Below are positions 1-64,000 of a stretch of 64,000 bases of DNA, in pieces. The translations under genes were made by a program, and so were the position numbers. Under the pieces are notes generated by a model that did no database searches, had not been told where the DNA came from, and saw only the letters and a list, made by a program, of their open reading frames with translations. Every line of letters begins with the position of its first letter. Within the stretch, counting starts at the first letter, position 1. This stretch comes from Hydrogenophilales bacterium. GTDB lineage: Bacteria; Pseudomonadota; Gammaproteobacteria; Burkholderiales; Thiobacillaceae. Location: contig JAHFRD010000013.1 in assembly GCA_023258975.1 (NCBI GenBank), forward strand, positions 1-64,000, read 5' to 3'.

Positions 1-1065
1 CTTCTCGCGGGCGAAGCGGTAGGGCACCGAGTAGTAATGGCCGATGACCTCGACGTGATAGTCGATGCCGACCCGTGCCACCTTCCATTCGGCGAACTCG
101 TAGCGCGTTGCCGGCAACGGCCGCAGGGCGGGCCGATCCAGGTCGGCGAAGGCGGACTGGCGGCAGCCCGGCAGCTTCTTGAAGGGCCGACTGTTGAGCG
201 CCACCATGAGTTCGGTGATGGCCAGGTTGAGTTCGCCCAGGCTGAAGAAGCGCTGGTGGCGCTGGTGGCGCAGGCGGGCCAGCACCCAGCGCTCGACCAG
301 GAGCACGCCGCCCTCCACCTTGGCCTTGTCCTTCGGCCGGCGCGGCCGGGCGGGCAACACCACCGTGGCGTAATGGGCCGCCAGGTCGCGGTAGGTTGGG
401 TTGAGCTCGGGGTCGTAGAAGCAGGCGGTGGTGACGCCGCTTTTGAGATTGTCGGGAACCAGGAGCGCGGGAACGCCGCCCAGATGTTCGAGGGTGCGGA
501 CATGGCTGCCGATCCAGTCGGGCAGGCCCTGGCTCCAGGTGGCTTCGCAGTAGGTGTAGTTGGAGGCGCCGAGCACGGCGACGAAGACTGCGGCCTGGCG
601 GATTTCACCGGTCATTGGATCGACCACGGGGACGGTGGGGCCGGCGTAGTCGATGAACAGTTTCTCGCCCGGGGCATGGGTCTGGCGCAGGCTGACCGAG
701 AGCCGGCCGACCCAGTGCCGGTAGTGGTCGCAGAAGCCGCTGTAGCGGTAGCCGTCGGGATGTTCGGCCTTGTATTCCTGCCAGAGCAGGTCGAGGGTGA
801 CGCCCTTGCGCCGCAGTTCGCGATGTACCGCCGGCCAATCCGGCTCGGGGCGAGTCAGGCTGGAGGGTGCGGCCGGCGGATAGAGCCGCGCTTCCAGTTC
901 CGTCTCGCTGGCCCCGGCTGGCAGCGGCCAGGTGATGCCGGCTTGCTTGGCGCGGCGGAGAATTTCGCCAACGGTCGTCGGCGAGGCGCTGACCGCTCGG
1001 GCGATCTCGCGATGGCTGCGGCCACCCTCGTGGTGGAGCCGTAATACTTCAACAATCTTGCGCAT
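1..1065 (-). CDS. istA: IS21-family transposase IstA (partial, runs off left window edge)
   Basis: Minus-strand frame from ATG at 1065 translates as MRKIVEVLRLHHEGGRSHREIARAVSASPTTVGEILRRAKQAGITWPLPAG...KLFIDYAGPTVPVVDPMTGEIRQAAVFVAVLGASNYTYCEATWSQGLPDWIGSHVRTLEHLGGVPALLVPDNLKSGV, typical IstA HTH plus DDE core. Missing from the ORF track because it is open at the window edge. Confidence 0.93.
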   Translation of the reverse strand, partial: MRKIVEVLRLHHEGGRSHREIARAVSASPTTVGEILRRAKQAGITWPLPAGASETELEARLYPPAAPSSLTRPEPDWPAVHRELRRKGVTLDLLWQEYKAEHPDGYRYSGFCDHYRHWVGRLSVSLRQTHAPGEKLFIDYAGPTVPVVDPMTGEIRQAAVFVAVLGASNYTYCEATWSQGLPDWIGSHVRTLEHLGGVPALLVPDNLKSGVTTACFYDPELNPTYRDLAAHYATVVLPARPRRPKDKAKVEGGVLLVERWVLARLRHQRHQRFFSLGELNLAITELMVALNSRPFKKLPGCRQSAFADLDRPALRPLPATRYEFAEWKVARVGIDYHVEVIGHYYSVPYRFAREK

Positions 1066-1140
1066 GGATAACCTGCTGTTCGCCATGTGGCCCTCGGCAA
1101 AATCGCCCAGGCTGCCACGGTTATCCCGCGTACTACTCAG

Positions 1141-1231
1141 CTCAAAATGACTGTTCAGGTTGCCGTGGAATCACCGTCCAGTTTCGCGTGGAATGGGTGT
1201 CCAGGTCGGCGTGGAATACGCGGGGTTTGCA
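1141..1231. repeat. IS21-family terminal repeats (three copies of ...CGTGGAAT..., 23-bp period) at the istA-proximal end
   Basis: CGTGGAA at 1164-1170, 1187-1193 and 1210-1216, each preceded by GTTCAGG/GTCCAG/GTCCAGG-like sequence; multiple terminal repeats are characteristic of IS21 ends. Exact outer boundary uncertain. Confidence 0.75.
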
Positions 1232-1270
1232 TGGACGCTTTGGGCGTGGTGGGCACGCCCCGGATGGGGG

Positions 1271-1607
1271 TCATACCCGCCAGTGGGCCGGTGCCGGCGC
1301 GTCGAGCCGTTGCCAGTCCACACCGGTGATGAGCCATTGCCATTGGATGGCGGTGAGGGTACCTACCGGGGAGTCCGCGCCGGGCCAGGTAAAGTGGCCG
1401 CGATGCAGGCGCCGCTGGCACAGCCAGACGCCGGTGCCGTCCCAGATCAGGAGCTTGAGCCGGTTCTGGCGCCGGTTGCGGAAGGCGTAGGCGCTGCCGT
1501 CGCGGGAAGGCCAGTGTGTTCTGGACTCGTTGCGAGAGGCCGTCGATGCCGGCGCGCATGTCGATGGGTTCGACCACCAGCCAGACCTGGGATGCGGTCG
1601 GCATCAT
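1271..1607 (-). pseudogene. tnpB: IS66-family accessory protein TnpB (Orf2), frameshifted
   Basis: MMPTASQVWLVVEPIDMRAGIDGLSQRVQNTLAFP in one frame, then DGSAYAFRNRRQNRLKLLIWDGTGVWLCQRRLHRGHFTWPGADSPVGTLTAIQWQWLITGVDWQRLDAPAPAHWRV* in another; frame break near 1505-1515. Confidence 0.85.
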
Positions 1608-1683
1608 CCTAGAAACGGCAGTTGAACGCTCATTCGCCCTCGTGAGGCCGCATGGATGCTGGCGAAAGTGCCTTCGATCACGC

Positions 1684-2013
1684 TCACCCATTGGGTGAGC
1701 CCGCTACGCACCCGCTGGCACGTCCGGGCGGGCGTCTGGCTTTGTCGCTCCTCCTTTGCGTCGTCGCTTCGCGCCAGCCACCGGGGCTGTGGAGTCGGGC
1801 GATACCGCTGGGGGTAGGGGCGGTGACGTTGACCGGCAGCAGCGTCAGCGCCGCCTTCCCCGCAGCGTGGGAGGCGTCTTCCCGGCGGCGCCAGAGGTAG
1901 AAGGATTTGATGTTCACGCCCTGGCTGACGCAATACGCCGCTTGCGTCAGCTCGCTTTGCCGCCAGGCTGTCCGGTGCCTGCGCCAGTAGTTCGCCCCAT
2001 GTCGCTTCGCCAT
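1684..2013 (-). pseudogene. IS66-family TnpA (Orf1), C-terminus frameshifted
   Basis: MAKRHGANYWRRHRTAWRQSELTQAAYCVSQGVNIKSFYLWRRRE...AALTLLPVNVTAPTPSGIARLHSPGGWR, then degenerate sequence. Confidence 0.75.
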
Positions 2014-2094
2014 ATCGAGTGCCCTCAAAAAACACTCAGCTTGAGCAGGCTTGGCGTGTCAGAACAGGTGGGGGGGGGGGACGCTTACAATCAG

Positions 2095-2124
2095 CCATCA
2101 GCCCGAACCTATTCGGGTTGATGG
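2095..2124. other. Stem-loop downstream of nrdJ (possible terminator)
   Basis: CCATCA-G-CCCGAA CCTA TTCGGG-T-TGATGG: 12 Watson-Crick pairs plus one wobble; no clear U-tract. Confidence 0.45.
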
Positions 2125-2186
2125 CGTGACTTGCAACTTATGCTGTTACGACTTGCAGCTTATGGTGTCACCCACAGCGCCTTGTC

Positions 2187-5069
2187 TCAGCCGCACGCCC
2201 CCACCGCTCCGCACGCCGTACAGAAATCGCAGCCGTCCTTGCGGATCACCGTGGCGTTGCCGCATTCCTTGCATACCGCGCCGGTCATGACGACTTTGGC
2301 GGGCTCGCCGGTGTGGGACGGGGGCAGCGAGGGGGTCTGCAGGATGCCCATTTCCTTCACCGGCAGGCCGTCTTCGGTGAGGATGCCGAGCATGGCGTAG
2401 CGGTGGATGATGAGGCGGGCGACGTAGGCGACCGTGGAAGGCCAGTTGGTTTGCTTCGATTGCCCCGGCACGAAGGCCATGAAATCGCCCAGCGGTTCCG
2501 GGTAGTTGAGCAGCTTCCTGAGCTTCATGCCGATCCAGGCCGGGTCCATGACGCGCATGTCCAGGGAGAGCAGCTTGCACAGACCGTCCAGCGCGCGCGG
2601 GTATTCGCCGGAGAGCCACAGGGAATAAGGGCGGGTGACGCCGTCGGGCAGGGCGATTTCCTTGAGGCCGAGGACGAAGTCGTCGCCGGTGTGCGGGTTG
2701 AAGACATCCACGGTCCAGGACAGGGTGCCGTCGGTGCCGGTCTTGGGTTCCTTGTGCGAGAACAGGGCGTCGAGCACGGGCGTGGCGCCGGGGCCGTCCA
2801 GCGCTTGCAGTTCATCCAGGCGCCAGCGCAGGAGTTGCGCGGTAGCGGCAACCAGGCTGGGCATCTGCTTGGGTTCGCCATCGGGCGGGAAGGGGATGGA
2901 GCAACTGTCGTCGCCGCGTGTTTTCGCCAGGGTGTCGAGTTTCAATTTGAGCCAGCCGCGATCATTGGCGCGCATGTCCATCGACAGGGTTTTCGCCACC
3001 GCGCCGAGGCCACGCGGCTGTTCGGCGCCGTTGACCCAAACCTCGAACGGCCAGGCGCGGCCTTCGCTTTCGGTATGGCCGACGAACAGGGCGAAGCTGC
3101 CGCAGGTGCTGTCGAGCATGTAGCACCAGGCCGGGTTGCCGCCGGTCAGTTTCGGGCGGCCCGGCCATTTCAGGCTTTCCAGCACCGGGGCGGGCAGGGC
3201 CTTGATCTCGATGCGGCGGTTGACGTCGGAGAGTTCGAAATCCTGCGGCGCTTTTGCCTTCTCGGCGGCGGTTTTCGCCGGATCCGGGGTTTCCTTGCCG
3301 GTGGAAAGCACGCTGCCCAGCACGGCATTGGGCCGGTAGGTGGCCAGCCCCTTGAGTCCGGCCTTCCAGCCGGCCAGGTAGAGGCCCTCGAAGTCGGTGT
3401 AGGGGTAATCGACCGGCACGTTGACGGTCTTGGAAATGGCGGAATCGACGTAGGGCGCGACGGCCGCGACGATGTTCATGTGCGCCAGGGCGGAGATTTC
3501 CAGCGCGGTGACGAAGGAGGCCGGCAGGTTTTCCATGTCGCCGCCCTGTTCGCGGTAGACGCGCCAGGCATGGTCTTCCACCTGATATTCCTTCCAGCCG
3601 CCTTCCGCGAGACGCTTCTTGCGCGTGTAGGCCCAGGAGAAGGGCGGCTCGATGCCGTTGCTGGCGTTGTCGGCGAAGGCCAGGGAGATGGTGCCGGTGG
3701 GGGCGATGGACAGGAGATGCGAATTGCGGATGCCGTGCTCGCGGATCTGGGCCTTGATCTCCTCCGGCAGGCGCGAGGCGAAGTTGCCGCCGGACAGGTA
3801 CAGATCGGCGTTGAACAGCGGGAAGGGGTCGCGCTCGATCGCCAGTTCCACCGAAGCCAGGTAGGCCTGGTCGCGCATGAACTCGGCCACCTGGGTGGAG
3901 AAGGCCAGCGCTTCCGGGGTGTCATATTTCAGGCCGAGCATCACCAGGGCATCGCCCAGGCCGGTGAAACCGAGGCCGACGCGGCGCTTGCTGTGGGCCT
4001 CGTTGCGCTGTTTTTCCAGGGGCCAGGCGGTCAGATCGAGGACGTTGTCCAGCGCCCGAATACAGATGGGCAGGATGCGCTTGAGGCCGTCGAAATCGAA
4101 ACTCGCCTCTTCGCCGAAGGCATGGTTGACGAAGCGGGTCAGGTTGACCGAGCCCAGACAGCAGCAGCCGTAGGGCGGCAGGGGCTGTTCGCCGCAGGGG
4201 TTGGTCGCCTCGATGGTTTCGCAATAGCCGAGGTTGTTGTCGCGGTTGATGCGGTCGATGAACAGCACGCCGGGTTCGGCGTGGTCGTAGGTGGAGGCCA
4301 TGATCTGGGTCCACAGCTCGCGTGCTGGCAGTTTGCGGTAGACCCAGATGCCGTCGGTGCGCTGGTAGGCGCCGTTGGCCTTCTGTTCGGCGCCGGGCTC
4401 CGACTTGTGCATGAGTTCGACATCGCCGTCGGCTTCCACCGCCCGCATGAAGACATCGGTGATGCCCACGGAGATGTTGAAGTTCCTCAGGTCGCCCTGG
4501 TCCTTGGCGTGGATGAAGTCCTCGATGTCGGGATGGTCGCAGCGCATCACGCCCATCTGCGCGCCGCGCCGGCTGCCGGCGGATTCCACGGTCTCGCAGG
4601 AACGGTCGAACACGCGCATGTACGAAACCGGGCCGCTGGCGCGCGACTGGGTGCCTTTGACCAGGGCGCCTTTCGGGCGGATCGTGGAAAAATCGTAGCC
4701 GACGCCGCCACCCCGGCGCATGGTTTCGGCGGCTTCCTCCAGCGCCACGTAGATGCCGGGCTTGCCGTCGCTTTCGCCGGAAATGGCATCGCCCACCGGC
4801 TGCACGAAACAGTTGATGAGGGTCGCCTGCAAGCCGGTTCCGGCCGCCGAGTTGATGCGCCCGGCCGGAATGAATCCGGCTTCCATCGCATGGAGGAACG
4901 CCTTTTCCCAATGCGCCCGTTGCGCCTTTTTTTCCACCGAAGCCAGTGCCTGCGCCACCCTGACGCGCACATCGACGACATTCTGTTCGTCGCCTTTGGC
5001 GTATTTTTCCAACAGCACTTCACTGGAGATGGTCTGATCGGCCAGTTCGGGGAAAAGGGCTTCCTGCAT
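2187..5069 (-). CDS. nrdJ: Adenosylcobalamin-dependent (class II) ribonucleoside-diphosphate reductase
   Basis: 960 aa; [73 protein letters not shown]-terminal Cys motif [22 protein letters not shown]. Confidence 0.95.
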
Positions 5070-5081
5070 GATGTCGTCCTC

Positions 5082-5129
5082 ACACTAGATATATGGTGGA
5101 AATCGCTTTTTAGACACTATGGGCAGCGT
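5082..5129. promoter_or_regulatory. Tandem NrdR-box-like sites upstream of nrdJ
   Basis: acactagatatatggt (5082-5097) and acactatgggcagcgt (5114-5129) resemble acaCwAtATaTwGtgt; 32-bp start-to-start spacing. Confidence 0.65.
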
Positions 5130-5213
5130 TTTCAAGCAGAATTTTCAAGTTCCCACGATTTGCGGCGATCCCGGCTCGTGGACAGGGTTCAGCGTGAGCA
5201 AGCAGATGGCTTT

Positions 5214-5255
5214 TGTAGCGCCGGCTGCCAGCCGGCTGTTTTCTCAAGACGCCGC
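5214..5255. repeat. TGTAGCGCCGGC-family palindromic repeat (degenerate right arm)
   Basis: tgtagcgccggctgccagccggctgttttctcaagacgcc. Confidence 0.75.
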
Positions 5256-5275
5256 AAAGGGCGCGAATCGACGGA

Positions 5276-6052
5276 TTACGTGTGCTCGCCGACGAGCGTG
5301 GCCACCACCGGCGTGTGGTCCGAGGGGCGTTCCAGTTTGCGTGGCGCCTTGTCGATTTCCACCGCCGTACAGCGGCCGGCCAGCGGCGGCGAGAGCAGGA
5401 TGTGGTCGATGCGCATGCCGAGATCGCGACGGAATCCGGCGGCGCGGTAATCCCACCAACTGAAGCTTTTCTCCGGCTGCTCGAACAGGCGGAAGGCATC
5501 CGCCAAACCCAACCCGAGCAGGGACTGGAATTGCTCGCGCTCCGGCGCGGAAACCAGCACGTTGCCGACCCAGGCGGCCGGGTCGTGCACGTCGCGGTCT
5601 TCCGGGGCGATGTTGTAGTCGCCCAGCAGCGCCAGATTCGGATGCCGGGCGAGTTCGTCCTTGAGCCAGGCATTGAGCGCATTCAGCCAGCGCAGCTTGT
5701 AGAGATATTTGTCGGAATCCAGGCTCTGGCCGTTGGGAATGTAGACGCAGACGACGCGGATGCCGCCCACGGTGGCCGCCAGCACCCGCTTCTGTTCGTC
5801 CGCGAAGCCGGGGATGCCGGCCTGGACGTCCTCGATGGGCAAGCGGCTGACGATGGCGACGCCGTTGTAGGTCTTCTGCCCGGCGTAGGCGACCCGGTAG
5901 CCGGCGGCCTCGATTTCCGCGCGCGGAAACTTGCTGTCTTCCAGCTTGGTTTCCTGCAGGCAGACCACACCGGTTTGCGTCGCGTCCAGCCAGTCGAGCA
6001 GATGTGGCAGGCGGACTTTCAGGGAATTGACGTTCCATGTGGCGAGTTTCAT
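5276..6052 (-). CDS. xth: Exodeoxyribonuclease III
   Basis: [22 protein letters not shown]...[10 protein letters not shown]...[17 protein letters not shown]...MRIDHILLS...PSDHTPVV. Confidence 0.95.
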
Positions 6053-7479
6053 GGCGAAATTCGGTAGAGGGCATGATTGCCCTGTCGGGTGACCGGGTTG
6101 CTCAGGCCGGCGCACAGATCCGTCGAGGTATCCGGCGAGCAGAGCAGATACAGCGGACGGCCGCTGGCGCGGATGGCCGCCGGGGGGGCGTCCGGCGTCC
6201 AGGTGGCGAGGCCGCTGCCCGCCAGGAAACGCTGCGCGGCGGGTGCCAGCACGACGGAGTCGGGCGGCAGGTGGGCGCCCGCCCACAAGGCGACATCGCG
6301 GTAATCCTTGCTCTCCGGCGTCACAAAGCGGAGACGGTCGGGAGCGGCCAGATGCCAGGCCAGCGAGGTGGCAACCAACAACAGCAGGGCGCCGGGCAGC
6401 ACCCGCGAGAGTGTCGCCAGGCGCGGCAGACGCCGCCCGATCTCCCGCGCGCCGTGCAGCAGGTAATAGAACAGGAATGGCAGGAACGGCAGCCAGTAGC
6501 GCGCCGCGCCCGCGCGCGGCACGAACAGGAAGGCCAGGGCCAGCGGCAGCCAGCATTCCACCGCCCCCCGGCGGCGGCGGAACAGCGTCAGCCAGCCGAA
6601 TCCGGCGATGGCCAGCAGCGCCAGGGACAGGAGTACGGAGAGGTCATGCTCGCGCGCCCACTCCAGGGGAATCCAGGGCAGGAGGAAATGCGCGGGATAA
6701 CGCAGGTCATGCCAGTACAGGCGCTGCGCGTATTCCCTGGGCGAGCGGGTCAGATCATTCAGCACTTGCACGCCACTGCCGAAACGCGTGGTGATCCAGT
6801 CCAGCGGCTGGCTGGCGAGCACATGGCCGGTGTAGCCCTTCCAGGCCAGGATGGCGACGAGCAGGGGCGCGGCATAGGCGAGGCAGGCGGCCAGGCGTTG
6901 CCGCACGGGCCAGGGCCGCAACAGGAAATAGAGCGGGCCGGCGAACAGGAAGATGGCGGCGTAGCCCCGCGTGAAAAAGGCCAGAACCGCGAGCAGGCCG
7001 GCCAGGAAAGCCATGCGCCCGTTCTCCGCGCGCGACAGGCCGAGCAGCGCGGCGGCGACGGCCGCGATATACGGCACCTCGGTCATGGGGTGATGGCTGT
7101 ACAGGAAGAACGCCGGGCTCAACGCCGTGAGCAGCACGGCCCAGGCGCCGATCCGTTCCTCCGGCCAGAGCCGGCGCAGCAGCGCGAGGGCGCCCAGGCC
7201 GAACGCCACCATCACCAGCTTGAGCGCCATCCAGTTGAGGCCGACAAGCTTGATGGCGCCGGCAAGCAGGCCGGCGAACAGCGGCGGCCAGGCGGCGTGA
7301 TGGCCGTACTCGGCGAGCGGGAAGGTGTCGCTGGTGTAGCGGCCGTACTGCGCCAGATTCCAGCCCATGCTGACGAACCAGGCGCCGTCGTCGGCGTTGT
7401 AGCCGGGGAATTCCGGCGTCGGGAACAGGAACAGCAGGTAGAGCGCGGCGACGGCCCAGGGCAGATGGCGCGCGCTCAT
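6049..7479 (-). CDS. Polytopic membrane protein, GT39/ArnT-like glycosyltransferase
   Basis: Many hydrophobic segments, N-terminal [36 protein letters not shown]; start [15 protein letters not shown]. Overlaps xth start. Confidence 0.75.
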
Positions 7480-7480
7480 C

Positions 7481-8608
7481 TCACTCGGCGGCCGCGAGCA
7501 CGCGCTGGATGACCCCGGCCTGGTGTTCTTCCAGCCCCACCCAGAGCGGCAGGCGCACCAGACGGTCGGAAAGCGCCTGGGTATGCCGCATATCGCCGAC
7601 CGCGCGGCCACGTTGCCGCCCGACCGGCGCCGTATGCAAAGGCACGTAATGGAACACGCTGAGGATGCCCTGAGCTTTCAGGGCGTCGATGAAAGCCGTG
7701 CGCTTTTCCAGTGTGGGCAGCAGCAGTTGGTACATGTGCGCGTTGTGCGCGCAATGCGCGGGCATTCGCGGGCGAACCACCTTGCCACGCTGTTCCAGAT
7801 CGGCGAAGGCGTCATGGTAGGTTCGCCACATCCCCAGGCGGCGTTGCGTGATGCTGTCCGCTTCTTCCATCTGCGCCCAGAGAAAGGCGGCGATCAGCTC
7901 GCTGGGCAGGTAGGAGGAACCGATGTCCACCCAGGTGTATTTGTCCACCTGACCACGGAAGAACTGGCTGCGGTTGGTGCCTTTCTCACGAATGATCTCG
8001 GCGCGTTCCGCCAGTTCTGGGTTGTTCACCAGCAGGGCGCCGCCCTCGCCGGAAATGATGTTCTTGGTCTCGTGGAAGGAGAGCGCCGCCAGGTCGCCGA
8101 TGCTGCCGAGCGGGCGATCCTTGTAGCGCGACAGGATGCCCTGCGCCGCGTCCTCGATCACCAGCAGCCTGTGGCGCTGGGCGATGTCCATGATCGCATC
8201 CATCTCGCAGGCCACCCCGGCGTAGTGCACCGGCACGATGGCGCGCGTCCTCGGCGTGATGGCCGCCTCGATCAGGGTCTCGTCGATATTCAGGGTGTCC
8301 GGGCGGATGTCCACGAACACCGGCACGGCGCCGCGCAACACGAAGGCGTTGGCGGTGGAGACGAAAGTGTAGGAGGGCATGATGACTTCATCGCCGGGCT
8401 GGATGTCGGCCAGGATCGCCGCCATTTCCAGCGCCGCCGTGCAGGAATGCGTGAGCAAGGCGCGCCGCGCCCCGGTGCGGGCTTCCAGCCAGGCATTGCA
8501 GCGTTTGGTGAAGCCGCCGTCGCCCGCCAGCCAGCCGTTGTGGTGCGCCTGGGCGATGTACCAGAGTTCCTTGCCGGTCATGTACGGCTTGTTGAAGGGG
8601 ATGTTCAT
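7481..8608 (-). CDS. DegT/DnrJ/EryC1/StrS-family aminotransferase (WecE/RffA-like)
   Basis: MNIPFNKPYMTGKELWYIAQAHHNGWLAGDGGFTKRCNAWLE...MPSYTFVSTANAFVLRGAVPVFVDI...VIEDAAQGI...SFHETKNIISGEGG. Confidence 0.92.
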   Translation of the reverse strand: MNIPFNKPYMTGKELWYIAQAHHNGWLAGDGGFTKRCNAWLEARTGARRALLTHSCTAALEMAAILADIQPGDEVIMPSYTFVSTANAFVLRGAVPVFVDIRPDTLNIDETLIEAAITPRTRAIVPVHYAGVACEMDAIMDIAQRHRLLVIEDAAQGILSRYKDRPLGSIGDLAALSFHETKNIISGEGGALLVNNPELAERAEIIREKGTNRSQFFRGQVDKYTWVDIGSSYLPSELIAAFLWAQMEEADSITQRRLGMWRTYHDAFADLEQRGKVVRPRMPAHCAHNAHMYQLLLPTLEKRTAFIDALKAQGILSVFHYVPLHTAPVGRQRGRAVGDMRHTQALSDRLVRLPLWVGLEEHQAGVIQRVLAAAE

Positions 8609-9018
8609 CTCGGTGTGGGCGTTGAGGTAATAAACGTGGGGTTTGAACGAAAAACCCAGAACTTCTGAAGCAGAAACAGCATGGCCGCGAGCGACAGCAC
8701 CATCACACCCTGGACGAACTCGTGCGGATATCTCATGTGATCCACAAGGACAAGCAATGCCAGCAGATTGATGACATACCCAAGTCCATATGAAATGCAA
8801 TAACGCACAAATGCAGGGCCGTGCATACCGACGTGGCGGAACGACCAACGTTTGTTGAAGACAAAGGTTTGCGCCACGCCCAGCCCATAAAGCAGCGTCA
8901 TTGCCAGCTTATGATCCATACCCGCAATCGTTAATATGAGATAAAGGGAAAACGCCAGAGCATTGGAGGCCAGGCCTACTATGGCATAGCGGGTAAACTG
9001 TCCCGCCGCTTCCCTCAT
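8605..9018 (-). CDS. GtrA-like membrane protein
   Basis: MREAAGQFTRYAIVGLASNALAFSLYLIL...VFNKRWSF...FVRYCISYGLGYVINLLAL; four TM segments. ORF can extend to 9057. Confidence 0.85.
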   Translation of the reverse strand: MREAAGQFTRYAIVGLASNALAFSLYLILTIAGMDHKLAMTLLYGLGVAQTFVFNKRWSFRHVGMHGPAFVRYCISYGLGYVINLLALLVLVDHMRYPHEFVQGVMVLSLAAMLFLLQKFWVFRSNPTFITSTPTPR

Positions 9019-9740
9019 GGCATTGGCTGCCCTTCCCTCCAACCCCAGATATACCAAGGTGCTTTTTCTCCCATATTAAATAGCAGGTCCAGCACGGTCA
9101 CAGCATGGGTAAAAGGGGGATGGAGTTGAGTGTATTCCGGGTAGCCAGAATAATCTTTGAAAGAAAGAACGATGCCAGCAGAATCAAAAAGAAACGGCTG
9201 GATATAGTTCCGAGCCGCTGGCCCAGAAATGTAGTGATCTGCACCGGAAGCCTCACATAAGCTGACCAGCCTCTCGGTCTTTCCCTCGAAGTGGGCGTAG
9301 TCAGTGGACCAGCTTATTTTGGTTCTGATCCCGAGCAGCCGGCCAATACCCTCCAAAAACAAACGATTGATTCGGGAAAGTCGCGTTTCATTGGCTGCGG
9401 CCTCATATAGAGCCTCGATATCATTCGCGTAATCACGAAAGCAAGGAGCTCGGGCGTAGTGACCCCGAAGCGTCTGCCAATGTTTAATCGCCCAGTCATT
9501 TTCAGATATCAAAGTCTCGTCAATGCGCTGCTGATACTTACCCTTTACCTCGACTGGGATAGTAAGCCACTGAGCGCCCTTGGAAGTCTTTATTTGATTG
9601 CGGTTGCGCCAATCTCTCCGGGTGTACTGCATATCATCAAACAGAATAAATTCATCCGCATCGTGCATTAGGTCGAAATAACCTTTCCACGGGATATAGT
9701 TGGACTGAAGAATAACAACAGTTTTCATTTTTTCGGACAT
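9015..9740 (-). CDS. WbqC family protein
   Basis: MKTVVILQSNYIPWKGYFDLMHDADEFILFDDMQYTRRDWRNRNQIKTSKGAQWLTIPV. Confidence 0.9.
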   Translation of the reverse strand: MSEKMKTVVILQSNYIPWKGYFDLMHDADEFILFDDMQYTRRDWRNRNQIKTSKGAQWLTIPVEVKGKYQQRIDETLISENDWAIKHWQTLRGHYARAPCFRDYANDIEALYEAAANETRLSRINRLFLEGIGRLLGIRTKISWSTDYAHFEGKTERLVSLCEASGADHYISGPAARNYIQPFLFDSAGIVLSFKDYSGYPEYTQLHPPFTHAVTVLDLLFNMGEKAPWYIWGWREGQPMP

Positions 9741-10291
9741 GAGTAACGAGTGAGCATCTTGATGAAACTGCCCTCGGGAACTTCGCAATGATCGGCAATG
9801 ACGGCGCCAGCGCCTATGAAACTGTGTGGACCAACATCGACAAAACCGCAGACCGTGGCGTTGGGAGAAACGAACGTGTTGCAGCCAATCTTCGAGTCGT
9901 GATTTACGCAAGCTCCAGGCCATAGGACGGCGAGATCATCGATTTTCGCGCGAACATCGACTATCGAACCGGCCATAATCATTGCGCCGTCGCATACCAG
10001 CGCGCTGTCAGCAACGTAGGATCTTGGATGAATTAGTGCGGGAGCATGATAACCAGCCGCACGGATTCTATTCCAAGCAATCCAACGCGCCGGAATGTTG
10101 GCGTACCCAATTGCCATTGCAAAACCGAATTTAGATGGTGGATAAGAGTGAGTGACACTGGAAAAATTACCAAGAACCCCCGGCCCACTTAAGTAGTCGT
10201 CTACCATGCCAACAGCTTCATGCCCACAGCACCGTACAAGTTCGGCTACGGTTGCGGCAAATTCCTTCGAACCGTAAATCAGTAGGCGCAT
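9725..10291 (-). CDS. NeuD/PglD-like sugar O/N-acyltransferase (left-handed beta-helix)
   Basis: MRLLIYGSKEFAATVAELVRCCGHEAVGMVDD...hexapeptide-like IGCNTFVSPNATVCGFVDVGPHSFIGAGAVIADHCEVPEGSFI. Confidence 0.8.
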   Translation of the reverse strand: MRLLIYGSKEFAATVAELVRCCGHEAVGMVDDYLSGPGVLGNFSSVTHSYPPSKFGFAMAIGYANIPARWIAWNRIRAAGYHAPALIHPRSYVADSALVCDGAMIMAGSIVDVRAKIDDLAVLWPGACVNHDSKIGCNTFVSPNATVCGFVDVGPHSFIGAGAVIADHCEVPEGSFIKMLTRYSCPKK

Positions 10292-10297
10292 ATATAT

Positions 10298-11281
10298 CTA
10301 ACCCGCACCATTTTTATCAGTCATTCGACCAACCAGAAACAGCGGCTTCTTTGAGGATTTGAAATTCATCCGCCCAAGGTACTCACCAAAAATACCCAAC
10401 ATCAGCAACTGCACGCCACCAAAGAGAAGAATGCCTACCATGATAGAGGCGAAGCCAGACACCGAGATTCCACCGATCAGGTAGCGTGTAATAATAACCG
10501 ACATCCAAGCCACCCCTATCAGGAAGGCAGCAAGGCCGATCCACGTCGCCATCCTGAGTGGCAGATCAGAAAAGGTAACGAAGATATTAATGGTGTGGGT
10601 AATCAGCTTCCGCAATGTGTAGTTACTGGCACCATGTGTACGGATTCCATGTGGAACTTCCACTGTGGCATAGCGGTTGGTGAGCCAGGACAGATACCCA
10701 TCAACAAAAGGAAACGGGGAATCAAACTGAATTAGCGCGCGGGCTAGATCTCCACGTATAACTCGATAACTGGTGTAGGCGTCGTTCAGCGATGGTATAG
10801 CCTTATTGAATAGCCAACGGGCGATGTTCGAAGTGACATTACGCCATGCCCGATGACTGCGCTCGGGGTAGATGCCGTAGACTATATCGTGCCCCTCCAG
10901 GGCTTTTCGGTATAGATTCGGCAAGTATTCAGGCAACTGTTCCAAGTCATCGTCCAGCGTAGCAACCCATTGACCCTTGGCATGAGAAAAACCACAAATG
11001 GTGGCAGCATGTTGCCCGAAATTACGGCTGAGTTGGACACCACATACACGATCATCTTCCTGGGCAATTGCTTGGATTACCGCCCAAGAATTGTCGCCGC
11101 CACAATCTTCAACAAACAATATTTCGAAGTCAATCAACTCAGATTCAAGAGCAGCGACCAGGCGGCGATGGAGTTCGTGCAAACTCTCATGTGAACGATA
11201 TACGGGAATGACGATTGACAAGTTAGGCAAGTTCCCCCCTTCGTATCGCAGATCAACTTTCTGATTGTACATGCGATACAC
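10298..11281 (-). CDS. GT2 glycosyltransferase with C-terminal TM helices (ArnC/GtrB-like)
   Basis: LSIVIPVYRSHESLHELHRRL...VEDCGGDNSW...GQWVATLDDDLEQLPEYL; two C-terminal TM segments. Confidence 0.9.
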   Translation of the reverse strand: MYRMYNQKVDLRYEGGNLPNLSIVIPVYRSHESLHELHRRLVAALESELIDFEILFVEDCGGDNSWAVIQAIAQEDDRVCGVQLSRNFGQHAATICGFSHAKGQWVATLDDDLEQLPEYLPNLYRKALEGHDIVYGIYPERSHRAWRNVTSNIARWLFNKAIPSLNDAYTSYRVIRGDLARALIQFDSPFPFVDGYLSWLTNRYATVEVPHGIRTHGASNYTLRKLITHTINIFVTFSDLPLRMATWIGLAAFLIGVAWMSVIITRYLIGGISVSGFASIMVGILLFGGVQLLMLGIFGEYLGRMNFKSSKKPLFLVGRMTDKNGAG

Positions 11282-11346
11282 ATATAACTGTGCTGCGTGA
11301 GGCCAATTGACGGCTGCTACACTGGCCGCACCACTGGGGCCAATAC

Positions 11347-12546
11347 ATGACCTGGATCCTTATCTTATTATTCGCTTGGCCGTTTCTGGCTATCGGCCTG
11401 TCGCTGGCTTGGCGCAGGCGGCTGCTGGCCTTGTGGCGCGAGCCGATGTTCAAAGTGCCGATCCTGATTGTCGAAAGCGATGACTGGGGCTCAGGGCCGC
11501 CAGAACAGGCCGAGGCGCTTGCCAAGCTGGCAGCCTGTCTGTCACGTCATCGTGACAGCAGCGGCCGGCCAGCCGTGATGACTCTGGCGCTGGTATTAGC
11601 GGTGCCTGAACCCATTTTGAGGCAGTCCGACCCCTGGCTGTGGCGCACCCTGGCGGACCCAGCCATGCAACCGATCCTGGCAGCCATCCAGGCAGGCCGG
11701 AATGAGGACATATTTGCACCGCAGTTACATGGCCTGGCGCATTTCTGGCCCGATGCCGTCCTTGCTGCGGCGCACAAGCAGCCCGAGGTACGGGCCTGGC
11801 TGGCGGCGCCGGACCTCACGGAACACCTGCCCTCCCCGTTGCAAAGCCGCTGGACCGATACTTCCGTGCTGCCCTCCCGGCCCCATTCACGGCAGGCGGT
11901 GGCGGATGCTGTTGCCGAGGAGATCGGGCAGTACACAGCATTACTGGGTTACGCCCCGGAAGCCGTTGTGCCTCCTACCTTTGTCTGGAATCGGGATGTG
12001 GAAGCAGCCTGGGCCGAATTGGGCATCCAAGTGGTGATCACGCCGGGCCGCCGCCCGACCGGCCGCGATGGCGCGGGCCGCCCGGCGGGTGTGGATCGGC
12101 ACATGCTCAACGGCGAGCGCGGCGAGGGTGGCGTGTTCTATCTGGTGCGCGATGACTATTTCGAACCTGCATTCGGGCATCGCCCGGAGCAGGCGCTGGC
12201 TGCGCTGGCGCGTAAGACGGCGCTTGGCCGCCCCTGTCTGCTGGAAACCCACCGCAGCAATTTCCTCAGCGCCACCTGCACCGATCCGGCTTCGGCATTC
12301 GCTGCACTGGACACGCTTTATAGGCAGGCGCTGCGCGACTACCCCACCTTGCGCTTCGCTTCCTGCGTGGAACTGGGCCGAGCGATGCGCGGTAACGACC
12401 CCGCCTGGATCGAGCATGACCGGCGGCGACGGTTTACCATCTGGCTGCGTCGCGTGTCCGCCCTGCCCCGTTTCGGCAAGGCCGCGCGCCTGACCGGCCT
12501 GCTGCCGCTGCTCAACCTGTTCACCCGATCCGACCTCCGCCCGTGA
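11347..12546 (+). CDS. Membrane-anchored polysaccharide deacetylase-like protein
   Basis: N-terminal TM, KVPILIVESDDWGS, FAPQLHGLAHF, CLLETHRSNFLS; deacetylase-fold-like motifs only. Confidence 0.5.
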   Translation: MTWILILLFAWPFLAIGLSLAWRRRLLALWREPMFKVPILIVESDDWGSGPPEQAEALAKLAACLSRHRDSSGRPAVMTLALVLAVPEPILRQSDPWLWRTLADPAMQPILAAIQAGRNEDIFAPQLHGLAHFWPDAVLAAAHKQPEVRAWLAAPDLTEHLPSPLQSRWTDTSVLPSRPHSRQAVADAVAEEIGQYTALLGYAPEAVVPPTFVWNRDVEAAWAELGIQVVITPGRRPTGRDGAGRPAGVDRHMLNGERGEGGVFYLVRDDYFEPAFGHRPEQALAALARKTALGRPCLLETHRSNFLSATCTDPASAFAALDTLYRQALRDYPTLRFASCVELGRAMRGNDPAWIEHDRRRRFTIWLRRVSALPRFGKAARLTGLLPLLNLFTRSDLRP

Positions 12547-13709
12547 AATCAGCCTTGCCCGCCCGCCTGCTGGTCATTTCCGAGTTGTTCCTGCCCACCA
12601 AGGGCGGCACCACGGTCTGGTATGACGCGGTCTACCGGCGCCTGGGCGGCAAGGGCGTGCATATCGTCACCGCCGCCGTGCCGGATGCCGAGAAAATCGA
12701 CCGTACCCACCCCAACCGCATTCATCGCATCGGCCTGAAACGGGTCTGGTGGCTGAAACCGGAATCGCTGGGCATGTATCTGAAAATGCTGGGGCAATCG
12801 TTGCGCCTGGCGTCGCGCCACGGCTTCGACGCGGTGCATGGCGCACGCGCCCTGCCCGAGGGCCTGGTGGCCTGGATCATGGCGCGCCTGCTGCGCAAAC
12901 CGCTGGTGGTCTATTGCCACGGCGAGGAGCTCACCACCTGGGGGCGCGGGCGCAAATTCCGCGCCATGCTCTGGGTCTACCGCCATGCCGACGCCAACAT
13001 CGCCAACAGCGAATACACCCTGGAAGAGATGGTGCGCCTGGGCGTGCGGCGCGAGAGCATCACCCTGATCTATCCGGGCGTGGATATGGAGCGTTTCCGC
13101 CCGGACATGCCCTGCGCCGATCTCAAGCGGGCGATTGGCCTGAAAGCCGGCCAGAAGCTGATCCTTTCGGTGGGGCGTCTGGTGCGGCGCAAAGGCTTCG
13201 ACCAGGTGATCCGCGCCCTGCCGGAACTGGTGGCGAAAGGGATCGACGCACACTACGCGATCATCGGCATCGGCGAGGACTGGAACCTTCTCGGCGACCT
13301 GGCGCGGGAACTCGGGGTGGCCGAGCGCGTCCATCTCCTCGGCCATGTCAGCCCGGAAGACCTGCCGCGCTGGTACAACGCCTGTGACGTTTTCATCATG
13401 GCCAACCGCGAGATCAACGGCGACACCGAAGGCTTCGGCATGGTCTTCCTGGAAGCGGCGGCTTGCGGCAAACCCGCCATCGCCGGCACCGCCGGCGGCA
13501 CCGGCGCGGCGGTGCTGGACGGCGTCACCGGTTTCCGTGTCGACGGCACCAAGGTGGAGGCGATTACCGCCGCCCTTTCCGCCATATTGAGCGATCCCGC
13601 GCTGGCGGAGCGTCTGGCCCGCGCGGGGCAGCGGCGGGCGGGCGATGAATTCAGCTGGGATGCCGTGGCGGAAAAAACTCGCGCGCTGGTGACACCCGTT
13701 GGCGGATGA
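12543..13709 (+). CDS. GT4 glycosyltransferase
   Basis: LLVISELFLPTKGGTTVWYDAVYRRLGGKG...LILSVGRLVRRKGFDQVIRALPEL...EGFGMVFLEAAACGKPAIAG. Confidence 0.92.
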   Translation: MKSALPARLLVISELFLPTKGGTTVWYDAVYRRLGGKGVHIVTAAVPDAEKIDRTHPNRIHRIGLKRVWWLKPESLGMYLKMLGQSLRLASRHGFDAVHGARALPEGLVAWIMARLLRKPLVVYCHGEELTTWGRGRKFRAMLWVYRHADANIANSEYTLEEMVRLGVRRESITLIYPGVDMERFRPDMPCADLKRAIGLKAGQKLILSVGRLVRRKGFDQVIRALPELVAKGIDAHYAIIGIGEDWNLLGDLARELGVAERVHLLGHVSPEDLPRWYNACDVFIMANREINGDTEGFGMVFLEAAACGKPAIAGTAGGTGAAVLDGVTGFRVDGTKVEAITAALSAILSDPALAERLARAGQRRAGDEFSWDAVAEKTRALVTPVGG

Positions 13710-13738
13710 GACTCTCGGACAAACAGGAGCGGCACTCC

Positions 13739-14590
13739 ATGATGATCGAACTGGCAATACGGATAACGCGAATGCTTCTACCCGGCTTGATGCTGGTTTA
13801 CATGAATCAGGCGGCCTACGCTGATTTCGCCGAAACACCCGAAGAAACCAAGATGTGCAAGAACATGATTTACAGCCGCGTCCCGCCCAACTCCACCTCG
13901 CGTGAATGGGGAAGCCTGCACCATTACTGCGATTGCCTGCGCTTTACCAACCGCGCCTTGAGCGCCATGAGCGGCAAGAACAAGAACGATGTCGGCCATA
14001 ACTTGCACGAGGCGCTCCTGGGTTGTGATTACGTCATAGCCGGCAGCCCGCCGAATTTCGAACTATTGCCCGAATTGCACCTACAAAAAGGGGTCATTTA
14101 CTCGCTCAGGGGGGACACCACGCTCGCGGCGGCCGAATTCTCCAAGACTCTGGCAACCAGCACGAAGCACCTTGGCGCCTACACGGGGCTGGCTGATATC
14201 TACATGAGACTGAAGAGCAACGACAAGGCGCTCGAGGTCGTCAGCACGGGATTGAAGTACCACCCGGACAGCAAAAGCTTGCGTCGCATGTATGAGGCAT
14301 TGGGTGGCAAGTTGCCCTATCCCACGCCCGCCACAACGCTCGGTGCCCCCGCCCAAACCACCGCAACAGCGGCGGATTCCGGTAAAGCCGTAACCACCAA
14401 CCCGGCGGGTAATGCCCAAACAGGAGCGCAGGTGCCTGACGAGCAAGTGCAAACGGCCACCGCACCACAACCCGAAGCGACTGATCGCCCCACGAACAAC
14501 CCCTGGTGCCGTTTCTGCCCCGTCAACGAGGCGGCGTCTCCGGTGCCCTCTCCATCCACGCCTGGAGTAATCCCCAAAGACTGGCGGTGA
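13739..14590 (+). CDS. Exported TPR-like hypothetical protein
   Basis: Signal-like MMIELAIRITRMLLPGLMLVYMNQAAYA; TPR-like LGAYTGLADIYMRLKSNDKALEVVSTGLKYHPDSKSL; Pro/Thr-rich C-terminus. Confidence 0.6.
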   Translation: MMIELAIRITRMLLPGLMLVYMNQAAYADFAETPEETKMCKNMIYSRVPPNSTSREWGSLHHYCDCLRFTNRALSAMSGKNKNDVGHNLHEALLGCDYVIAGSPPNFELLPELHLQKGVIYSLRGDTTLAAAEFSKTLATSTKHLGAYTGLADIYMRLKSNDKALEVVSTGLKYHPDSKSLRRMYEALGGKLPYPTPATTLGAPAQTTATAADSGKAVTTNPAGNAQTGAQVPDEQVQTATAPQPEATDRPTNNPWCRFCPVNEAASPVPSPSTPGVIPKDWR

Positions 14591-16619
14591 CTTCGGCCTG
14601 TTCGCCGGACAAGTCCCGCCGACAGTCGGGATCGGATTCGAGGTCATACAGGCGCAGCAATTTCCCGTCTTGCAGGGGTTGATAGACCAGCTTCCAGCGA
14701 CCGCTACGGACCGAGCGGTCCTTGGCGGCGATGACTTGTTGCTGATAGCGCGGTTTGACCGCCAGGGTGCCGGAAGCCAGATCGGGGACATCCAGCAGTT
14801 CCAGTATCCCCGGATAGCTCAGATGGCCGTCCGGCGTGCCTGGCAGCGTCGTCAACCAGATGCCGGTTTCGTAGAAGGCGGGCAGTTCGGGCAACGCGCC
14901 CCCGCGCAACGCATCGACCAGGGAAACCCCTTCCATCGTCGGCGCGGGTGGCAGGCCCAGCAGATCAAGCAGCGTGGGCGCCAGGTCGATGCTGCGGGTC
15001 ACGCCGTCCAGGCGGGTGGCGGCGGGCAAGGACGGCCCGGCGAGAACCATCGGGATGCGCGCCGAAAAATCGCCGATGGCGGAATTGCCCTGGCCCCAGG
15101 TCTCATGCTCGAAAAATTCCATGCCGTGGTCGCTGTAGACCACGACCACGGTGTCGCGCGCGAGGCCGCTTTGTTCCAGGTAGTCGAGAATGCGGCCGAG
15201 TTCGTCGTCGAAACTCTTCACGCAGCCGTCATAGAGATCCAGTATCTGTTCCAGATCGAATTCCTCGCGCGGCTCGCCCTGGCGCCGGATGATCTCGAAC
15301 GGATCGGCCAATTTCGCCATCGCGAACTTGGAAGGGCCGCGATAGTCGGGGTCGGCGTACATCGTGTAATAAGGGTATTCACTGGCGAACGGCGGGTGGG
15401 TGCTGGCCATGAACACGTTGAGGAAGAAGGGGCGTTCATCCTCGCCCAGGCGCTCCAGCATGCGCCGCGCGCGCAGGCCCAGGTGGCGGGTCAACGGAAC
15501 CCCCCCCAGGTAATAGATTTCCTCCAGAAAAAACTTGCCGATGCGGTTGCCGAGAAACAGCGAGAGAAACAGGCGGATGTCCTTGGGCCCCTGGCGCAGC
15601 AGGAATTTCAGGTTCCATTGATCCGCCGGCACATCCAGGGTCGTGAAACCCAGGTCGAATTTGGAGAGGTCGGAAGCCGCCCAGTCGCCCACGGCGGCCG
15701 TCTGGTAGCCGGCCTCGGCCAGCAGCCGGGGCAAGGCGGCCCGGTTCAACCCGCTCTGCGCGTCGCCAACGAAATTGTCACGCACGCCGTGGCTGTGCGG
15801 CCAGGTGCCGGTGAACAGGGAAAGCAGGCTGGGCGCGGTGCGCGCGCAAGGGACATAGCATTGGGTGAGAGCGGCGCCGCGCGCGGCCAGGCGATCCAGG
15901 TTGGGTGTCAGCGCGCGGCGATAGCCGGCGTGGCCGAGGCGGTCCGCGCGCAAGGTGTCGGAACCGATCATCAACAGGTTGGGGCGCTTGCCGGGTGTGC
16001 CGGCCGGCAACGGCAACGGCTCGCTCTCCTCGATCCAGGCGCGGTACAGCAGTTGTGCCAAGCCATGCAGCATGACCAGGCCCAACGCGGAATACACGGC
16101 GCCTTGCCACCACAAGGCCGCCGCGCCCAACAACACCCAGCCGGAATAGGCCAACCGCGCCAGGAATGCCGCCCGCGCCAGGCGCGCCGGGGAGAGGCGC
16201 TCCCATAGGGGGTAGAAGCGTGGCATGGCGTAATGCGACGACGCGGCGATCACCCCGGGGGAATCGTGCAGCACGCGGCAGAACTGGAAGAAGACCAGCA
16301 CCGCGAGCGAGAGCAGCGCGGCTGCGGCGGCAACGGCCGGGTGATAGGGCAGGCCGGACAACACCAAGCCCAGCAGGTAGGCCACGACACCCGGCAGCGC
16401 GAGCAGATTCGCCAGCAGGAACGCGGCCAGGCCCAACCGTCCCAGACTCAGCGCCAGCAAGGCGCGGTAATGCCGCAATATCTCGCGCCCCATCGGCGGC
16501 CCGGTCTGGCTGAAGTCGAGCAACGATTTTCCGAGCAGCGGCAGGGTGAACAGGATGGCCACCAGCGCGGCCATGTTGCTCGCGCGCAGCGCCAGGACAA
16601 GAAAGAACGAATCGGTCAT
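14523..16619 (-). CDS. Membrane sulfatase/alkaline-phosphatase-fold protein
   Basis: N-terminal TMs then PNLLMIGSDTLRADRLGHAGYRRALTPNLDRLAARG...TAPSLLSLFTGTWPHSHGV...VVVVYSDHGMEFFEH. Cys of CxPSR replaced by Thr. Confidence 0.85.
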   Translation of the reverse strand: MTDSFFLVLALRASNMAALVAILFTLPLLGKSLLDFSQTGPPMGREILRHYRALLALSLGRLGLAAFLLANLLALPGVVAYLLGLVLSGLPYHPAVAAAAALLSLAVLVFFQFCRVLHDSPGVIAASSHYAMPRFYPLWERLSPARLARAAFLARLAYSGWVLLGAAALWWQGAVYSALGLVMLHGLAQLLYRAWIEESEPLPLPAGTPGKRPNLLMIGSDTLRADRLGHAGYRRALTPNLDRLAARGAALTQCYVPCARTAPSLLSLFTGTWPHSHGVRDNFVGDAQSGLNRAALPRLLAEAGYQTAAVGDWAASDLSKFDLGFTTLDVPADQWNLKFLLRQGPKDIRLFLSLFLGNRIGKFFLEEIYYLGGVPLTRHLGLRARRMLERLGEDERPFFLNVFMASTHPPFASEYPYYTMYADPDYRGPSKFAMAKLADPFEIIRRQGEPREEFDLEQILDLYDGCVKSFDDELGRILDYLEQSGLARDTVVVVYSDHGMEFFEHETWGQGNSAIGDFSARIPMVLAGPSLPAATRLDGVTRSIDLAPTLLDLLGLPPAPTMEGVSLVDALRGGALPELPAFYETGIWLTTLPGTPDGHLSYPGILELLDVPDLASGTLAVKPRYQQQVIAAKDRSVRSGRWKLVYQPLQDGKLLRLYDLESDPDCRRDLSGEQAEVTASLWGLLQAWMERAPETPPR

Positions 16620-17524
16620 CACAGGGCGCGACCGGTAAGCATCGCCAGCATCAACCCCGCCACCAGACGGCCGCGCCGCAGGGGTGAATGCCACAGGGCG
16701 CGCAGCAGCCAGGCCAGCGCCCGGCCCCGCTCGCCCGCGCGATAGGCGCCCTTGGCGTAATCGGCCAGCGCGCCGGCGCAGGCGGCATGCCAGTAGCGTC
16801 CGCGTTTATACGCCGGCAACAATGGCCGATTCTTGCGCAAGGAGGCCAGGGTGGCCGCGCACATGCCACCCAGATTGGCGCTGACGCTGTTCGGGGTGCG
16901 TACCACCACGGTCAACGTCTCCGGAACACAGGCGTAGGCCGTTCGCGCGGCGAGGCGTATCCACAAATCGGGATCTTCGAAACCGCGCAGGCCCGCGTCG
17001 AAACCGCCCGCTTCCAGCAGCAACTGGCGCCGCGCCAGCACCCCGGAGGTCGAGCCGCTGACCGCCGAACCGTGCATGAACAGGGTTTCCAGCAGCGGTG
17101 CCGCCGTGCTGGAGCAAGGCCAGTCGCGTACCCACTCGCCGCGCGTGTCGACCACGCGAGTGGCGGTGGAGCAAAAACCGATGTCCGGCCGGGCATCGAG
17201 CAGCGCGACCTGGCGTTCCAGTTTTTCCGGCAGCCAGTGGTCGTCGGCGTCGAGAAACGCCACGTATTGCCCGCGCGCCTCGCTCAGGCCGCGATTGCGC
17301 GCCGAGGCGGGGCCGCCATTGGCCTGGCTGAACACACGCACGCGTTCGCCGTAACCGGCCAGGAGCGCCGGGGTGGCATCCGTGCCGCCGTCATCAACCA
17401 CGATGATTTCGCGTGGCTCCCAGGTCTGCGCCAATACGCTGTCGATGGCGCGCGGCAGCGTGCCGGCCGAATTCCATGCCGGAATGACGACGGAAACCAG
17501 GATCGCGTCAGACGTCGGCGCCAT
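16619..17524 (-). CDS. GT2 glycosyltransferase
   Basis: ILVSVVIPAWNSAGTLPRAIDSVLAQTWEPREIIVVDDGGTDATPALL...GQYVAFLDADDHWLPEKLERQV. Confidence 0.93.
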   Translation of the reverse strand: MAPTSDAILVSVVIPAWNSAGTLPRAIDSVLAQTWEPREIIVVDDGGTDATPALLAGYGERVRVFSQANGGPASARNRGLSEARGQYVAFLDADDHWLPEKLERQVALLDARPDIGFCSTATRVVDTRGEWVRDWPCSSTAAPLLETLFMHGSAVSGSTSGVLARRQLLLEAGGFDAGLRGFEDPDLWIRLAARTAYACVPETLTVVVRTPNSVSANLGGMCAATLASLRKNRPLLPAYKRGRYWHAACAGALADYAKGAYRAGERGRALAWLLRALWHSPLRRGRLVAGLMLAMLTGRAL

Positions 17525-18455
17525 AGCCCATTTCCATCATCAATGGCCGGATCATCGGCAGGATGCGCTCGATGGCCTCGGGGTTGTGTTGCCGCCATTT
17601 CTGTTTTTGCGGCGCGCCCATGACGATGCTGGTGGGGCGCTTGTGCAGGCTGGCGCAGCGCGCGCGCAGATCCGCCGTGAAAGGCAGATCGAGCTGGGCG
17701 AAGGCGCGCTCGAACATCTCCACCGGCCGCTCGAACAGATCTTCGTAGCGCAGATGCACCCATTGTTCGGGCGGAATCTGTCGTTTCGCGTCCAGCGCGA
17801 GGCGGTTGGCGGAAATCCACTGGAACGCGCAAACCTCCTCCAGGCTGGCCTGGTTGTAGTCGCGCCAGCCCGGCGGCAGGAAGAAATGCCACTCCTTGAA
17901 TTCGCCGCCGTTGATCGCCACCGGCTCGGGAAAAGGGCCGAAGAAATGCGCCAGGCCGAAGCCGCCGTCCGTGCGGCCGTGGCGCCAGCCGTCGATCATG
18001 GAGCTGATGTTGTCGCGCCCGTCGCGCTGGATGAACACGAAGCGGGCGGCGGGAAACAGTTTGTACAGATAGGGCAGGCGCAGGGTGTTGATGCAGGTCT
18101 TGTCCAGCACCCGCCCGGCGCCCAGGCGCTGATAGAAGAAGCGCTGCGCGGCGGCGCGGTGCGCCGGCCTGGCCTGTTCTGCGCCCGCCGCCTCGGATTC
18201 CCAGCCGTTGTTGAGGGGGCCCCAGAGCCCATCCCAGAAATCCGGGAGCTCATAGCCGAACTTGAGCAATTGCGGCGCCGCCGCCAGGGTTTCGTAGGTC
18301 ACCGTGGTGCCGGAACGGGAACAACCGACCAGGAAAACCGGATCGGGCTGCGCGGGATGCAGCCAGTCCCAGGCCAGGCCACGCGCGGCGTAACGCAGTG
18401 CGCGCAGATTCTTGGCGCGGATTTCCGGATCCAGCAATTTGCGCAGCTTGTTCAT
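17508..18455 (-). CDS. Sulfotransferase family protein
   Basis: PVFLVGCSRSGTTVTYETLA (PAPS 5'-phosphosulfate loop), RFVFIQRDGRDNISSMI, HLRYEDLFERPVEMF. Confidence 0.88.
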   Translation of the reverse strand: MNKLRKLLDPEIRAKNLRALRYAARGLAWDWLHPAQPDPVFLVGCSRSGTTVTYETLAAAPQLLKFGYELPDFWDGLWGPLNNGWESEAAGAEQARPAHRAAAQRFFYQRLGAGRVLDKTCINTLRLPYLYKLFPAARFVFIQRDGRDNISSMIDGWRHGRTDGGFGLAHFFGPFPEPVAINGGEFKEWHFFLPPGWRDYNQASLEEVCAFQWISANRLALDAKRQIPPEQWVHLRYEDLFERPVEMFERAFAQLDLPFTADLRARCASLHKRPTSIVMGAPQKQKWRQHNPEAIERILPMIRPLMMEMGYGADV

Positions 18456-19403
18456 GTCCCGCCCGCCATGCGGTCGGCGCGCGCCTGGCGATAGCCCTTG
18501 ATCTCGCCCAGGCTCGCCGCCAGGCGTACCAGGAAGAAACGGCGGCGGGCATGCGACCAGGCGGTCAGCGCGGACAGGAAATAGCCGAACAGCTTGCGGT
18601 ACATGTACAGCGGAACGCCGCCGGCATCGCCGTGGTGCACGCGCACCGTGGAGGCCGTGCGCTCGAAGGCCTTGGCCAGGAGATAGCGCAGGCGCAGGCG
18701 TTCGGTGTCCACATAGTGGTGTTGGATGACCTTCGGCGCATAGCGCAATCGCGCGCCCAGGGCGAAGGCGCGCAACACCCATTCGATGTCCTCGGCGCCG
18801 CCCAGGTTGTGCCCCACCGGGCCGAACTCGACGGCGAACGGCCCGACCCGCTTGAGCCACGCTCCGCGCAGGAACAGGTTGCCGCCCCCCGGAATGGCGA
18901 TGTCGCTGGTCAGCGCGCGCGGCTCGTCGCCAAGATCGAAGCGCGGCACCGGCAGCGGGTAGATGCGGTAGCGGCCGCGATCATGCACCCAGGCGGGTTC
19001 CGTGCCATTCCAGTCGGGCAGGATGCGGCCGCAGAACAGATCGGCTTCGGGGTAGGTGTCGGCAGCCTGGCAAACCGCTTGCAGGTAGGCGGAATCGACA
19101 CGGTGGTCGTCATCGACGAACGCGACCAGATCGGATTCGATCAGGGACATGGCCAGGTTCAGCGCGTGCGACTTGCCCGGCGTCGCTTCCGCCCGCCAGC
19201 GCATGGGCAGGCGGCCGGCCGGCGCGCGCGCGTAGTCTTCCAGGAAGGCGTGGGTGGCGTCGGCGCAGGCATTGGCGATCACCAGAATCTCCACGCGCCA
19301 GCCGGGCGGCCGCGCGGCGGCGTTCAGCGAGGCCAGCGTCCGGCCCAGCAACTCGACCCGGTCGTGGGTGCAGATCAGCACCGTCAGGCTGGGTTCATTC
19401 ATG
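18452..19403 (-). CDS. GT2 glycosyltransferase
   Basis: MNEPSLTVLICTHDRVELLGRTLASLNAA...SDLVAFVDDDHRVDSAYLQAV. Confidence 0.92.
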
Positions 19404-19480
19404 GCGGAAACAGGGGGCGGGGCGCGGCACAGGTCGGGCAACCAGGGGCGGATACGCATGCGCCAGAAAGGCCAGGCGGA

Positions 19481-20410
19481 TCACGTCGCCGTGCCGGATG
19501 GCGCGGCGCCGAACAGCCAGCCGTTGATGTAGCCGACGAAGTAGGCCACGTTCATTTCCTTGCGCAGCGTGGCATCACGGCCGTTGGCGCGGAATTCGTG
19601 CCAGACGGCCTGGAGCGCGCGCGCGAACTGGCCGACCAGGTAACGCGGTGGCAGGCGGGAGCCGTTGCCACGTTTGCGCATGGCCTCCATGCGACCCTGG
19701 CGGTAGTGCAGATCAAGGAAGTAACGTCGATCCAGTTTGACCGCCTGGATGCGGTGATGGATCACCGCTTCCGGGGTCCACCACACCTTCAATCCGGCGG
19801 CGAGCAGGCGGCGGTAGAAATCCACCTCCTCGCCGCCGGTGTTGTCCGCGCCCTTGCGGCCGAGGTCGGCGTCGAAGGCGCCGACGCGTTCGCATACGCT
19901 CCTGCGGAAACCGAAATTTCCCCCGTAAAAGGAGGTCCCCGGCTCGCGTAGCAGCGCGATCGTGTCGAAGCGGTTGAGCTGGCCGAGAAAACCGAGCAGT
20001 TCGTCGCGCAGCCAGGTGGGGCGCCGATCCTCGAACAGCACCTCGATGCGGCCGCCGAAAGCATCCGGGCCATGCGCCTCGATCAGGCGCTCGAAGGCGC
20101 GCAGCCAGTCCGGGTCGGCGGTCTCGTCGTCGTCGATGAAAATGATGTACTCGCCGCGAGCTTCCTGGATGGCGCGATTGCGCGCGTTGGACAGGCCGAG
20201 CTTTTCCTCGCGCAGAACACGCACCGTCCAGCCATCGGGCCACGGGTTGGCGGCCAGGATTTCCGGAGTGGCGTCGCGGCTGGCGTTGTCGATGATCAGC
20301 AGTTCCCAGTCGGCGCGGGGCGGATGGATGCGGGGCAGGTCGGCCAGTGTGCGGACCAGGCGGTCGGCATGGTTGTGGGTGCACAGGGCGACCGTGTAGG
20401 CGCAAGTCAT
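19481..20410 (-). CDS. GT2 glycosyltransferase
   Basis: YTVALCTHNHADRLVRTLADL...IIDNASRDATPEIL...GEYIIFIDDDETADPDWL. Confidence 0.93.
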   Translation of the reverse strand: MTCAYTVALCTHNHADRLVRTLADLPRIHPPRADWELLIIDNASRDATPEILAANPWPDGWTVRVLREEKLGLSNARNRAIQEARGEYIIFIDDDETADPDWLRAFERLIEAHGPDAFGGRIEVLFEDRRPTWLRDELLGFLGQLNRFDTIALLREPGTSFYGGNFGFRRSVCERVGAFDADLGRKGADNTGGEEVDFYRRLLAAGLKVWWTPEAVIHHRIQAVKLDRRYFLDLHYRQGRMEAMRKRGNGSRLPPRYLVGQFARALQAVWHEFRANGRDATLRKEMNVAYFVGYINGWLFGAAPSGTAT

Positions 20411-21204
20411 CGGCCGACTCCGGGCAGGTGCTCGGCCAGGCGCGCCAGGTAATAACGCAGGGCGTGGCCGAGGCTGCCGTCGTTGCCGCCAAAGTGGATC
20501 TTGCGCGTGAGCATGGCCGGGGTATCGGTGCCGAACACGTCGATGCGGCGGATGCGAAAGCGGTTCACGTCGCGCCGGTTGAAGCCCGGCTGCGTGGCGA
20601 AGGCGGCGCGATAACCGGCGGCGCGGGTGGCGGCTTCCACGCGCTCGTCAAGGTGGCCGTAGGGATAGGCGATATAGCGCGCGTCGTGGCCGAGCAGGCC
20701 GGCCAGCGCCTCGCGCGAGCCCCGCAGTTGATCGGCCAGCGCGGCATCGTCCAGTTTGGGCAGGCTGGCGTGGCTACGGGTATGCGAATGGAAACGGCAA
20801 CCGCGCTGTTGCATGTCGCGAATCTCGTCGGCGTCGAGCAGGGGAAAGGTGACGCCGGCCGGATTGGCGGTCTTGGTCCAGACGTCCTCGCCACCGATGA
20901 GATCGCTCACCAGGAACACGGTGAATGGCCATCCCAGTTTTTCCAGCACCGGCAGGGCATGCTCCCGCACGCCGCGAAACCCGTCGTCGAAGGTCACCAG
21001 AAATGCGCCCTCCGGCAACGGCTCGCCGCCCTCCAGCCAATCCACCAGGGCGTCGATGTCGAGCGCGTGGTAACCCTTGGCGGCGAGCGCGCGCATGTGG
21101 GCTGCGAAGTTCTCGGGTGAAATCGCGTAACGCGCCTCCCAGGCATTGTGGGCCTCACCCACCCGGTGATACATGAGCACGGGAACGCGCGTGGCCTGGC
21201 TCAT
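20407..21204 (-). CDS. Polysaccharide deacetylase
   Basis: MSQATRVPVLMYHRVGEAHNAW...FLVTFDDGFRGVREHALPVL...FHSHTRSHASL...IAYPYGHLDERVE. Confidence 0.93.
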   Translation of the reverse strand: MSQATRVPVLMYHRVGEAHNAWEARYAISPENFAAHMRALAAKGYHALDIDALVDWLEGGEPLPEGAFLVTFDDGFRGVREHALPVLEKLGWPFTVFLVSDLIGGEDVWTKTANPAGVTFPLLDADEIRDMQQRGCRFHSHTRSHASLPKLDDAALADQLRGSREALAGLLGHDARYIAYPYGHLDERVEAATRAAGYRAAFATQPGFNRRDVNRFRIRRIDVFGTDTPAMLTRKIHFGGNDGSLGHALRYYLARLAEHLPGVGR

Positions 21205-22163
21205 ATGCGGCTCCGATCGGTCAGGTTGACGATGCCGCGATAGATCGAGAGAGGCAGCAGGGCAACCAGAACGTGACGGGTGTCCTTGAGCGAAAAACCG
21301 AGCCGCGCCGCCGCGTGTCGGAACAGCTTCTGCGCCGACACCAGATCGCGCTTCCAGAAGGCGCGATAGGCCTGCCGCAAAACCTGGCCTTGCGTCATGT
21401 CCCGTTGCTGTTTCACCGGGATGTGCGCGACCAGGCGCGGATTGGCGGCGATAAAGGCGTTCTGGGCGTCGAGCGCGTCGAGTACCTGGCGCCACTTCAC
21501 GGCCGATACCTGGCCCTGGCCGTGCCAGCGGTAGAAGGCCAGTACCTCGGCCACCCGCGTGATGCGGCGGGTGAGCGCCAGCGCGCGCAGCCAGAAATCG
21601 TAGTCCATCGAAGAAAAGCGCCGCTCGGAAAAGCCACCGATCCGATCCACTACGGAACGTCGCAGCAAAGCGGCGTGGATGGGCCAGGGACAGGAGCGCA
21701 GGAAGGCCTCCACCGGGTCGGCCTTTTCGTATTCGGGCGGCACGTAAGGTTCCGATTTCACGCCTTCGCCCACGTTCCGCCAGCCACAGTAGGCGATATC
21801 GGCTCCCCGCTCGGCCAGGGCGAGATGCAGTTTCTCCAGAGTCTCCGGCAGCCACCAATCATCAGCGTCGAGAAAGGCGACAAAATCGCCGCGCGCCGCG
21901 CGCAGGCCGTGGTTGCGCGCCGGGTAAGGCCCCAGCCGGCTGGTGAACAGCGGCTGGATGCGACCGGGAAAGCGGCCCATCAGATCACGGACGATCTCCG
22001 TCGATCCATCCGTGGAGCCGTCGTCCACCACGATGATCTCGACCTCGCCGTAGGTTTGCCCCATTACCGACGCAATCGCTTCAGCGACGTAGGGGGCGGC
22101 GTTGTAGCAGGGCATGACGACCGAGATCAAGCCTGGGCTGCGCGGGACGCTCATGAAGAACAT
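21201..22163 (-). CDS. GT2 glycosyltransferase
   Basis: GLISVVMPCYNAAPYVAEAIASVMGQTYGEVEIIVVDDGSTDGSTEIV...DFVAFLDADDWWLPETLEKLH. Confidence 0.93.
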   Translation of the reverse strand: MFFMSVPRSPGLISVVMPCYNAAPYVAEAIASVMGQTYGEVEIIVVDDGSTDGSTEIVRDLMGRFPGRIQPLFTSRLGPYPARNHGLRAARGDFVAFLDADDWWLPETLEKLHLALAERGADIAYCGWRNVGEGVKSEPYVPPEYEKADPVEAFLRSCPWPIHAALLRRSVVDRIGGFSERRFSSMDYDFWLRALALTRRITRVAEVLAFYRWHGQGQVSAVKWRQVLDALDAQNAFIAANPRLVAHIPVKQQRDMTQGQVLRQAYRAFWKRDLVSAQKLFRHAAARLGFSLKDTRHVLVALLPLSIYRGIVNLTDRSRI

Positions 22164-22441
22164 CCGAATCCGGCGCGCCCATTGCGGGCGCGCGACGACA
22201 CATGAAAACGTGACAGCCGTGTGGTCGGATCGGAGCGGCCCCCGCCGAGGCGTGGAGAAAAACGAAGGCGGATCATTTCATATGCCGTTTTTGAATGAAG
22301 TGGCCTGCGAGAGGCTGGAATTCTGCCGCCAGCCGTCAGGCCTGTCATTACAAAACCCGTGGCTGCGGCGAATACCTGGCCATGATGGCCTCGACCCGGG
22401 AGTCGTGTTCCACGCGCGGCCCCGATGAAATTCCATGATCG

Positions 22442-24211
22442 TCATGGTGTTGCCTTGGGGCACAGCGCCCCGCAGCGCGGCTCCAGATCGCGCGGCATGG
22501 CGCGATACCAACGGCTGTAGCGGTCATGGGGTTTGCCCTGTGCCTGAGCCAGACGGTGGTCGATCTCGGCGAACCACGCATCGAGCCCAAGTCCGCTGGT
22601 CTCGGGTTTCGCCGACAGGATGAAATAGGCGCGCCCCCCCGCATCCACCGCGATCCGGTAAGGCCGCGCGGTCAGCAGCCGACCGTCCTGGATGCGCAGG
22701 TCGAACAGCCAGGCCATGAAACCCAGCCATTCGCGCGGCAAGCCATAGCCCGAGTGGTCACGCACATTGGCATCCGGCAGGATGGCGGACACCGGAATTC
22801 CATAACAGGGTTTGCTGGAAAAATCGAAATTCCGCCAGGTAAAGGGCATTGCCCTGTTCTGACCGTACATGAAGAAGGTCAGGATGTCCCACAGGTCAGC
22901 GCCGGGCCTGTGGAAGTAATAGTAGAGATGTTCAAGCACGGGCTGCTCCTGATGAATGATCTGGCATTCGGCGGGAATCGCCCCATTAATTTGGGCGGCC
23001 CGAGCGTAGGCTCTGCCCTTGTCCCGCGACATGGGCAGAACCACCTCTGTAAAGTTGCGCGCGCCCACTACCAGCACGATCCCGATCAGTACCGCGAACA
23101 GGATGCTTCGCGCCACCCGCCCGCCCCGCATCGCGGCCAACAGATCCGCGACTCCGAGGCTCAACAGGAGCAGGAACGGAACGATGTACAGCAGAACGGA
23201 TTCCTTGTCGTCAGGATTGCCCCAAAGATAGAGCGCGATGAAAAGAACCACCCAAGCCAGGCAGAACACCCGTATCGCCATACGCGGCGCGCGGCGCGCG
23301 ATCTGGCGCAGGGTCCAGGCGGCGAGCGCGAGAAGCGCGGCAAGGTAGAACAGCGGCGCCGCCTTGTGCAGCCCCCAGGGAAGAAAGAGGAAACCCTGAA
23401 AGTGCCTCAACAGGATCAGTGTGAACCCTTGCCAGGTGTAATTGGCGAAGGTTGCATAGGTTGGATCGGGAATGGAGGCATAGCGCAGGCAATAGACCAG
23501 GAATCCGCGCGGCGAAAGGTCGCCATACAGATAGCCATAAGCCGCGAGATAGCAGGCCAGCACCAGGGCGCCCGCCACACCAAGCAGGAAGGCCATATCC
23601 ACCATTCCCCGCTGGCCACGAGCCGCCAGCGCATAAAACAGGAGAGGCAGCGCGAGCGCCACCATCGCCTGGTGGTAGAGCACCGCCAGCGCGAACCAGA
23701 ACGCCGCCACGAGTAATCCCCGACGGGAAAAGGCATGCTGTCCAGCCAGCACGTACACCAGCAATACCAGGCAGGCGATGAGCGGCGCATAGGGCTCGAC
23801 CTGGCTGGCGCAAACCCAGACAACTTCACTCAGCAATAGCAACAGGCTCGCCAGTATGGCGAGCCAACGCTCGGAGGTGAGCCTGAACACCAGCATGTGG
23901 AAGCCGGCGGCGGCGGCGGAGACGGCGATCAGGCTATGCAGCTTGCCGACCGTGATGCCGTCGCATTCCGGACAGAACGGGTGCAACAGCGCGTATATCA
24001 GCCTGTCGATGGGGAGGTAGATGAGATGGTGCGGGTTGAGGATGGCGTACCAATTCGTGCCCTCCTCCACGATGCGAGCCCAGAAGAGGCTGTCGCGGAT
24101 CTGCTCCTCCGCCGCGAACGGCACCGTGAGCAGCAGCGCCAGCGCCGCCATCAACCAGGGCCGATAATCGTACCGGCCCGTGGTAGCGGGGGTGGGGGAA
24201 ATAGGCGGCAT
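22442..24211 (-). CDS. Large polytopic membrane protein (glycosyltransferase/polymerase-like)
   Basis: Multiple TM segments from MPPISPTPATTGRYDYRPWLMAALALLLTVPFAAEEQIRDSLFWARIVEEGTNWYAILNPHHLIYLPI; the track's 1009-aa ORF wrongly extends into the asnB antisense frame. Confidence 0.65.
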   Translation of the reverse strand: MPPISPTPATTGRYDYRPWLMAALALLLTVPFAAEEQIRDSLFWARIVEEGTNWYAILNPHHLIYLPIDRLIYALLHPFCPECDGITVGKLHSLIAVSAAAAGFHMLVFRLTSERWLAILASLLLLLSEVVWVCASQVEPYAPLIACLVLLVYVLAGQHAFSRRGLLVAAFWFALAVLYHQAMVALALPLLFYALAARGQRGMVDMAFLLGVAGALVLACYLAAYGYLYGDLSPRGFLVYCLRYASIPDPTYATFANYTWQGFTLILLRHFQGFLFLPWGLHKAAPLFYLAALLALAAWTLRQIARRAPRMAIRVFCLAWVVLFIALYLWGNPDDKESVLLYIVPFLLLLSLGVADLLAAMRGGRVARSILFAVLIGIVLVVGARNFTEVVLPMSRDKGRAYARAAQINGAIPAECQIIHQEQPVLEHLYYYFHRPGADLWDILTFFMYGQNRAMPFTWRNFDFSSKPCYGIPVSAILPDANVRDHSGYGLPREWLGFMAWLFDLRIQDGRLLTARPYRIAVDAGGRAYFILSAKPETSGLGLDAWFAEIDHRLAQAQGKPHDRYSRWYRAMPRDLEPRCGALCPKATP

Positions 24212-24246
24212 TCGGCCAGTCCTCGATGAGGGTAGGGAATCCAGGC

Positions 24247-26091
24247 TCAGAACAGCAGTTCTTCGCACTCGGGCAAGCGCGCAACCACGCTGTAACCCCA
24301 TCGCGCATACACGTCCGTGCCGGTGCGGCGCAGCCAGGGGTTGCGCTTCCAGGCGGACAGTTCCTCCACCTTGGAGAGCCAGGCCCAGATCGGCAGGGTG
24401 AAGCCGGTCTTGGGCCGCTTCAGGATGCTTTCCGGCAGGCCGCGCGCCAGCGTGGCGGCGAGCGCCGTCTTGCCGGCGCCGAGGCGGCCCCGCGCGGCGA
24501 GACCGGCGATCTGCTCGGAGAGGCGCTGATCCACCAGCGGCGTGCGCAATTCCAGGGAATGCGCCATGCCGACCCAGTCGGCGTCGCGCAGCAACTGGTT
24601 GCGCATGTAGCGGCTGGATTCGAGCAGGCTGACCTGGGCGAAGTCGTTGAGTCCGGGCGGCGCGGCTTCCCAAGTGTCGACACTGGCCAGTTCCGCCAGT
24701 CCGGCGCGGACCACCTCCGGCTTGAGCAGTCGCGAGAGTTCCCAGGGCATGAACAGGCCACGCTGCCAGAGATAGGCGGCGCGCGGGTCGGCGGCGGCGG
24801 CCCATTTCTCGCCGGCGCGCGTCGGCCGATCCTGAAACACCTGGGCCAGCCAGGCATGCAGTTGCCGGTAGGCGCCCGCCAGGGGCGCGCCGGCGGCAAG
24901 GCGGGGAATTTCCGCGCGGATGCCGGGTATGCGCTGAAAGGTGGGGTAGCCGCCGAGCAATTCGTCGCCGCCGAGGCCGGAGAGGGCCACCTTGAGCCCG
25001 GCCCGGCGCGTGGCCTCGGTGACGAACCAGGTATTGATGCCGTCCACGGTGGGTTGGTCCATCGCGGCGAGAAATGCCGGCACCCCCTCGTGCGCGTGTT
25101 CCAGGGTGAGGCTGACGACCTGATGGGGAACGTCGAAATGGCGCGCGATCTCGGCGGCGTGCGGCGCCTCGTCGCTGTCCTTGCCGCGCAGTTCCGTGGC
25201 AGTGACCGTGAAGGTCTGGATGTCCAGCCCGGCCTCGCGCGCCAGGCCGACCAGGGTGCTGGAGTCGAGGCCGGCGGACAGAAAGGCGCCCACCGGCACG
25301 TCGGCGACCAGATGGGCGCGCACCGAGTCGGCCAGGGCCGCGCGCAGCACGGCGATTTCCTCGCCGACGGGGATCGCGCGCGCGGCCTCGATGGAAGCGG
25401 CGAGCGCGTCGCCGAGGCGCCAGAACGATTGCGGGCCGCGCGCGCCGGCCTGATCGACCACGAGGCCGCAACCCGCCGGCAATTCGCGGATGCCCTGATA
25501 GAAGGTGAACGGTTCCGGCACGCTGCCCCAGAGCAGGAAGCCGACCAGGCCGCCGGGTGATACCCGGCGCGGCGTGGCGCCGCCGGCGAGCAGGGCCTGG
25601 ACTTGCGAGGCGAAGCGCAGCACGCCGCCGTCATCGGACCAGTACAGGGGCTTGATGCCGTGCGGGTCGCGCGCGAGAAACAGGCGCCGCTCCAGCGCGT
25701 CCCAGATAGCGAAGGCGAACATGCCGCGCAGCCGCGGCAGCATGGCGGCGCCGTCGCGGGCGTAGAGACGCAACAGCACCTCGGTATCGCTGTGGCCACG
25801 GAAGCGTTCGCCGAGCGCTTCCATTTCCGCGCGCAATTCGCCGTGGTTGTAGATCTCGCCGTTGAACACCAGGGTGTAGCGGCCGTCCGCCGTGGCCATG
25901 GGTTGGGCGCCGGCGTCGGATAGCTCGATGATGGCCAGGCGGCGGTGGCCCAGGGCGACGCGGCCGTCCGGCGCATACCAGGCGCCGGCGCCATCCGGCC
26001 CGCGCGCGATCATGTGGTCGCGCGTGGCGAGCAGTTCCGCGCGGCTCACCTGGCCGCCGGCGTGGGCGAAAAGGCCGTTGATGCCGCACAT
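24247..26091 (-). CDS. asnB: Asparagine synthase (glutamine-hydrolysing)
   Basis: MCGINGLFAHAGGQVSRAELLATRDHMIARGPDGAGAW...LVFNGEIYNHGELRAEM...VPVGAFLSAGLDSSTLVGLA. Confidence 0.93.
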   Translation of the reverse strand: MCGINGLFAHAGGQVSRAELLATRDHMIARGPDGAGAWYAPDGRVALGHRRLAIIELSDAGAQPMATADGRYTLVFNGEIYNHGELRAEMEALGERFRGHSDTEVLLRLYARDGAAMLPRLRGMFAFAIWDALERRLFLARDPHGIKPLYWSDDGGVLRFASQVQALLAGGATPRRVSPGGLVGFLLWGSVPEPFTFYQGIRELPAGCGLVVDQAGARGPQSFWRLGDALAASIEAARAIPVGEEIAVLRAALADSVRAHLVADVPVGAFLSAGLDSSTLVGLAREAGLDIQTFTVTATELRGKDSDEAPHAAEIARHFDVPHQVVSLTLEHAHEGVPAFLAAMDQPTVDGINTWFVTEATRRAGLKVALSGLGGDELLGGYPTFQRIPGIRAEIPRLAAGAPLAGAYRQLHAWLAQVFQDRPTRAGEKWAAAADPRAAYLWQRGLFMPWELSRLLKPEVVRAGLAELASVDTWEAAPPGLNDFAQVSLLESSRYMRNQLLRDADWVGMAHSLELRTPLVDQRLSEQIAGLAARGRLGAGKTALAATLARGLPESILKRPKTGFTLPIWAWLSKVEELSAWKRNPWLRRTGTDVYARWGYSVVARLPECEELLF

Positions 26092-26095
26092 GGTC

Positions 26096-26256
26096 AGGGC
26101 TCGTTAATGAATAACATGGACGATTATGGGTGTGTTAGCTGGATGCGATACAAGGCGCCGGTTGCGCCGCAGGGCCATTCCCTGCAAGCAACCGGCAACG
26201 CAGCAGCGCGCCAGATGGCGCGGCCAGAATGTTCAAGTTATTCATTAACGAGCCCT
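26096..26256. mobile_element. 161-bp MITE-like element with perfect 20-bp terminal inverted repeats
   Basis: AGGGCTCGTTAATGAATAAC (26096-26115) and exact reverse complement GTTATTCATTAACGAGCCCT (26237-26256); interior nested stem-loops; no transposase ORF. Confidence 0.85.
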
Positions 26257-27431
26257 AAGTGCCCGTGCGCTCGATACTCCCGCTCGATCGCCTCGGCGAT
26301 GTGCACCCAGCGGTAAGGCTCGGGCGCGGCGCGCACCACCTCGGGGTCGAACTTCAGTTCGCCGTCGAGCACGCGCAGCAGGGCGGCGCGGATGCCCTCG
26401 GCCGACGGATCGGCCACGTAGAGTCCGTTTTTTCCTTCCTGGACGTAGTCGCTCATGCCGCCCTCGCGCGAGGTGAGCACAGGAACACCGTTGGCGTTGG
26501 CTTCCAGGAAGACGATACCGAAGCCCTCGAAATTCTTCGCCTCGGCATAGGAGACCAGGATGAACAGGTCGGCGTGGCGGTAATAGTCGAGCAGTTCCTG
26601 GTCGGTCTTGCGGCCCTCGATGCTGACGCGCTGTTCCAGGCCGTATTGGCGCACCAGGCCGAGCAGTTCCTCCTTGTAGCCGCCGTGCACGGTGCCGCTG
26701 ATGACCGTGTAGCGGAAGTCGTGGCTGTCCTTGAGCGCGCCGAGGGCGTGGATGACGTTGTGGATGTTCTTGATGCGGTCTTCCTCGTCCAGGCGGGTGA
26801 CGCTGAGGAACAAGGGTTGCTGCGCGCGCGGCAGCGGTTCGCCGTGGAAGAAATGCTCCTGCACGCCGGGCGGGATCACGCTGACCCGGCCCTTCAACAG
26901 GGGAAAGCGTTCGATCAGGCGGCGGCGGGTGAAACTGGATACGGTGATGACGCGCCGCGCGCGGCGGCTCGCCAGGGTGAACACCAGGTAGGTATACGCT
27001 TCCTCGCCGGCGCGGATGGCGCGCTCGACGAGCCGGCGCAAGGCGGCCGGCAGGCGCCAGAACAGGTGCTGGTTCAACCAGGCCTTGCCGGGGAGATGGA
27101 AACGGAAGCGGAAGCCGAAGCAGTCGTCACCGTGTCCGGTGACGAAAACATTGGGTTTCAGCAACGCCAGCGGCGCATAGAAGAAGAACAGGGCATGCCA
27201 GACGTCCATGTCGTAGGGGCGCAGAGCCTCCAGGTCGGCGGCCAGTTCCTTGCTCAGTACCGGGTGCAGGATGTAGGCGGGGTCTTCCTGGGCACCGGGC
27301 ACGCTGAACAGGTGCACTTCGTGCCCTTGCGCGGCGAAGGCGCGGGCGAGTTCGTAGCAGTAGATATTGGCGCCGCCGATCTCGGGCAGGAAGAAGGGAG
27401 TGACCAGGCCGATCTTGAGTTTCTTGTCCAT
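26238..27431 (-). CDS. GT4 glycosyltransferase; C-terminus GLVNE* encoded by MITE TIR
   Basis: KIGLVTPFFLPEIGGANIYCYELARAFAAQGHEVHLF...EGFGIVFLEANANGVPVLTSREGG. Confidence 0.9.
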   Translation of the reverse strand: MDKKLKIGLVTPFFLPEIGGANIYCYELARAFAAQGHEVHLFSVPGAQEDPAYILHPVLSKELAADLEALRPYDMDVWHALFFFYAPLALLKPNVFVTGHGDDCFGFRFRFHLPGKAWLNQHLFWRLPAALRRLVERAIRAGEEAYTYLVFTLASRRARRVITVSSFTRRRLIERFPLLKGRVSVIPPGVQEHFFHGEPLPRAQQPLFLSVTRLDEEDRIKNIHNVIHALGALKDSHDFRYTVISGTVHGGYKEELLGLVRQYGLEQRVSIEGRKTDQELLDYYRHADLFILVSYAEAKNFEGFGIVFLEANANGVPVLTSREGGMSDYVQEGKNGLYVADPSAEGIRAALLRVLDGELKFDPEVVRAAPEPYRWVHIAEAIEREYRAHGHLGLVNE

Positions 27432-29327
27432 TCAGGCCTCGTTGCTGGCTGCCGCGTATGACGCGACGAACTGGCGGGCAGGCAATCGCGCGGGCGGGGC
27501 AATGGTTTCACCGACGGCGTCGCGCCATTGCGCCGCCGCCCAGGCCGGGGCGGCGGCGGCTTGCGCGCGGGTGTTGACCCAGAGCACTTCCCATTCCCCC
27601 GCGCGCGGGATGCTCACCACGCGCACCCCCGGGTCGGGTGGTTGCGGGCAGGCGCGCGGACGCGCCAGCGCCTCGCGGTTGGCGCCAAGCAGCGAGGGCG
27701 GAATCCCCATCGCCTCATCTTCCAGATCCAGCACGGCTTCGGCCAGCCAGGTGCGGTAACGCCAATCGTCATACATCTGGCAAAGCTGCCAGAGCGCTTC
27801 CGCCCAGAAGCCGAGGGCGTAGCGTTCATAGGCCAGTTCGCGCCAGCGCGCGCGCACGCCGCTTTCCTGGATGAAGCGCGCGGCGCTGGCGATCAGCGCG
27901 TCCATGCCGGGCGCCGGCAGGCGGCGCTGATAGCGCGCCATGTCCATGAGGTTGATGGTGAGGTAGTGGAAGGCGAAGCTGTCCAGCGTCAGGTGGCGGT
28001 CGACATAGCCGCCCGGCATGACCAGACGGGGGAACCACAATTTGACCCGATAGAGATTGGGCAGCAGGTATTTCCAGGCGACGCGCTTCAGCGCGCGCAG
28101 GGGCAGCGGCAGGCGCATGGCCTGTTGCGTCGGCAACAGGGTGAGCGCGATGGCGCGGAACAAGGGGCGATACAGCCATTCCGCCGGCCTCAGGTCGAGC
28201 ACCGCGCGAATCGAGGCGCGCCCCGATTCGACCAGGGGCTGATGCCGCGCGTCGCCGCTGACTCGGGCGTAGCGATCCAGCGCGATGCTGGTATCCATGT
28301 GGGTGTTGATTACCAGCATGTTGGAAGGCGACTTGCCCAGCACCCGGCTGGGAAACCACTTGAACGGCGCCCGATCCATCGCTTCCGGGCTGCGTTCAAG
28401 GTCGTCGTGCAGGAACCAGGCGCCCACCGCCATTTCGTCGCGGGTATTGGCCAGATAGCTGGCCAGGCGCCCGGCCGCCGCCAGCACGGCCGGGTCGGGA
28501 CGCGCCTGGAGGGCGTCCAGGAACAAGTGCATGGCGCTGGCGTTGAGGCGGAAATGCGCCTCCATCTGCAGCGTCCATTCGCCGTGGCGGAAACCGCCAT
28601 CGGCGCTCTGGCGGGCGATCACGCAAAGCAGCAACTGTCGGCACAGTACGGAGTAGAAGGAACGGCCTGTCGCCAGGCCGAGGCCGTCGAGGGTCACATG
28701 CAGGGCATGGGCGTCGTTTTCCGAGCAGATGCGCCGTTTCAGCGGCCAGGCATAGCCGCGCTCGTAAACCCGCCCGGCGATGAGATGTTGGTAGAGATCG
28801 GCCGGGCGCTGATAAACCGTGTGCGAGCCCCACAGGTAATAGGCCTGGCTTTCCAGCGTGGTGGGCCGTTCGAGCTGGGCGATCCAGTCGCTAGCGCCGG
28901 GCAATCGCCAGATCACCCAGTCGAGGACATGATCGGCGACGGCCGCGAAACCAACCGTCAGGCTTGCGGGCGACACCGCGAGCTCGGCGAGCCCCGCCTC
29001 TTGTTCCGCCAGGATGCGGCCTTCCGGATCGTAGCGGCGCCAACGCGGCGCTTGCGGTATCCAGAAAGCGTGATCGCCGCCGTTGCCCGGCAGGATCAGC
29101 CAGCCCCCCGCCGCGCAAGCACTTACCCGATAATCACCTGCGAGCGAGAGCGCGAGTCCCTGGCCGTCCGCCGCCGCGCCTTGCAGAAACAGGCATTCGG
29201 CTTGCGCGAAGCGGTCCCGACAGAGGCGCCAGGGCGCCACCTCACCCACGTCACGCGCGCCGTCAGCCAGTTGCGGTAAATGAGGCAGTTCCGCATCGAA
29301 AAGCACCGCAAGATCAAATGTGGGCAT
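27432..29327 (-). CDS. Uncharacterised protein, possible alpha/alpha-barrel-like carbohydrate-active enzyme
   Basis: About 631 aa from MPTFDLAVLFDAELPHL; motifs QSADGGFRHGEWTLQMEAHFRLNASAMHLFLDAL, NMLVINTHMDTSIALDRYARVSGD; flanked by polysaccharide genes. No family recognised. Confidence 0.6.
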   Translation of the reverse strand: MPTFDLAVLFDAELPHLPQLADGARDVGEVAPWRLCRDRFAQAECLFLQGAAADGQGLALSLAGDYRVSACAAGGWLILPGNGGDHAFWIPQAPRWRRYDPEGRILAEQEAGLAELAVSPASLTVGFAAVADHVLDWVIWRLPGASDWIAQLERPTTLESQAYYLWGSHTVYQRPADLYQHLIAGRVYERGYAWPLKRRICSENDAHALHVTLDGLGLATGRSFYSVLCRQLLLCVIARQSADGGFRHGEWTLQMEAHFRLNASAMHLFLDALQARPDPAVLAAAGRLASYLANTRDEMAVGAWFLHDDLERSPEAMDRAPFKWFPSRVLGKSPSNMLVINTHMDTSIALDRYARVSGDARHQPLVESGRASIRAVLDLRPAEWLYRPLFRAIALTLLPTQQAMRLPLPLRALKRVAWKYLLPNLYRVKLWFPRLVMPGGYVDRHLTLDSFAFHYLTINLMDMARYQRRLPAPGMDALIASAARFIQESGVRARWRELAYERYALGFWAEALWQLCQMYDDWRYRTWLAEAVLDLEDEAMGIPPSLLGANREALARPRACPQPPDPGVRVVSIPRAGEWEVLWVNTRAQAAAAPAWAAAQWRDAVGETIAPPARLPARQFVASYAAASNEA

Positions 29328-29435
29328 GAAAGTCTGCCTCATACACGGCGAACCGCCCTGTTTCGCTTCGTATCGTCCGGAGTACGCCGCGCATGGATGG
29401 TCACCAGCGCGTCGATGTGGATCCCGGTGAACAAA

Positions 29436-30464
29436 TCAGTCATGCGCCCTCACCCAGGCGGCACTGAGCGCGCGGATTTCATCGGGGCAGTCGCCAAAGC
29501 GGCGCAAAATAAAATCGCGTAAACCGCAGCGACGAGCCCGGATACGAGCATCCGCAGAAAGCCGCCGCCAATCATGAATAAACTCTTTTAATCCCCAGAA
29601 TATTCTTTTAAAAAGCGGCACGGTGTTAACAGATAAACCAGGGTGGGGTAACACACTCATCAATGTATTACGCAGCACACGAAGAAGTTCATCTTTCCCT
29701 CGATTTTTCTCAACCCAGAGCAAATGGTTGCGTGCGGTGAAATAGGAACGGAGTGGCGACTCCTCGCTACCAAAAGACGCACCAATTTTGTGCCATATCT
29801 TTGCTGCGGGTACGGTCAGACATTTATAGCCGGCCCGGCGTGCGGCAAAACCCCAGTCCGACTCTTCATAAACCAGGAAAAAACGGCTATCGAGCAAACC
29901 AATTCTTCTGGCGACATCGGAGCGGAACAACATGGCCGCGCCACACACGTAATCTGTTTCAACAGGGTCGGTGGAAAGATCTGCTTCCCTATCTCCCTGC
30001 CCGGGAAAATCAAACCGTAGTGTTTCCGGGTTCCATACGCCACGGTCAAACCAGGCAACATCGGGTGGATCCATGTAAAAAATACGTGGCCCCAAAACCC
30101 CGGCGTCCGGGGTGTTCGCCGCGACATCCATTAAACGTGCCAGACAATCCGGCGCCATCACTGTATCGTTATTGAGAAGCATGATGAAGTCCGCGCCAGC
30201 ATCCAGTGCAGCGCGAATGCCGACATTATTGCCCTCGGCAAAGCCCAGATTTGAGCCATTCTTAATGAGGGTCAAAGGGTATTTATATTTCGAGGCGCAT
30301 ACACGCTCCAGTGAATCATCGGTCGAGCCATTGTCCACCAGCAATACCACGAAATTCGAGTAAGTCACCTCCTGAAGCGAGTCGAGACAGGAATATGTAT
30401 CCTCACCGCCGTTCCAGTTGAGGATGACGATTGTAATGGCGGGTGGTGTTTGCGAATTCTTCAT
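29436..30464 (-). CDS. GT2 (rhamnosyltransferase-like) glycosyltransferase
   Basis: ITIVILNWNGGEDTYSCLDSLQEVTYSNFVVLLVDNGSTDDSLERV...DFIMLLNNDTVMAPDCL. Confidence 0.9.
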   Translation of the reverse strand: MKNSQTPPAITIVILNWNGGEDTYSCLDSLQEVTYSNFVVLLVDNGSTDDSLERVCASKYKYPLTLIKNGSNLGFAEGNNVGIRAALDAGADFIMLLNNDTVMAPDCLARLMDVAANTPDAGVLGPRIFYMDPPDVAWFDRGVWNPETLRFDFPGQGDREADLSTDPVETDYVCGAAMLFRSDVARRIGLLDSRFFLVYEESDWGFAARRAGYKCLTVPAAKIWHKIGASFGSEESPLRSYFTARNHLLWVEKNRGKDELLRVLRNTLMSVLPHPGLSVNTVPLFKRIFWGLKEFIHDWRRLSADARIRARRCGLRDFILRRFGDCPDEIRALSAAWVRAHD

Positions 30465-31720
30465 TTCGGGGGGAGCCGATGCTTCAGATGCCACATCATG
30501 GTGGTTAGCGTAATCCGAACCCTCGCAATAAATTGGGATGCTCGCCAATAGAGTTGTTTGAGTCGATTGGGCTTGCTGGCATCTATAGCAGTATTCGCGA
30601 GTTTGATTGGGGCGCGAACTTTGACCAGCGCGTCGCGCGTCGCCTCCAGATAAGCCCGCCCCCATTTATGATCCGGCTCAAGGTGGCAGCCCTCAGCCCA
30701 TTCGTTCCATGCGTTGATGAACACTATCCGCTCATCGCCCACATGGTGCATCAGGGTGCGATCAATAATAGCGCACAGCCACCGCCTGTAGATAGGCGGG
30801 GTAGCGCCTATAAATATATTGGCATTGACGCTTCGTCTGGCGCTATTGTCCCACATTGGAGAAGCGCAGCGGAACCAGCGATAAGCAGGCTCAGGTTTGG
30901 AAAGCGCTCCATTCACGGTGGCCGTGTAAGAATAAACCCGGTTGTCCTGAAAAACCGGAGGGAAAAGGTTGAACTTTACCAGCCAGCGCGCCAGACGCCC
31001 GTGGAACATGATTTCCCCAGACTTGGAGGAGTCAGGCGCGAATTCGATTGCCGCATCGAATCCAATAGTGTGAGGATCAACATCCTTGACAAAGTTTTCA
31101 ACACGCGCAAGGTAAAGGCCGGGCAACCCCGCCTTGATGGCCTCTTCTCTCCAGATTGCCGCTGTTTTTTCCGGATCCGGCAATAATTCAGTACGGTACA
31201 CCAAGAGCAACGGATTACCATTGATCCTGATATACCGAGGATCTTTGAAAGCCGGAATCAAGCTGCGGATATGCTCGAGATCATCCTCGTGGCTATATTT
31301 CTGTTCCAGCAGAACATTTCTCTCACCACCATCCCATATACGCGTCCAATTTTCGTTGGCCCAGCACAGGCAAAAAGGGAAATCCGGTTTGCCGGAAGCC
31401 AGCATTTCATTGTAAGGTCGCTCCAGTATACGGCGGCCATTAAACCAGTAGTGGTAATAACAAAAGCCATGAATACCATACATGCGCGCCAGTTCCGCCT
31501 GCGCCTCCCGGACCTCTGGCAGGCGTAAATCATAAAACCCAAGATCAGATGGCAAATGTGGCTGATAATGCCCCGGGAATAGTGGCTTGGCCTTTGTTAC
31601 ATTGCGCCACTCAGTAAATCCAAGCCCCCACCATTCATTGTTTTCTTGAACAGGATGAAATTGCGGAAGGTAAAAAGCGATTGCACGGACAGATATATCG
31701 TTAGGTGAGGGCGCGTTCAT
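30461..31720 (-). CDS. WbsX-like (GH99-like domain) protein
   Basis: VRAIAFYLPQFHPVQENNEWWGLGFTEWRNVTKAKPLFPGHYQPHLPSDLGFYDLRLPEVREAQAELARMYGIHGFCYYHYWFNGRRILERP...FINAWNEWAEGCHLEPDHKWGRAYLEA. Confidence 0.92.
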   Translation of the reverse strand: MNAPSPNDISVRAIAFYLPQFHPVQENNEWWGLGFTEWRNVTKAKPLFPGHYQPHLPSDLGFYDLRLPEVREAQAELARMYGIHGFCYYHYWFNGRRILERPYNEMLASGKPDFPFCLCWANENWTRIWDGGERNVLLEQKYSHEDDLEHIRSLIPAFKDPRYIRINGNPLLLVYRTELLPDPEKTAAIWREEAIKAGLPGLYLARVENFVKDVDPHTIGFDAAIEFAPDSSKSGEIMFHGRLARWLVKFNLFPPVFQDNRVYSYTATVNGALSKPEPAYRWFRCASPMWDNSARRSVNANIFIGATPPIYRRWLCAIIDRTLMHHVGDERIVFINAWNEWAEGCHLEPDHKWGRAYLEATRDALVKVRAPIKLANTAIDASKPNRLKQLYWRASQFIARVRITLTTMMWHLKHRLPPK

Positions 31721-33018
31721 ATCGAACCACCCCCAGCATTTTCATGGTTCGTCACAACGGATTTGATTCCGCAAACGTCCAACATGGCATCCTGAACACC
31801 ATTAACATATCTCTCCTGCGTAAACCGCTTCAACACATCAATCCTCCCGGCGGCGCCAAAACGCCGAGCCAACAGCGGCTCATTCAGCAATTTAAGCATG
31901 GCTTCCGCCATACTTTTCGCATCCTTTCTATTAACCAGAAAACCATTTGAATTATCTTCGATGATTTCCTCCGGCCCACCACAGCGAGTTGAGACCACTG
32001 GCGTTTCCATTGCCATTGATTCTATGGCTGTCAGCCCGAAGGATTCCTGCTCAGATGAAATAGCCAAGACATCAATTGCCGCCATCATTGTCTGGATTGA
32101 CCCCGGCCATCTACCCGGAATCTTTATCCTTCCTTCCAAGCCGAAGTCTTTCACAAACTTGCGGATTTTTTGTGTGTGTAACTCACCACCAGATCCGACA
32201 ATAACAAAATCAACATCGTTTTTTTCTTTTGCGATTATTTCCGCCGCCTTCACAAAGGTATAATGATCCTTGCGCGGTTGAATGGCGCCGACCACTCCCA
32301 CCAATTGACGCGTAGGATCAAGGCCCAGCAATGCGGCAACCTCATTATGAGCCGCAATGCGATCCACTGCTGAAGGCATGGGCAAACCATTATAAACAAT
32401 CGCTTGTTTATCTGCCAAAGCGGGATAATCTCTGGATACCACCACTGAGGGGAATATGACTCTATTAGAAAGGATTGAAATTACCTTGGAGTAAATCCAG
32501 GTAGGTAGAAGTGGCAACAGTTCACTGTTGCCTTTAATAGGCTCATGGATATGCCAAACATGCGGCCTGTTTGTGGTTCGCGCGGCCAGAGCTCCCTCGA
32601 TACAAGTAACCGTGTTGGTGTACACCAATTCAATTCGAAAGCGCTCTATCAGCGCGGCAATGGCCCATACGCGCGAACGCAACGATGGTATCAAGCGCCA
32701 TAGATGTTGCAGCCGTCGCTGGTGCGACAAGCCGGCGATGCATGGCACCCAATGGCGTAACTCCCTTGTGATAACTGGAATGTCCAACTTCTCCACACGT
32801 ATGGAAAGCTCCCCCCGGTAGGGCACCACCACATACGGCGCAAAGTGCTCTCGATCTATGCCTTCCAAAAGAGTCAGCAGGGTTTGCTGCGCTCCAGCCA
32901 TTCCACCGTCGTGTGACACGAAAAGCACGCGTAAGGGAAGGTGAGATCCGTGCATCTTGCCGTCAATACCAGGAACGGCGGTGCTTCGCAAATTCCTGTA
33001 ACGCGAGGCGATAATCAC
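31717..33018 (-). CDS. GT4 glycosyltransferase
   Basis: VLFVSHDGGMAGAQQTLLTLLEGID...VGVVGAIQPRKDHYTFVKAAEII...EQESFGLTAIESMAMETPVVSTRCGGPEEII. N-terminus may start later. Confidence 0.9.
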   Translation of the reverse strand: MIIASRYRNLRSTAVPGIDGKMHGSHLPLRVLFVSHDGGMAGAQQTLLTLLEGIDREHFAPYVVVPYRGELSIRVEKLDIPVITRELRHWVPCIAGLSHQRRLQHLWRLIPSLRSRVWAIAALIERFRIELVYTNTVTCIEGALAARTTNRPHVWHIHEPIKGNSELLPLLPTWIYSKVISILSNRVIFPSVVVSRDYPALADKQAIVYNGLPMPSAVDRIAAHNEVAALLGLDPTRQLVGVVGAIQPRKDHYTFVKAAEIIAKEKNDVDFVIVGSGGELHTQKIRKFVKDFGLEGRIKIPGRWPGSIQTMMAAIDVLAISSEQESFGLTAIESMAMETPVVSTRCGGPEEIIEDNSNGFLVNRKDAKSMAEAMLKLLNEPLLARRFGAAGRIDVLKRFTQERYVNGVQDAMLDVCGIKSVVTNHENAGGGSI

Positions 33019-33940
33019 TTACGGCGCTGGAGCCATGAAGTGCAACGATATCGTAGTGCCATCCGTCATCATGCTCCCCACTCAAACACACCTCTGCAAG
33101 CCGTTCTATCGCATCAGCGTCCAAAACAGTCATAAAGTGGCTGAAGTCACCATATTTGCTGAACCACACAAAGCGTGTGTAACCGAATTTTGTCAGGATA
33201 TCAAAATGCTGCTTCCATGAATTATCTGTTTTTTTACAAAGTGATGGATCCCATTCAAAGATAATGGCCGGCTTGTGTAATTCCAGCGTTTTTTGCATGC
33301 CGGACAGCACTTTTCCATCATACCCATCGACATCTATTTTAATTACATCCGGGATGATTCCTGATGATGCCATCAGATTATCAAAAGACAGAGCGGGAAC
33401 CGTGCTTTCACCCTGAGCACTCGCGGTACCAGCATGTATCCTGACCAGACTAGGCATTACAGAATCGGAATCCGACAACATCACTTTGTACAACTCATAG
33501 CGATCCGGCTGATTTAAATTAGCCTCCAGATAGCGAAAAAAATCAGCATCGCCTTCTACACACACATATTTTCTGACATCTGACGAACAATTGCTCTCCA
33601 GCAAGAGTACGGTGTCACCAACACTCGCACCGATATCAACAAGGATAACCGCGCGAGATAATGCGGCAGCAGACTCATGAACCAGAACAATAAGAGGGTT
33701 GTTCCAATGCAAAAAACGTCTGGCATACAAAGGATAAGAGTGCCCATTATTGACAAGAATCCGCCTGCCATGCACGTTGACACTGACTGGGCCTGGATAT
33801 ATGCGTATGGACGCATCCCACAAGTATTGCCAAACAGGGCCAAGAATCTTGTGGTGTTGCAGCTTGTATCTTTTGAGAAGCGCGTTAAATACCAGCGAAG
33901 CGAATCTGTTGTCTTCAATCATTTTGCACTCCCTGGCCAT
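32963..33940 (-). CDS. FkbM-family methyltransferase
   Basis: VILVDIGASVGDTVLLLE...KYVCVEGDADFFRYLEANL...DVIKIDVDGYDGKVLSGMQKTLE. Confidence 0.88.
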   Translation of the reverse strand: MARECKMIEDNRFASLVFNALLKRYKLQHHKILGPVWQYLWDASIRIYPGPVSVNVHGRRILVNNGHSYPLYARRFLHWNNPLIVLVHESAAALSRAVILVDIGASVGDTVLLLESNCSSDVRKYVCVEGDADFFRYLEANLNQPDRYELYKVMLSDSDSVMPSLVRIHAGTASAQGESTVPALSFDNLMASSGIIPDVIKIDVDGYDGKVLSGMQKTLELHKPAIIFEWDPSLCKKTDNSWKQHFDILTKFGYTRFVWFSKYGDFSHFMTVLDADAIERLAEVCLSGEHDDGWHYDIVALHGSSAVSDYRLALQEFAKHRRSWY

Positions 33941-34002
33941 TTGTTACCATCGTGCGTGGCGGTTTATAGAACATATGAGCGGACTCCTCCACCACACTTC
34001 GC

Positions 34003-35247
34003 TTACTCAATCTCAATAGCCCAATCTGATGTGGTTTTTATCATCGCATTTCGCATGGTCTGCTCACTAGTCAAACTACCCGATACTATCTGAAACGGGA
34101 AAATATCCTCCCCGTAGTAAGCGGTATGCATCACCTCACCAACCCCAACGCCGAGCTGAACGGTATATATGCCTGGCAAAAACGGGGGATTTATAAAGCG
34201 GCACTCTACATGAAATCTTTTCCCGGAGGATATACTTTCCAGGGAAATAGATTCAAAGCTTTCTTGATGAGTTAAATACACAAAGTCGGTAGTCTGAATG
34301 CCAACACCAAACGCCGGCTTAACCAAGTCCTCTAGTGCCTTGAATGTAAACCTGATTCTTATGTCGCCACCAGTTACAATCCTGTCGGTTTGATTCCCTA
34401 CGGCGTCCAATAAAACAATCTCTTCCAGAGAAATTTCTCCAGAGCCCTGATCATTAACATTAACGCCGCTTCTTTGTTTCGACTGCTTCGATTTACAAAT
34501 ACGCTCTTCGCTGTTTTTATAGAACTCGTCGCACACGGATTTTGGATCTGAATCCGCAATCTTTCTCCCATTTTCCAGCAGAATCACTCTCTTGCAGAGC
34601 CTTTCCACCTGCCTGATATTATGACTGACCAGCAGCACCGTTTTACCCTGCCTTTTAATCAACTCCTCCATTCTATCAAAACACTTTCGCTGAAATGCCA
34701 AATCCCCCACCGCCAACACCTCGTCCACAATCAGTATGTCTGCCTCAATACTGGTTGCCACCGCAAAAGCCAATTTTACCTGCATTCCAGAACTGTAGCG
34801 TTTTACTGGAGTGTCGATGAACTCTTCCATTTCGGCAAAATCGACAATTTGCTCGAATTTCTTGGCGATCTCCTTACGCGTCATGCCAAGTATGACGCCG
34901 TTCAAATAGACATTTTCGCGTCCCGTGAGATCGGGAATAAACCCGGCTCCCACTTCAATGAGTGGAGCTATCTTGCCCTTGACTCTGACGCTTCCGAACG
35001 TGGGTGTTGAGATACTGGCCAGCAGCTTGAGTAGTGTGCTTTTTCCCGCGCCATTATGGCCGATGATGCCCAATACCTCCCCGGGTTCCACACTGAAACT
35101 GACGTCGTCCAGTGCTTTGAACGGTTTGCGCTCCTCAACCGGCATTCCACGCAGGCGATTCAGGCCGTTGAGGGCCGATTGCTTGATGCTGGACAATTGT
35201 CCAAGGCGGTATTCCTTGGTGACGTGGTTGACTTCGATGATGGGCAT
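34003..35247 (-). CDS. wzt: ABC transporter ATP-binding protein, O-antigen/capsule export (Wzt-like, with C-terminal domain)
   Basis: VLGIIGHNGAGKSTLLKLLASI...VGAGFIPDLTGRENVYLNG...YSSGMQVKLAFAVATSIEADILIVDEVLAVGD; ~150-aa C-terminal extension. Confidence 0.92.
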   Translation of the reverse strand: MPIIEVNHVTKEYRLGQLSSIKQSALNGLNRLRGMPVEERKPFKALDDVSFSVEPGEVLGIIGHNGAGKSTLLKLLASISTPTFGSVRVKGKIAPLIEVGAGFIPDLTGRENVYLNGVILGMTRKEIAKKFEQIVDFAEMEEFIDTPVKRYSSGMQVKLAFAVATSIEADILIVDEVLAVGDLAFQRKCFDRMEELIKRQGKTVLLVSHNIRQVERLCKRVILLENGRKIADSDPKSVCDEFYKNSEERICKSKQSKQRSGVNVNDQGSGEISLEEIVLLDAVGNQTDRIVTGGDIRIRFTFKALEDLVKPAFGVGIQTTDFVYLTHQESFESISLESISSGKRFHVECRFINPPFLPGIYTVQLGVGVGEVMHTAYYGEDIFPFQIVSGSLTSEQTMRNAMIKTTSDWAIEIE

Positions 35248-35681
35248 GAGCGGATTGGCGTGATGAGTTCTGGTTGCTATCGGCAGTCTGACGGCTTGGC
35301 TTCACATGCGGAGAAATTAATCGCGCACTATACGGACGGCCATCGGCCTGCACCTTACCTGTGTGTTGTGGCGCGAGGAAAGTTGATAAGTGGAGCCGCT
35401 TGCCGCGCCTCACTTGCGCGCCATGAATGCGCGCGGTCACGAGCCTGCACCCGGCTGCCGTCATTACAGCGGCGAAAAGCCTTCGCCCACGAGGGGCTGC
35501 ACTGTCCAGTTCGGCTTGCCGGGAAGCTTGGCGGCACCGCTCTGTCCTTGATGGCTTTCTTCTGTATGGCTGCTGGTCGCATGGCTGTGTCACGTTGTGG
35601 CTTGGGTATTCCCTTACATCAAGTGGCTACGCAGGGCTGGAAAGGAGATCGCCTGTACTGGCGCCTCCTTGCCGCACTGGG

Positions 35682-36500
35682 TCAGATAACATCCGCGAAC
35701 CAGGTTTCGGCCCGTTTGAAGAATCTGTAGCTGAGCGGTAGCAATACCGCGATCAGGATCGCGCCCGGCAACATCGCCATTAGATCCGGGGCTTCCCCGC
35801 GCAGCACGACACTCTGGAATGCGTCGATGATGCCGGCCATCGGGTTGAGTGTGTACAGGGTGTAAAGCATATTGGACCAATCACCGGCGGCCTGCTGGAT
35901 GAGAAGTTTGTCCTTGACCAGCTTCAGCGGATAAATGACGGGGGAGAGGTACATCAGCAGTGAAAGCGCGAGCGGCAGGGCGGCACCCACATCGCGGTAG
36001 TAGACGTTGATGGCCGCGCCGGCGAGGGCCACCGTCATTGAAACCAGCAGGGTGTAAAGGATGATCAATGGCACCCATAAAATGTGAATGGTGGGCGCCA
36101 TCTGATACCAGAGCATCAATCCGGCGAGAATGGCAAAGTTGATACCCAGTTCCACCAATTTGGTGGTGACTGCCGTGAGCGGGAATATTTCGCGGGGGAA
36201 GTAGATTTTCCGGATTAGATTGGCGTTACCGACCACGCTGTTGACGCCCTCCGACGCAGATTCCTGAAAAAATATCCAGGCCAGCAAGGCTGCGAAGGTA
36301 AGGATGGGATAGGGGATGTCCCCGCTTTCGATGCCTATGAAGCTCCGCACCAGTGTGAAGATCAGCATCAGCATGAGCGGCTTCAGAATGGCCCAGGCGA
36401 TGCCAAGATAGGCCTGCTTGTAGCGCACAGCGACGTTCTTCCATGCCAGGATGGCAATGAGTTCGCGGTACTTGGTAAGATTTTTTACGAGGCTGATCAT
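35682..36500 (-). CDS. wzm: ABC transporter permease, polysaccharide export (Wzm-like)
   Basis: [36 protein letters not shown]...[32 protein letters not shown]. Confidence 0.92.
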
Positions 36501-36790
36501 CCGTTATTCGGTTGGTTGAAGTATCCGTAATAGCCAGGCCGCGCTGGAGGCCCAGCTTGCCGCCTCAAGTATGGCAGCCTCGCTTGGTGGCGGCATTCTA
36601 TGCCAAGAGGCGTGACAGATTACCCCGGATGTTTCCTGATCCCGCGTGCCGGAAAGGCTCGTGGAGGCAAGAGCGTGAGCCGCGCGGGCTGCCAGGAGTT
36701 CCACGCGGTTTATTGCGTCCGCCGATGAGTATGTCGTTGCCGACATGGGGATTATCATCCTCGTCTTTTCTCGTTCCCTTCACCGTTTTC

Positions 36791-37879
36791 ATGCAAACCC
36801 TCACTGTCGATCTGGGCGAACGCGCCTACCCCATCCACATCGGCCCCGGCCTGCTCAATCAAGCCGCGCTCGTTCTCCCGCATCTTAAGCAGAAACGCGC
36901 GGTCATCGTCACCAACACCACGGTCGGACCGCTGTATCTGAATCGCCTCAGCCACACCTTGAGCGGCGCTGGCGTACAAGTGGAATCGGTGGTACTCCCC
37001 GATGGCGAGGCCTACAAGAACTGGGAAACCCTCAACACCATCTTCGACGCGCTGCTGACCCGGCGCGCGGAGCGCAAGACCACCTTGATCGCGCTGGGCG
37101 GTGGGGTCATCGGTGACCTCACCGGTTTCGCGGCGGCCTGCTATCAACGCGGCATGCCGTTCATCCAGGTGCCCACCACGCTGCTGGCTCAGGTGGATTC
37201 TTCCGTAGGTGGCAAGACCGGCATCAACCATCCGCTGGGCAAGAACATGATCGGCGCCTTCTACCAGCCGCAACTGGTGCTGGCCGACATCGACACGCTT
37301 GCCACCCTCCCCGACCGCGAGCTTTCCGCCGGCCTGGCGGAGGTCATCAAGTACGGCCTGATCCGCGACCTGCCCTTCCTGGAATGGCTGGAGGCGAACA
37401 TGGATAAGCTGATGGCGCGCGATACCGAGGCGCTGACCTATGCGATCTACCGATCCTGCCGGAACAAGGCGGAAGTGGTGGCCGCCGATGAGCTCGAATC
37501 CGGCCAACGCGCGCTGCTCAACCTGGGCCACACCTTCGGCCACGCCATCGAGACGGGCATGGGCTATGGCGTATGGCTGCATGGCGAGGGGGTTTCTGCG
37601 GGCACCATGCTGGCGGCGGATCTGTCGCGGCGCCTGGGGCTGATTTCCCAGGCCGACGTGGAGCGTATCGCGGTCTTGTTCCGCCGCGCCGGCCTGCCGG
37701 TGGTCGCCCCCGATCTGGGCCACGACGCCTACATGGACTTTATGGGCGTGGACAAGAAGGTGGAGGCGGGGCGCATCCGCTTCGTCCTGTTGCGCAAGCT
37801 GGGTGAAGCCTACGTGAGCGGCGATTACGATCCCGAGGCGTTGCGGGCGACGTTGACGGAGACGGTTGGCGCTTCCTGA
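36791..37879 (+). CDS. aroB: 3-dehydroquinate synthase
   Basis: [22 protein letters not shown]...[61 protein letters not shown]...[12 protein letters not shown]. Confidence 0.97.
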
Positions 37880-37921
37880 AGGCGGCATAACAGAAACAAT
37901 AGATTTCCTTATCACTGATTC

Positions 37922-37960
37922 ATGCACATAATGGAAACCATGATTTCCGATAACGTGCAT
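37922..37960. promoter_or_regulatory. Nested dyad at the HipB start, candidate autoregulatory operator
   Basis: ATGCAC ataat GGAAA ccatga TTTCC gataac GTGCAT; two nearly coaxial inverted repeats. Confidence 0.5.
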
Positions 37961-38236
37961 ACAAACCTGAGCCGACTGGGCAGCCGCCTGCGCGCGGAGC
38001 GTCTCATGAGAAATGAACCCCAGGCCCGCTTCGCGACGCGCCTGGGGGTTTCCGTTCCCACCCTGCGCCGGCTGGAGCAGGGCGATGCCAGCGCCCAGAT
38101 CGGCCACTGGCTGATGGCGTTGGAGTTGCTGGGCCGCTTGCCGGATGTCGATGCCCTGCTGGCGCCGCGCTACAGCCTGTTCGACGCCGCCGCCGAGGCG
38201 CCAAGGGCACGTCAACGCGCCAGGCGGCGGACGTGA
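37940..38236 (+). CDS. HipB-like XRE-family antitoxin/regulator
   Basis: LGSRLRAERLMRNEPQARFATRLGVSVPTLRRLEQGDASAQIGHWLMALELLG (HTH); overlaps hipA by 4 nt; start chosen at ATG 37940 (preceded by GGA), track start 37922. Confidence 0.8.
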   Translation: MISDNVHTNLSRLGSRLRAERLMRNEPQARFATRLGVSVPTLRRLEQGDASAQIGHWLMALELLGRLPDVDALLAPRYSLFDAAAEAPRARQRARRRT

Positions 38237-39441
38237 TTCGGCTGGATGTCTGGCTGACCCTGGCCGATGGCGAGCGCCTGCTTGCCGGGGAACTGGCTTG
38301 CGCGACGGCGGATGGCCAGGGCCGCCACGCCAGTGCCTTCCGTTACACACCCGGCTACCTCGACGACCCACGCGCTTTTCCACTCGACCCCGCCAGCCTG
38401 CCGCTGACACCCGGAGAATTCCAGGGAAGCCAGCTCGAAGCGCCGCTCATGGCGCTGGAAGACGCGCTGCCCGATGACTGGGGGCGGCGCCTGCTGATCC
38501 TGCGCCACGGCCTGCCGCGCGGCCGGCAATCGGCGCCCCATCTGTTGCAAGCCCTGGCCGGCCAGGGCTTGGGCGCGCTGGCATTTACCCCGCCGGGTGA
38601 AGCCCCACGCCCACATGACGATTCCGCCACGCTGCTCGATCTGGAAACGCTGACCGACGCCGCGCGCCGTCTGGAACAGGACGGCGAGGTGGATCAGGCG
38701 CATCGCCTGCTGCTTGCCGCCGGCAGTTCACCCGGCGGCGCCCGCCCCAAGGCGCTGCTGCTCGATGCGTCTGGCCACTGGATCGCCAAGTTCTCCAGCC
38801 GACGCGACGAAGTGGACATGGTCGGGCTGGAGGCCACCAGCCTGGAACTGGCGCGCCTGGCGGGGCTGGAGGTGCCGGAATTCCGCCTGGAACAGCTTGC
38901 CGGCGGCCACCGCGCGCTGCTGGTGAAACGCTTCGACCTCGCCCCGGCGGGCGGCCGCCGCCACATGTTGAGCCTGCGCGCCCTGTTGCGGGCGGGTGGC
39001 TACTATGTGCTGCGCTACGCCGACCTGATCGCCGCGCTGCGCCGCCACAGCGCGCAACCGGAAATCGACGCGCCGCGCCTGTATCGGCAGATGGTGTTCA
39101 ACGCCCTGCTCGGCAACACCGACGACCACCTGAAGAATTTCTGGATGCTGCGCGACTCGCGGGGCTACACCCTTTCGCCCGCCTTCGATCTGTTGCCGGA
39201 TACCGGCGGCCGCCGCGAACACGTCCTCCTGTTCGACCTCTCGCCGCTCCCGCCCGGGCCGGATGGCCTGGCCGAACTCGGGCGCAAATGGGGCGTGTCT
39301 GGTGCCTCCGGTATTTGCCGGGAAGTGCTGGCCGCCGTTGCCCGGTTCAGCGAAATCGCCAACCAATTTTCCGTTCCCGAGGCCGATGTCGCGCGCTTCG
39401 CGCGAGACATCGACCGTCGCTTGAGCCAAGGTAAAAAATGA
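38233..39441 (+). CDS. HipA-like serine/threonine kinase toxin (GTG start)
   Basis: [18 protein letters not shown] (Gly-rich loop), [27 protein letters not shown] (catalytic), [10 protein letters not shown]. Confidence 0.92.
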
Positions 39442-40586
39442 CCGATCACCTCCCGCAGTTGGCACCGCAGTTGGCAATATTCGCGGCCCAATCCGCCCAC
39501 ACCCGAGGCCGCCGCCACCCGGAACCTGCCGCCGCGCCGCGTTCCGAATATCAGCGCGACCGCGACCGCATCATCCATTCCACCGCCTTCCGCCGCCTGG
39601 AATACAAGACCCAGGTGTTCGTGAACCATGAGGGCGACCTGTTCCGCACCCGCCTCACCCACAGCCTGGAAGTCGCCCAGATCGGCCGCACCCTGGCGCG
39701 CATGCTGGGCCTGGACGAAGACCTCACCGAAACTCTGGCGCTGGCGCACGACCTCGGCCACACCCCGTTCGGCCATGTCGGCCAGGACGTGCTCAACGAG
39801 TGCATGAAGGAACATGGCGGCTTCGAGCACAACCTGCAATCGCTACGCGTGGTGGACGAACTGGAACAGAAATACGCCGAATTCGAGGGCTTGAACCTGA
39901 CCTTCGAGGCGCGCGAGGGCATCCTGAAACACTGCTCGGTGAAGAACGCGGAAAAACTGGGGGAGGTCGGGCGGCGCTTCCTCGAAGGCCGGCAACCCTC
40001 GCTGGAGGCGCAGGTTACCAATCTGGCCGACGAGATCGCCTACAACAACCACGATCTCGACGATGGCCTGCGTTCCGGCCTGATCACGATGGAGCAACTA
40101 CAACAGGTGGACATCTTCGCCCGCCACCTCGACACCGTTCAGGGTCTTTACCCCGCCCTCAATGACCGCCGCCTGATCCACGAAACCGTGCGGCGCATGA
40201 TCAACACCCTGGTGGTGGATTTGATCGAGCAGACCCGCCGCAACCTCGCCCAACACCGGCCGGAAAGCCTGGAAGATGTGCGCCGCTGTCCCCCCTTGGC
40301 CGCATTCAGCCCGGACATCCTGGAACAGCATCGGGCACTGAAGCGCTTCCTGTTTCAGAACCTGTATCGCCACTACAAGGTGGCGCGCATGAGCGAAAAG
40401 GCGCAACGCCTGCTGCGCGAGCTATTCCAGGCGTTCAGCGGTGAACCACGCCTGATGCCGCCGGAACACCGCGCCCGCGCCGACCACGACATGCACCGCG
40501 CGGTCGCCGATTACATCGCCGGCATGACCGACCGCTATGCCATCCGCGAGCACCGGCGCATTTTTGATATTGAGGAGTTGGCCTGA
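39438..40586 (+). CDS. dgt: Deoxyguanosinetriphosphate triphosphohydrolase-like protein
   Basis: [49 protein letters not shown]...[19 protein letters not shown]. Confidence 0.95.
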
Positions 40587-40590
40587 TCGT

Positions 40591-41679
40591 TCAGGCCAGC
40601 AGGCTGTCGTACAGCGCCTCCAGCGTCCGCACCGGCTTGCCGGTGAAATCCCGCTCCACCCGCGACCTTGCCTGCTTGCCGAGGCTTTCCCTGAGCGCGG
40701 GGTCGTCCACCAGAAGCCGCACCTTTTCGGCCAGCGCGGCGACATCGCCGGGTTCCACCAGCAAGCCGTTCACACCATCCTCGATGACTTCGGGGATGCC
40801 GCCGACCCGCGTGGCCACCAGGGGCCGACCGGCCACGCCGGCCTCGATGCAGACCAGGCCGAAGGGCTCCTGCCAGCACGAGGGCGCGACGATGATGTCC
40901 GAGGTGCGGTAGATGTCCTCGATCTGCCCGACATAGCCGCAATAACGGATGCGCGCGTCGTGGGCGATCAAGGCCAGGAAAGCTTCTTCCGTATAACTGC
41001 CCTCCACCGTGTCTCCCCAGCACTGCCCGGAAATCAGGAAGCGAACATGGTCACCCGCAACCCGCCCCGCCATGTCGATGAAATCCTCCACGCCCTTGAT
41101 CTGCTTGATCTGGCCGATGAAGCTCACCACCACCGCCTCGGGCGCGATGCCCAGCGTTTCGCGCATGCTCGCGCCGCCGGTGAAGCGCGCCAGATCAACC
41201 GAGTTGTGGATGACATGGGTCGGGACGCCCTGGGTATCGGAATGCCGCGCCACATAGCCGGAAACCGCCGCGATGGCGCTATACCAGCGCGCCGCCGGCG
41301 CATGGTCGAGGTTGACGGTGTGGTAATGGATAACCACCGGAATGCGGCACAAACGGGCGGCGAGAATCTCGGCGGCCCGCCAGTGATTGGCCCGATTGAC
41401 GTGCACCAGTTCCACGCCTTCGCGGCGCAGCCAACGGCAAGTACGCAGGATCGCGCGCAGGTAATTCAGCGGGCCTCTGTACTCCGTGAGCGGCCCCCAT
41501 ATTTCGTAAGCGATGCCCATGCGGTCGAGATCCGCCTCACCCGGCCCGTGGCCGGACAAGAGCACGATGGGCGTGAACCGTGAACGATCCAGTTGCGGCA
41601 AGGTGGTGAACAGCACCCGGCTGGCGCCGCCCCAATTGCCCGCCGTGATGGCGAAGTAACAAATTTTCCGTGGCCGCAT
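40591..41679 (-). CDS. GT4 glycosyltransferase
   Basis: KICYFAITAGNWGGASRVLFTTLPQLD...VVSFIGQIKQIKGVEDFIDMAGRV...EPFGLVCIEAGVAGRPLVATRVGGIPEVIEDG. Confidence 0.9.
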   Translation of the reverse strand: MRPRKICYFAITAGNWGGASRVLFTTLPQLDRSRFTPIVLLSGHGPGEADLDRMGIAYEIWGPLTEYRGPLNYLRAILRTCRWLRREGVELVHVNRANHWRAAEILAARLCRIPVVIHYHTVNLDHAPAARWYSAIAAVSGYVARHSDTQGVPTHVIHNSVDLARFTGGASMRETLGIAPEAVVVSFIGQIKQIKGVEDFIDMAGRVAGDHVRFLISGQCWGDTVEGSYTEEAFLALIAHDARIRYCGYVGQIEDIYRTSDIIVAPSCWQEPFGLVCIEAGVAGRPLVATRVGGIPEVIEDGVNGLLVEPGDVAALAEKVRLLVDDPALRESLGKQARSRVERDFTGKPVRTLEALYDSLLA

Positions 41680-41683
41680 CGTG

Positions 41684-42751
41684 TCACTTCCCGCGCGTGG
41701 CTGAAAAGCCATCCAGCAGCGCCCTGATCTCCAGCGGAGTCATGGCCTGCCCATTCAATTCCCGCATGAACCACTCGAAATAGCCGCGCGTCTTGTCCAG
41801 AAAGCGCCGCAGGCCGGCTTCGTCTCGCACATACGGCGTGAACCCGGGGTGAACCGAGGGCGAATGGAAGCTGAACACGAAGATGCGTTGACCGTCATCC
41901 AGCATGGAGCGGGTCATGCGTCGCATCTCCGCCAGGGAGTAGTCCTCGGGCGACAGGCGGATGCGCTCGAAAGCGCGCAGGCGCGAGGTGATGGCCGGCA
42001 GGCGCGCCCAGCTCAACCCGGGATGCGTGAGCATTCGATAGAACGGCGCGCCGGCGCCTTTCAGCCAGCCGGCATAGCAGCCGCCACCGGGCAAACCCAA
42101 CAGCTTGCGCTCTTGGCCGAACCAGAACGGCTCGGCGCTGTAGCCGGAATAGTCCGGGCCGCCGTCGGCGCTGTAGTCGATCGGCGGCGCCACGCTGATG
42201 TCCACCTCATAACCCAGTTGTTCCAGGATGGCCGCGCTGTTCGGGCCATTGCCGTAGCGGCCCGCCAGGTAGGTGAGTGGTCGCTTGCCAAAGTTTTCCG
42301 CGATGGTGTCGGTGAGCACGCGCAGCTTTTCATATTCCAGTTCGCGCGGCAGGTTGCCGGGGTAGGTATTGGCGCGAGTGAGGTGCTCGGTCAGCGGCGG
42401 CGAGACCCAGGGATGCAGATGCGCGCCGATCAGAGCGCGACCCTCGTCCTGGTAGCGGCGCAGGGTCTCGTAGCCGAGCGGCTGGCCGGCGATGGGGTAG
42501 TCGATGACGTAGTTGGGCACGATACCGAAGGCGTCGAACACCTCCTGGGCGCGGCCGATATGACGCATGTGCTCGACACCGACTTCCTCGCGCGCGTGCT
42601 CGCGCTCCCAGTCGAACTCCTCCTCGGTGTGGATCACCACCGACAGGATGGGCCGGGTGTCATTGGGCAGCCGGATGCGCCGCGCGTTTGGAAAGAGATC
42701 AGAGATCAAGGGCGACGTATTCCGAATACAGATTCTGGATGTCGGCCTCAC
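41684..42751 (-). CDS. Polysaccharide deacetylase-family protein (WalW-like)
   Basis: ILSVVIHTEEEFDWEREHAREEVGVEHMRHIGRAQEVFDAFGIVPNYVIDYPIAG...IGAHLHPWVSPPLTE...FVFSFHSPSVHPGFTPYV. Confidence 0.75.
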   Translation of the reverse strand: MRPTSRICIRNTSPLISDLFPNARRIRLPNDTRPILSVVIHTEEEFDWEREHAREEVGVEHMRHIGRAQEVFDAFGIVPNYVIDYPIAGQPLGYETLRRYQDEGRALIGAHLHPWVSPPLTEHLTRANTYPGNLPRELEYEKLRVLTDTIAENFGKRPLTYLAGRYGNGPNSAAILEQLGYEVDISVAPPIDYSADGGPDYSGYSAEPFWFGQERKLLGLPGGGCYAGWLKGAGAPFYRMLTHPGLSWARLPAITSRLRAFERIRLSPEDYSLAEMRRMTRSMLDDGQRIFVFSFHSPSVHPGFTPYVRDEAGLRRFLDKTRGYFEWFMRELNGQAMTPLEIRALLDGFSATRGK

Positions 42752-43574
42752 CCAGGGTGTCGCTGCGGAACACCCGGTTGCGGTAGCCCGTGAGCACGGT
42801 GTGCGGCCAGGCCGGCTTGCCCGGCAACAGGCGCGATTCCACCCGCGTGGTGACCATGCCGGAGAGCAGGAAATGGCAGCCGAGCACGGGCAGGTAGCGC
42901 AGGAATACCTCCGGATTGGTGAAGCCGATGATCTCCGCGCTGGGCAGATTTTTCAGCGTGGCGCGCTTGTAGATCACCAGGCTGCGCGCCTTGCCCTTGC
43001 CGACCGCGAGAAAGCGCAACCAGGGGAAGTGCTTATGGTCGCGGTAGACCTTGAGCGAAGCGGCATCGAGCACGGCTTCCAGGCGTACCGGATCGGCGGT
43101 CACCCCCGCGCCGATCAAGCGCTGCTGCGGCGCAGGCAGGTTGAACAGCACCGTGCGCGCCGCGTTCATGGGTTTGAACTTGAGGAACTTGAGCGATTGC
43201 TCCACCACGGCGGTGGGGGATAGATCGGTGTAGTGGAAACCGGGCTGCGAAATCACCGCCATCGCCAGACGCATGCTTTGGGTGCGATAGGCGTCCAGCA
43301 CCATCCAGCTGGTGATGTTGCAGAACTGTTCCAGCTTGCCACGCACCGGATAGGCGCCGTAGATGGCGCCGATGCCACCGACGATGTTCCCTGCGTTGGG
43401 CCCAGATTCCTCGCGGATCAGGAAACCGTTGTTCGGTTTGTCCACGCCCCAGTCCTGGCGGAAGGCGTCGGCCCAGACGTCGGCCGGGTGGCTGGGGTTG
43501 AGATTGGCGTGGAGGAAAGCGCAGAACGCCGGCAAATCCTCGTCGCGGATCGGTTCGAGCTTGGGCAGGGCCAT
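42699..43574 (-). CDS. GNAT-like acyltransferase
   Basis: MALPKLEPIRDEDLPAFCAFLHANLNPSHPADVWADAFRQDWGVDKPNNGFLIREESGPNAGNIVGGIGAIYGAYPVRGKLEQFCNITSWMVLDAYRTQSMRLAMAVI; GNAT-like topology, family assignment tentative. Confidence 0.6.
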   Translation of the reverse strand: MALPKLEPIRDEDLPAFCAFLHANLNPSHPADVWADAFRQDWGVDKPNNGFLIREESGPNAGNIVGGIGAIYGAYPVRGKLEQFCNITSWMVLDAYRTQSMRLAMAVISQPGFHYTDLSPTAVVEQSLKFLKFKPMNAARTVLFNLPAPQQRLIGAGVTADPVRLEAVLDAASLKVYRDHKHFPWLRFLAVGKGKARSLVIYKRATLKNLPSAEIIGFTNPEVFLRYLPVLGCHFLLSGMVTTRVESRLLPGKPAWPHTVLTGYRNRVFRSDTLGEADIQNLYSEYVALDL

Positions 43575-43655
43575 ATTCAACAGGAGTCCGTGGGGGCGCC
43601 GGGACGTTAGCACAAAGGCCGGAAAAACTGGGGTAAGCTCGCCCCCCAGCCCGTA

Positions 43656-43671
43656 GGAGCGGACACGCTCC
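43656..43671. repeat. Small hairpin GGAGCG-GACA-CGCTCC upstream of E1 gene
   Basis: Perfect 6-bp stem, 4-nt loop, within GTAGGAGCGGACACGCTCCGCCTC. Confidence 0.6.
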
Positions 43672-43695
43672 GCCTCCATAAATCACGATAAAGCC

Positions 43696-45702
43696 ATGTC
43701 CAGCCTCCCGATTCCCGGTTTTACCCGCGATGCCCACGGCAAGCCGATCATCGGCGCCACGCCGGAAGCCCTCTACGCCTACGGCCACCTGATCCGTTCC
43801 AGCGAACAACTGGTGCTCGACCAGTTCTCGCGCGGCCTCGTCTCCGGCACCACGCATACCTGTCTGGGCCAGGAACTGTGCGCGATGGCCGTGGTGCGCG
43901 CGCTCACCCACCCGGACGACGCGGCGCTCTCCAACCACCGCAATCACGGCCATTTCCTCACTTATTCCGGCGAATTCGTCGGACTGGTGGCGGAGATCAT
44001 GGGCCGCGAAGCCGGCGCCTGTGGCGGTCGCGGCGGCAGCCAGCACCTGGTCTGGCGCCACTTCCATTCCAACGGCGTCCAGGGCGGCATGACCGGCATC
44101 GGCGTCGGCCTCGCCCTGGCGCGCAAGCTGCACGGCTCCGGCGCCGTCGTCGCCGCCATGATCGGCGACGGCACCCTCGGCCAGGGCATGTTGTACGAAG
44201 CCATGAACCTCGCCTCGGTCTGGGCCGCGCCGTTCCTGGTGGTGGTGGAAAACAACGGCATCTCGCAGACCACCGAACCGCGCCAGAACCTCGGCGGCGA
44301 CATCCAGGCGCGCGGCGCCGCCTTCGGCTTGCAGACCTGGCGGGTGGACGACGCCGCCGAGGATTTCTTCGAACAAGTGGCGGCGGCGGTCCAGCAGGTA
44401 CGCGACACGCAACGACCCGGTTTTCTGGTCATCGACACCCGCCGCATGGGGCCGCATTCCAAGGGCGACGACCTGCGCGACGAGGCGGTGGTCGCCGCCA
44501 TCCGCGCGCGCGACCCGCTGGCGGCGATGGGACGGCGGCTGTCGGATGCAGTCCGCGCTGAGATCGAGGCGCGCAACGCCGCCTTCATCGAACAGGTAAG
44601 AGTAGCCGCCGACGCTTCGCCGGAAGCGGTCTACGACGACGCGCCGGAACACATCTTCGACCGCGCCGATGAACTGAAAGGCGAAGCGCCGACCTATCCC
44701 GTGGTGGCCGCTAAAACCAGTGTGCGCCTGGCCATCAACGCCGCTCTGAACCACCTTCTGGCGACGTATCCGGAAACCCTCCTGCTCGGCGAAGACCTGC
44801 ACGACCCCTATGGCGGCGCTTTCAAGGTCACCCAGGGCTTGAGCACCGCCTACCCCGGCCGCGTCATCTCGACGCCCATCTCCGAGGCCGGCATCACCGG
44901 CGCCGCCATCGGCCTGGCGATGGACGGTTTCCGCCCGATCCTGGAGATCATGTTCGCGGACTTTTTGTCCCTGTGCATGGACCAGCTCTACAACCACGCG
45001 GTGAAGTTCCCCGGCGTGTTCCCGGACGTGACGGTGCCGCTGATCCTGCGCACCCCCTCGGGCGGGCGCCGTGGCTACGGCCCCACCCACAGCCAAAGCC
45101 CGGAAAACATCTTCACCGCCATTCCCGGCCTCACCGTGCTCTACGGCAGCCAGCGCCACGACGTCGCCCGCCTGCTGGTCGACGCTTCCCGGCGCTGGCC
45201 CTATCCCACCCTGTTCCTGGAGCACAAGCTGCTCTACGGCGAAACGATGGATAGCGGTGACTTCGAACAGCTCGAAGCCGATCCGGACGACCTCGCCGCC
45301 CACCTCTTCCCCACCCTGCTGCGCCGCCGCCCGGACGCCGACCTGAGCATCGTCACCTACGGCGGCATGCTGCCGGTGGTGGAGGAAGCGGCGAAGCGGC
45401 TGGAGGACGAGGAAGAGTTGATGGTCGAGATCGTTGTCCCCGCCCTGCTTTCGCCGCTGCCGCGCCGCACCTTGCTGGCGCAACTCATGAACAGCGAGCG
45501 GGTGGTGATCGCCGAGGAATCGCACCACGAATTCGGCATCGGCGCGGAAATCGCCGCCAGCCTGCTGGAAGCCGGCTTCAAGGGCCGGGTCTTCCGCATC
45601 GGCACGCCACCGGTGCCCATTGCCTCCGCGCGCAGCCTGGAACGGCAGATCCTGCCGGACGCGGAAAAGCTGATCGAAGACATCCTCGATAACCTGTACT
45701 GA
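43696..45702 (+). CDS. Fused alpha/beta thiamine-dependent 2-oxoacid dehydrogenase E1
   Basis: E1-alpha: LSNHRNHGHFL...GDGTLGQGMLYEAMNLASVWAAPFLVVVENNGIS; E1-beta: LLLGEDLHDPYGGAFKVTQGLSTAYPGRVISTPISEAGITGAAIGLAMDGFRPILEIMFADF in one 668-aa ORF. Confidence 0.93.
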   Translation: MSSLPIPGFTRDAHGKPIIGATPEALYAYGHLIRSSEQLVLDQFSRGLVSGTTHTCLGQELCAMAVVRALTHPDDAALSNHRNHGHFLTYSGEFVGLVAEIMGREAGACGGRGGSQHLVWRHFHSNGVQGGMTGIGVGLALARKLHGSGAVVAAMIGDGTLGQGMLYEAMNLASVWAAPFLVVVENNGISQTTEPRQNLGGDIQARGAAFGLQTWRVDDAAEDFFEQVAAAVQQVRDTQRPGFLVIDTRRMGPHSKGDDLRDEAVVAAIRARDPLAAMGRRLSDAVRAEIEARNAAFIEQVRVAADASPEAVYDDAPEHIFDRADELKGEAPTYPVVAAKTSVRLAINAALNHLLATYPETLLLGEDLHDPYGGAFKVTQGLSTAYPGRVISTPISEAGITGAAIGLAMDGFRPILEIMFADFLSLCMDQLYNHAVKFPGVFPDVTVPLILRTPSGGRRGYGPTHSQSPENIFTAIPGLTVLYGSQRHDVARLLVDASRRWPYPTLFLEHKLLYGETMDSGDFEQLEADPDDLAAHLFPTLLRRRPDADLSIVTYGGMLPVVEEAAKRLEDEEELMVEIVVPALLSPLPRRTLLAQLMNSERVVIAEESHHEFGIGAEIAASLLEAGFKGRVFRIGTPPVPIASARSLERQILPDAEKLIEDILDNLY

Positions 45703-45715
45703 CGAGACAACGCTC

Positions 45716-46822
45716 ATGGCCTTCGCCCTCCACGCCCCCCGCGTCAACAACAACGACGACATCGTCCAGGTCATCGCCTTCCGCGTCGGCGTCGGCGATT
45801 TCGTGAAGCAGGGCGACATCATCCTCGACGTGGAAACCGACAAGGCCATCGTCGAGGTCGCCGCCGAAAACGAGGGTTACGTGCTCAAGCTGATGTGCGC
45901 GGTGGACGACAAGGTCGCGGTTGGCGGCATCCTGCTCTGGCAGGGTGAATCCGCCGACGAGCCGGTGCCGGAAGCGCCGGTGGCCGTGGCGGCGGAGGGC
46001 GGCGGCAACGCCCGCCCCACCGCCAAGGCGCGCGCGCTACTCAAGGAACTGGGCCTCGACGCGGCGGCGCTACCCGCCTCCGGCGAGCGCCTGACGCTGG
46101 CAGACGTGGAAGCCTACATGGCCGCGCACGGCATCCAGCGCCGCGACCACGCCCCCGCCGCCACGGTCTCGGCGCGCGAGAGCCTGCCCGACGTGCCGGG
46201 CGAGCTGCGCGACCTCAACGCCGAGGAACGCGGCATGCTGCTCACCGTGTCCTGGCACCGCGATCACGCCGCCGCCACCTATCTGGAAGTGGAATACGAC
46301 CCCAAGGACTGGGAGGCGCACGCCGCCGCCTATGCCAGCGAAAACAAGCTGATGCTCTCGCCCCTGCTGCCCTTGCTGGCGTATCGCTATGTGCAACTGG
46401 TCAAGGCCAGCCCCCGCCTCAACGCCACCGTGGTCAACGGCAAACGCTTCCAGTACCAGCCGGTCAACCTGGGCTTCACCGTGCAGGCCGGCGAGACGCT
46501 CTACCTCACCGTGGTGCGCGACGCCGACACCCTGGACACCAAGCCCTTCATCGAAGCCCTGGGCGAAGTGCAGCGCCACGCCCTCCAGCGCAAGCTCTCG
46601 CGTGAGGAAACCACGGGCGCGACCATCGCCTTCTCCAGCATGGCGCGCTGGAACGTCAGCCGCCACATCCCCATCCTGCCGCCCTACTGCTCGCTGATGA
46701 TCGCCCACGCCGCGCCCAAGGGGAGTGGGCGCGCGGTACTGGGCGCCAGCTACGACCACCGCGTGCTGTCCGGCTTCGACGTGGCGCGGTTGCTGATGGA
46801 ACTGGCGAAACCGCCCGTATAA
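45716..46822 (+). CDS. 2-oxoacid dehydrogenase E2 (lipoyl domain, E3-binding-like segment, acyltransferase domain)
   Basis: Lipoyl motif VETDKAIVEVAAENEGYVLKL; ARPTAKARALLKELGLDAAALPASGERLTLADVEAYM; catalytic domain ending LGASYDHRVLSGFDVARLL. Confidence 0.9.
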   Translation: MAFALHAPRVNNNDDIVQVIAFRVGVGDFVKQGDIILDVETDKAIVEVAAENEGYVLKLMCAVDDKVAVGGILLWQGESADEPVPEAPVAVAAEGGGNARPTAKARALLKELGLDAAALPASGERLTLADVEAYMAAHGIQRRDHAPAATVSARESLPDVPGELRDLNAEERGMLLTVSWHRDHAAATYLEVEYDPKDWEAHAAAYASENKLMLSPLLPLLAYRYVQLVKASPRLNATVVNGKRFQYQPVNLGFTVQAGETLYLTVVRDADTLDTKPFIEALGEVQRHALQRKLSREETTGATIAFSSMARWNVSRHIPILPPYCSLMIAHAAPKGSGRAVLGASYDHRVLSGFDVARLLMELAKPPV

Positions 46823-46841
46823 CCCAACCAAGGAACCCCGA

Positions 46842-47105
46842 ATGAACCTCGACCGTGACGCCATCAAAGCCGCCGTGCGCGCCAAAGTGATCGAACTGGC
46901 GAAGAACCTGGGCATGGACGCCTCCGACATCGGCGACGACGACCTCATCCCCGCCACCGGCTACGTCGATTCCGCCGCCATCCTGGAGCTGGTGGTCTGG
47001 TACGAAGACGCCTACCAGATGCCCCTGAAGCAGGAAGAAATCAACATCGACAATCTCGGCTCGATCAACTCGATGACCGACTTCGTGCTCAAGCGCAAGG
47101 GCTGA
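46842..47105 (+). CDS. Acyl carrier protein
   Basis: 87 aa; ATGYVDSAAILELVVWYEDAYQMPLKQEEINIDNLGSINSMTDFV, with DS phosphopantetheine motif. Confidence 0.88.
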   Translation: MNLDRDAIKAAVRAKVIELAKNLGMDASDIGDDDLIPATGYVDSAAILELVVWYEDAYQMPLKQEEINIDNLGSINSMTDFVLKRKG

Positions 47106-47114
47106 GGCCGTTCC

Positions 47115-47130
47115 TGTAGCGCCGGCGTAC
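47115..47130. repeat. TGTAGCGCCGGC-family half palindrome
   Basis: tgtagcgccggcgtac; same core as five other intergenic copies. Confidence 0.6.
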
Positions 47131-47132
47131 AG

Positions 47133-49128
<1,996 letters not shown>

Positions 49129-49133
49129 GCGGC

Positions 49134-49420
49134 TTACCCGTGCACAGCGGACACACTCACGCCGACATCCGCGATGAGCGGGAAAGCGTCAGGATGCCGG
49201 ATCGACTCCAGCGCGAGATCGACATCGAGTTCCGGCCAGTAGAGATGGTGTGGCTGCGGGCGCTCGACATTGAAAAGGGAGGCGACCGTGGCCGCGCGAA
49301 ACCAGGGAAAGTCGGTGAAGGCAATGAACAGCTCTTCATCGTCCAGCAATAGCCAGAAGCCATTCCGGGTCACACCGGAAACTTCAACCGGGGAAATGAC
49401 GGTGCCAGGCATTGCGTATC
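49134..49420 (-). CDS. DUF2442-like protein
   Basis: [83 protein letters not shown]; internal ATG of the 162-aa ORF, approximate start. Confidence 0.75.
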
Positions 49421-49622
49421 TCCTGTTCATGCGTCCGAACCAGTGTTTCCACTTCGCGCAGCGATTGCGCCGTGAGACGGTAGTTCTCCGCCAATGCGAT
49501 TCGGGTTCCAGCCAATACTTCGCCTCGCCTTCGGCGTGGGCAACATGGACGTGCATCCGGGTTTCCTCGCGCGAAAAGAAAAAGAAGCGGTAACCGCGTT
49601 CCCGAAACAGCGTCGGACTCAT
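49385..49622 (-). pseudogene. DUF4160-like protein with a -1 frameshift that fuses it to the DUF2442 frame
   Basis: MSPTLFRERGYRFFFFSREETRMHVHVAHAEGEAKYWLEPE in one frame, then [38 protein letters not shown] in another; break near 49499-49505. Confidence 0.8.
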
Positions 49623-49626
49623 GGCC

Positions 49627-49974
49627 TCAAAACGGCATCTTGAACCCGGGCGGCAGGGGCAGGCCGGCGGTGGCGGAGGCCATTTTTTCCTGCACGGTAT
49701 CTTCGATCTTGCGTACCGCGTCGTTCACGGCGGCGGCGATCAGATCTTCCAGCATTTCCTTGTCGTCGGCCTCGGCGCCGCCGAGCAGGCTGGGGTCGAT
49801 GGCGACGCGGCGGACGTCGTGTTTGCCGGTCATGACCACCTTGACCAGGCCGGCGCCGGAGACGCCCTCGACTTCCATTTCGGCCAGCTTGGCCTGCATT
49901 TTCTGCATGTTTTCCTGCATCGCCTGCGCCTGTTTCATCAGGTTGCCGATGCCACCCATTCCACCTTTGAGCAT
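49627..49974 (-). CDS. ybaB: YbaB/EbfC nucleoid-associated protein
   Basis: [58 protein letters not shown]. Confidence 0.95.
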
Positions 49975-49989
49975 GTCGTGCCTTTCAAA

Positions 49990-50047
49990 GTAGCGCCGGC
50001 GTCTCGCCGGCTATTTAAAGACGCCGGCGGGACGCCGGCGCTACAAA
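49990..50047. repeat. TGTAGCGCCGGC-family palindromic repeat
   Basis: gtagcgccggcgtctcgccggctatttaaagacgccggcgggacgccggcgctacaa. Confidence 0.8.
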
Positions 50048-50048
50048 A

Positions 50049-51695
50049 TCACGCCGCCAATGGGCGGATGTTGGTGACCGTCGCGTCGCATTCGCGCACG
50101 AGGGCCTGGACGAAGGGGTCACCGTGGATCGCCACTTCCGCGTCCGCCTGACGCGCGGCCTGTTCCCGCGCGCGGGCGGCGGCGGGTGATTGTTGGGTCG
50201 CGACGGTAAGCTCGAATTCGACTTTCAGGCCGGCGCCGAGTTTCTCCGCGAGCGCGGCTTCGAGCTTCCCGCCGAAATTGTCGAGCAGGCTTTTCTGGCT
50301 CTCCGGCAGGCGCAGACGAAGGGTGTCGCCACTATGCTCCAGGCGCTCGCATTGCAAGGCGAGCTGGCGCGTGGCGCCGGGCAGGCTCTCGGCCAGCGCG
50401 CGCCAATCGCCTGGCTCCCCTCGCCCGCAGGCGGGATACCGAAGGGTAGGGGCTTCATCAGAGGGGCCGGGGGTGAGGGGAATTGCGATGGCTTCGTTGG
50501 CTGCCTGGTCCCAGGGCGGCGGCGATGCCGGGCGCGGGGCCGGAGCCGCCGGGGCGGGCCGAGACTCGGGTCGTGCGGGCGGTGGCGCGGCGCGGGTGGC
50601 CGGCGCGGTATCGGAGGGCGCGAAGGCGAGCATGCGCAGCAGGGTCATGCTGAAACCGGCGTATTCGTCCGGCGCCCATTCCAGGTCGCGGCGGCCGAGG
50701 GTAGCGATCTGGTAGAGCACCTGCACCCGTTCCGGGTCGAACCGCGCCGCCAGTTCAAACAAGCGTTCGCGTTCCGGCGCATCCTCCGCCACCGCTTCCG
50801 GAATGCTCAGGGCGAGGGCGACCTGGTGCAGCAGACCGGCCAGGTCCTGCAAGGCGGCGTCGAAGGAGAAACCGCGCGCGGCCAGTTCCGCCGCCTCGTT
50901 CATCAGGCGCGGGCCGTCGCCGTCGGCCAGGGCTTCGAGCACCGGCAACAGGTAGGCCTGGTCGATCACGCCCAACATGGCGCGGGTGTCGTCTTCCTTG
51001 ATCTGGCCGCTGCCGTAGGCAATGGCCTGGTCGGTGAGCGAGAGGGCGTCGCGCATGCTGCCGGCGGCGGCGCGCGCCAGCAGGTTGAGGGCGCCGGCCT
51101 CGAATGGCACGTTCTCGGCTTCCAGCACATTTTTCAAATGGCCGGCGACATGGCCGGGCGGCATCTGTTTCAAGTTGAACTGGAGGCAGCGCGACAACAC
51201 CGTGACCGGCACTTTCTGCGGGTCGGTGGTGGCGAGAATGAAAATGACGTGGCCGGGCGGCTCTTCCAGTGTCTTCAACATGGCGTTGAAGGCGTTCTTC
51301 GAGAGCATGTGCACTTCGTCGATGATGTAGACCTTGTAGCGGCCGGCGGTGGGCGCGTACTGGGCGTCCTCCAGAATCTCGCGCATGTTGTCGACGCCGG
51401 TGTTGGAGGCGGCGTCGAGTTCGATCAGGTCAACGAAACGGCCGCTGTCGATCTCGCGGCAGGCGGCGCATTCACCGCAGGGTTGCGGGGTGACGCCGGG
51501 GATGCAGTTGAGGCACTTCGCCAGAATCCGCGCCAGCGTGGTCTTGCCGACGCCACGGGTGCCGGTGAACAGGTAGGCGTGATGCAGGCGGCCGCTGGCC
51601 AGGGCGTTGGAGAGAGCGCGCACCACGTGCTCCTGGCCGACCAGTTGGTCGAAGCGCTTGGGGCGCCATTTGCGGGCGAGGACTTGGTGGCTCAT
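50049..51695 (-). CDS. dnaX: DNA polymerase III subunit gamma/tau
   Basis: MSHQVLARKWRPKRFDQLVGQEHVVRALSNALASGRLHHAYLFTGTRGVGKTTLARILAKCLNC...ELDAASNTGVDNMREIL...DEVHMLSKNAFNAMLKTLEEPP. Confidence 0.97.
   Translation of the reverse strand: MSHQVLARKWRPKRFDQLVGQEHVVRALSNALASGRLHHAYLFTGTRGVGKTTLARILAKCLNCIPGVTPQPCGECAACREIDSGRFVDLIELDAASNTGVDNMREILEDAQYAPTAGRYKVYIIDEVHMLSKNAFNAMLKTLEEPPGHVIFILATTDPQKVPVTVLSRCLQFNLKQMPPGHVAGHLKNVLEAENVPFEAGALNLLARAAAGSMRDALSLTDQAIAYGSGQIKEDDTRAMLGVIDQAYLLPVLEALADGDGPRLMNEAAELAARGFSFDAALQDLAGLLHQVALALSIPEAVAEDAPERERLFELAARFDPERVQVLYQIATLGRRDLEWAPDEYAGFSMTLLRMLAFAPSDTAPATRAAPPPARPESRPAPAAPAPRPASPPPWDQAANEAIAIPLTPGPSDEAPTLRYPACGRGEPGDWRALAESLPGATRQLALQCERLEHSGDTLRLRLPESQKSLLDNFGGKLEAALAEKLGAGLKVEFELTVATQQSPAAARAREQAARQADAEVAIHGDPFVQALVRECDATVTNIRPLAA
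50414..50482. repeat. Palindromic repeat embedded in dnaX coding sequence
   Basis: ctcccctcgcccgcaggcgggataccgaagggtaggggcttcatcagaggggccgggggtgagggga resembles dispersed CCCTCACCCCCGGCCCCTCT...GCGGGCGAGGGGAG intergenic repeats; translated in frame as PLTPGPSDEAPTLRYPACGRGEP. Confidence 0.6.
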
Positions 51696-51708
51696 GGGCG
51701 AGGAACTC

Positions 51709-51781
51709 GTAGGATGCGGTGAGGAACGAACCGCATCTTCACGCGGATGGATGATGCGGTTCGTTCCTCACCGCATCCTAC
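51709..51781. repeat. Perfect 29-bp inverted repeat, 15-nt loop, between dnaX and ffs
   Basis: GTAGGATGCGGTGAGGAACGAACCGCATC (51709-51737) and exact reverse complement (51753-51781). Confidence 0.95.
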
Positions 51782-51795
51782 CCGCCGAAGAAAAA

Positions 51796-51893
51796 GGTGG
51801 CGAGCCTGATCCCCGGCACTGGCATCGGCTGCTGTGGCTGCTTCCTTCCGGACCTGACCAGATTCACGGCTTAGCCATGCGGGGGGGCCCGCC
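51796..51893 (-). ncRNA. ffs: Signal recognition particle 4.5S RNA
   Basis: Minus strand GGCGGGCCC...CTGGTCAGGTCCGGAAGGAAGCAGCCACAGCAGCCGATGCCAGTGCCGGGGATCAGGCTCGCC followed by T-rich tract; conserved SRP core and pairing ends. Confidence 0.95.
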
Positions 51894-51959
51894 GGGCGGC
51901 ATTCTAACCCACTCCGCAGCCGTGCCACGGCGCTAAATCGACGCGAGGATGCGCCGCCT

Positions 51960-52008
51960 TGTAGCGCCGGCTTCCAGCCGGCTGTTTTTAAAAACGCCGG
52001 CGCTACAA
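51960..52008. repeat. TGTAGCGCCGGC-family palindromic repeat
   Basis: tgtagcgccggcttccagccggctgtttttaaaaacgccggcgctacaa. Confidence 0.85.
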
Positions 52009-52011
52009 CGC

Positions 52012-53088
52012 CTACTCCTCGTCGCTCGGCTGCGCCAGGCGGCGATTGCGCACGGCTTCGGCGAGTTCGCGCAGCACGGGCTCGGTGTCATCCCAGCTGA
52101 TGCAGGCGTCGGTGATGGACTGGCCGTAGGTCAGGGTCACGCCAGGTTTCAGATCCTGGCGGCCGGCGACCAGGTGGCTTTCGATCATCACGCCCATGAT
52201 GCGTTTGTCGCCGTTGCCGATCTGATTGGCGACATCGTGGCCCACTTCCGCCTGACGCTGATATTGCTTGCTGGAGTTGGCGTGCGAGAAGTCGATCATG
52301 ACCTGCTGCCGGAGGCCGGAGGAGGCCAGTTCGCCGCAGGCGGTGTTGACGCTCTCGGCATCGAAGTTGGGCTTCTTGCCGCCACGCAGAATGACGTGGC
52401 AATCCTCGTTGCCCTTGGTCTTGAACACCGCGACATGGCCCGATTTGGTGATCGAAACGAAGTGGTGGTGGGAGGCGGCGGCCTTGATCGCGTCCACGGC
52501 GATGCGCAGGTTGCCGTCGGTGCCGTTCTTGAAGCCCACCGGGCAGGACAAGCCGGAAGCCAGTTGCCGGTGCGATTGCGATTCCGTGGTGCGTGCGCCG
52601 ATGGCGCCCCAGGCGACCAGATCGGCGATGTACTGCGGCGAGATCAGGTCGAGGAATTCGGTGCCGCAGGGCAGGCCCATTTCGTTGATTTCCAGCAACA
52701 ACTTGCGCGCCAGGCGCAACCCTTCGTTGATGTCGAAACTCTCGTCCATGTGCGGGTCGTTGATCAGGCCTTTCCAGCCCACCGTGGTGCGCGGCTTCTC
52801 GAAATACACGCGCATGACCACCACCAGATCGCGCGCCAGTTCGTCCGCCAGCGGCTTCAACTTGCGCGCATATTCCAGCGCGGCGCCGGCATCGTGGATG
52901 GAACAGGGGCCGACCACTACCACCAGCCGGTCATCGGCGCCGCGCAGCACATCGTGAATCCGCGTGCGCGCCTGATAGGTGGCGCGCAAGGCGGCCTCGC
53001 TGGCCTTCAGCTCGCGCATGATCTGCATCGGCGCGAGCAGTTCGTCGCCCTGTTCGATGCGGGTGTCGTCGGTTCGGTATCCGGTCAT
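52012..53088 (-). CDS. 3-deoxy-7-phosphoheptulonate (DAHP) synthase, class I (AroF/G/H type)
   Basis: RLVVVVGPCSIHDAGAALEYARKL...MRVYFEKPRTTVGWKGLINDPHMD...GARTTESQSHRQLASGLSCPVGFKNGTDG...DFSHANSSK. ATG at 53088 has upstream AGGAG. Confidence 0.96.
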   Translation of the reverse strand: MTGYRTDDTRIEQGDELLAPMQIMRELKASEAALRATYQARTRIHDVLRGADDRLVVVVGPCSIHDAGAALEYARKLKPLADELARDLVVVMRVYFEKPRTTVGWKGLINDPHMDESFDINEGLRLARKLLLEINEMGLPCGTEFLDLISPQYIADLVAWGAIGARTTESQSHRQLASGLSCPVGFKNGTDGNLRIAVDAIKAAASHHHFVSITKSGHVAVFKTKGNEDCHVILRGGKKPNFDAESVNTACGELASSGLRQQVMIDFSHANSSKQYQRQAEVGHDVANQIGNGDKRIMGVMIESHLVAGRQDLKPGVTLTYGQSITDACISWDDTEPVLRELAEAVRNRRLAQPSDEE

Positions 53089-53114
53089 TGCAACTACTCC
53101 TGTGGGGCCAGCCT

Positions 53115-53146
53115 GAAACGAAAAAACCGCCAGGGCCTGGCGGTTT
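53115..53146 (-). terminator. Rho-independent attenuator terminator in DAHP synthase leader
   Basis: RNA AAACCGCCAGGCCCTGGCGGTTTTTTCG: 23-nt palindrome followed by U-run, 3' of a Phe-rich leader peptide. Confidence 0.88.
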
Positions 53147-53177
53147 CTCGGGTGGATTAAGCGGTTCTGCTCGCGCG

Positions 53178-53243
53178 TCAATCGATCCCGGCCGCCAGTG
53201 CGGTCGGAAACGTAAAGAAGAATTGCGCGCTAAGGGTGTTCAT
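53178..53243 (-). CDS. Phe-rich attenuation leader peptide MNTLSAQFFFTFPTALAAGID
   Basis: Codons TTC TTC TTT ACG TTT; followed by antiterminator-capable CTGGCGG (53192-53198) and the terminator at 53124-53146. Confidence 0.8.
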   Translation of the reverse strand: MNTLSAQFFFTFPTALAAGID

Positions 53244-53301
53244 GGCGCGCGATGCTAACAGAGCCGCCCCGCTGCCCACAACCCACGATTGGTGCAATGC
53301 A

Positions 53302-53595
53302 TCATCCGACCTTGGGCAAGTGGTGCAAGGCTTCGCCGATGGCCGCCGCCGAGTGTTCGAAGTCCTCCAGTTGCCCGGAGAAATACTTGTCATAGGACGG
53401 CATGGCAGGACTCCGGCGCCGGGATGATGCCCTCGGCGCGGACGAACATCACGCCGGCCTCGAAGGTGCCCAACATCTGTTCCAGGCAATGCGCGCGGAA
53501 CATGGGCGAGGGGTGAGGGGCGAGGGGCGATATAGGCGGTAGGCCTCGCGCACCGCGTCGGGAATGGAAATCCAGCGCTCCCTGGACACCCCGGT
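53302..53595 (-). pseudogene. Internally deleted TrpB2-like (tryptophan synthase beta-like) remnant
   Basis: N-terminal-like SRERWISIPDAVREAYRLYRPSPL joined to C-terminal-like HCLEQMLGTFEAGVMFVRAEGIIPAPESCHA and MPSYDKYFSGQLEDFEHSAAAIGEALHHLPKVG*. Confidence 0.75.
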
Positions 53596-53605
53596 TGAAG
53601 CCGGC

Positions 53606-54829
53606 TCACTCTCGATACAGCGGCAGCCTGGCGATGCGGGCTTCGATCTCCTTGACCTGCTCGATGTAAGCGGGCTGGCCGATGCCGCCGAAGCGCCGCT
53701 CGAACTGGGAGGCGTTCATGAATTCCGGCAGGTCTTTCACCACCGGGAAGAACAAACGCTCGTCATGCGTGCCGGCCAGTTTTTCCTGCGCCCGCCGCGC
53801 CGTGTCGGGCGAGCGCGTGGCCAGTTCGCCCAGGCGGCTGCCGGCCTTGTCCGCCGCCAGGTCGTTGAAGGAAAAACCGCTGCCATCGCGGGTATCGCGT
53901 ATTTCCTTGTAGAGCCCGGCCAGATCGGCCACCCCTTCGCCTCCCGTGACGGCGATGAAGGCGGAAAGCCCGAAGTGCTGCGCGAAATCGTCACGCCCCC
54001 CCAGGCGCACCCCCTTCTTGCGCCGGTATTTCCTGTCGCCCGGGCTGGTAAACAGGCGCCCACCCACGGCGGCCTCCGCCAAAGCGGTGAGCGCGTTGCG
54101 GTTTTCCGCCACCGGATCGCCTTTGCGCGAGCGCTCCCGCGCCAGGGCAAAGGCTTCCCCCAGCAAGGCCGCGTAGTCTCCGCCGGACGCCGCAGCCAGG
54201 CGTTCGCGGTAGGGCTCCAGCGCGGCGCCATCCATGCCGGCGGGGTTCCAGCCGGCGGCCTGGGCGGCCTTCCTCAGCGCGGCGCCATGCCAGACCAGGG
54301 TGAGTTCCAGATGGCCCGCCTGCAGGGTGGCGCGACGCAGCAGGTCGCGCGCGACCTGGTATTGCTCTGCGGCGGGTGAAAGCGCCAGCAACGCGCCGAT
54401 CAATTTGCCGGTCAATCGGGCCGGCAGCGGCACCTTGCCGAGGCGTAGATTGCTGGGCGCCAGCACGTCGCCTTGCGGCTGGAACGCCAGCGCGAGATTG
54501 AGATAACGCGGCAGTTTGTAAAGCCGCATGCTGGCGCGGATTTGCAGGCTGTCGGCGTCGATCACCACATCGGCGCCGCCTCGGCCCAGGCTGCCCAGCA
54601 GCCAGTTGAGCGCCAGTTCGATATCGCGCTGGGCAAAGCGCAGGCGGCGCTCCTCGCCTTCACGCAGGTGTTTTATATCCAGCGATTCGACGAGGAGCCG
54701 TCCACGTTCCAGATCGGCCAGGCCCAGGGTGGCGGGCCGTTCGATCTCCGGCGCCGGAGACGTCGCCAGGGCAAGCAGAAACGCGAGCGTCGCCAGCAGC
54801 AGTGTGAACAGCAGAAACAGCCGAATCAA
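53606..54829 (-). CDS. Membrane-anchored hypothetical protein (TTG start)
   Basis: [81 protein letters not shown]; start overlaps the aldolase stop. Confidence 0.75.
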   Translation of the reverse strand: MIRLFLLFTLLLATLAFLLALATSPAPEIERPATLGLADLERGRLLVESLDIKHLREGEERRLRFAQRDIELALNWLLGSLGRGGADVVIDADSLQIRASMRLYKLPRYLNLALAFQPQGDVLAPSNLRLGKVPLPARLTGKLIGALLALSPAAEQYQVARDLLRRATLQAGHLELTLVWHGAALRKAAQAAGWNPAGMDGAALEPYRERLAAASGGDYAALLGEAFALARERSRKGDPVAENRNALTALAEAAVGGRLFTSPGDRKYRRKKGVRLGGRDDFAQHFGLSAFIAVTGGEGVADLAGLYKEIRDTRDGSGFSFNDLAADKAGSRLGELATRSPDTARRAQEKLAGTHDERLFFPVVKDLPEFMNASQFERRFGGIGQPAYIEQVKEIEARIARLPLYRE

Positions 54830-55501
54830 TCCCGCGCCCCATAGTCCTTGAACTTCTCCAGCACCTCGGCCATTTCGGCCGCGTTCAGCAACACCGGCGC
54901 GCCCACTTGGCAGGCGCGCAGGTATTGGCCGCACAGGGCTTCCACTTCCAGCGCCAGGGCAAGCGCGCCGCGCAGGCTCCGCCCCCAGGCGAGCAGGCCG
55001 TGATTCGCCATGAGACAGGCGCGGCGGCCGTCCAGGGCCTGGATTACGGCATCCGACAAGGCCTGGGTGCCGAAGGTCGCGTAGGCTGCGCAGCGAATAT
55101 CCACGCCGCCGGCCAGCGCCACCATGTAATGAAACGGCGGAATGTCGCGGCGCAGACAAGCCAACGCCACGGCGAACGGCGAATGCGCGTGTACCACCGC
55201 CCCCGCTTCCGGGAAAGCGGCGTAGAGGTCGCGATGGAAGCGCCACTCGCTGGAGGGTTTCACCCCGGCGGGAGCCGTGCCGTCCATTTTCAGCGGCACG
55301 ATCTCCCCGGCGGAAAGGGCGGTCATGTCGAGGCCGGAAGGGGTAATCAGAAACCCGCTCGGCGAACGCGCGCTGACGTTTCCGGAAGTGCCCTGATTGA
55401 GGCCGACCGCCACGCTGCGGCGCGCGGTTGCGGCGACTTGTTCCGCCTGGTCGTCCCCGGTAGCGCCGGCTTCCAGCCGGCTGGCCGGTTGGGAGCCGGC
55501 G

Positions 55502-55509
<8 letters not shown>
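54826..55509 (-). CDS. Class II aldolase/adducin family protein, candidate 5-methylthioribulose-1-phosphate aldolase/dehydratase
   Basis: [38 protein letters not shown]...[15 protein letters not shown]...[13 protein letters not shown]; directly follows mtnA. Confidence 0.85.
55460..55507. repeat. TGTAGCGCCGGC-family palindromic repeat spanning mtnA stop / aldolase start
   Basis: gtagcgccggcttccagccggctggccggttgggagccggcgctaca. Confidence 0.85.
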
Positions 55510-56575
<1,066 letters not shown>

Positions 56576-56633
56576 AACGCGGGAGGGAAGGTGGCGAGAA
56601 CGGGATTATCGGCGTTTCGCATACAATCCGGCC

Positions 56634-57230
56634 ATGCCCGACGCCACTCCCGATTTTCTCCTCGCCACCGCGCTCGACGCCCTGCTGGACAAGCAACCCA
56701 CAGCGAAAGCGCGACTGGTTCGCCATGTCGGCAAGTGCGTGCGCCTGGTTCTGCCGCTGCTCCCCCTGTCCCTGCGCATCGAGGCCGACGGCGGTTTCGT
56801 CGCCGCCTCGCCGGAGGCCGCGCCCGACGTGCTGCTGATTCCCGACCCATCCGCCGTGCCGCAGTGGCTCACTGGCGGCAAACTCGGCGATCTGTTCCGG
56901 GTGGCCGGCGACGGCGTGCTTGCCGCCGATCTGGCGCAGGCGCTGGCGGATTTCGACTGGGTGCTGGCGCTGCGACCCTTATTTGGCAACACTCTGGGCG
57001 ACATCGCCGCCAGCCGCGTAGATCAGTTCATCCAGGGCCTCACCGGCTGGCGCGCCAACGCGGTCGAATCCGCCGGCCGCAACCTGGCCGAATACGCCGT
57101 CTACGAACAGGCCATGTTGGCCGAACCGCTCGCCGCGCGCGAGTTCATCGCCGAGGTGGATCGCCTGCGCGAGGACGCGGATCGGCTGGAGGCGCGCCTG
57201 GCCTTGCTTGAATCCTCCCGCGAAACCTGA
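56634..57230 (+). CDS. ubiJ: SCP2-domain ubiquinone biosynthesis accessory factor
   Basis: [63 protein letters not shown]; adjacent to ubiB. Confidence 0.85.
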
Positions 57231-58747
57231 TGTACCTCTTCCGCCTCCTGCGTATCTGCCTCACCGCCGCCCGTTTCGGGCTGGATGAGTTTTTCCTCGG
57301 CCATGAGCGCGTCAAACTGGTGCGCTGGGCTGTCCAGACCCTGTTCTTCTGGCGCAAGCTTTCCGCGCCGCGCGCGGTGCGCCTGCGTCTGGCGCTGGAA
57401 TCGCTGGGGCCGATCTTCATCAAATTCGGCCAGATGCTCTCCACGCGGCGCGATCTGGTGCCGCCGGACATCGCCGATGAGCTGGCGAAGTTGCAGGATC
57501 GGGTGCCCCCCTTCCCCGGTGAGCAGGCGCTGGCGGTGCTGCGCCGCGCCTATGGCCGCGACGCGCTGGAGGTGTTCGCCGAGATCGACGCCGTTCCGGT
57601 CGCTTCCGCCTCGGTGGCGCAGGTACACCGGGCGCGCCTGAAATCGGGTGAAGCGGTGGCGGTGAAGGTGTTGCGCCCCGGCATCCAGAAGGTCATCGGC
57701 CAGGATGTGAAACTGCTCGATGCCTTCGCCCATCTGGTCGAACTGCTCTGGTGGGACGGCAAGCGCCTGAAGCCGCGCGAGGTGGTGGCGGAATTCGCCA
57801 AGCACTTGGGCGACGAGATGGATCAGATGCGCGAGGCCGCCAACTGCTCGCAACTGCATCGCAACTTCGCCACGTCCTCGCTGCTGGTGGTGCCCGAGGT
57901 GTACTGGGATTACTGCGGCACGGAAGTGATGGTGATGAGCTGGATGGACGGCACACCCATTTCGCGCACCGACGAGTTGCGCCGCCAGGGCATCGACTTC
58001 CCCCGCCTGGCCCGCGCCGGGGTGGAACTGTTCTTCACCCAGGTGTTCCGCGACGGCTTTTTTCACGCCGACATGCACCCCGGCAACATCCAGGTGACGC
58101 CCGAGGGCAAGTACATCGCCCTGGATTTCGGGATCATGGGCACGCTCACCGACAGCGACAAGAACTATCTGGCGCAGAACTTCCTGGCCTTCTTCCGGCG
58201 CGACTACAAGAAGGTGGCGCAGGCGCATCTGGACGCCGGCTGGGTTCCGGCGAACACGCGGGTGGACGAATTCGAGGCGGCGATTCGTTCGGTGTGCGAG
58301 CCGGTGTTCGACCGGCCGCTCAAGGAAATCGCCTTCGGCCGCGTGTTGCTGCGCCTGTTTCAGACCTCGCGCCGCTTCGGTATGGAAATCCAGCCGCAAC
58401 TGGTGATGTTGCAGAAGACCCTGCTCAACATCGAGGGCCTCGGCCGCGAACTCGACCCCGACCTCGACCTCTGGTCCACCGCCAAGCCGTTCCTGGAACG
58501 CTGGATGAACGAGCAGATCGGCTGGCGCGGCTGGCTGCGCACGTTCCAGGAAGAAGCGCCCTACTGGGGCGCGCTGATCCCGCAATTGCCGCGTCTCGCG
58601 CACCAGGCGCTGCGCGTGGATCGCCTGGAAAAACTGGAAGCCGGCCTGGAACTGATGCTGCGCCAGCAACAGGCGCGCAACCGCTGGCTGGGAGTGATCG
58701 CCGGGCTGCTGGCGGCACTGGTGGTGGCTGGGCTGCTGGCCAGGTAG
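57230..58747 (+). CDS. ubiB: ABC1/ADCK-family ubiquinone biosynthesis kinase
   Basis: [38 protein letters not shown]...[28 protein letters not shown]...[13 protein letters not shown]. Confidence 0.97.
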
Positions 58748-58750
58748 CGT

Positions 58751-58809
58751 TGTAGCGCTGGCATCCTTGCCCGCGTCTTTAACAAGCCGGCTGGAAGCCG
58801 GCGCTACAA
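58751..58809. repeat. TGTAGCGCCGGC-family palindromic repeat
   Basis: tgtagcgctggcatccttgcccgcgtctttaacaagccggctggaagccggcgctacaaa. Confidence 0.8.
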
Positions 58810-58927
58810 AAGCACCACTCCGCCACACCGCCGCGCCCTCGTTGCCGGTCTGGCGGCTCGTCATGGGCGGTATCCATAAGCACTCGCTTATAATCCGCCC
58901 GCCTCCCATAGCCCGCGCGTGCCCCTC

Positions 58928-59581
58928 ATGTTCCATTTATCCGCATCCACCGCCGTCAATCTGGCGCTCTCCGTCCTCATCCTGTTCTCCCTGATTACCT
59001 GGACGATGATCTTCGCCAAGGGTTGGCTGCAATGGCAGTTGCGCCAGGCCAACGCGGCTTTCGCCAAACGCTTCTGGCAGGCGCCCGATCTGGGCGCGGC
59101 GGAAGTCGCCGCCAAGCAGGCCGACAGCCCGCTGGCGCGACTGGCCAGGGCGGGGTTCGACACCCTCAACGCTATTGGTGACCGGCAGACGCTGGCGCAT
59201 GCCGGCGACCGCCAGGCGGTGCTGGAGCGCGGCCTCTCGCAACAGGTGAAGAAGGAACAGCACAAGCTGGAAGCCGGCCTCATGCTGCTCGCCAGCATCG
59301 GCAGCACGGCGCCCTTCGTCGGATTGTTCGGCACCGTCTGGGGGATCATGAACGCGATGAGCAGCATCGCCGTGTCCGGCGGCTCCGGCCTGGAAGTGGT
59401 GGCCGGCCCGGTGGGCGAGGCGCTGCTCGCCACCGCCATCGGCATCGCCGCCGCGATCCCCGCCGTGCTCGCCTACAACTACGGGGTGCGCGTCACCCGC
59501 CTGATGGTTTCCGAGATGGAAGGCTTCGCCAACGATTTTCTACGCTTGGCCAGCCAACCTGAAGGCCAGAAGGAGTCCTGA
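58928..59581 (+). CDS. exbB: MotA/TolQ/ExbB proton channel family protein
   Basis: AVNLALSVLILFSLITWTMIFAKGW...LLASIGSTAPFVGLFGTVWGIMNAMSSIAVSGG...EALLATAIGIAAAIPAVLAYN. Confidence 0.94.
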   Translation: MFHLSASTAVNLALSVLILFSLITWTMIFAKGWLQWQLRQANAAFAKRFWQAPDLGAAEVAAKQADSPLARLARAGFDTLNAIGDRQTLAHAGDRQAVLERGLSQQVKKEQHKLEAGLMLLASIGSTAPFVGLFGTVWGIMNAMSSIAVSGGSGLEVVAGPVGEALLATAIGIAAAIPAVLAYNYGVRVTRLMVSEMEGFANDFLRLASQPEGQKES

Positions 59582-59582
59582 G

Positions 59583-60002
59583 ATGGCCATTCGCCACGAC
59601 TCCGATTTCCAGCCCATGAGCGAGATCAACGTCACGCCGCTGGTGGACGTGATGCTGGTGCTACTGGTGATTTTCATGGTCACCGCGCCGTTCATCCTGC
59701 AATCGGTGAAGGTGCGCCTGCCGGAAACCTCGCCGGTGGCGGCGCTGAAACCGGCGCCCGCGCTGGTGGTCAGCGTGCAGGCGGACGGCATGGTGTTTCT
59801 CGGCCGCGAGGCGATTGACCTGACCGTGCTGGAGGCCCGCCTGAAAGGCGAGATGGACAAGAATGGTGAACTCACCCTGCAACTGCGCGCCGATACCGGC
59901 GTGCCCTACGGCCGCATCACCGAAGTGATGGCCGCCGCCAGCCGCGCCGGGGTGGCCAAGCTCACCTTCGTCACCTCCGCCGCCCCGCAGGGGAAAAAGT
60001 GA
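59583..60002 (+). CDS. exbD: ExbD/TolR family biopolymer transport protein
   Basis: MSEINVTPLVDVMLVLLVIFMVTAPFILQSVKVRLPETS. Confidence 0.95.
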   Translation: MAIRHDSDFQPMSEINVTPLVDVMLVLLVIFMVTAPFILQSVKVRLPETSPVAALKPAPALVVSVQADGMVFLGREAIDLTVLEARLKGEMDKNGELTLQLRADTGVPYGRITEVMAAASRAGVAKLTFVTSAAPQGKK

Positions 60003-62323
60003 TTCCAGCGGTACTCGCACCCGCGGCGGCCCTGGTGGCGCGCCTTGGCCCCGTGCTGGCCCGCCTGGAACCGCGCCACTGGATCGCCCTGGCCGGCAGC
60101 GCCGCCCTGCATCTGGGTGTGTTGCTCGGCTTCAACCAGGCACCACCGCCGCCACCTCCCCCCATGACCTTTGAAGTCAAACTGGAGCCGCCGCCCGCCG
60201 TGAAGCAGCCGAAACAACGGCTCGCCAAGGCCAAGCCCAAGGCCGGCAAGGTGAAGGCGAAACAGCGCCTGGCGAAGAAGAAACCGGTCAAACCACAAGC
60301 GAATGAGCCGCACACCCTGCAAGCGGAATGGAAAAGCGAAACCCGGCCGGCCAAGGACACCCCGGCGGTCACCCTGCCGGACGCGCGCGCCATCGGCGTC
60401 GATCTGGCCAGTGAAGTCGGCCGCGCCGCGCCCGCCAGGCTCGCCACGGCCAGCAGCCAGCCGAGTGCCGCCAGACCGGCGGCCGCCGCGCGCTCCAGCG
60501 CGGCCGGCACATTGAGCGAACCGGGCGGCAAGTCCGGCGCGGGCAGTGGCGTGGCCAGTGGCGGCGACCCCGGCATCTCCCTGGCCGCCGCGCGGGGGTT
60601 GGGCAAGACTCAGGCGCTTACGGCCAGCAGCGGCGCGGGTGCCCAGGGCAGCGATACGCTGGCCGGCTCCGCCGCCGCGTCCGGAAATCTCGCGACCGCC
60701 GCACTTTCCGCCAGCGCCGCCACGGGCGACAGCCTGAATCGGGCCGCCAGCGGAGGCAGCCACGGCGCGCGGGCCGGCGAATTCAGCTCCCACGGCCCGG
60801 ACGCGCGGATTGGCGTCGATCCCGTGGGCGAGCCGAGCGGCGTGCGCCTGACCCTGGCTGGTGTGCTTTCCAGCCTGTCGGCGCTTCCCGCCGGTAGCGG
60901 CAGTCTGGCCGGCGGCCAGGTCAACGGCACGGCCGGCGGCAGCGCGGCGACGGCCGGCGAAAGCGGCCAGGCCAGTCTGGCGGTGGCCACCAGCGGTGGC
61001 CAAGCCGCCGTGGTGGCCGCCGCCGGGCCGACCCGCAGCGGCGGCGGCGGTGGTGAAGCCAGCGCAGCCAGTGAACGCGGGGGAGCGGCGAGCGGTGGCG
61101 CGGGCGCCGGCAATTTGGCCAGTGCCGCGCCCGGTAGCGCGCACCCCTCCAGCAAGACCGTCAGTGGCCACGGTGGCGACAGTGAGGGCGGCAACCCGGC
61201 CACGGGCGCGCTGGCCGGCGCCGTCACCGCGCCACGCGCGGACAAAACCGTTCTCGCCAGCACGGGGAGCGGCGAGCGCGCCGGCCGGGCGCCGGCGGCG
61301 AGCAAGAACAGCCCCGGCGTCGGCGCGGCGGCCGGCAAATCGGCGGCGGCGGCGACGGGTACGATGGCGGCGGGCGACAAGCTGGCCCAGACCATCGCCA
61401 CGGGCGGCCAGCCCGCGCGCACCCCTGGCGCGGGTGGCGCGGATTCCGCTGTTGCCGCCGGCGCGACACACGGCGCGTCCGGCGCCGGCTTCGCCAACGA
61501 CCCCGGAAAACTGGCCGGCACGGCCTCGCCAGGCGGCGCGCTGCCGGGGCAAGCCGCGACCGGCTCCGGATTCTCCAGTGGCAATTTCGCGCCCGCCACC
61601 CTCGCTCCCGGCGAGCCGGGGAGCGCGCCGCGCCTGGCCCTGGCCATGCGGGCTGTGCCCGCCATCCTGGAAATGCGCCCGGGCGGCGCCCGCTCCAGCT
61701 TCCGCCCGCATGCCGGCGAAGGGAGTGGCGGTGGCGCCGCGCATGCGACCGGCGCGGCGCTTGCCCAGGCCGGCGGCGGCGAAGGCGCGCCGCTGCAAGG
61801 CGGAAGCGGCGCCGTTCCCGCGCTTTCCGCCGCCAACCATCAGGCCAGTGTCGGCAGTGGCGGCGCCAATCCCGCCGGTAGCGGCACCTTGCAAGGCATG
61901 AGGGTGGCGGCGGTGCGGGAGATGCGCCCGGATAGCCAGGTGCAAGCGCTCGACGTGCTGGCGCCCTCCACCTACTGCCCGTTGCCCGGCCACACACAGC
62001 CGGACAATCGCCCGCGCGACACCCGACAGGACATCACCGAGAAACCCTCGTATGCCAGCGACAACCCCAGCTTCGCCTTTCCCATCCGCGCCTGGGCCTA
62101 TGGCCACGAAGGCCGCGCGACCGTGCGCGTGCAGATCCTGCCCGACGGTACGCCCGGGCAGATGTGGCTCAAGCAGAGCAGCGGCTCCGGTATCCTCGAC
62201 GTGGATGCGCGGGAACAACTCGCCAAATATCGTTTCAAACCCGCCCGCAAGAACGGCCAGCCGGTCACGGCCTGGATCGACGTTCCGGTGGATTACCGCC
62301 TGAATGCCGAGAGCAAACCCTGA
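59999..62323 (+). CDS. tonB: TonB-like protein with a very long Gly/Ala/Ser-rich linker
   Basis: N-terminal TM IALAGSAALHLGVLLGF, PPPPPPPMTFEVKLEPPP and Lys-rich segment, ~500-aa low-complexity linker, C-terminal TonB domain ATVRVQILPDGTPGQMWLKQSSGSGILDVDAREQLAKYRFKPARKNGQPVTAWIDVPVDYRL. Confidence 0.88.
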   Translation: MIPAVLAPAAALVARLGPVLARLEPRHWIALAGSAALHLGVLLGFNQAPPPPPPPMTFEVKLEPPPAVKQPKQRLAKAKPKAGKVKAKQRLAKKKPVKPQANEPHTLQAEWKSETRPAKDTPAVTLPDARAIGVDLASEVGRAAPARLATASSQPSAARPAAAARSSAAGTLSEPGGKSGAGSGVASGGDPGISLAAARGLGKTQALTASSGAGAQGSDTLAGSAAASGNLATAALSASAATGDSLNRAASGGSHGARAGEFSSHGPDARIGVDPVGEPSGVRLTLAGVLSSLSALPAGSGSLAGGQVNGTAGGSAATAGESGQASLAVATSGGQAAVVAAAGPTRSGGGGGEASAASERGGAASGGAGAGNLASAAPGSAHPSSKTVSGHGGDSEGGNPATGALAGAVTAPRADKTVLASTGSGERAGRAPAASKNSPGVGAAAGKSAAAATGTMAAGDKLAQTIATGGQPARTPGAGGADSAVAAGATHGASGAGFANDPGKLAGTASPGGALPGQAATGSGFSSGNFAPATLAPGEPGSAPRLALAMRAVPAILEMRPGGARSSFRPHAGEGSGGGAAHATGAALAQAGGGEGAPLQGGSGAVPALSAANHQASVGSGGANPAGSGTLQGMRVAAVREMRPDSQVQALDVLAPSTYCPLPGHTQPDNRPRDTRQDITEKPSYASDNPSFAFPIRAWAYGHEGRATVRVQILPDGTPGQMWLKQSSGSGILDVDAREQLAKYRFKPARKNGQPVTAWIDVPVDYRLNAESKP

Positions 62324-62342
62324 ACATCGAGAGGACTACGCC

Positions 62343-63815
62343 ATGAAACTTCGCACCCTGCCCCTTCTGCTCGCCCTACACGCCGCTCCGCTGCTGGCTG
62401 CGGCCCCGGTCGTGCCCGATCCCATGCAGGCCATGCAGATGGCGCTGCGCTACTACCAGATGGCCGCCAGCGCGGGCGACGCCGAGGCGCAAACCAAGAT
62501 GGGCTGGCTGTTCGAGCAGGGCCTGGGCGTGGCCAAGGATTTCACCCAGGCCGCCAAATGGTATGAACTTGCCGCCAAGCAGAATGAACCGATCGGCCTC
62601 TACAACCTGGGCCTGCTGTTCCTGCGCGGCGAGGGCGTCACCAAGGACGCCGACCAGGCCGCCCGCCTGATGACCGGCGCCGCCGAACTCAACCTCGCCG
62701 CCGCCCAGTCGCAACTGGCCACTATGCACGAGAAAGGCATCGGCGTGCCGGTCAGCCTGGAAGCCGCCTACGCCTGGACCCGTCGCGCCGCCGAACTGGG
62801 TGACGTGCCCGCGCAGAACAATCTGGGCATCAAGCACGCCTATGGCCTGGGCACCAGGACGGATTACCCGGAGGCGGTGAAGTGGTTCACCAAGGCCGCC
62901 GAGGCCGGCAACGCCGAAGCCCAGGGCAATCTTGGATTGATCTACAAGGAAGGCCTCGGCGGCGTACCGCGTGATCTGCTCGCCGCCGCCAACTGGTTGG
63001 CGCTGGCCGGCAGCCAGGGCCATGTCCAATCTCAAAATCGCCTCGGCTGGATGTTCGAGAACGGCCAGGGGATCCCGAAGAACATGGTGGAAGCGGGACG
63101 CTGGTTCCGCATGGCCGCCGAAGCCGGCGACGCGCCTTCCGCCACCCACCTGGGCTGGCTACTGGAAACCGGGGCGTTGGGCAAGGCCGACCTGGCGGCG
63201 GCCCTGCCCTGGTACGAGCGTGCTGCGGCCGCCGGCGATGCCGCCGCGCAGAACAATCTGGGCCGTCTCTACCGCGAAGGCCAGGGAGTGGCCGCCGATT
63301 ACACCAAGGCGCGCGAGTGGCTGCTCAAGGCCAGCGCGAAAAACGAGCCGCTGGCCTGGTACAACCTGGCGCTGATGGCGGAACAGGGGCAAGGCCAGGA
63401 ACGCAACGAAAAGGAAGCCATGACGTTCTACGGCAAGGCGGCCGAACAAGGCGTGGTGCTGGCGCAGAGCCGGCTCGGCTGGCTGCTGCAGAAAAATGGC
63501 AAGAGCGAGGACGCCGTGCGCTGGCTGACCCGCGCCGCCGAAGCCGGCGACATCACCGCGCAGAACAATCTGGGCGTGATTCAGGAGCAGGGCAGGAACA
63601 TGGCCGAAGCCGCGCGCTGGTATCGCAAGGCCGCCGAAGCCGGCGACAAGGTCGCCCAGCACAATCTGGGCGTGCTCTACCGCGATGGCCAGGGTGTGGA
63701 CAAGAACGAAGGCGAGGCGCTCGCCTGGTTCCAGAAATCCGCCGAACAGGGCTACGCCAAGGCGCAACTCAACCTCGGCCAGTTGTACGAAAAACTGGCG
63801 ACACCGAAAAAGTAG
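62343..63815 (+). CDS. Exported Sel1-like (SLR) repeat protein
   Basis: Signal peptide MKLRTLPLLLALHAAPLLAAAP followed by about a dozen AAEAGDxxAQxNLGxLYxxGxG repeats. Confidence 0.93.
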   Translation: MKLRTLPLLLALHAAPLLAAAPVVPDPMQAMQMALRYYQMAASAGDAEAQTKMGWLFEQGLGVAKDFTQAAKWYELAAKQNEPIGLYNLGLLFLRGEGVTKDADQAARLMTGAAELNLAAAQSQLATMHEKGIGVPVSLEAAYAWTRRAAELGDVPAQNNLGIKHAYGLGTRTDYPEAVKWFTKAAEAGNAEAQGNLGLIYKEGLGGVPRDLLAAANWLALAGSQGHVQSQNRLGWMFENGQGIPKNMVEAGRWFRMAAEAGDAPSATHLGWLLETGALGKADLAAALPWYERAAAAGDAAAQNNLGRLYREGQGVAADYTKAREWLLKASAKNEPLAWYNLALMAEQGQGQERNEKEAMTFYGKAAEQGVVLAQSRLGWLLQKNGKSEDAVRWLTRAAEAGDITAQNNLGVIQEQGRNMAEAARWYRKAAEAGDKVAQHNLGVLYRDGQGVDKNEGEALAWFQKSAEQGYAKAQLNLGQLYEKLATPKK

Positions 63816-63902
63816 GGAGAAACGCGCGCGCGGCGCTCGCTACGACGCGGAGACTTTCGCGATAATGCGGGCCTGTCCATTCCAACCCCCACCGAGACTC
63901 CC

Positions 63903-64000
63903 ATGAAAGCCATCGCCACTCTGTTCGCCGCCGTCTGTCTGGCCTCCTTTTCCTCCGCCTGGGCGGCCGACGATTGGAACGGCGCCGACAAGGCCAAGCA
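63903..64000 (+). CDS. 5' end of an exported hypothetical protein (cut by window edge)
   Basis: MKAIATLFAAVCLASFSSAWAADDWNGADKAK with signal peptide; not in ORF track because no stop in the window. Confidence 0.65.
   Translation, partial: MKAIATLFAAVCLASFSSAWAADDWNGADKAK

Follow-up and report, generated by a model that had tools for sequence, protein, structure and literature searches.

The window analysed here, i.e. the whole stretch of 64,000 nt, was found to encode on its minus strand a type I DAHP synthase, preceded by a promoter-like element, a short leader ORF rich in phenylalanine codons and an intrinsic terminator (Table 1). The assignment of the synthase is based on NCBIfam model NF006723 (578.6 bits compared with a cutoff of 568) and on TIGR00034, the match to which was also above cutoff. 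The credible start of this gene is the ATG at 53088, with an AGGAG motif at 53101-53097. As the earlier note had pointed out, the mechanical ORF list hides the leader by stretching the synthase to 53181. This extension starts from a TTG and runs over the terminator; a 143-codon ORF with a GTG start (53609-53178), which encloses the leader in frame, buries the leader as well.

A single DAHP synthase was detected in the 3.6-Mb genome, where one relative of the protein itself was identified, and no match to a type II DAHP synthase was obtained in this genome. A second PF00793 match sits between pyrG-like and eno-like frames and, judged from reading these neighbouring frames, reads as KdsA. Since the synthase of the window is the only one detected, an attenuator in front of it would act at the step that feeds all three aromatic branches.

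Table 1. Features of the DAHP synthase leader region in the window
Feature	Position	Strand	Basis
Promoter-like element: TTGTGG (53281-53276), 18-nt spacer, extended -10 TGT-TAGCAT (53260-53252)	53252..53281	minus	sequence and conservation
Leader peptide ORF MNTLSAQFFFTFPTALAAGID (ATG 53243-53241, TGA 53180-53178)	53178..53243	minus	read from the window sequence; aromatic-rich ORF conserved in relatives
Regulatory codons TTC TTC TTT ACG TTT (F F F T F)	53208..53222	minus	read from sequence
Segment 2, antiterminator 5' side: CTGGCGG (53198-53192) and CGGG (53190-53187)	53187..53198	minus	conservation and computed fold
Segment 3, antiterminator 3' side: CCCG (53152-53149) and CCGCCAG (53143-53137)	53137..53152	minus	sequence, conservation, fold
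Intrinsic terminator AAACCGCCAG-GCC-CTGGCGGTTT (53146-53124) and U-run (53126-53121)	53121..53146	minus	sequence; pairing and compensatory changes
Type I DAHP synthase (AroG/aroFGH family)	52012..53088	minus	NCBIfam NF006723, TIGR00034

The leader ORF had been described in the earlier note as carrying four Phe codons in five, and both its coordinates and its codons were reproduced: Phe is encoded by codons 8, 9 and 10 (53222-53214) and by codon 12 (53210-53208), and the peptide contains neither Tyr nor Trp. Following 3000 dinucleotide shuffles of the 300 nt upstream region, an ORF of 12-45 codons with at least four Phe in five codons was obtained in 5 of the 3000 shuffles, and in 20 of them when the criterion was at least four of F, Y or W. 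The palindrome and U-run were likewise located where they had been reported, and the hairpin at 53146-53124 was not listed by a simple terminator scan. Furthermore, the leader motif CTGGCGG was confirmed to be a copy of the terminator 3' arm and to be complementary to CCGCCAG, such that segment 3 holds the terminator 5' arm. Formation of the antiterminator, which involves the 3' portion of the leader ORF, excludes that of the terminator. The seven-pair CTGGCGG/CCGCCAG helix proposed previously was retained, whereas its extent was revised, as a second helix (CGGG/CCCG), of which 86% of cells are paired in 26 close leaders, lengthens the pairing. The 134-nt leader was shown to fold at z = -3.5.

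These features very probably constitute a classical (Yanofsky) ribosome-mediated transcription attenuator controlling the only DAHP synthase detected in the genome. The antitermination/termination reading had already been put forward in the earlier note and is supported by the comparative tests described below; we infer from sequence its function in the source organism, including transcription start, leader translation, ribosome stalling and regulatory response. RNA polymerase would start at, or a few bases from, the leader ATG, giving rise to a leaderless or nearly leaderless message. When Phe-tRNA is scarce, the ribosome would stall on Phe codons 8-10 and 12, leaving CTGGCGG/CGGG free to pair with CCCG/CCGCCAG as soon as the latter is made; with the antiterminator formed, no terminator would arise and the DAHP synthase gene would be transcribed. 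When Phe-tRNA is plentiful, the ribosome would reach the stop codon and cover CTGGCGG/CGGG, a segment which ends 6 nt before that stop, and the terminator would form.

Computed folds, for which the ribosome footprint was by convention set at 12 nt from the first A-site base, are in line with this scheme. With the ribosome at Phe12 and before segment 4 is made, the antiterminator was obtained at -26.0 kcal/mol, while a ribosome placed at the stop codon leaves the terminator as the sole possible structure (-18.2 kcal/mol over the stretch concerned). In the full-length RNA at equilibrium, the terminator is the preferred fold, also when the ribosome is at Phe12, and the antiterminator must therefore win kinetically, by forming first. 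Antitermination in classical attenuators is likewise kinetic.

Regarding the position of the promoter, which according to the earlier note would count against an attenuator if mapped downstream of 53178, a conserved promoter-like element is predicted from sequence upstream of the leader ORF. The leader ATG of the window lies 8 nt past the -10 box, without a Shine-Dalgarno sequence. Given a normal distance from the -10 box, transcription is predicted to begin at the ATG or no more than a few bases from it, and the window leader is probably leaderless, which would also explain the lack of an obvious Shine-Dalgarno sequence recorded in the earlier note. Close leaders exhibit the same arrangement of TTGT, a gap of ~18 nt and TCTGnTAGCAT (with a few variants), followed after 6-9 nt by the ATG; this last spacing was observed in nearly all 26 close leaders, being 13 nt in L005. 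In the order-wide set of 78 leaders, a TGn extended -10 box preceded the ATG by 6-10 nt in 39 cases, compared with 1.2% of random ATGs from the same loci. Conversely, SD-like motifs were associated with 6 of the 78 leader starts and with 9% of random ATGs, as opposed to 65 of 108 DAHP synthase starts. Several families in the order-wide set displayed no -10 box close to the leader ATG, suggesting that the leaderless layout is common across the order, not universal.

Relatives at 75-96% identity comprise, among others, Thiobacillus, Parasulfuritortus, Hydrogenophilus, Tepidiphilus and Hydrogenophilales or 'Gallionellaceae' genomes. In the 25 close relatives aligned with the window, a leader ORF, GGCGG core and terminator were present, and the aromatic codon run was nearly always present, loci L022, L024 and L094 being poor in such codons. 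The comparison across relatives that the earlier note had proposed revealed a conserved aromatic leader ORF, terminator and complementary segment, with covariation in the terminator in the order-wide set. Of 399 genomes from the order (Burkholderiales in GTDB, as judged from named relatives), 194 matched a covariance model built from the close leaders (R1; E <= 0.01); many of the weaker hits were confined to the terminator. A DAHP synthase gene lay directly downstream of all 29 best new R1 loci, and the same held for 58 of the 60 full-length matches that ranked next; no second regulated gene was found among these 29 and 60 matches. The two remaining matches (L169 and L170), which are without DAHP synthase and leader, look like ordinary terminators and were rejected as regulated loci. 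The genome from which the window derives holds one full-length model match.

With a second, broader covariance model (R2), the element was located before DAHP synthase in 89 of the 100 genomes sampled from the family to which the window belongs, among them 57 of the 59 of good quality; all 12 genera tallied were positive. With R2, the element was also observed before DAHP synthase in four genomes, outside the order, of two other families of the class. Within the order it recurs across many families. It was not found before the DAHP synthases of the related betaproteobacteria L028-L030 and Rhodocyclales L034-L039, whose upstream regions differ. Absence of the ORF or the hairpin, which the earlier note had named as evidence against an attenuator, is not general among orthologous leaders. 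In L006 (region 2720-2975; taken, on account of its matching contig position, to be G088, of the same genus), the promoter and terminator are kept and the leader ORF and segment 2 are lost; under the model, its DAHP synthase gene is predicted to be terminated constantly, unless otherwise relieved.

Two further loci were noted in the course of these searches. In Sheuella amnicola (L053:2740-2990), a DAHP synthase terminator of the same type is preceded by an ORF with few aromatic codons and a GGCGA-like core, possibly representing a diverged or lost sensor. A same-family genome carries, at G765:C15:14986-15057, a second match to the model that is partial and covers positions 55-131 (E 1.1e-5).

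The hairpin could alternatively represent the 3' terminator of an upstream trpB-like gene, with the Phe-rich ORF having arisen by chance, and the upstream gene or remnant is indeed trpB-like in the window and in about nine close relatives, mostly ending 60-100 nt before the leader. However, the leader, promoter and terminator are kept without a trpB-like gene upstream in most of 61 loci, and the aromatic ORF and complementary core recur in many families with frame and compensatory changes, leaving this explanation with hardly any probability compared with an attenuator. As to the upstream gene itself, three trpB-like remnants (query residues ~56-82, 366-392 and 422-454) are located at 53305-53592 on the minus strand of the window, where internal deletions have occurred; close relatives such as L005 carry an intact copy (454 aa) at the corresponding location. 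Another, distinct TrpB relative, with 35% identity, remains at G000:C22:220922-222058.

The compensatory changes in question were identified in an alignment of 81 sequences, in which 98% of cells in the terminator stem are paired. Double changes from A-U to G-C were observed at two terminator pairs, in 23 and 6 sequences, and a total of 31 cells were changed on both sides with pairing kept, a level reached in 0 of 500 shuffles. The GGYGG core was retained in 74 of the 78 leaders, in phase 2, 0 or 1 relative to the ATG (60, 9 and 5 leaders, respectively), and these frame shifts give rise to peptide ends as unlike as PLAVGR, VPGGRE and PRRDES. In the main frame, the codon ending in the first G of GGYGG specifies ten different amino acids. 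As GGYGG is kept in three frames, and with ten amino acids at one codon, selection on the core is, judging from these sequences, exerted at the RNA level. The base preceding GGYGG can pair with the base following CCGCC in 48 of 74 leaders, compared with 41.4 +/- 1.8 after shuffling (p ~0.001, with shared ancestry uncorrected). Antiterminator covariation alone is weak in close relatives because the core and stems barely vary, such that covariation in the 26 close leaders is uninformative and the order-wide set is needed.

Homologous leaders were shown to contain Phe, Tyr or Trp codons at the place equivalent to 53208..53222, and those of other families carry a mixture of the three. In the 78-leader set, for which leader starts were anchored on the covariance model match, these residues account for 30% of 1700 residues (F:Y:W = 335:140:37), as exemplified by mixed peptide segments such as FYFYFFWHL and YFFWFWYP. 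Codon usage is also distinctive: the TTT:TTC ratio is 212:123 in leaders, compared with 85:484 in their own DAHP synthase genes (odds ratio 9.8, p ~2e-50), and TAT is likewise raised over TAC. The TTT bias fits selection for slow codons, or simply U-rich unstructured RNA. Apart from the aromatic run and the residues dictated by the RNA core, conservation of the peptide is poor.

The enterobacterial pheL-pheA and pheST attenuators combine a run of Phe codons with mutually exclusive antiterminator and terminator structures, the position of the ribosome being the signal. The proposed attenuator of the window would share these three properties; it differs in that it is placed at the first common step, whereas pheL-pheA and pheST act on the Phe branch or on Phe-tRNA synthetase. 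Regulation of the E. coli DAHP synthase genes is instead exerted by TyrR/TrpR and GcvB (PMC11878033, PMC11802643). Phe-type control of DAHP synthase, regarded as less usual in the earlier note, was already reported, with experimental testing, for aroR-aroF of Corynebacterium glutamicum (Neshat et al. 2014, via PMC11802643 and PMC4046766). There too, an aromatic leader peptide precedes a DAHP synthase operon, and stalling under Phe limitation raises transcription. In contrast to the window, that system belongs to another phylum, carries three aromatic codons (Phe-Tyr-Phe) instead of four Phe in five, and has been tested by experiment; the likeness considered here is one of function only. Similarly, the uORFC-13-1 motif before Acholeplasma aroF is described as a predicted uORF with Phe codons and a terminator in front of a DAHP synthase gene; it differs from the element described here in phylum, in its 24 examples and in having a ribosome binding site (PMC8632094).

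The codon mixture across the order raises the question of which tRNAs are sensed. A general sensor of Phe, Tyr and Trp tRNA charging, of which the Phe-only leader of the window would represent one end of a range, would be consistent with the 335:140:37 composition and the mixed peptides, and with the fact that the only DAHP synthase detected feeds all three aromatic pathways. The window leader itself, however, carries Phe (four codons) as its sole aromatic residue, and the aroR leader of C. glutamicum has a Tyr codon between its two Phe codons, yet only Phe limitation is reported to have mattered there (PMC11802643). A general sensor is accordingly considered rather unlikely here, and a Phe-type attenuator is retained for the window. 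For the order as a whole, we give even chances to the proposal of an uncatalogued, order-wide attenuator family of the former betaproteobacteria, leaderless in many lineages, which couples the first aromatic step to Phe/Tyr/Trp tRNA charging, with a codon mix tuned by lineage and an RNA core that remains fixed through frame shifts.

A leaderless leader peptide, as is probable for the window, has a precedent in trpL-trpE(G) of Sinorhizobium meliloti, the transcript of which begins with the leader ATG and for which trans functions of rnTrpL/peTrpL have been reported (PMC7298713). That system differs from the present one in its Trp codons, its target (anthranilate synthase), its occurrence in alphaproteobacteria and these reported trans functions (PMC7298713). 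By analogy, the terminated leader RNA or its peptide might also act in trans, given the same layout of a leaderless leader ORF and a terminator, from which a short RNA of ~125 nt is predicted (precedent in PMC7298713). The poor conservation of the peptide outside the aromatic run and the core-imposed part argues against this, and such an additional role of the cis-acting attenuator is considered improbable. For ilvBNC of C. glutamicum, a title cited in PMC4046766 furthermore reports synthesis of a leader peptide in the absence of a ribosome binding site.

None of the Rfam amino-acid leader families matched at or above gathering score in the window or in the leaders of 20 relatives. RNAI antisense RNA (RF00106) gave a sub-threshold match (26.2 bits compared with a gathering score of 47) that is carried by the terminator hairpin, and was rejected. 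Within the full-text papers searched, no description of the attenuator in betaproteobacteria was found, and prior mention elsewhere is possible. On comparative grounds, the element is real and conserved; it is ordinary in principle and represents an uncatalogued and, as far as can be checked, new family within a known kind of attenuator.

As such, it would provide a large bacterial group with a specific and testable control at the start of aromatic synthesis, together with a naturally occurring collection of leader peptides that are probably leaderless. Leaders ranging from Phe-only to mixed Phe/Tyr/Trp, with the RNA core unchanged, offer a comparative series for studying how the sensing codons of attenuators are chosen. 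The leader ORF can be overlooked by gene finders, and the leader merits a place in RNA family libraries.

Finally, a dicodon composed of a rare Arg codon and a rare Phe codon (CGA-TTT) was observed in 15 of 26 close leaders, for example at L009:2838-2910. The Arg codon CGA accounts for 18 of 66 Arg codons in close leaders, compared with 4 of the 107 Arg codons of four window genes.
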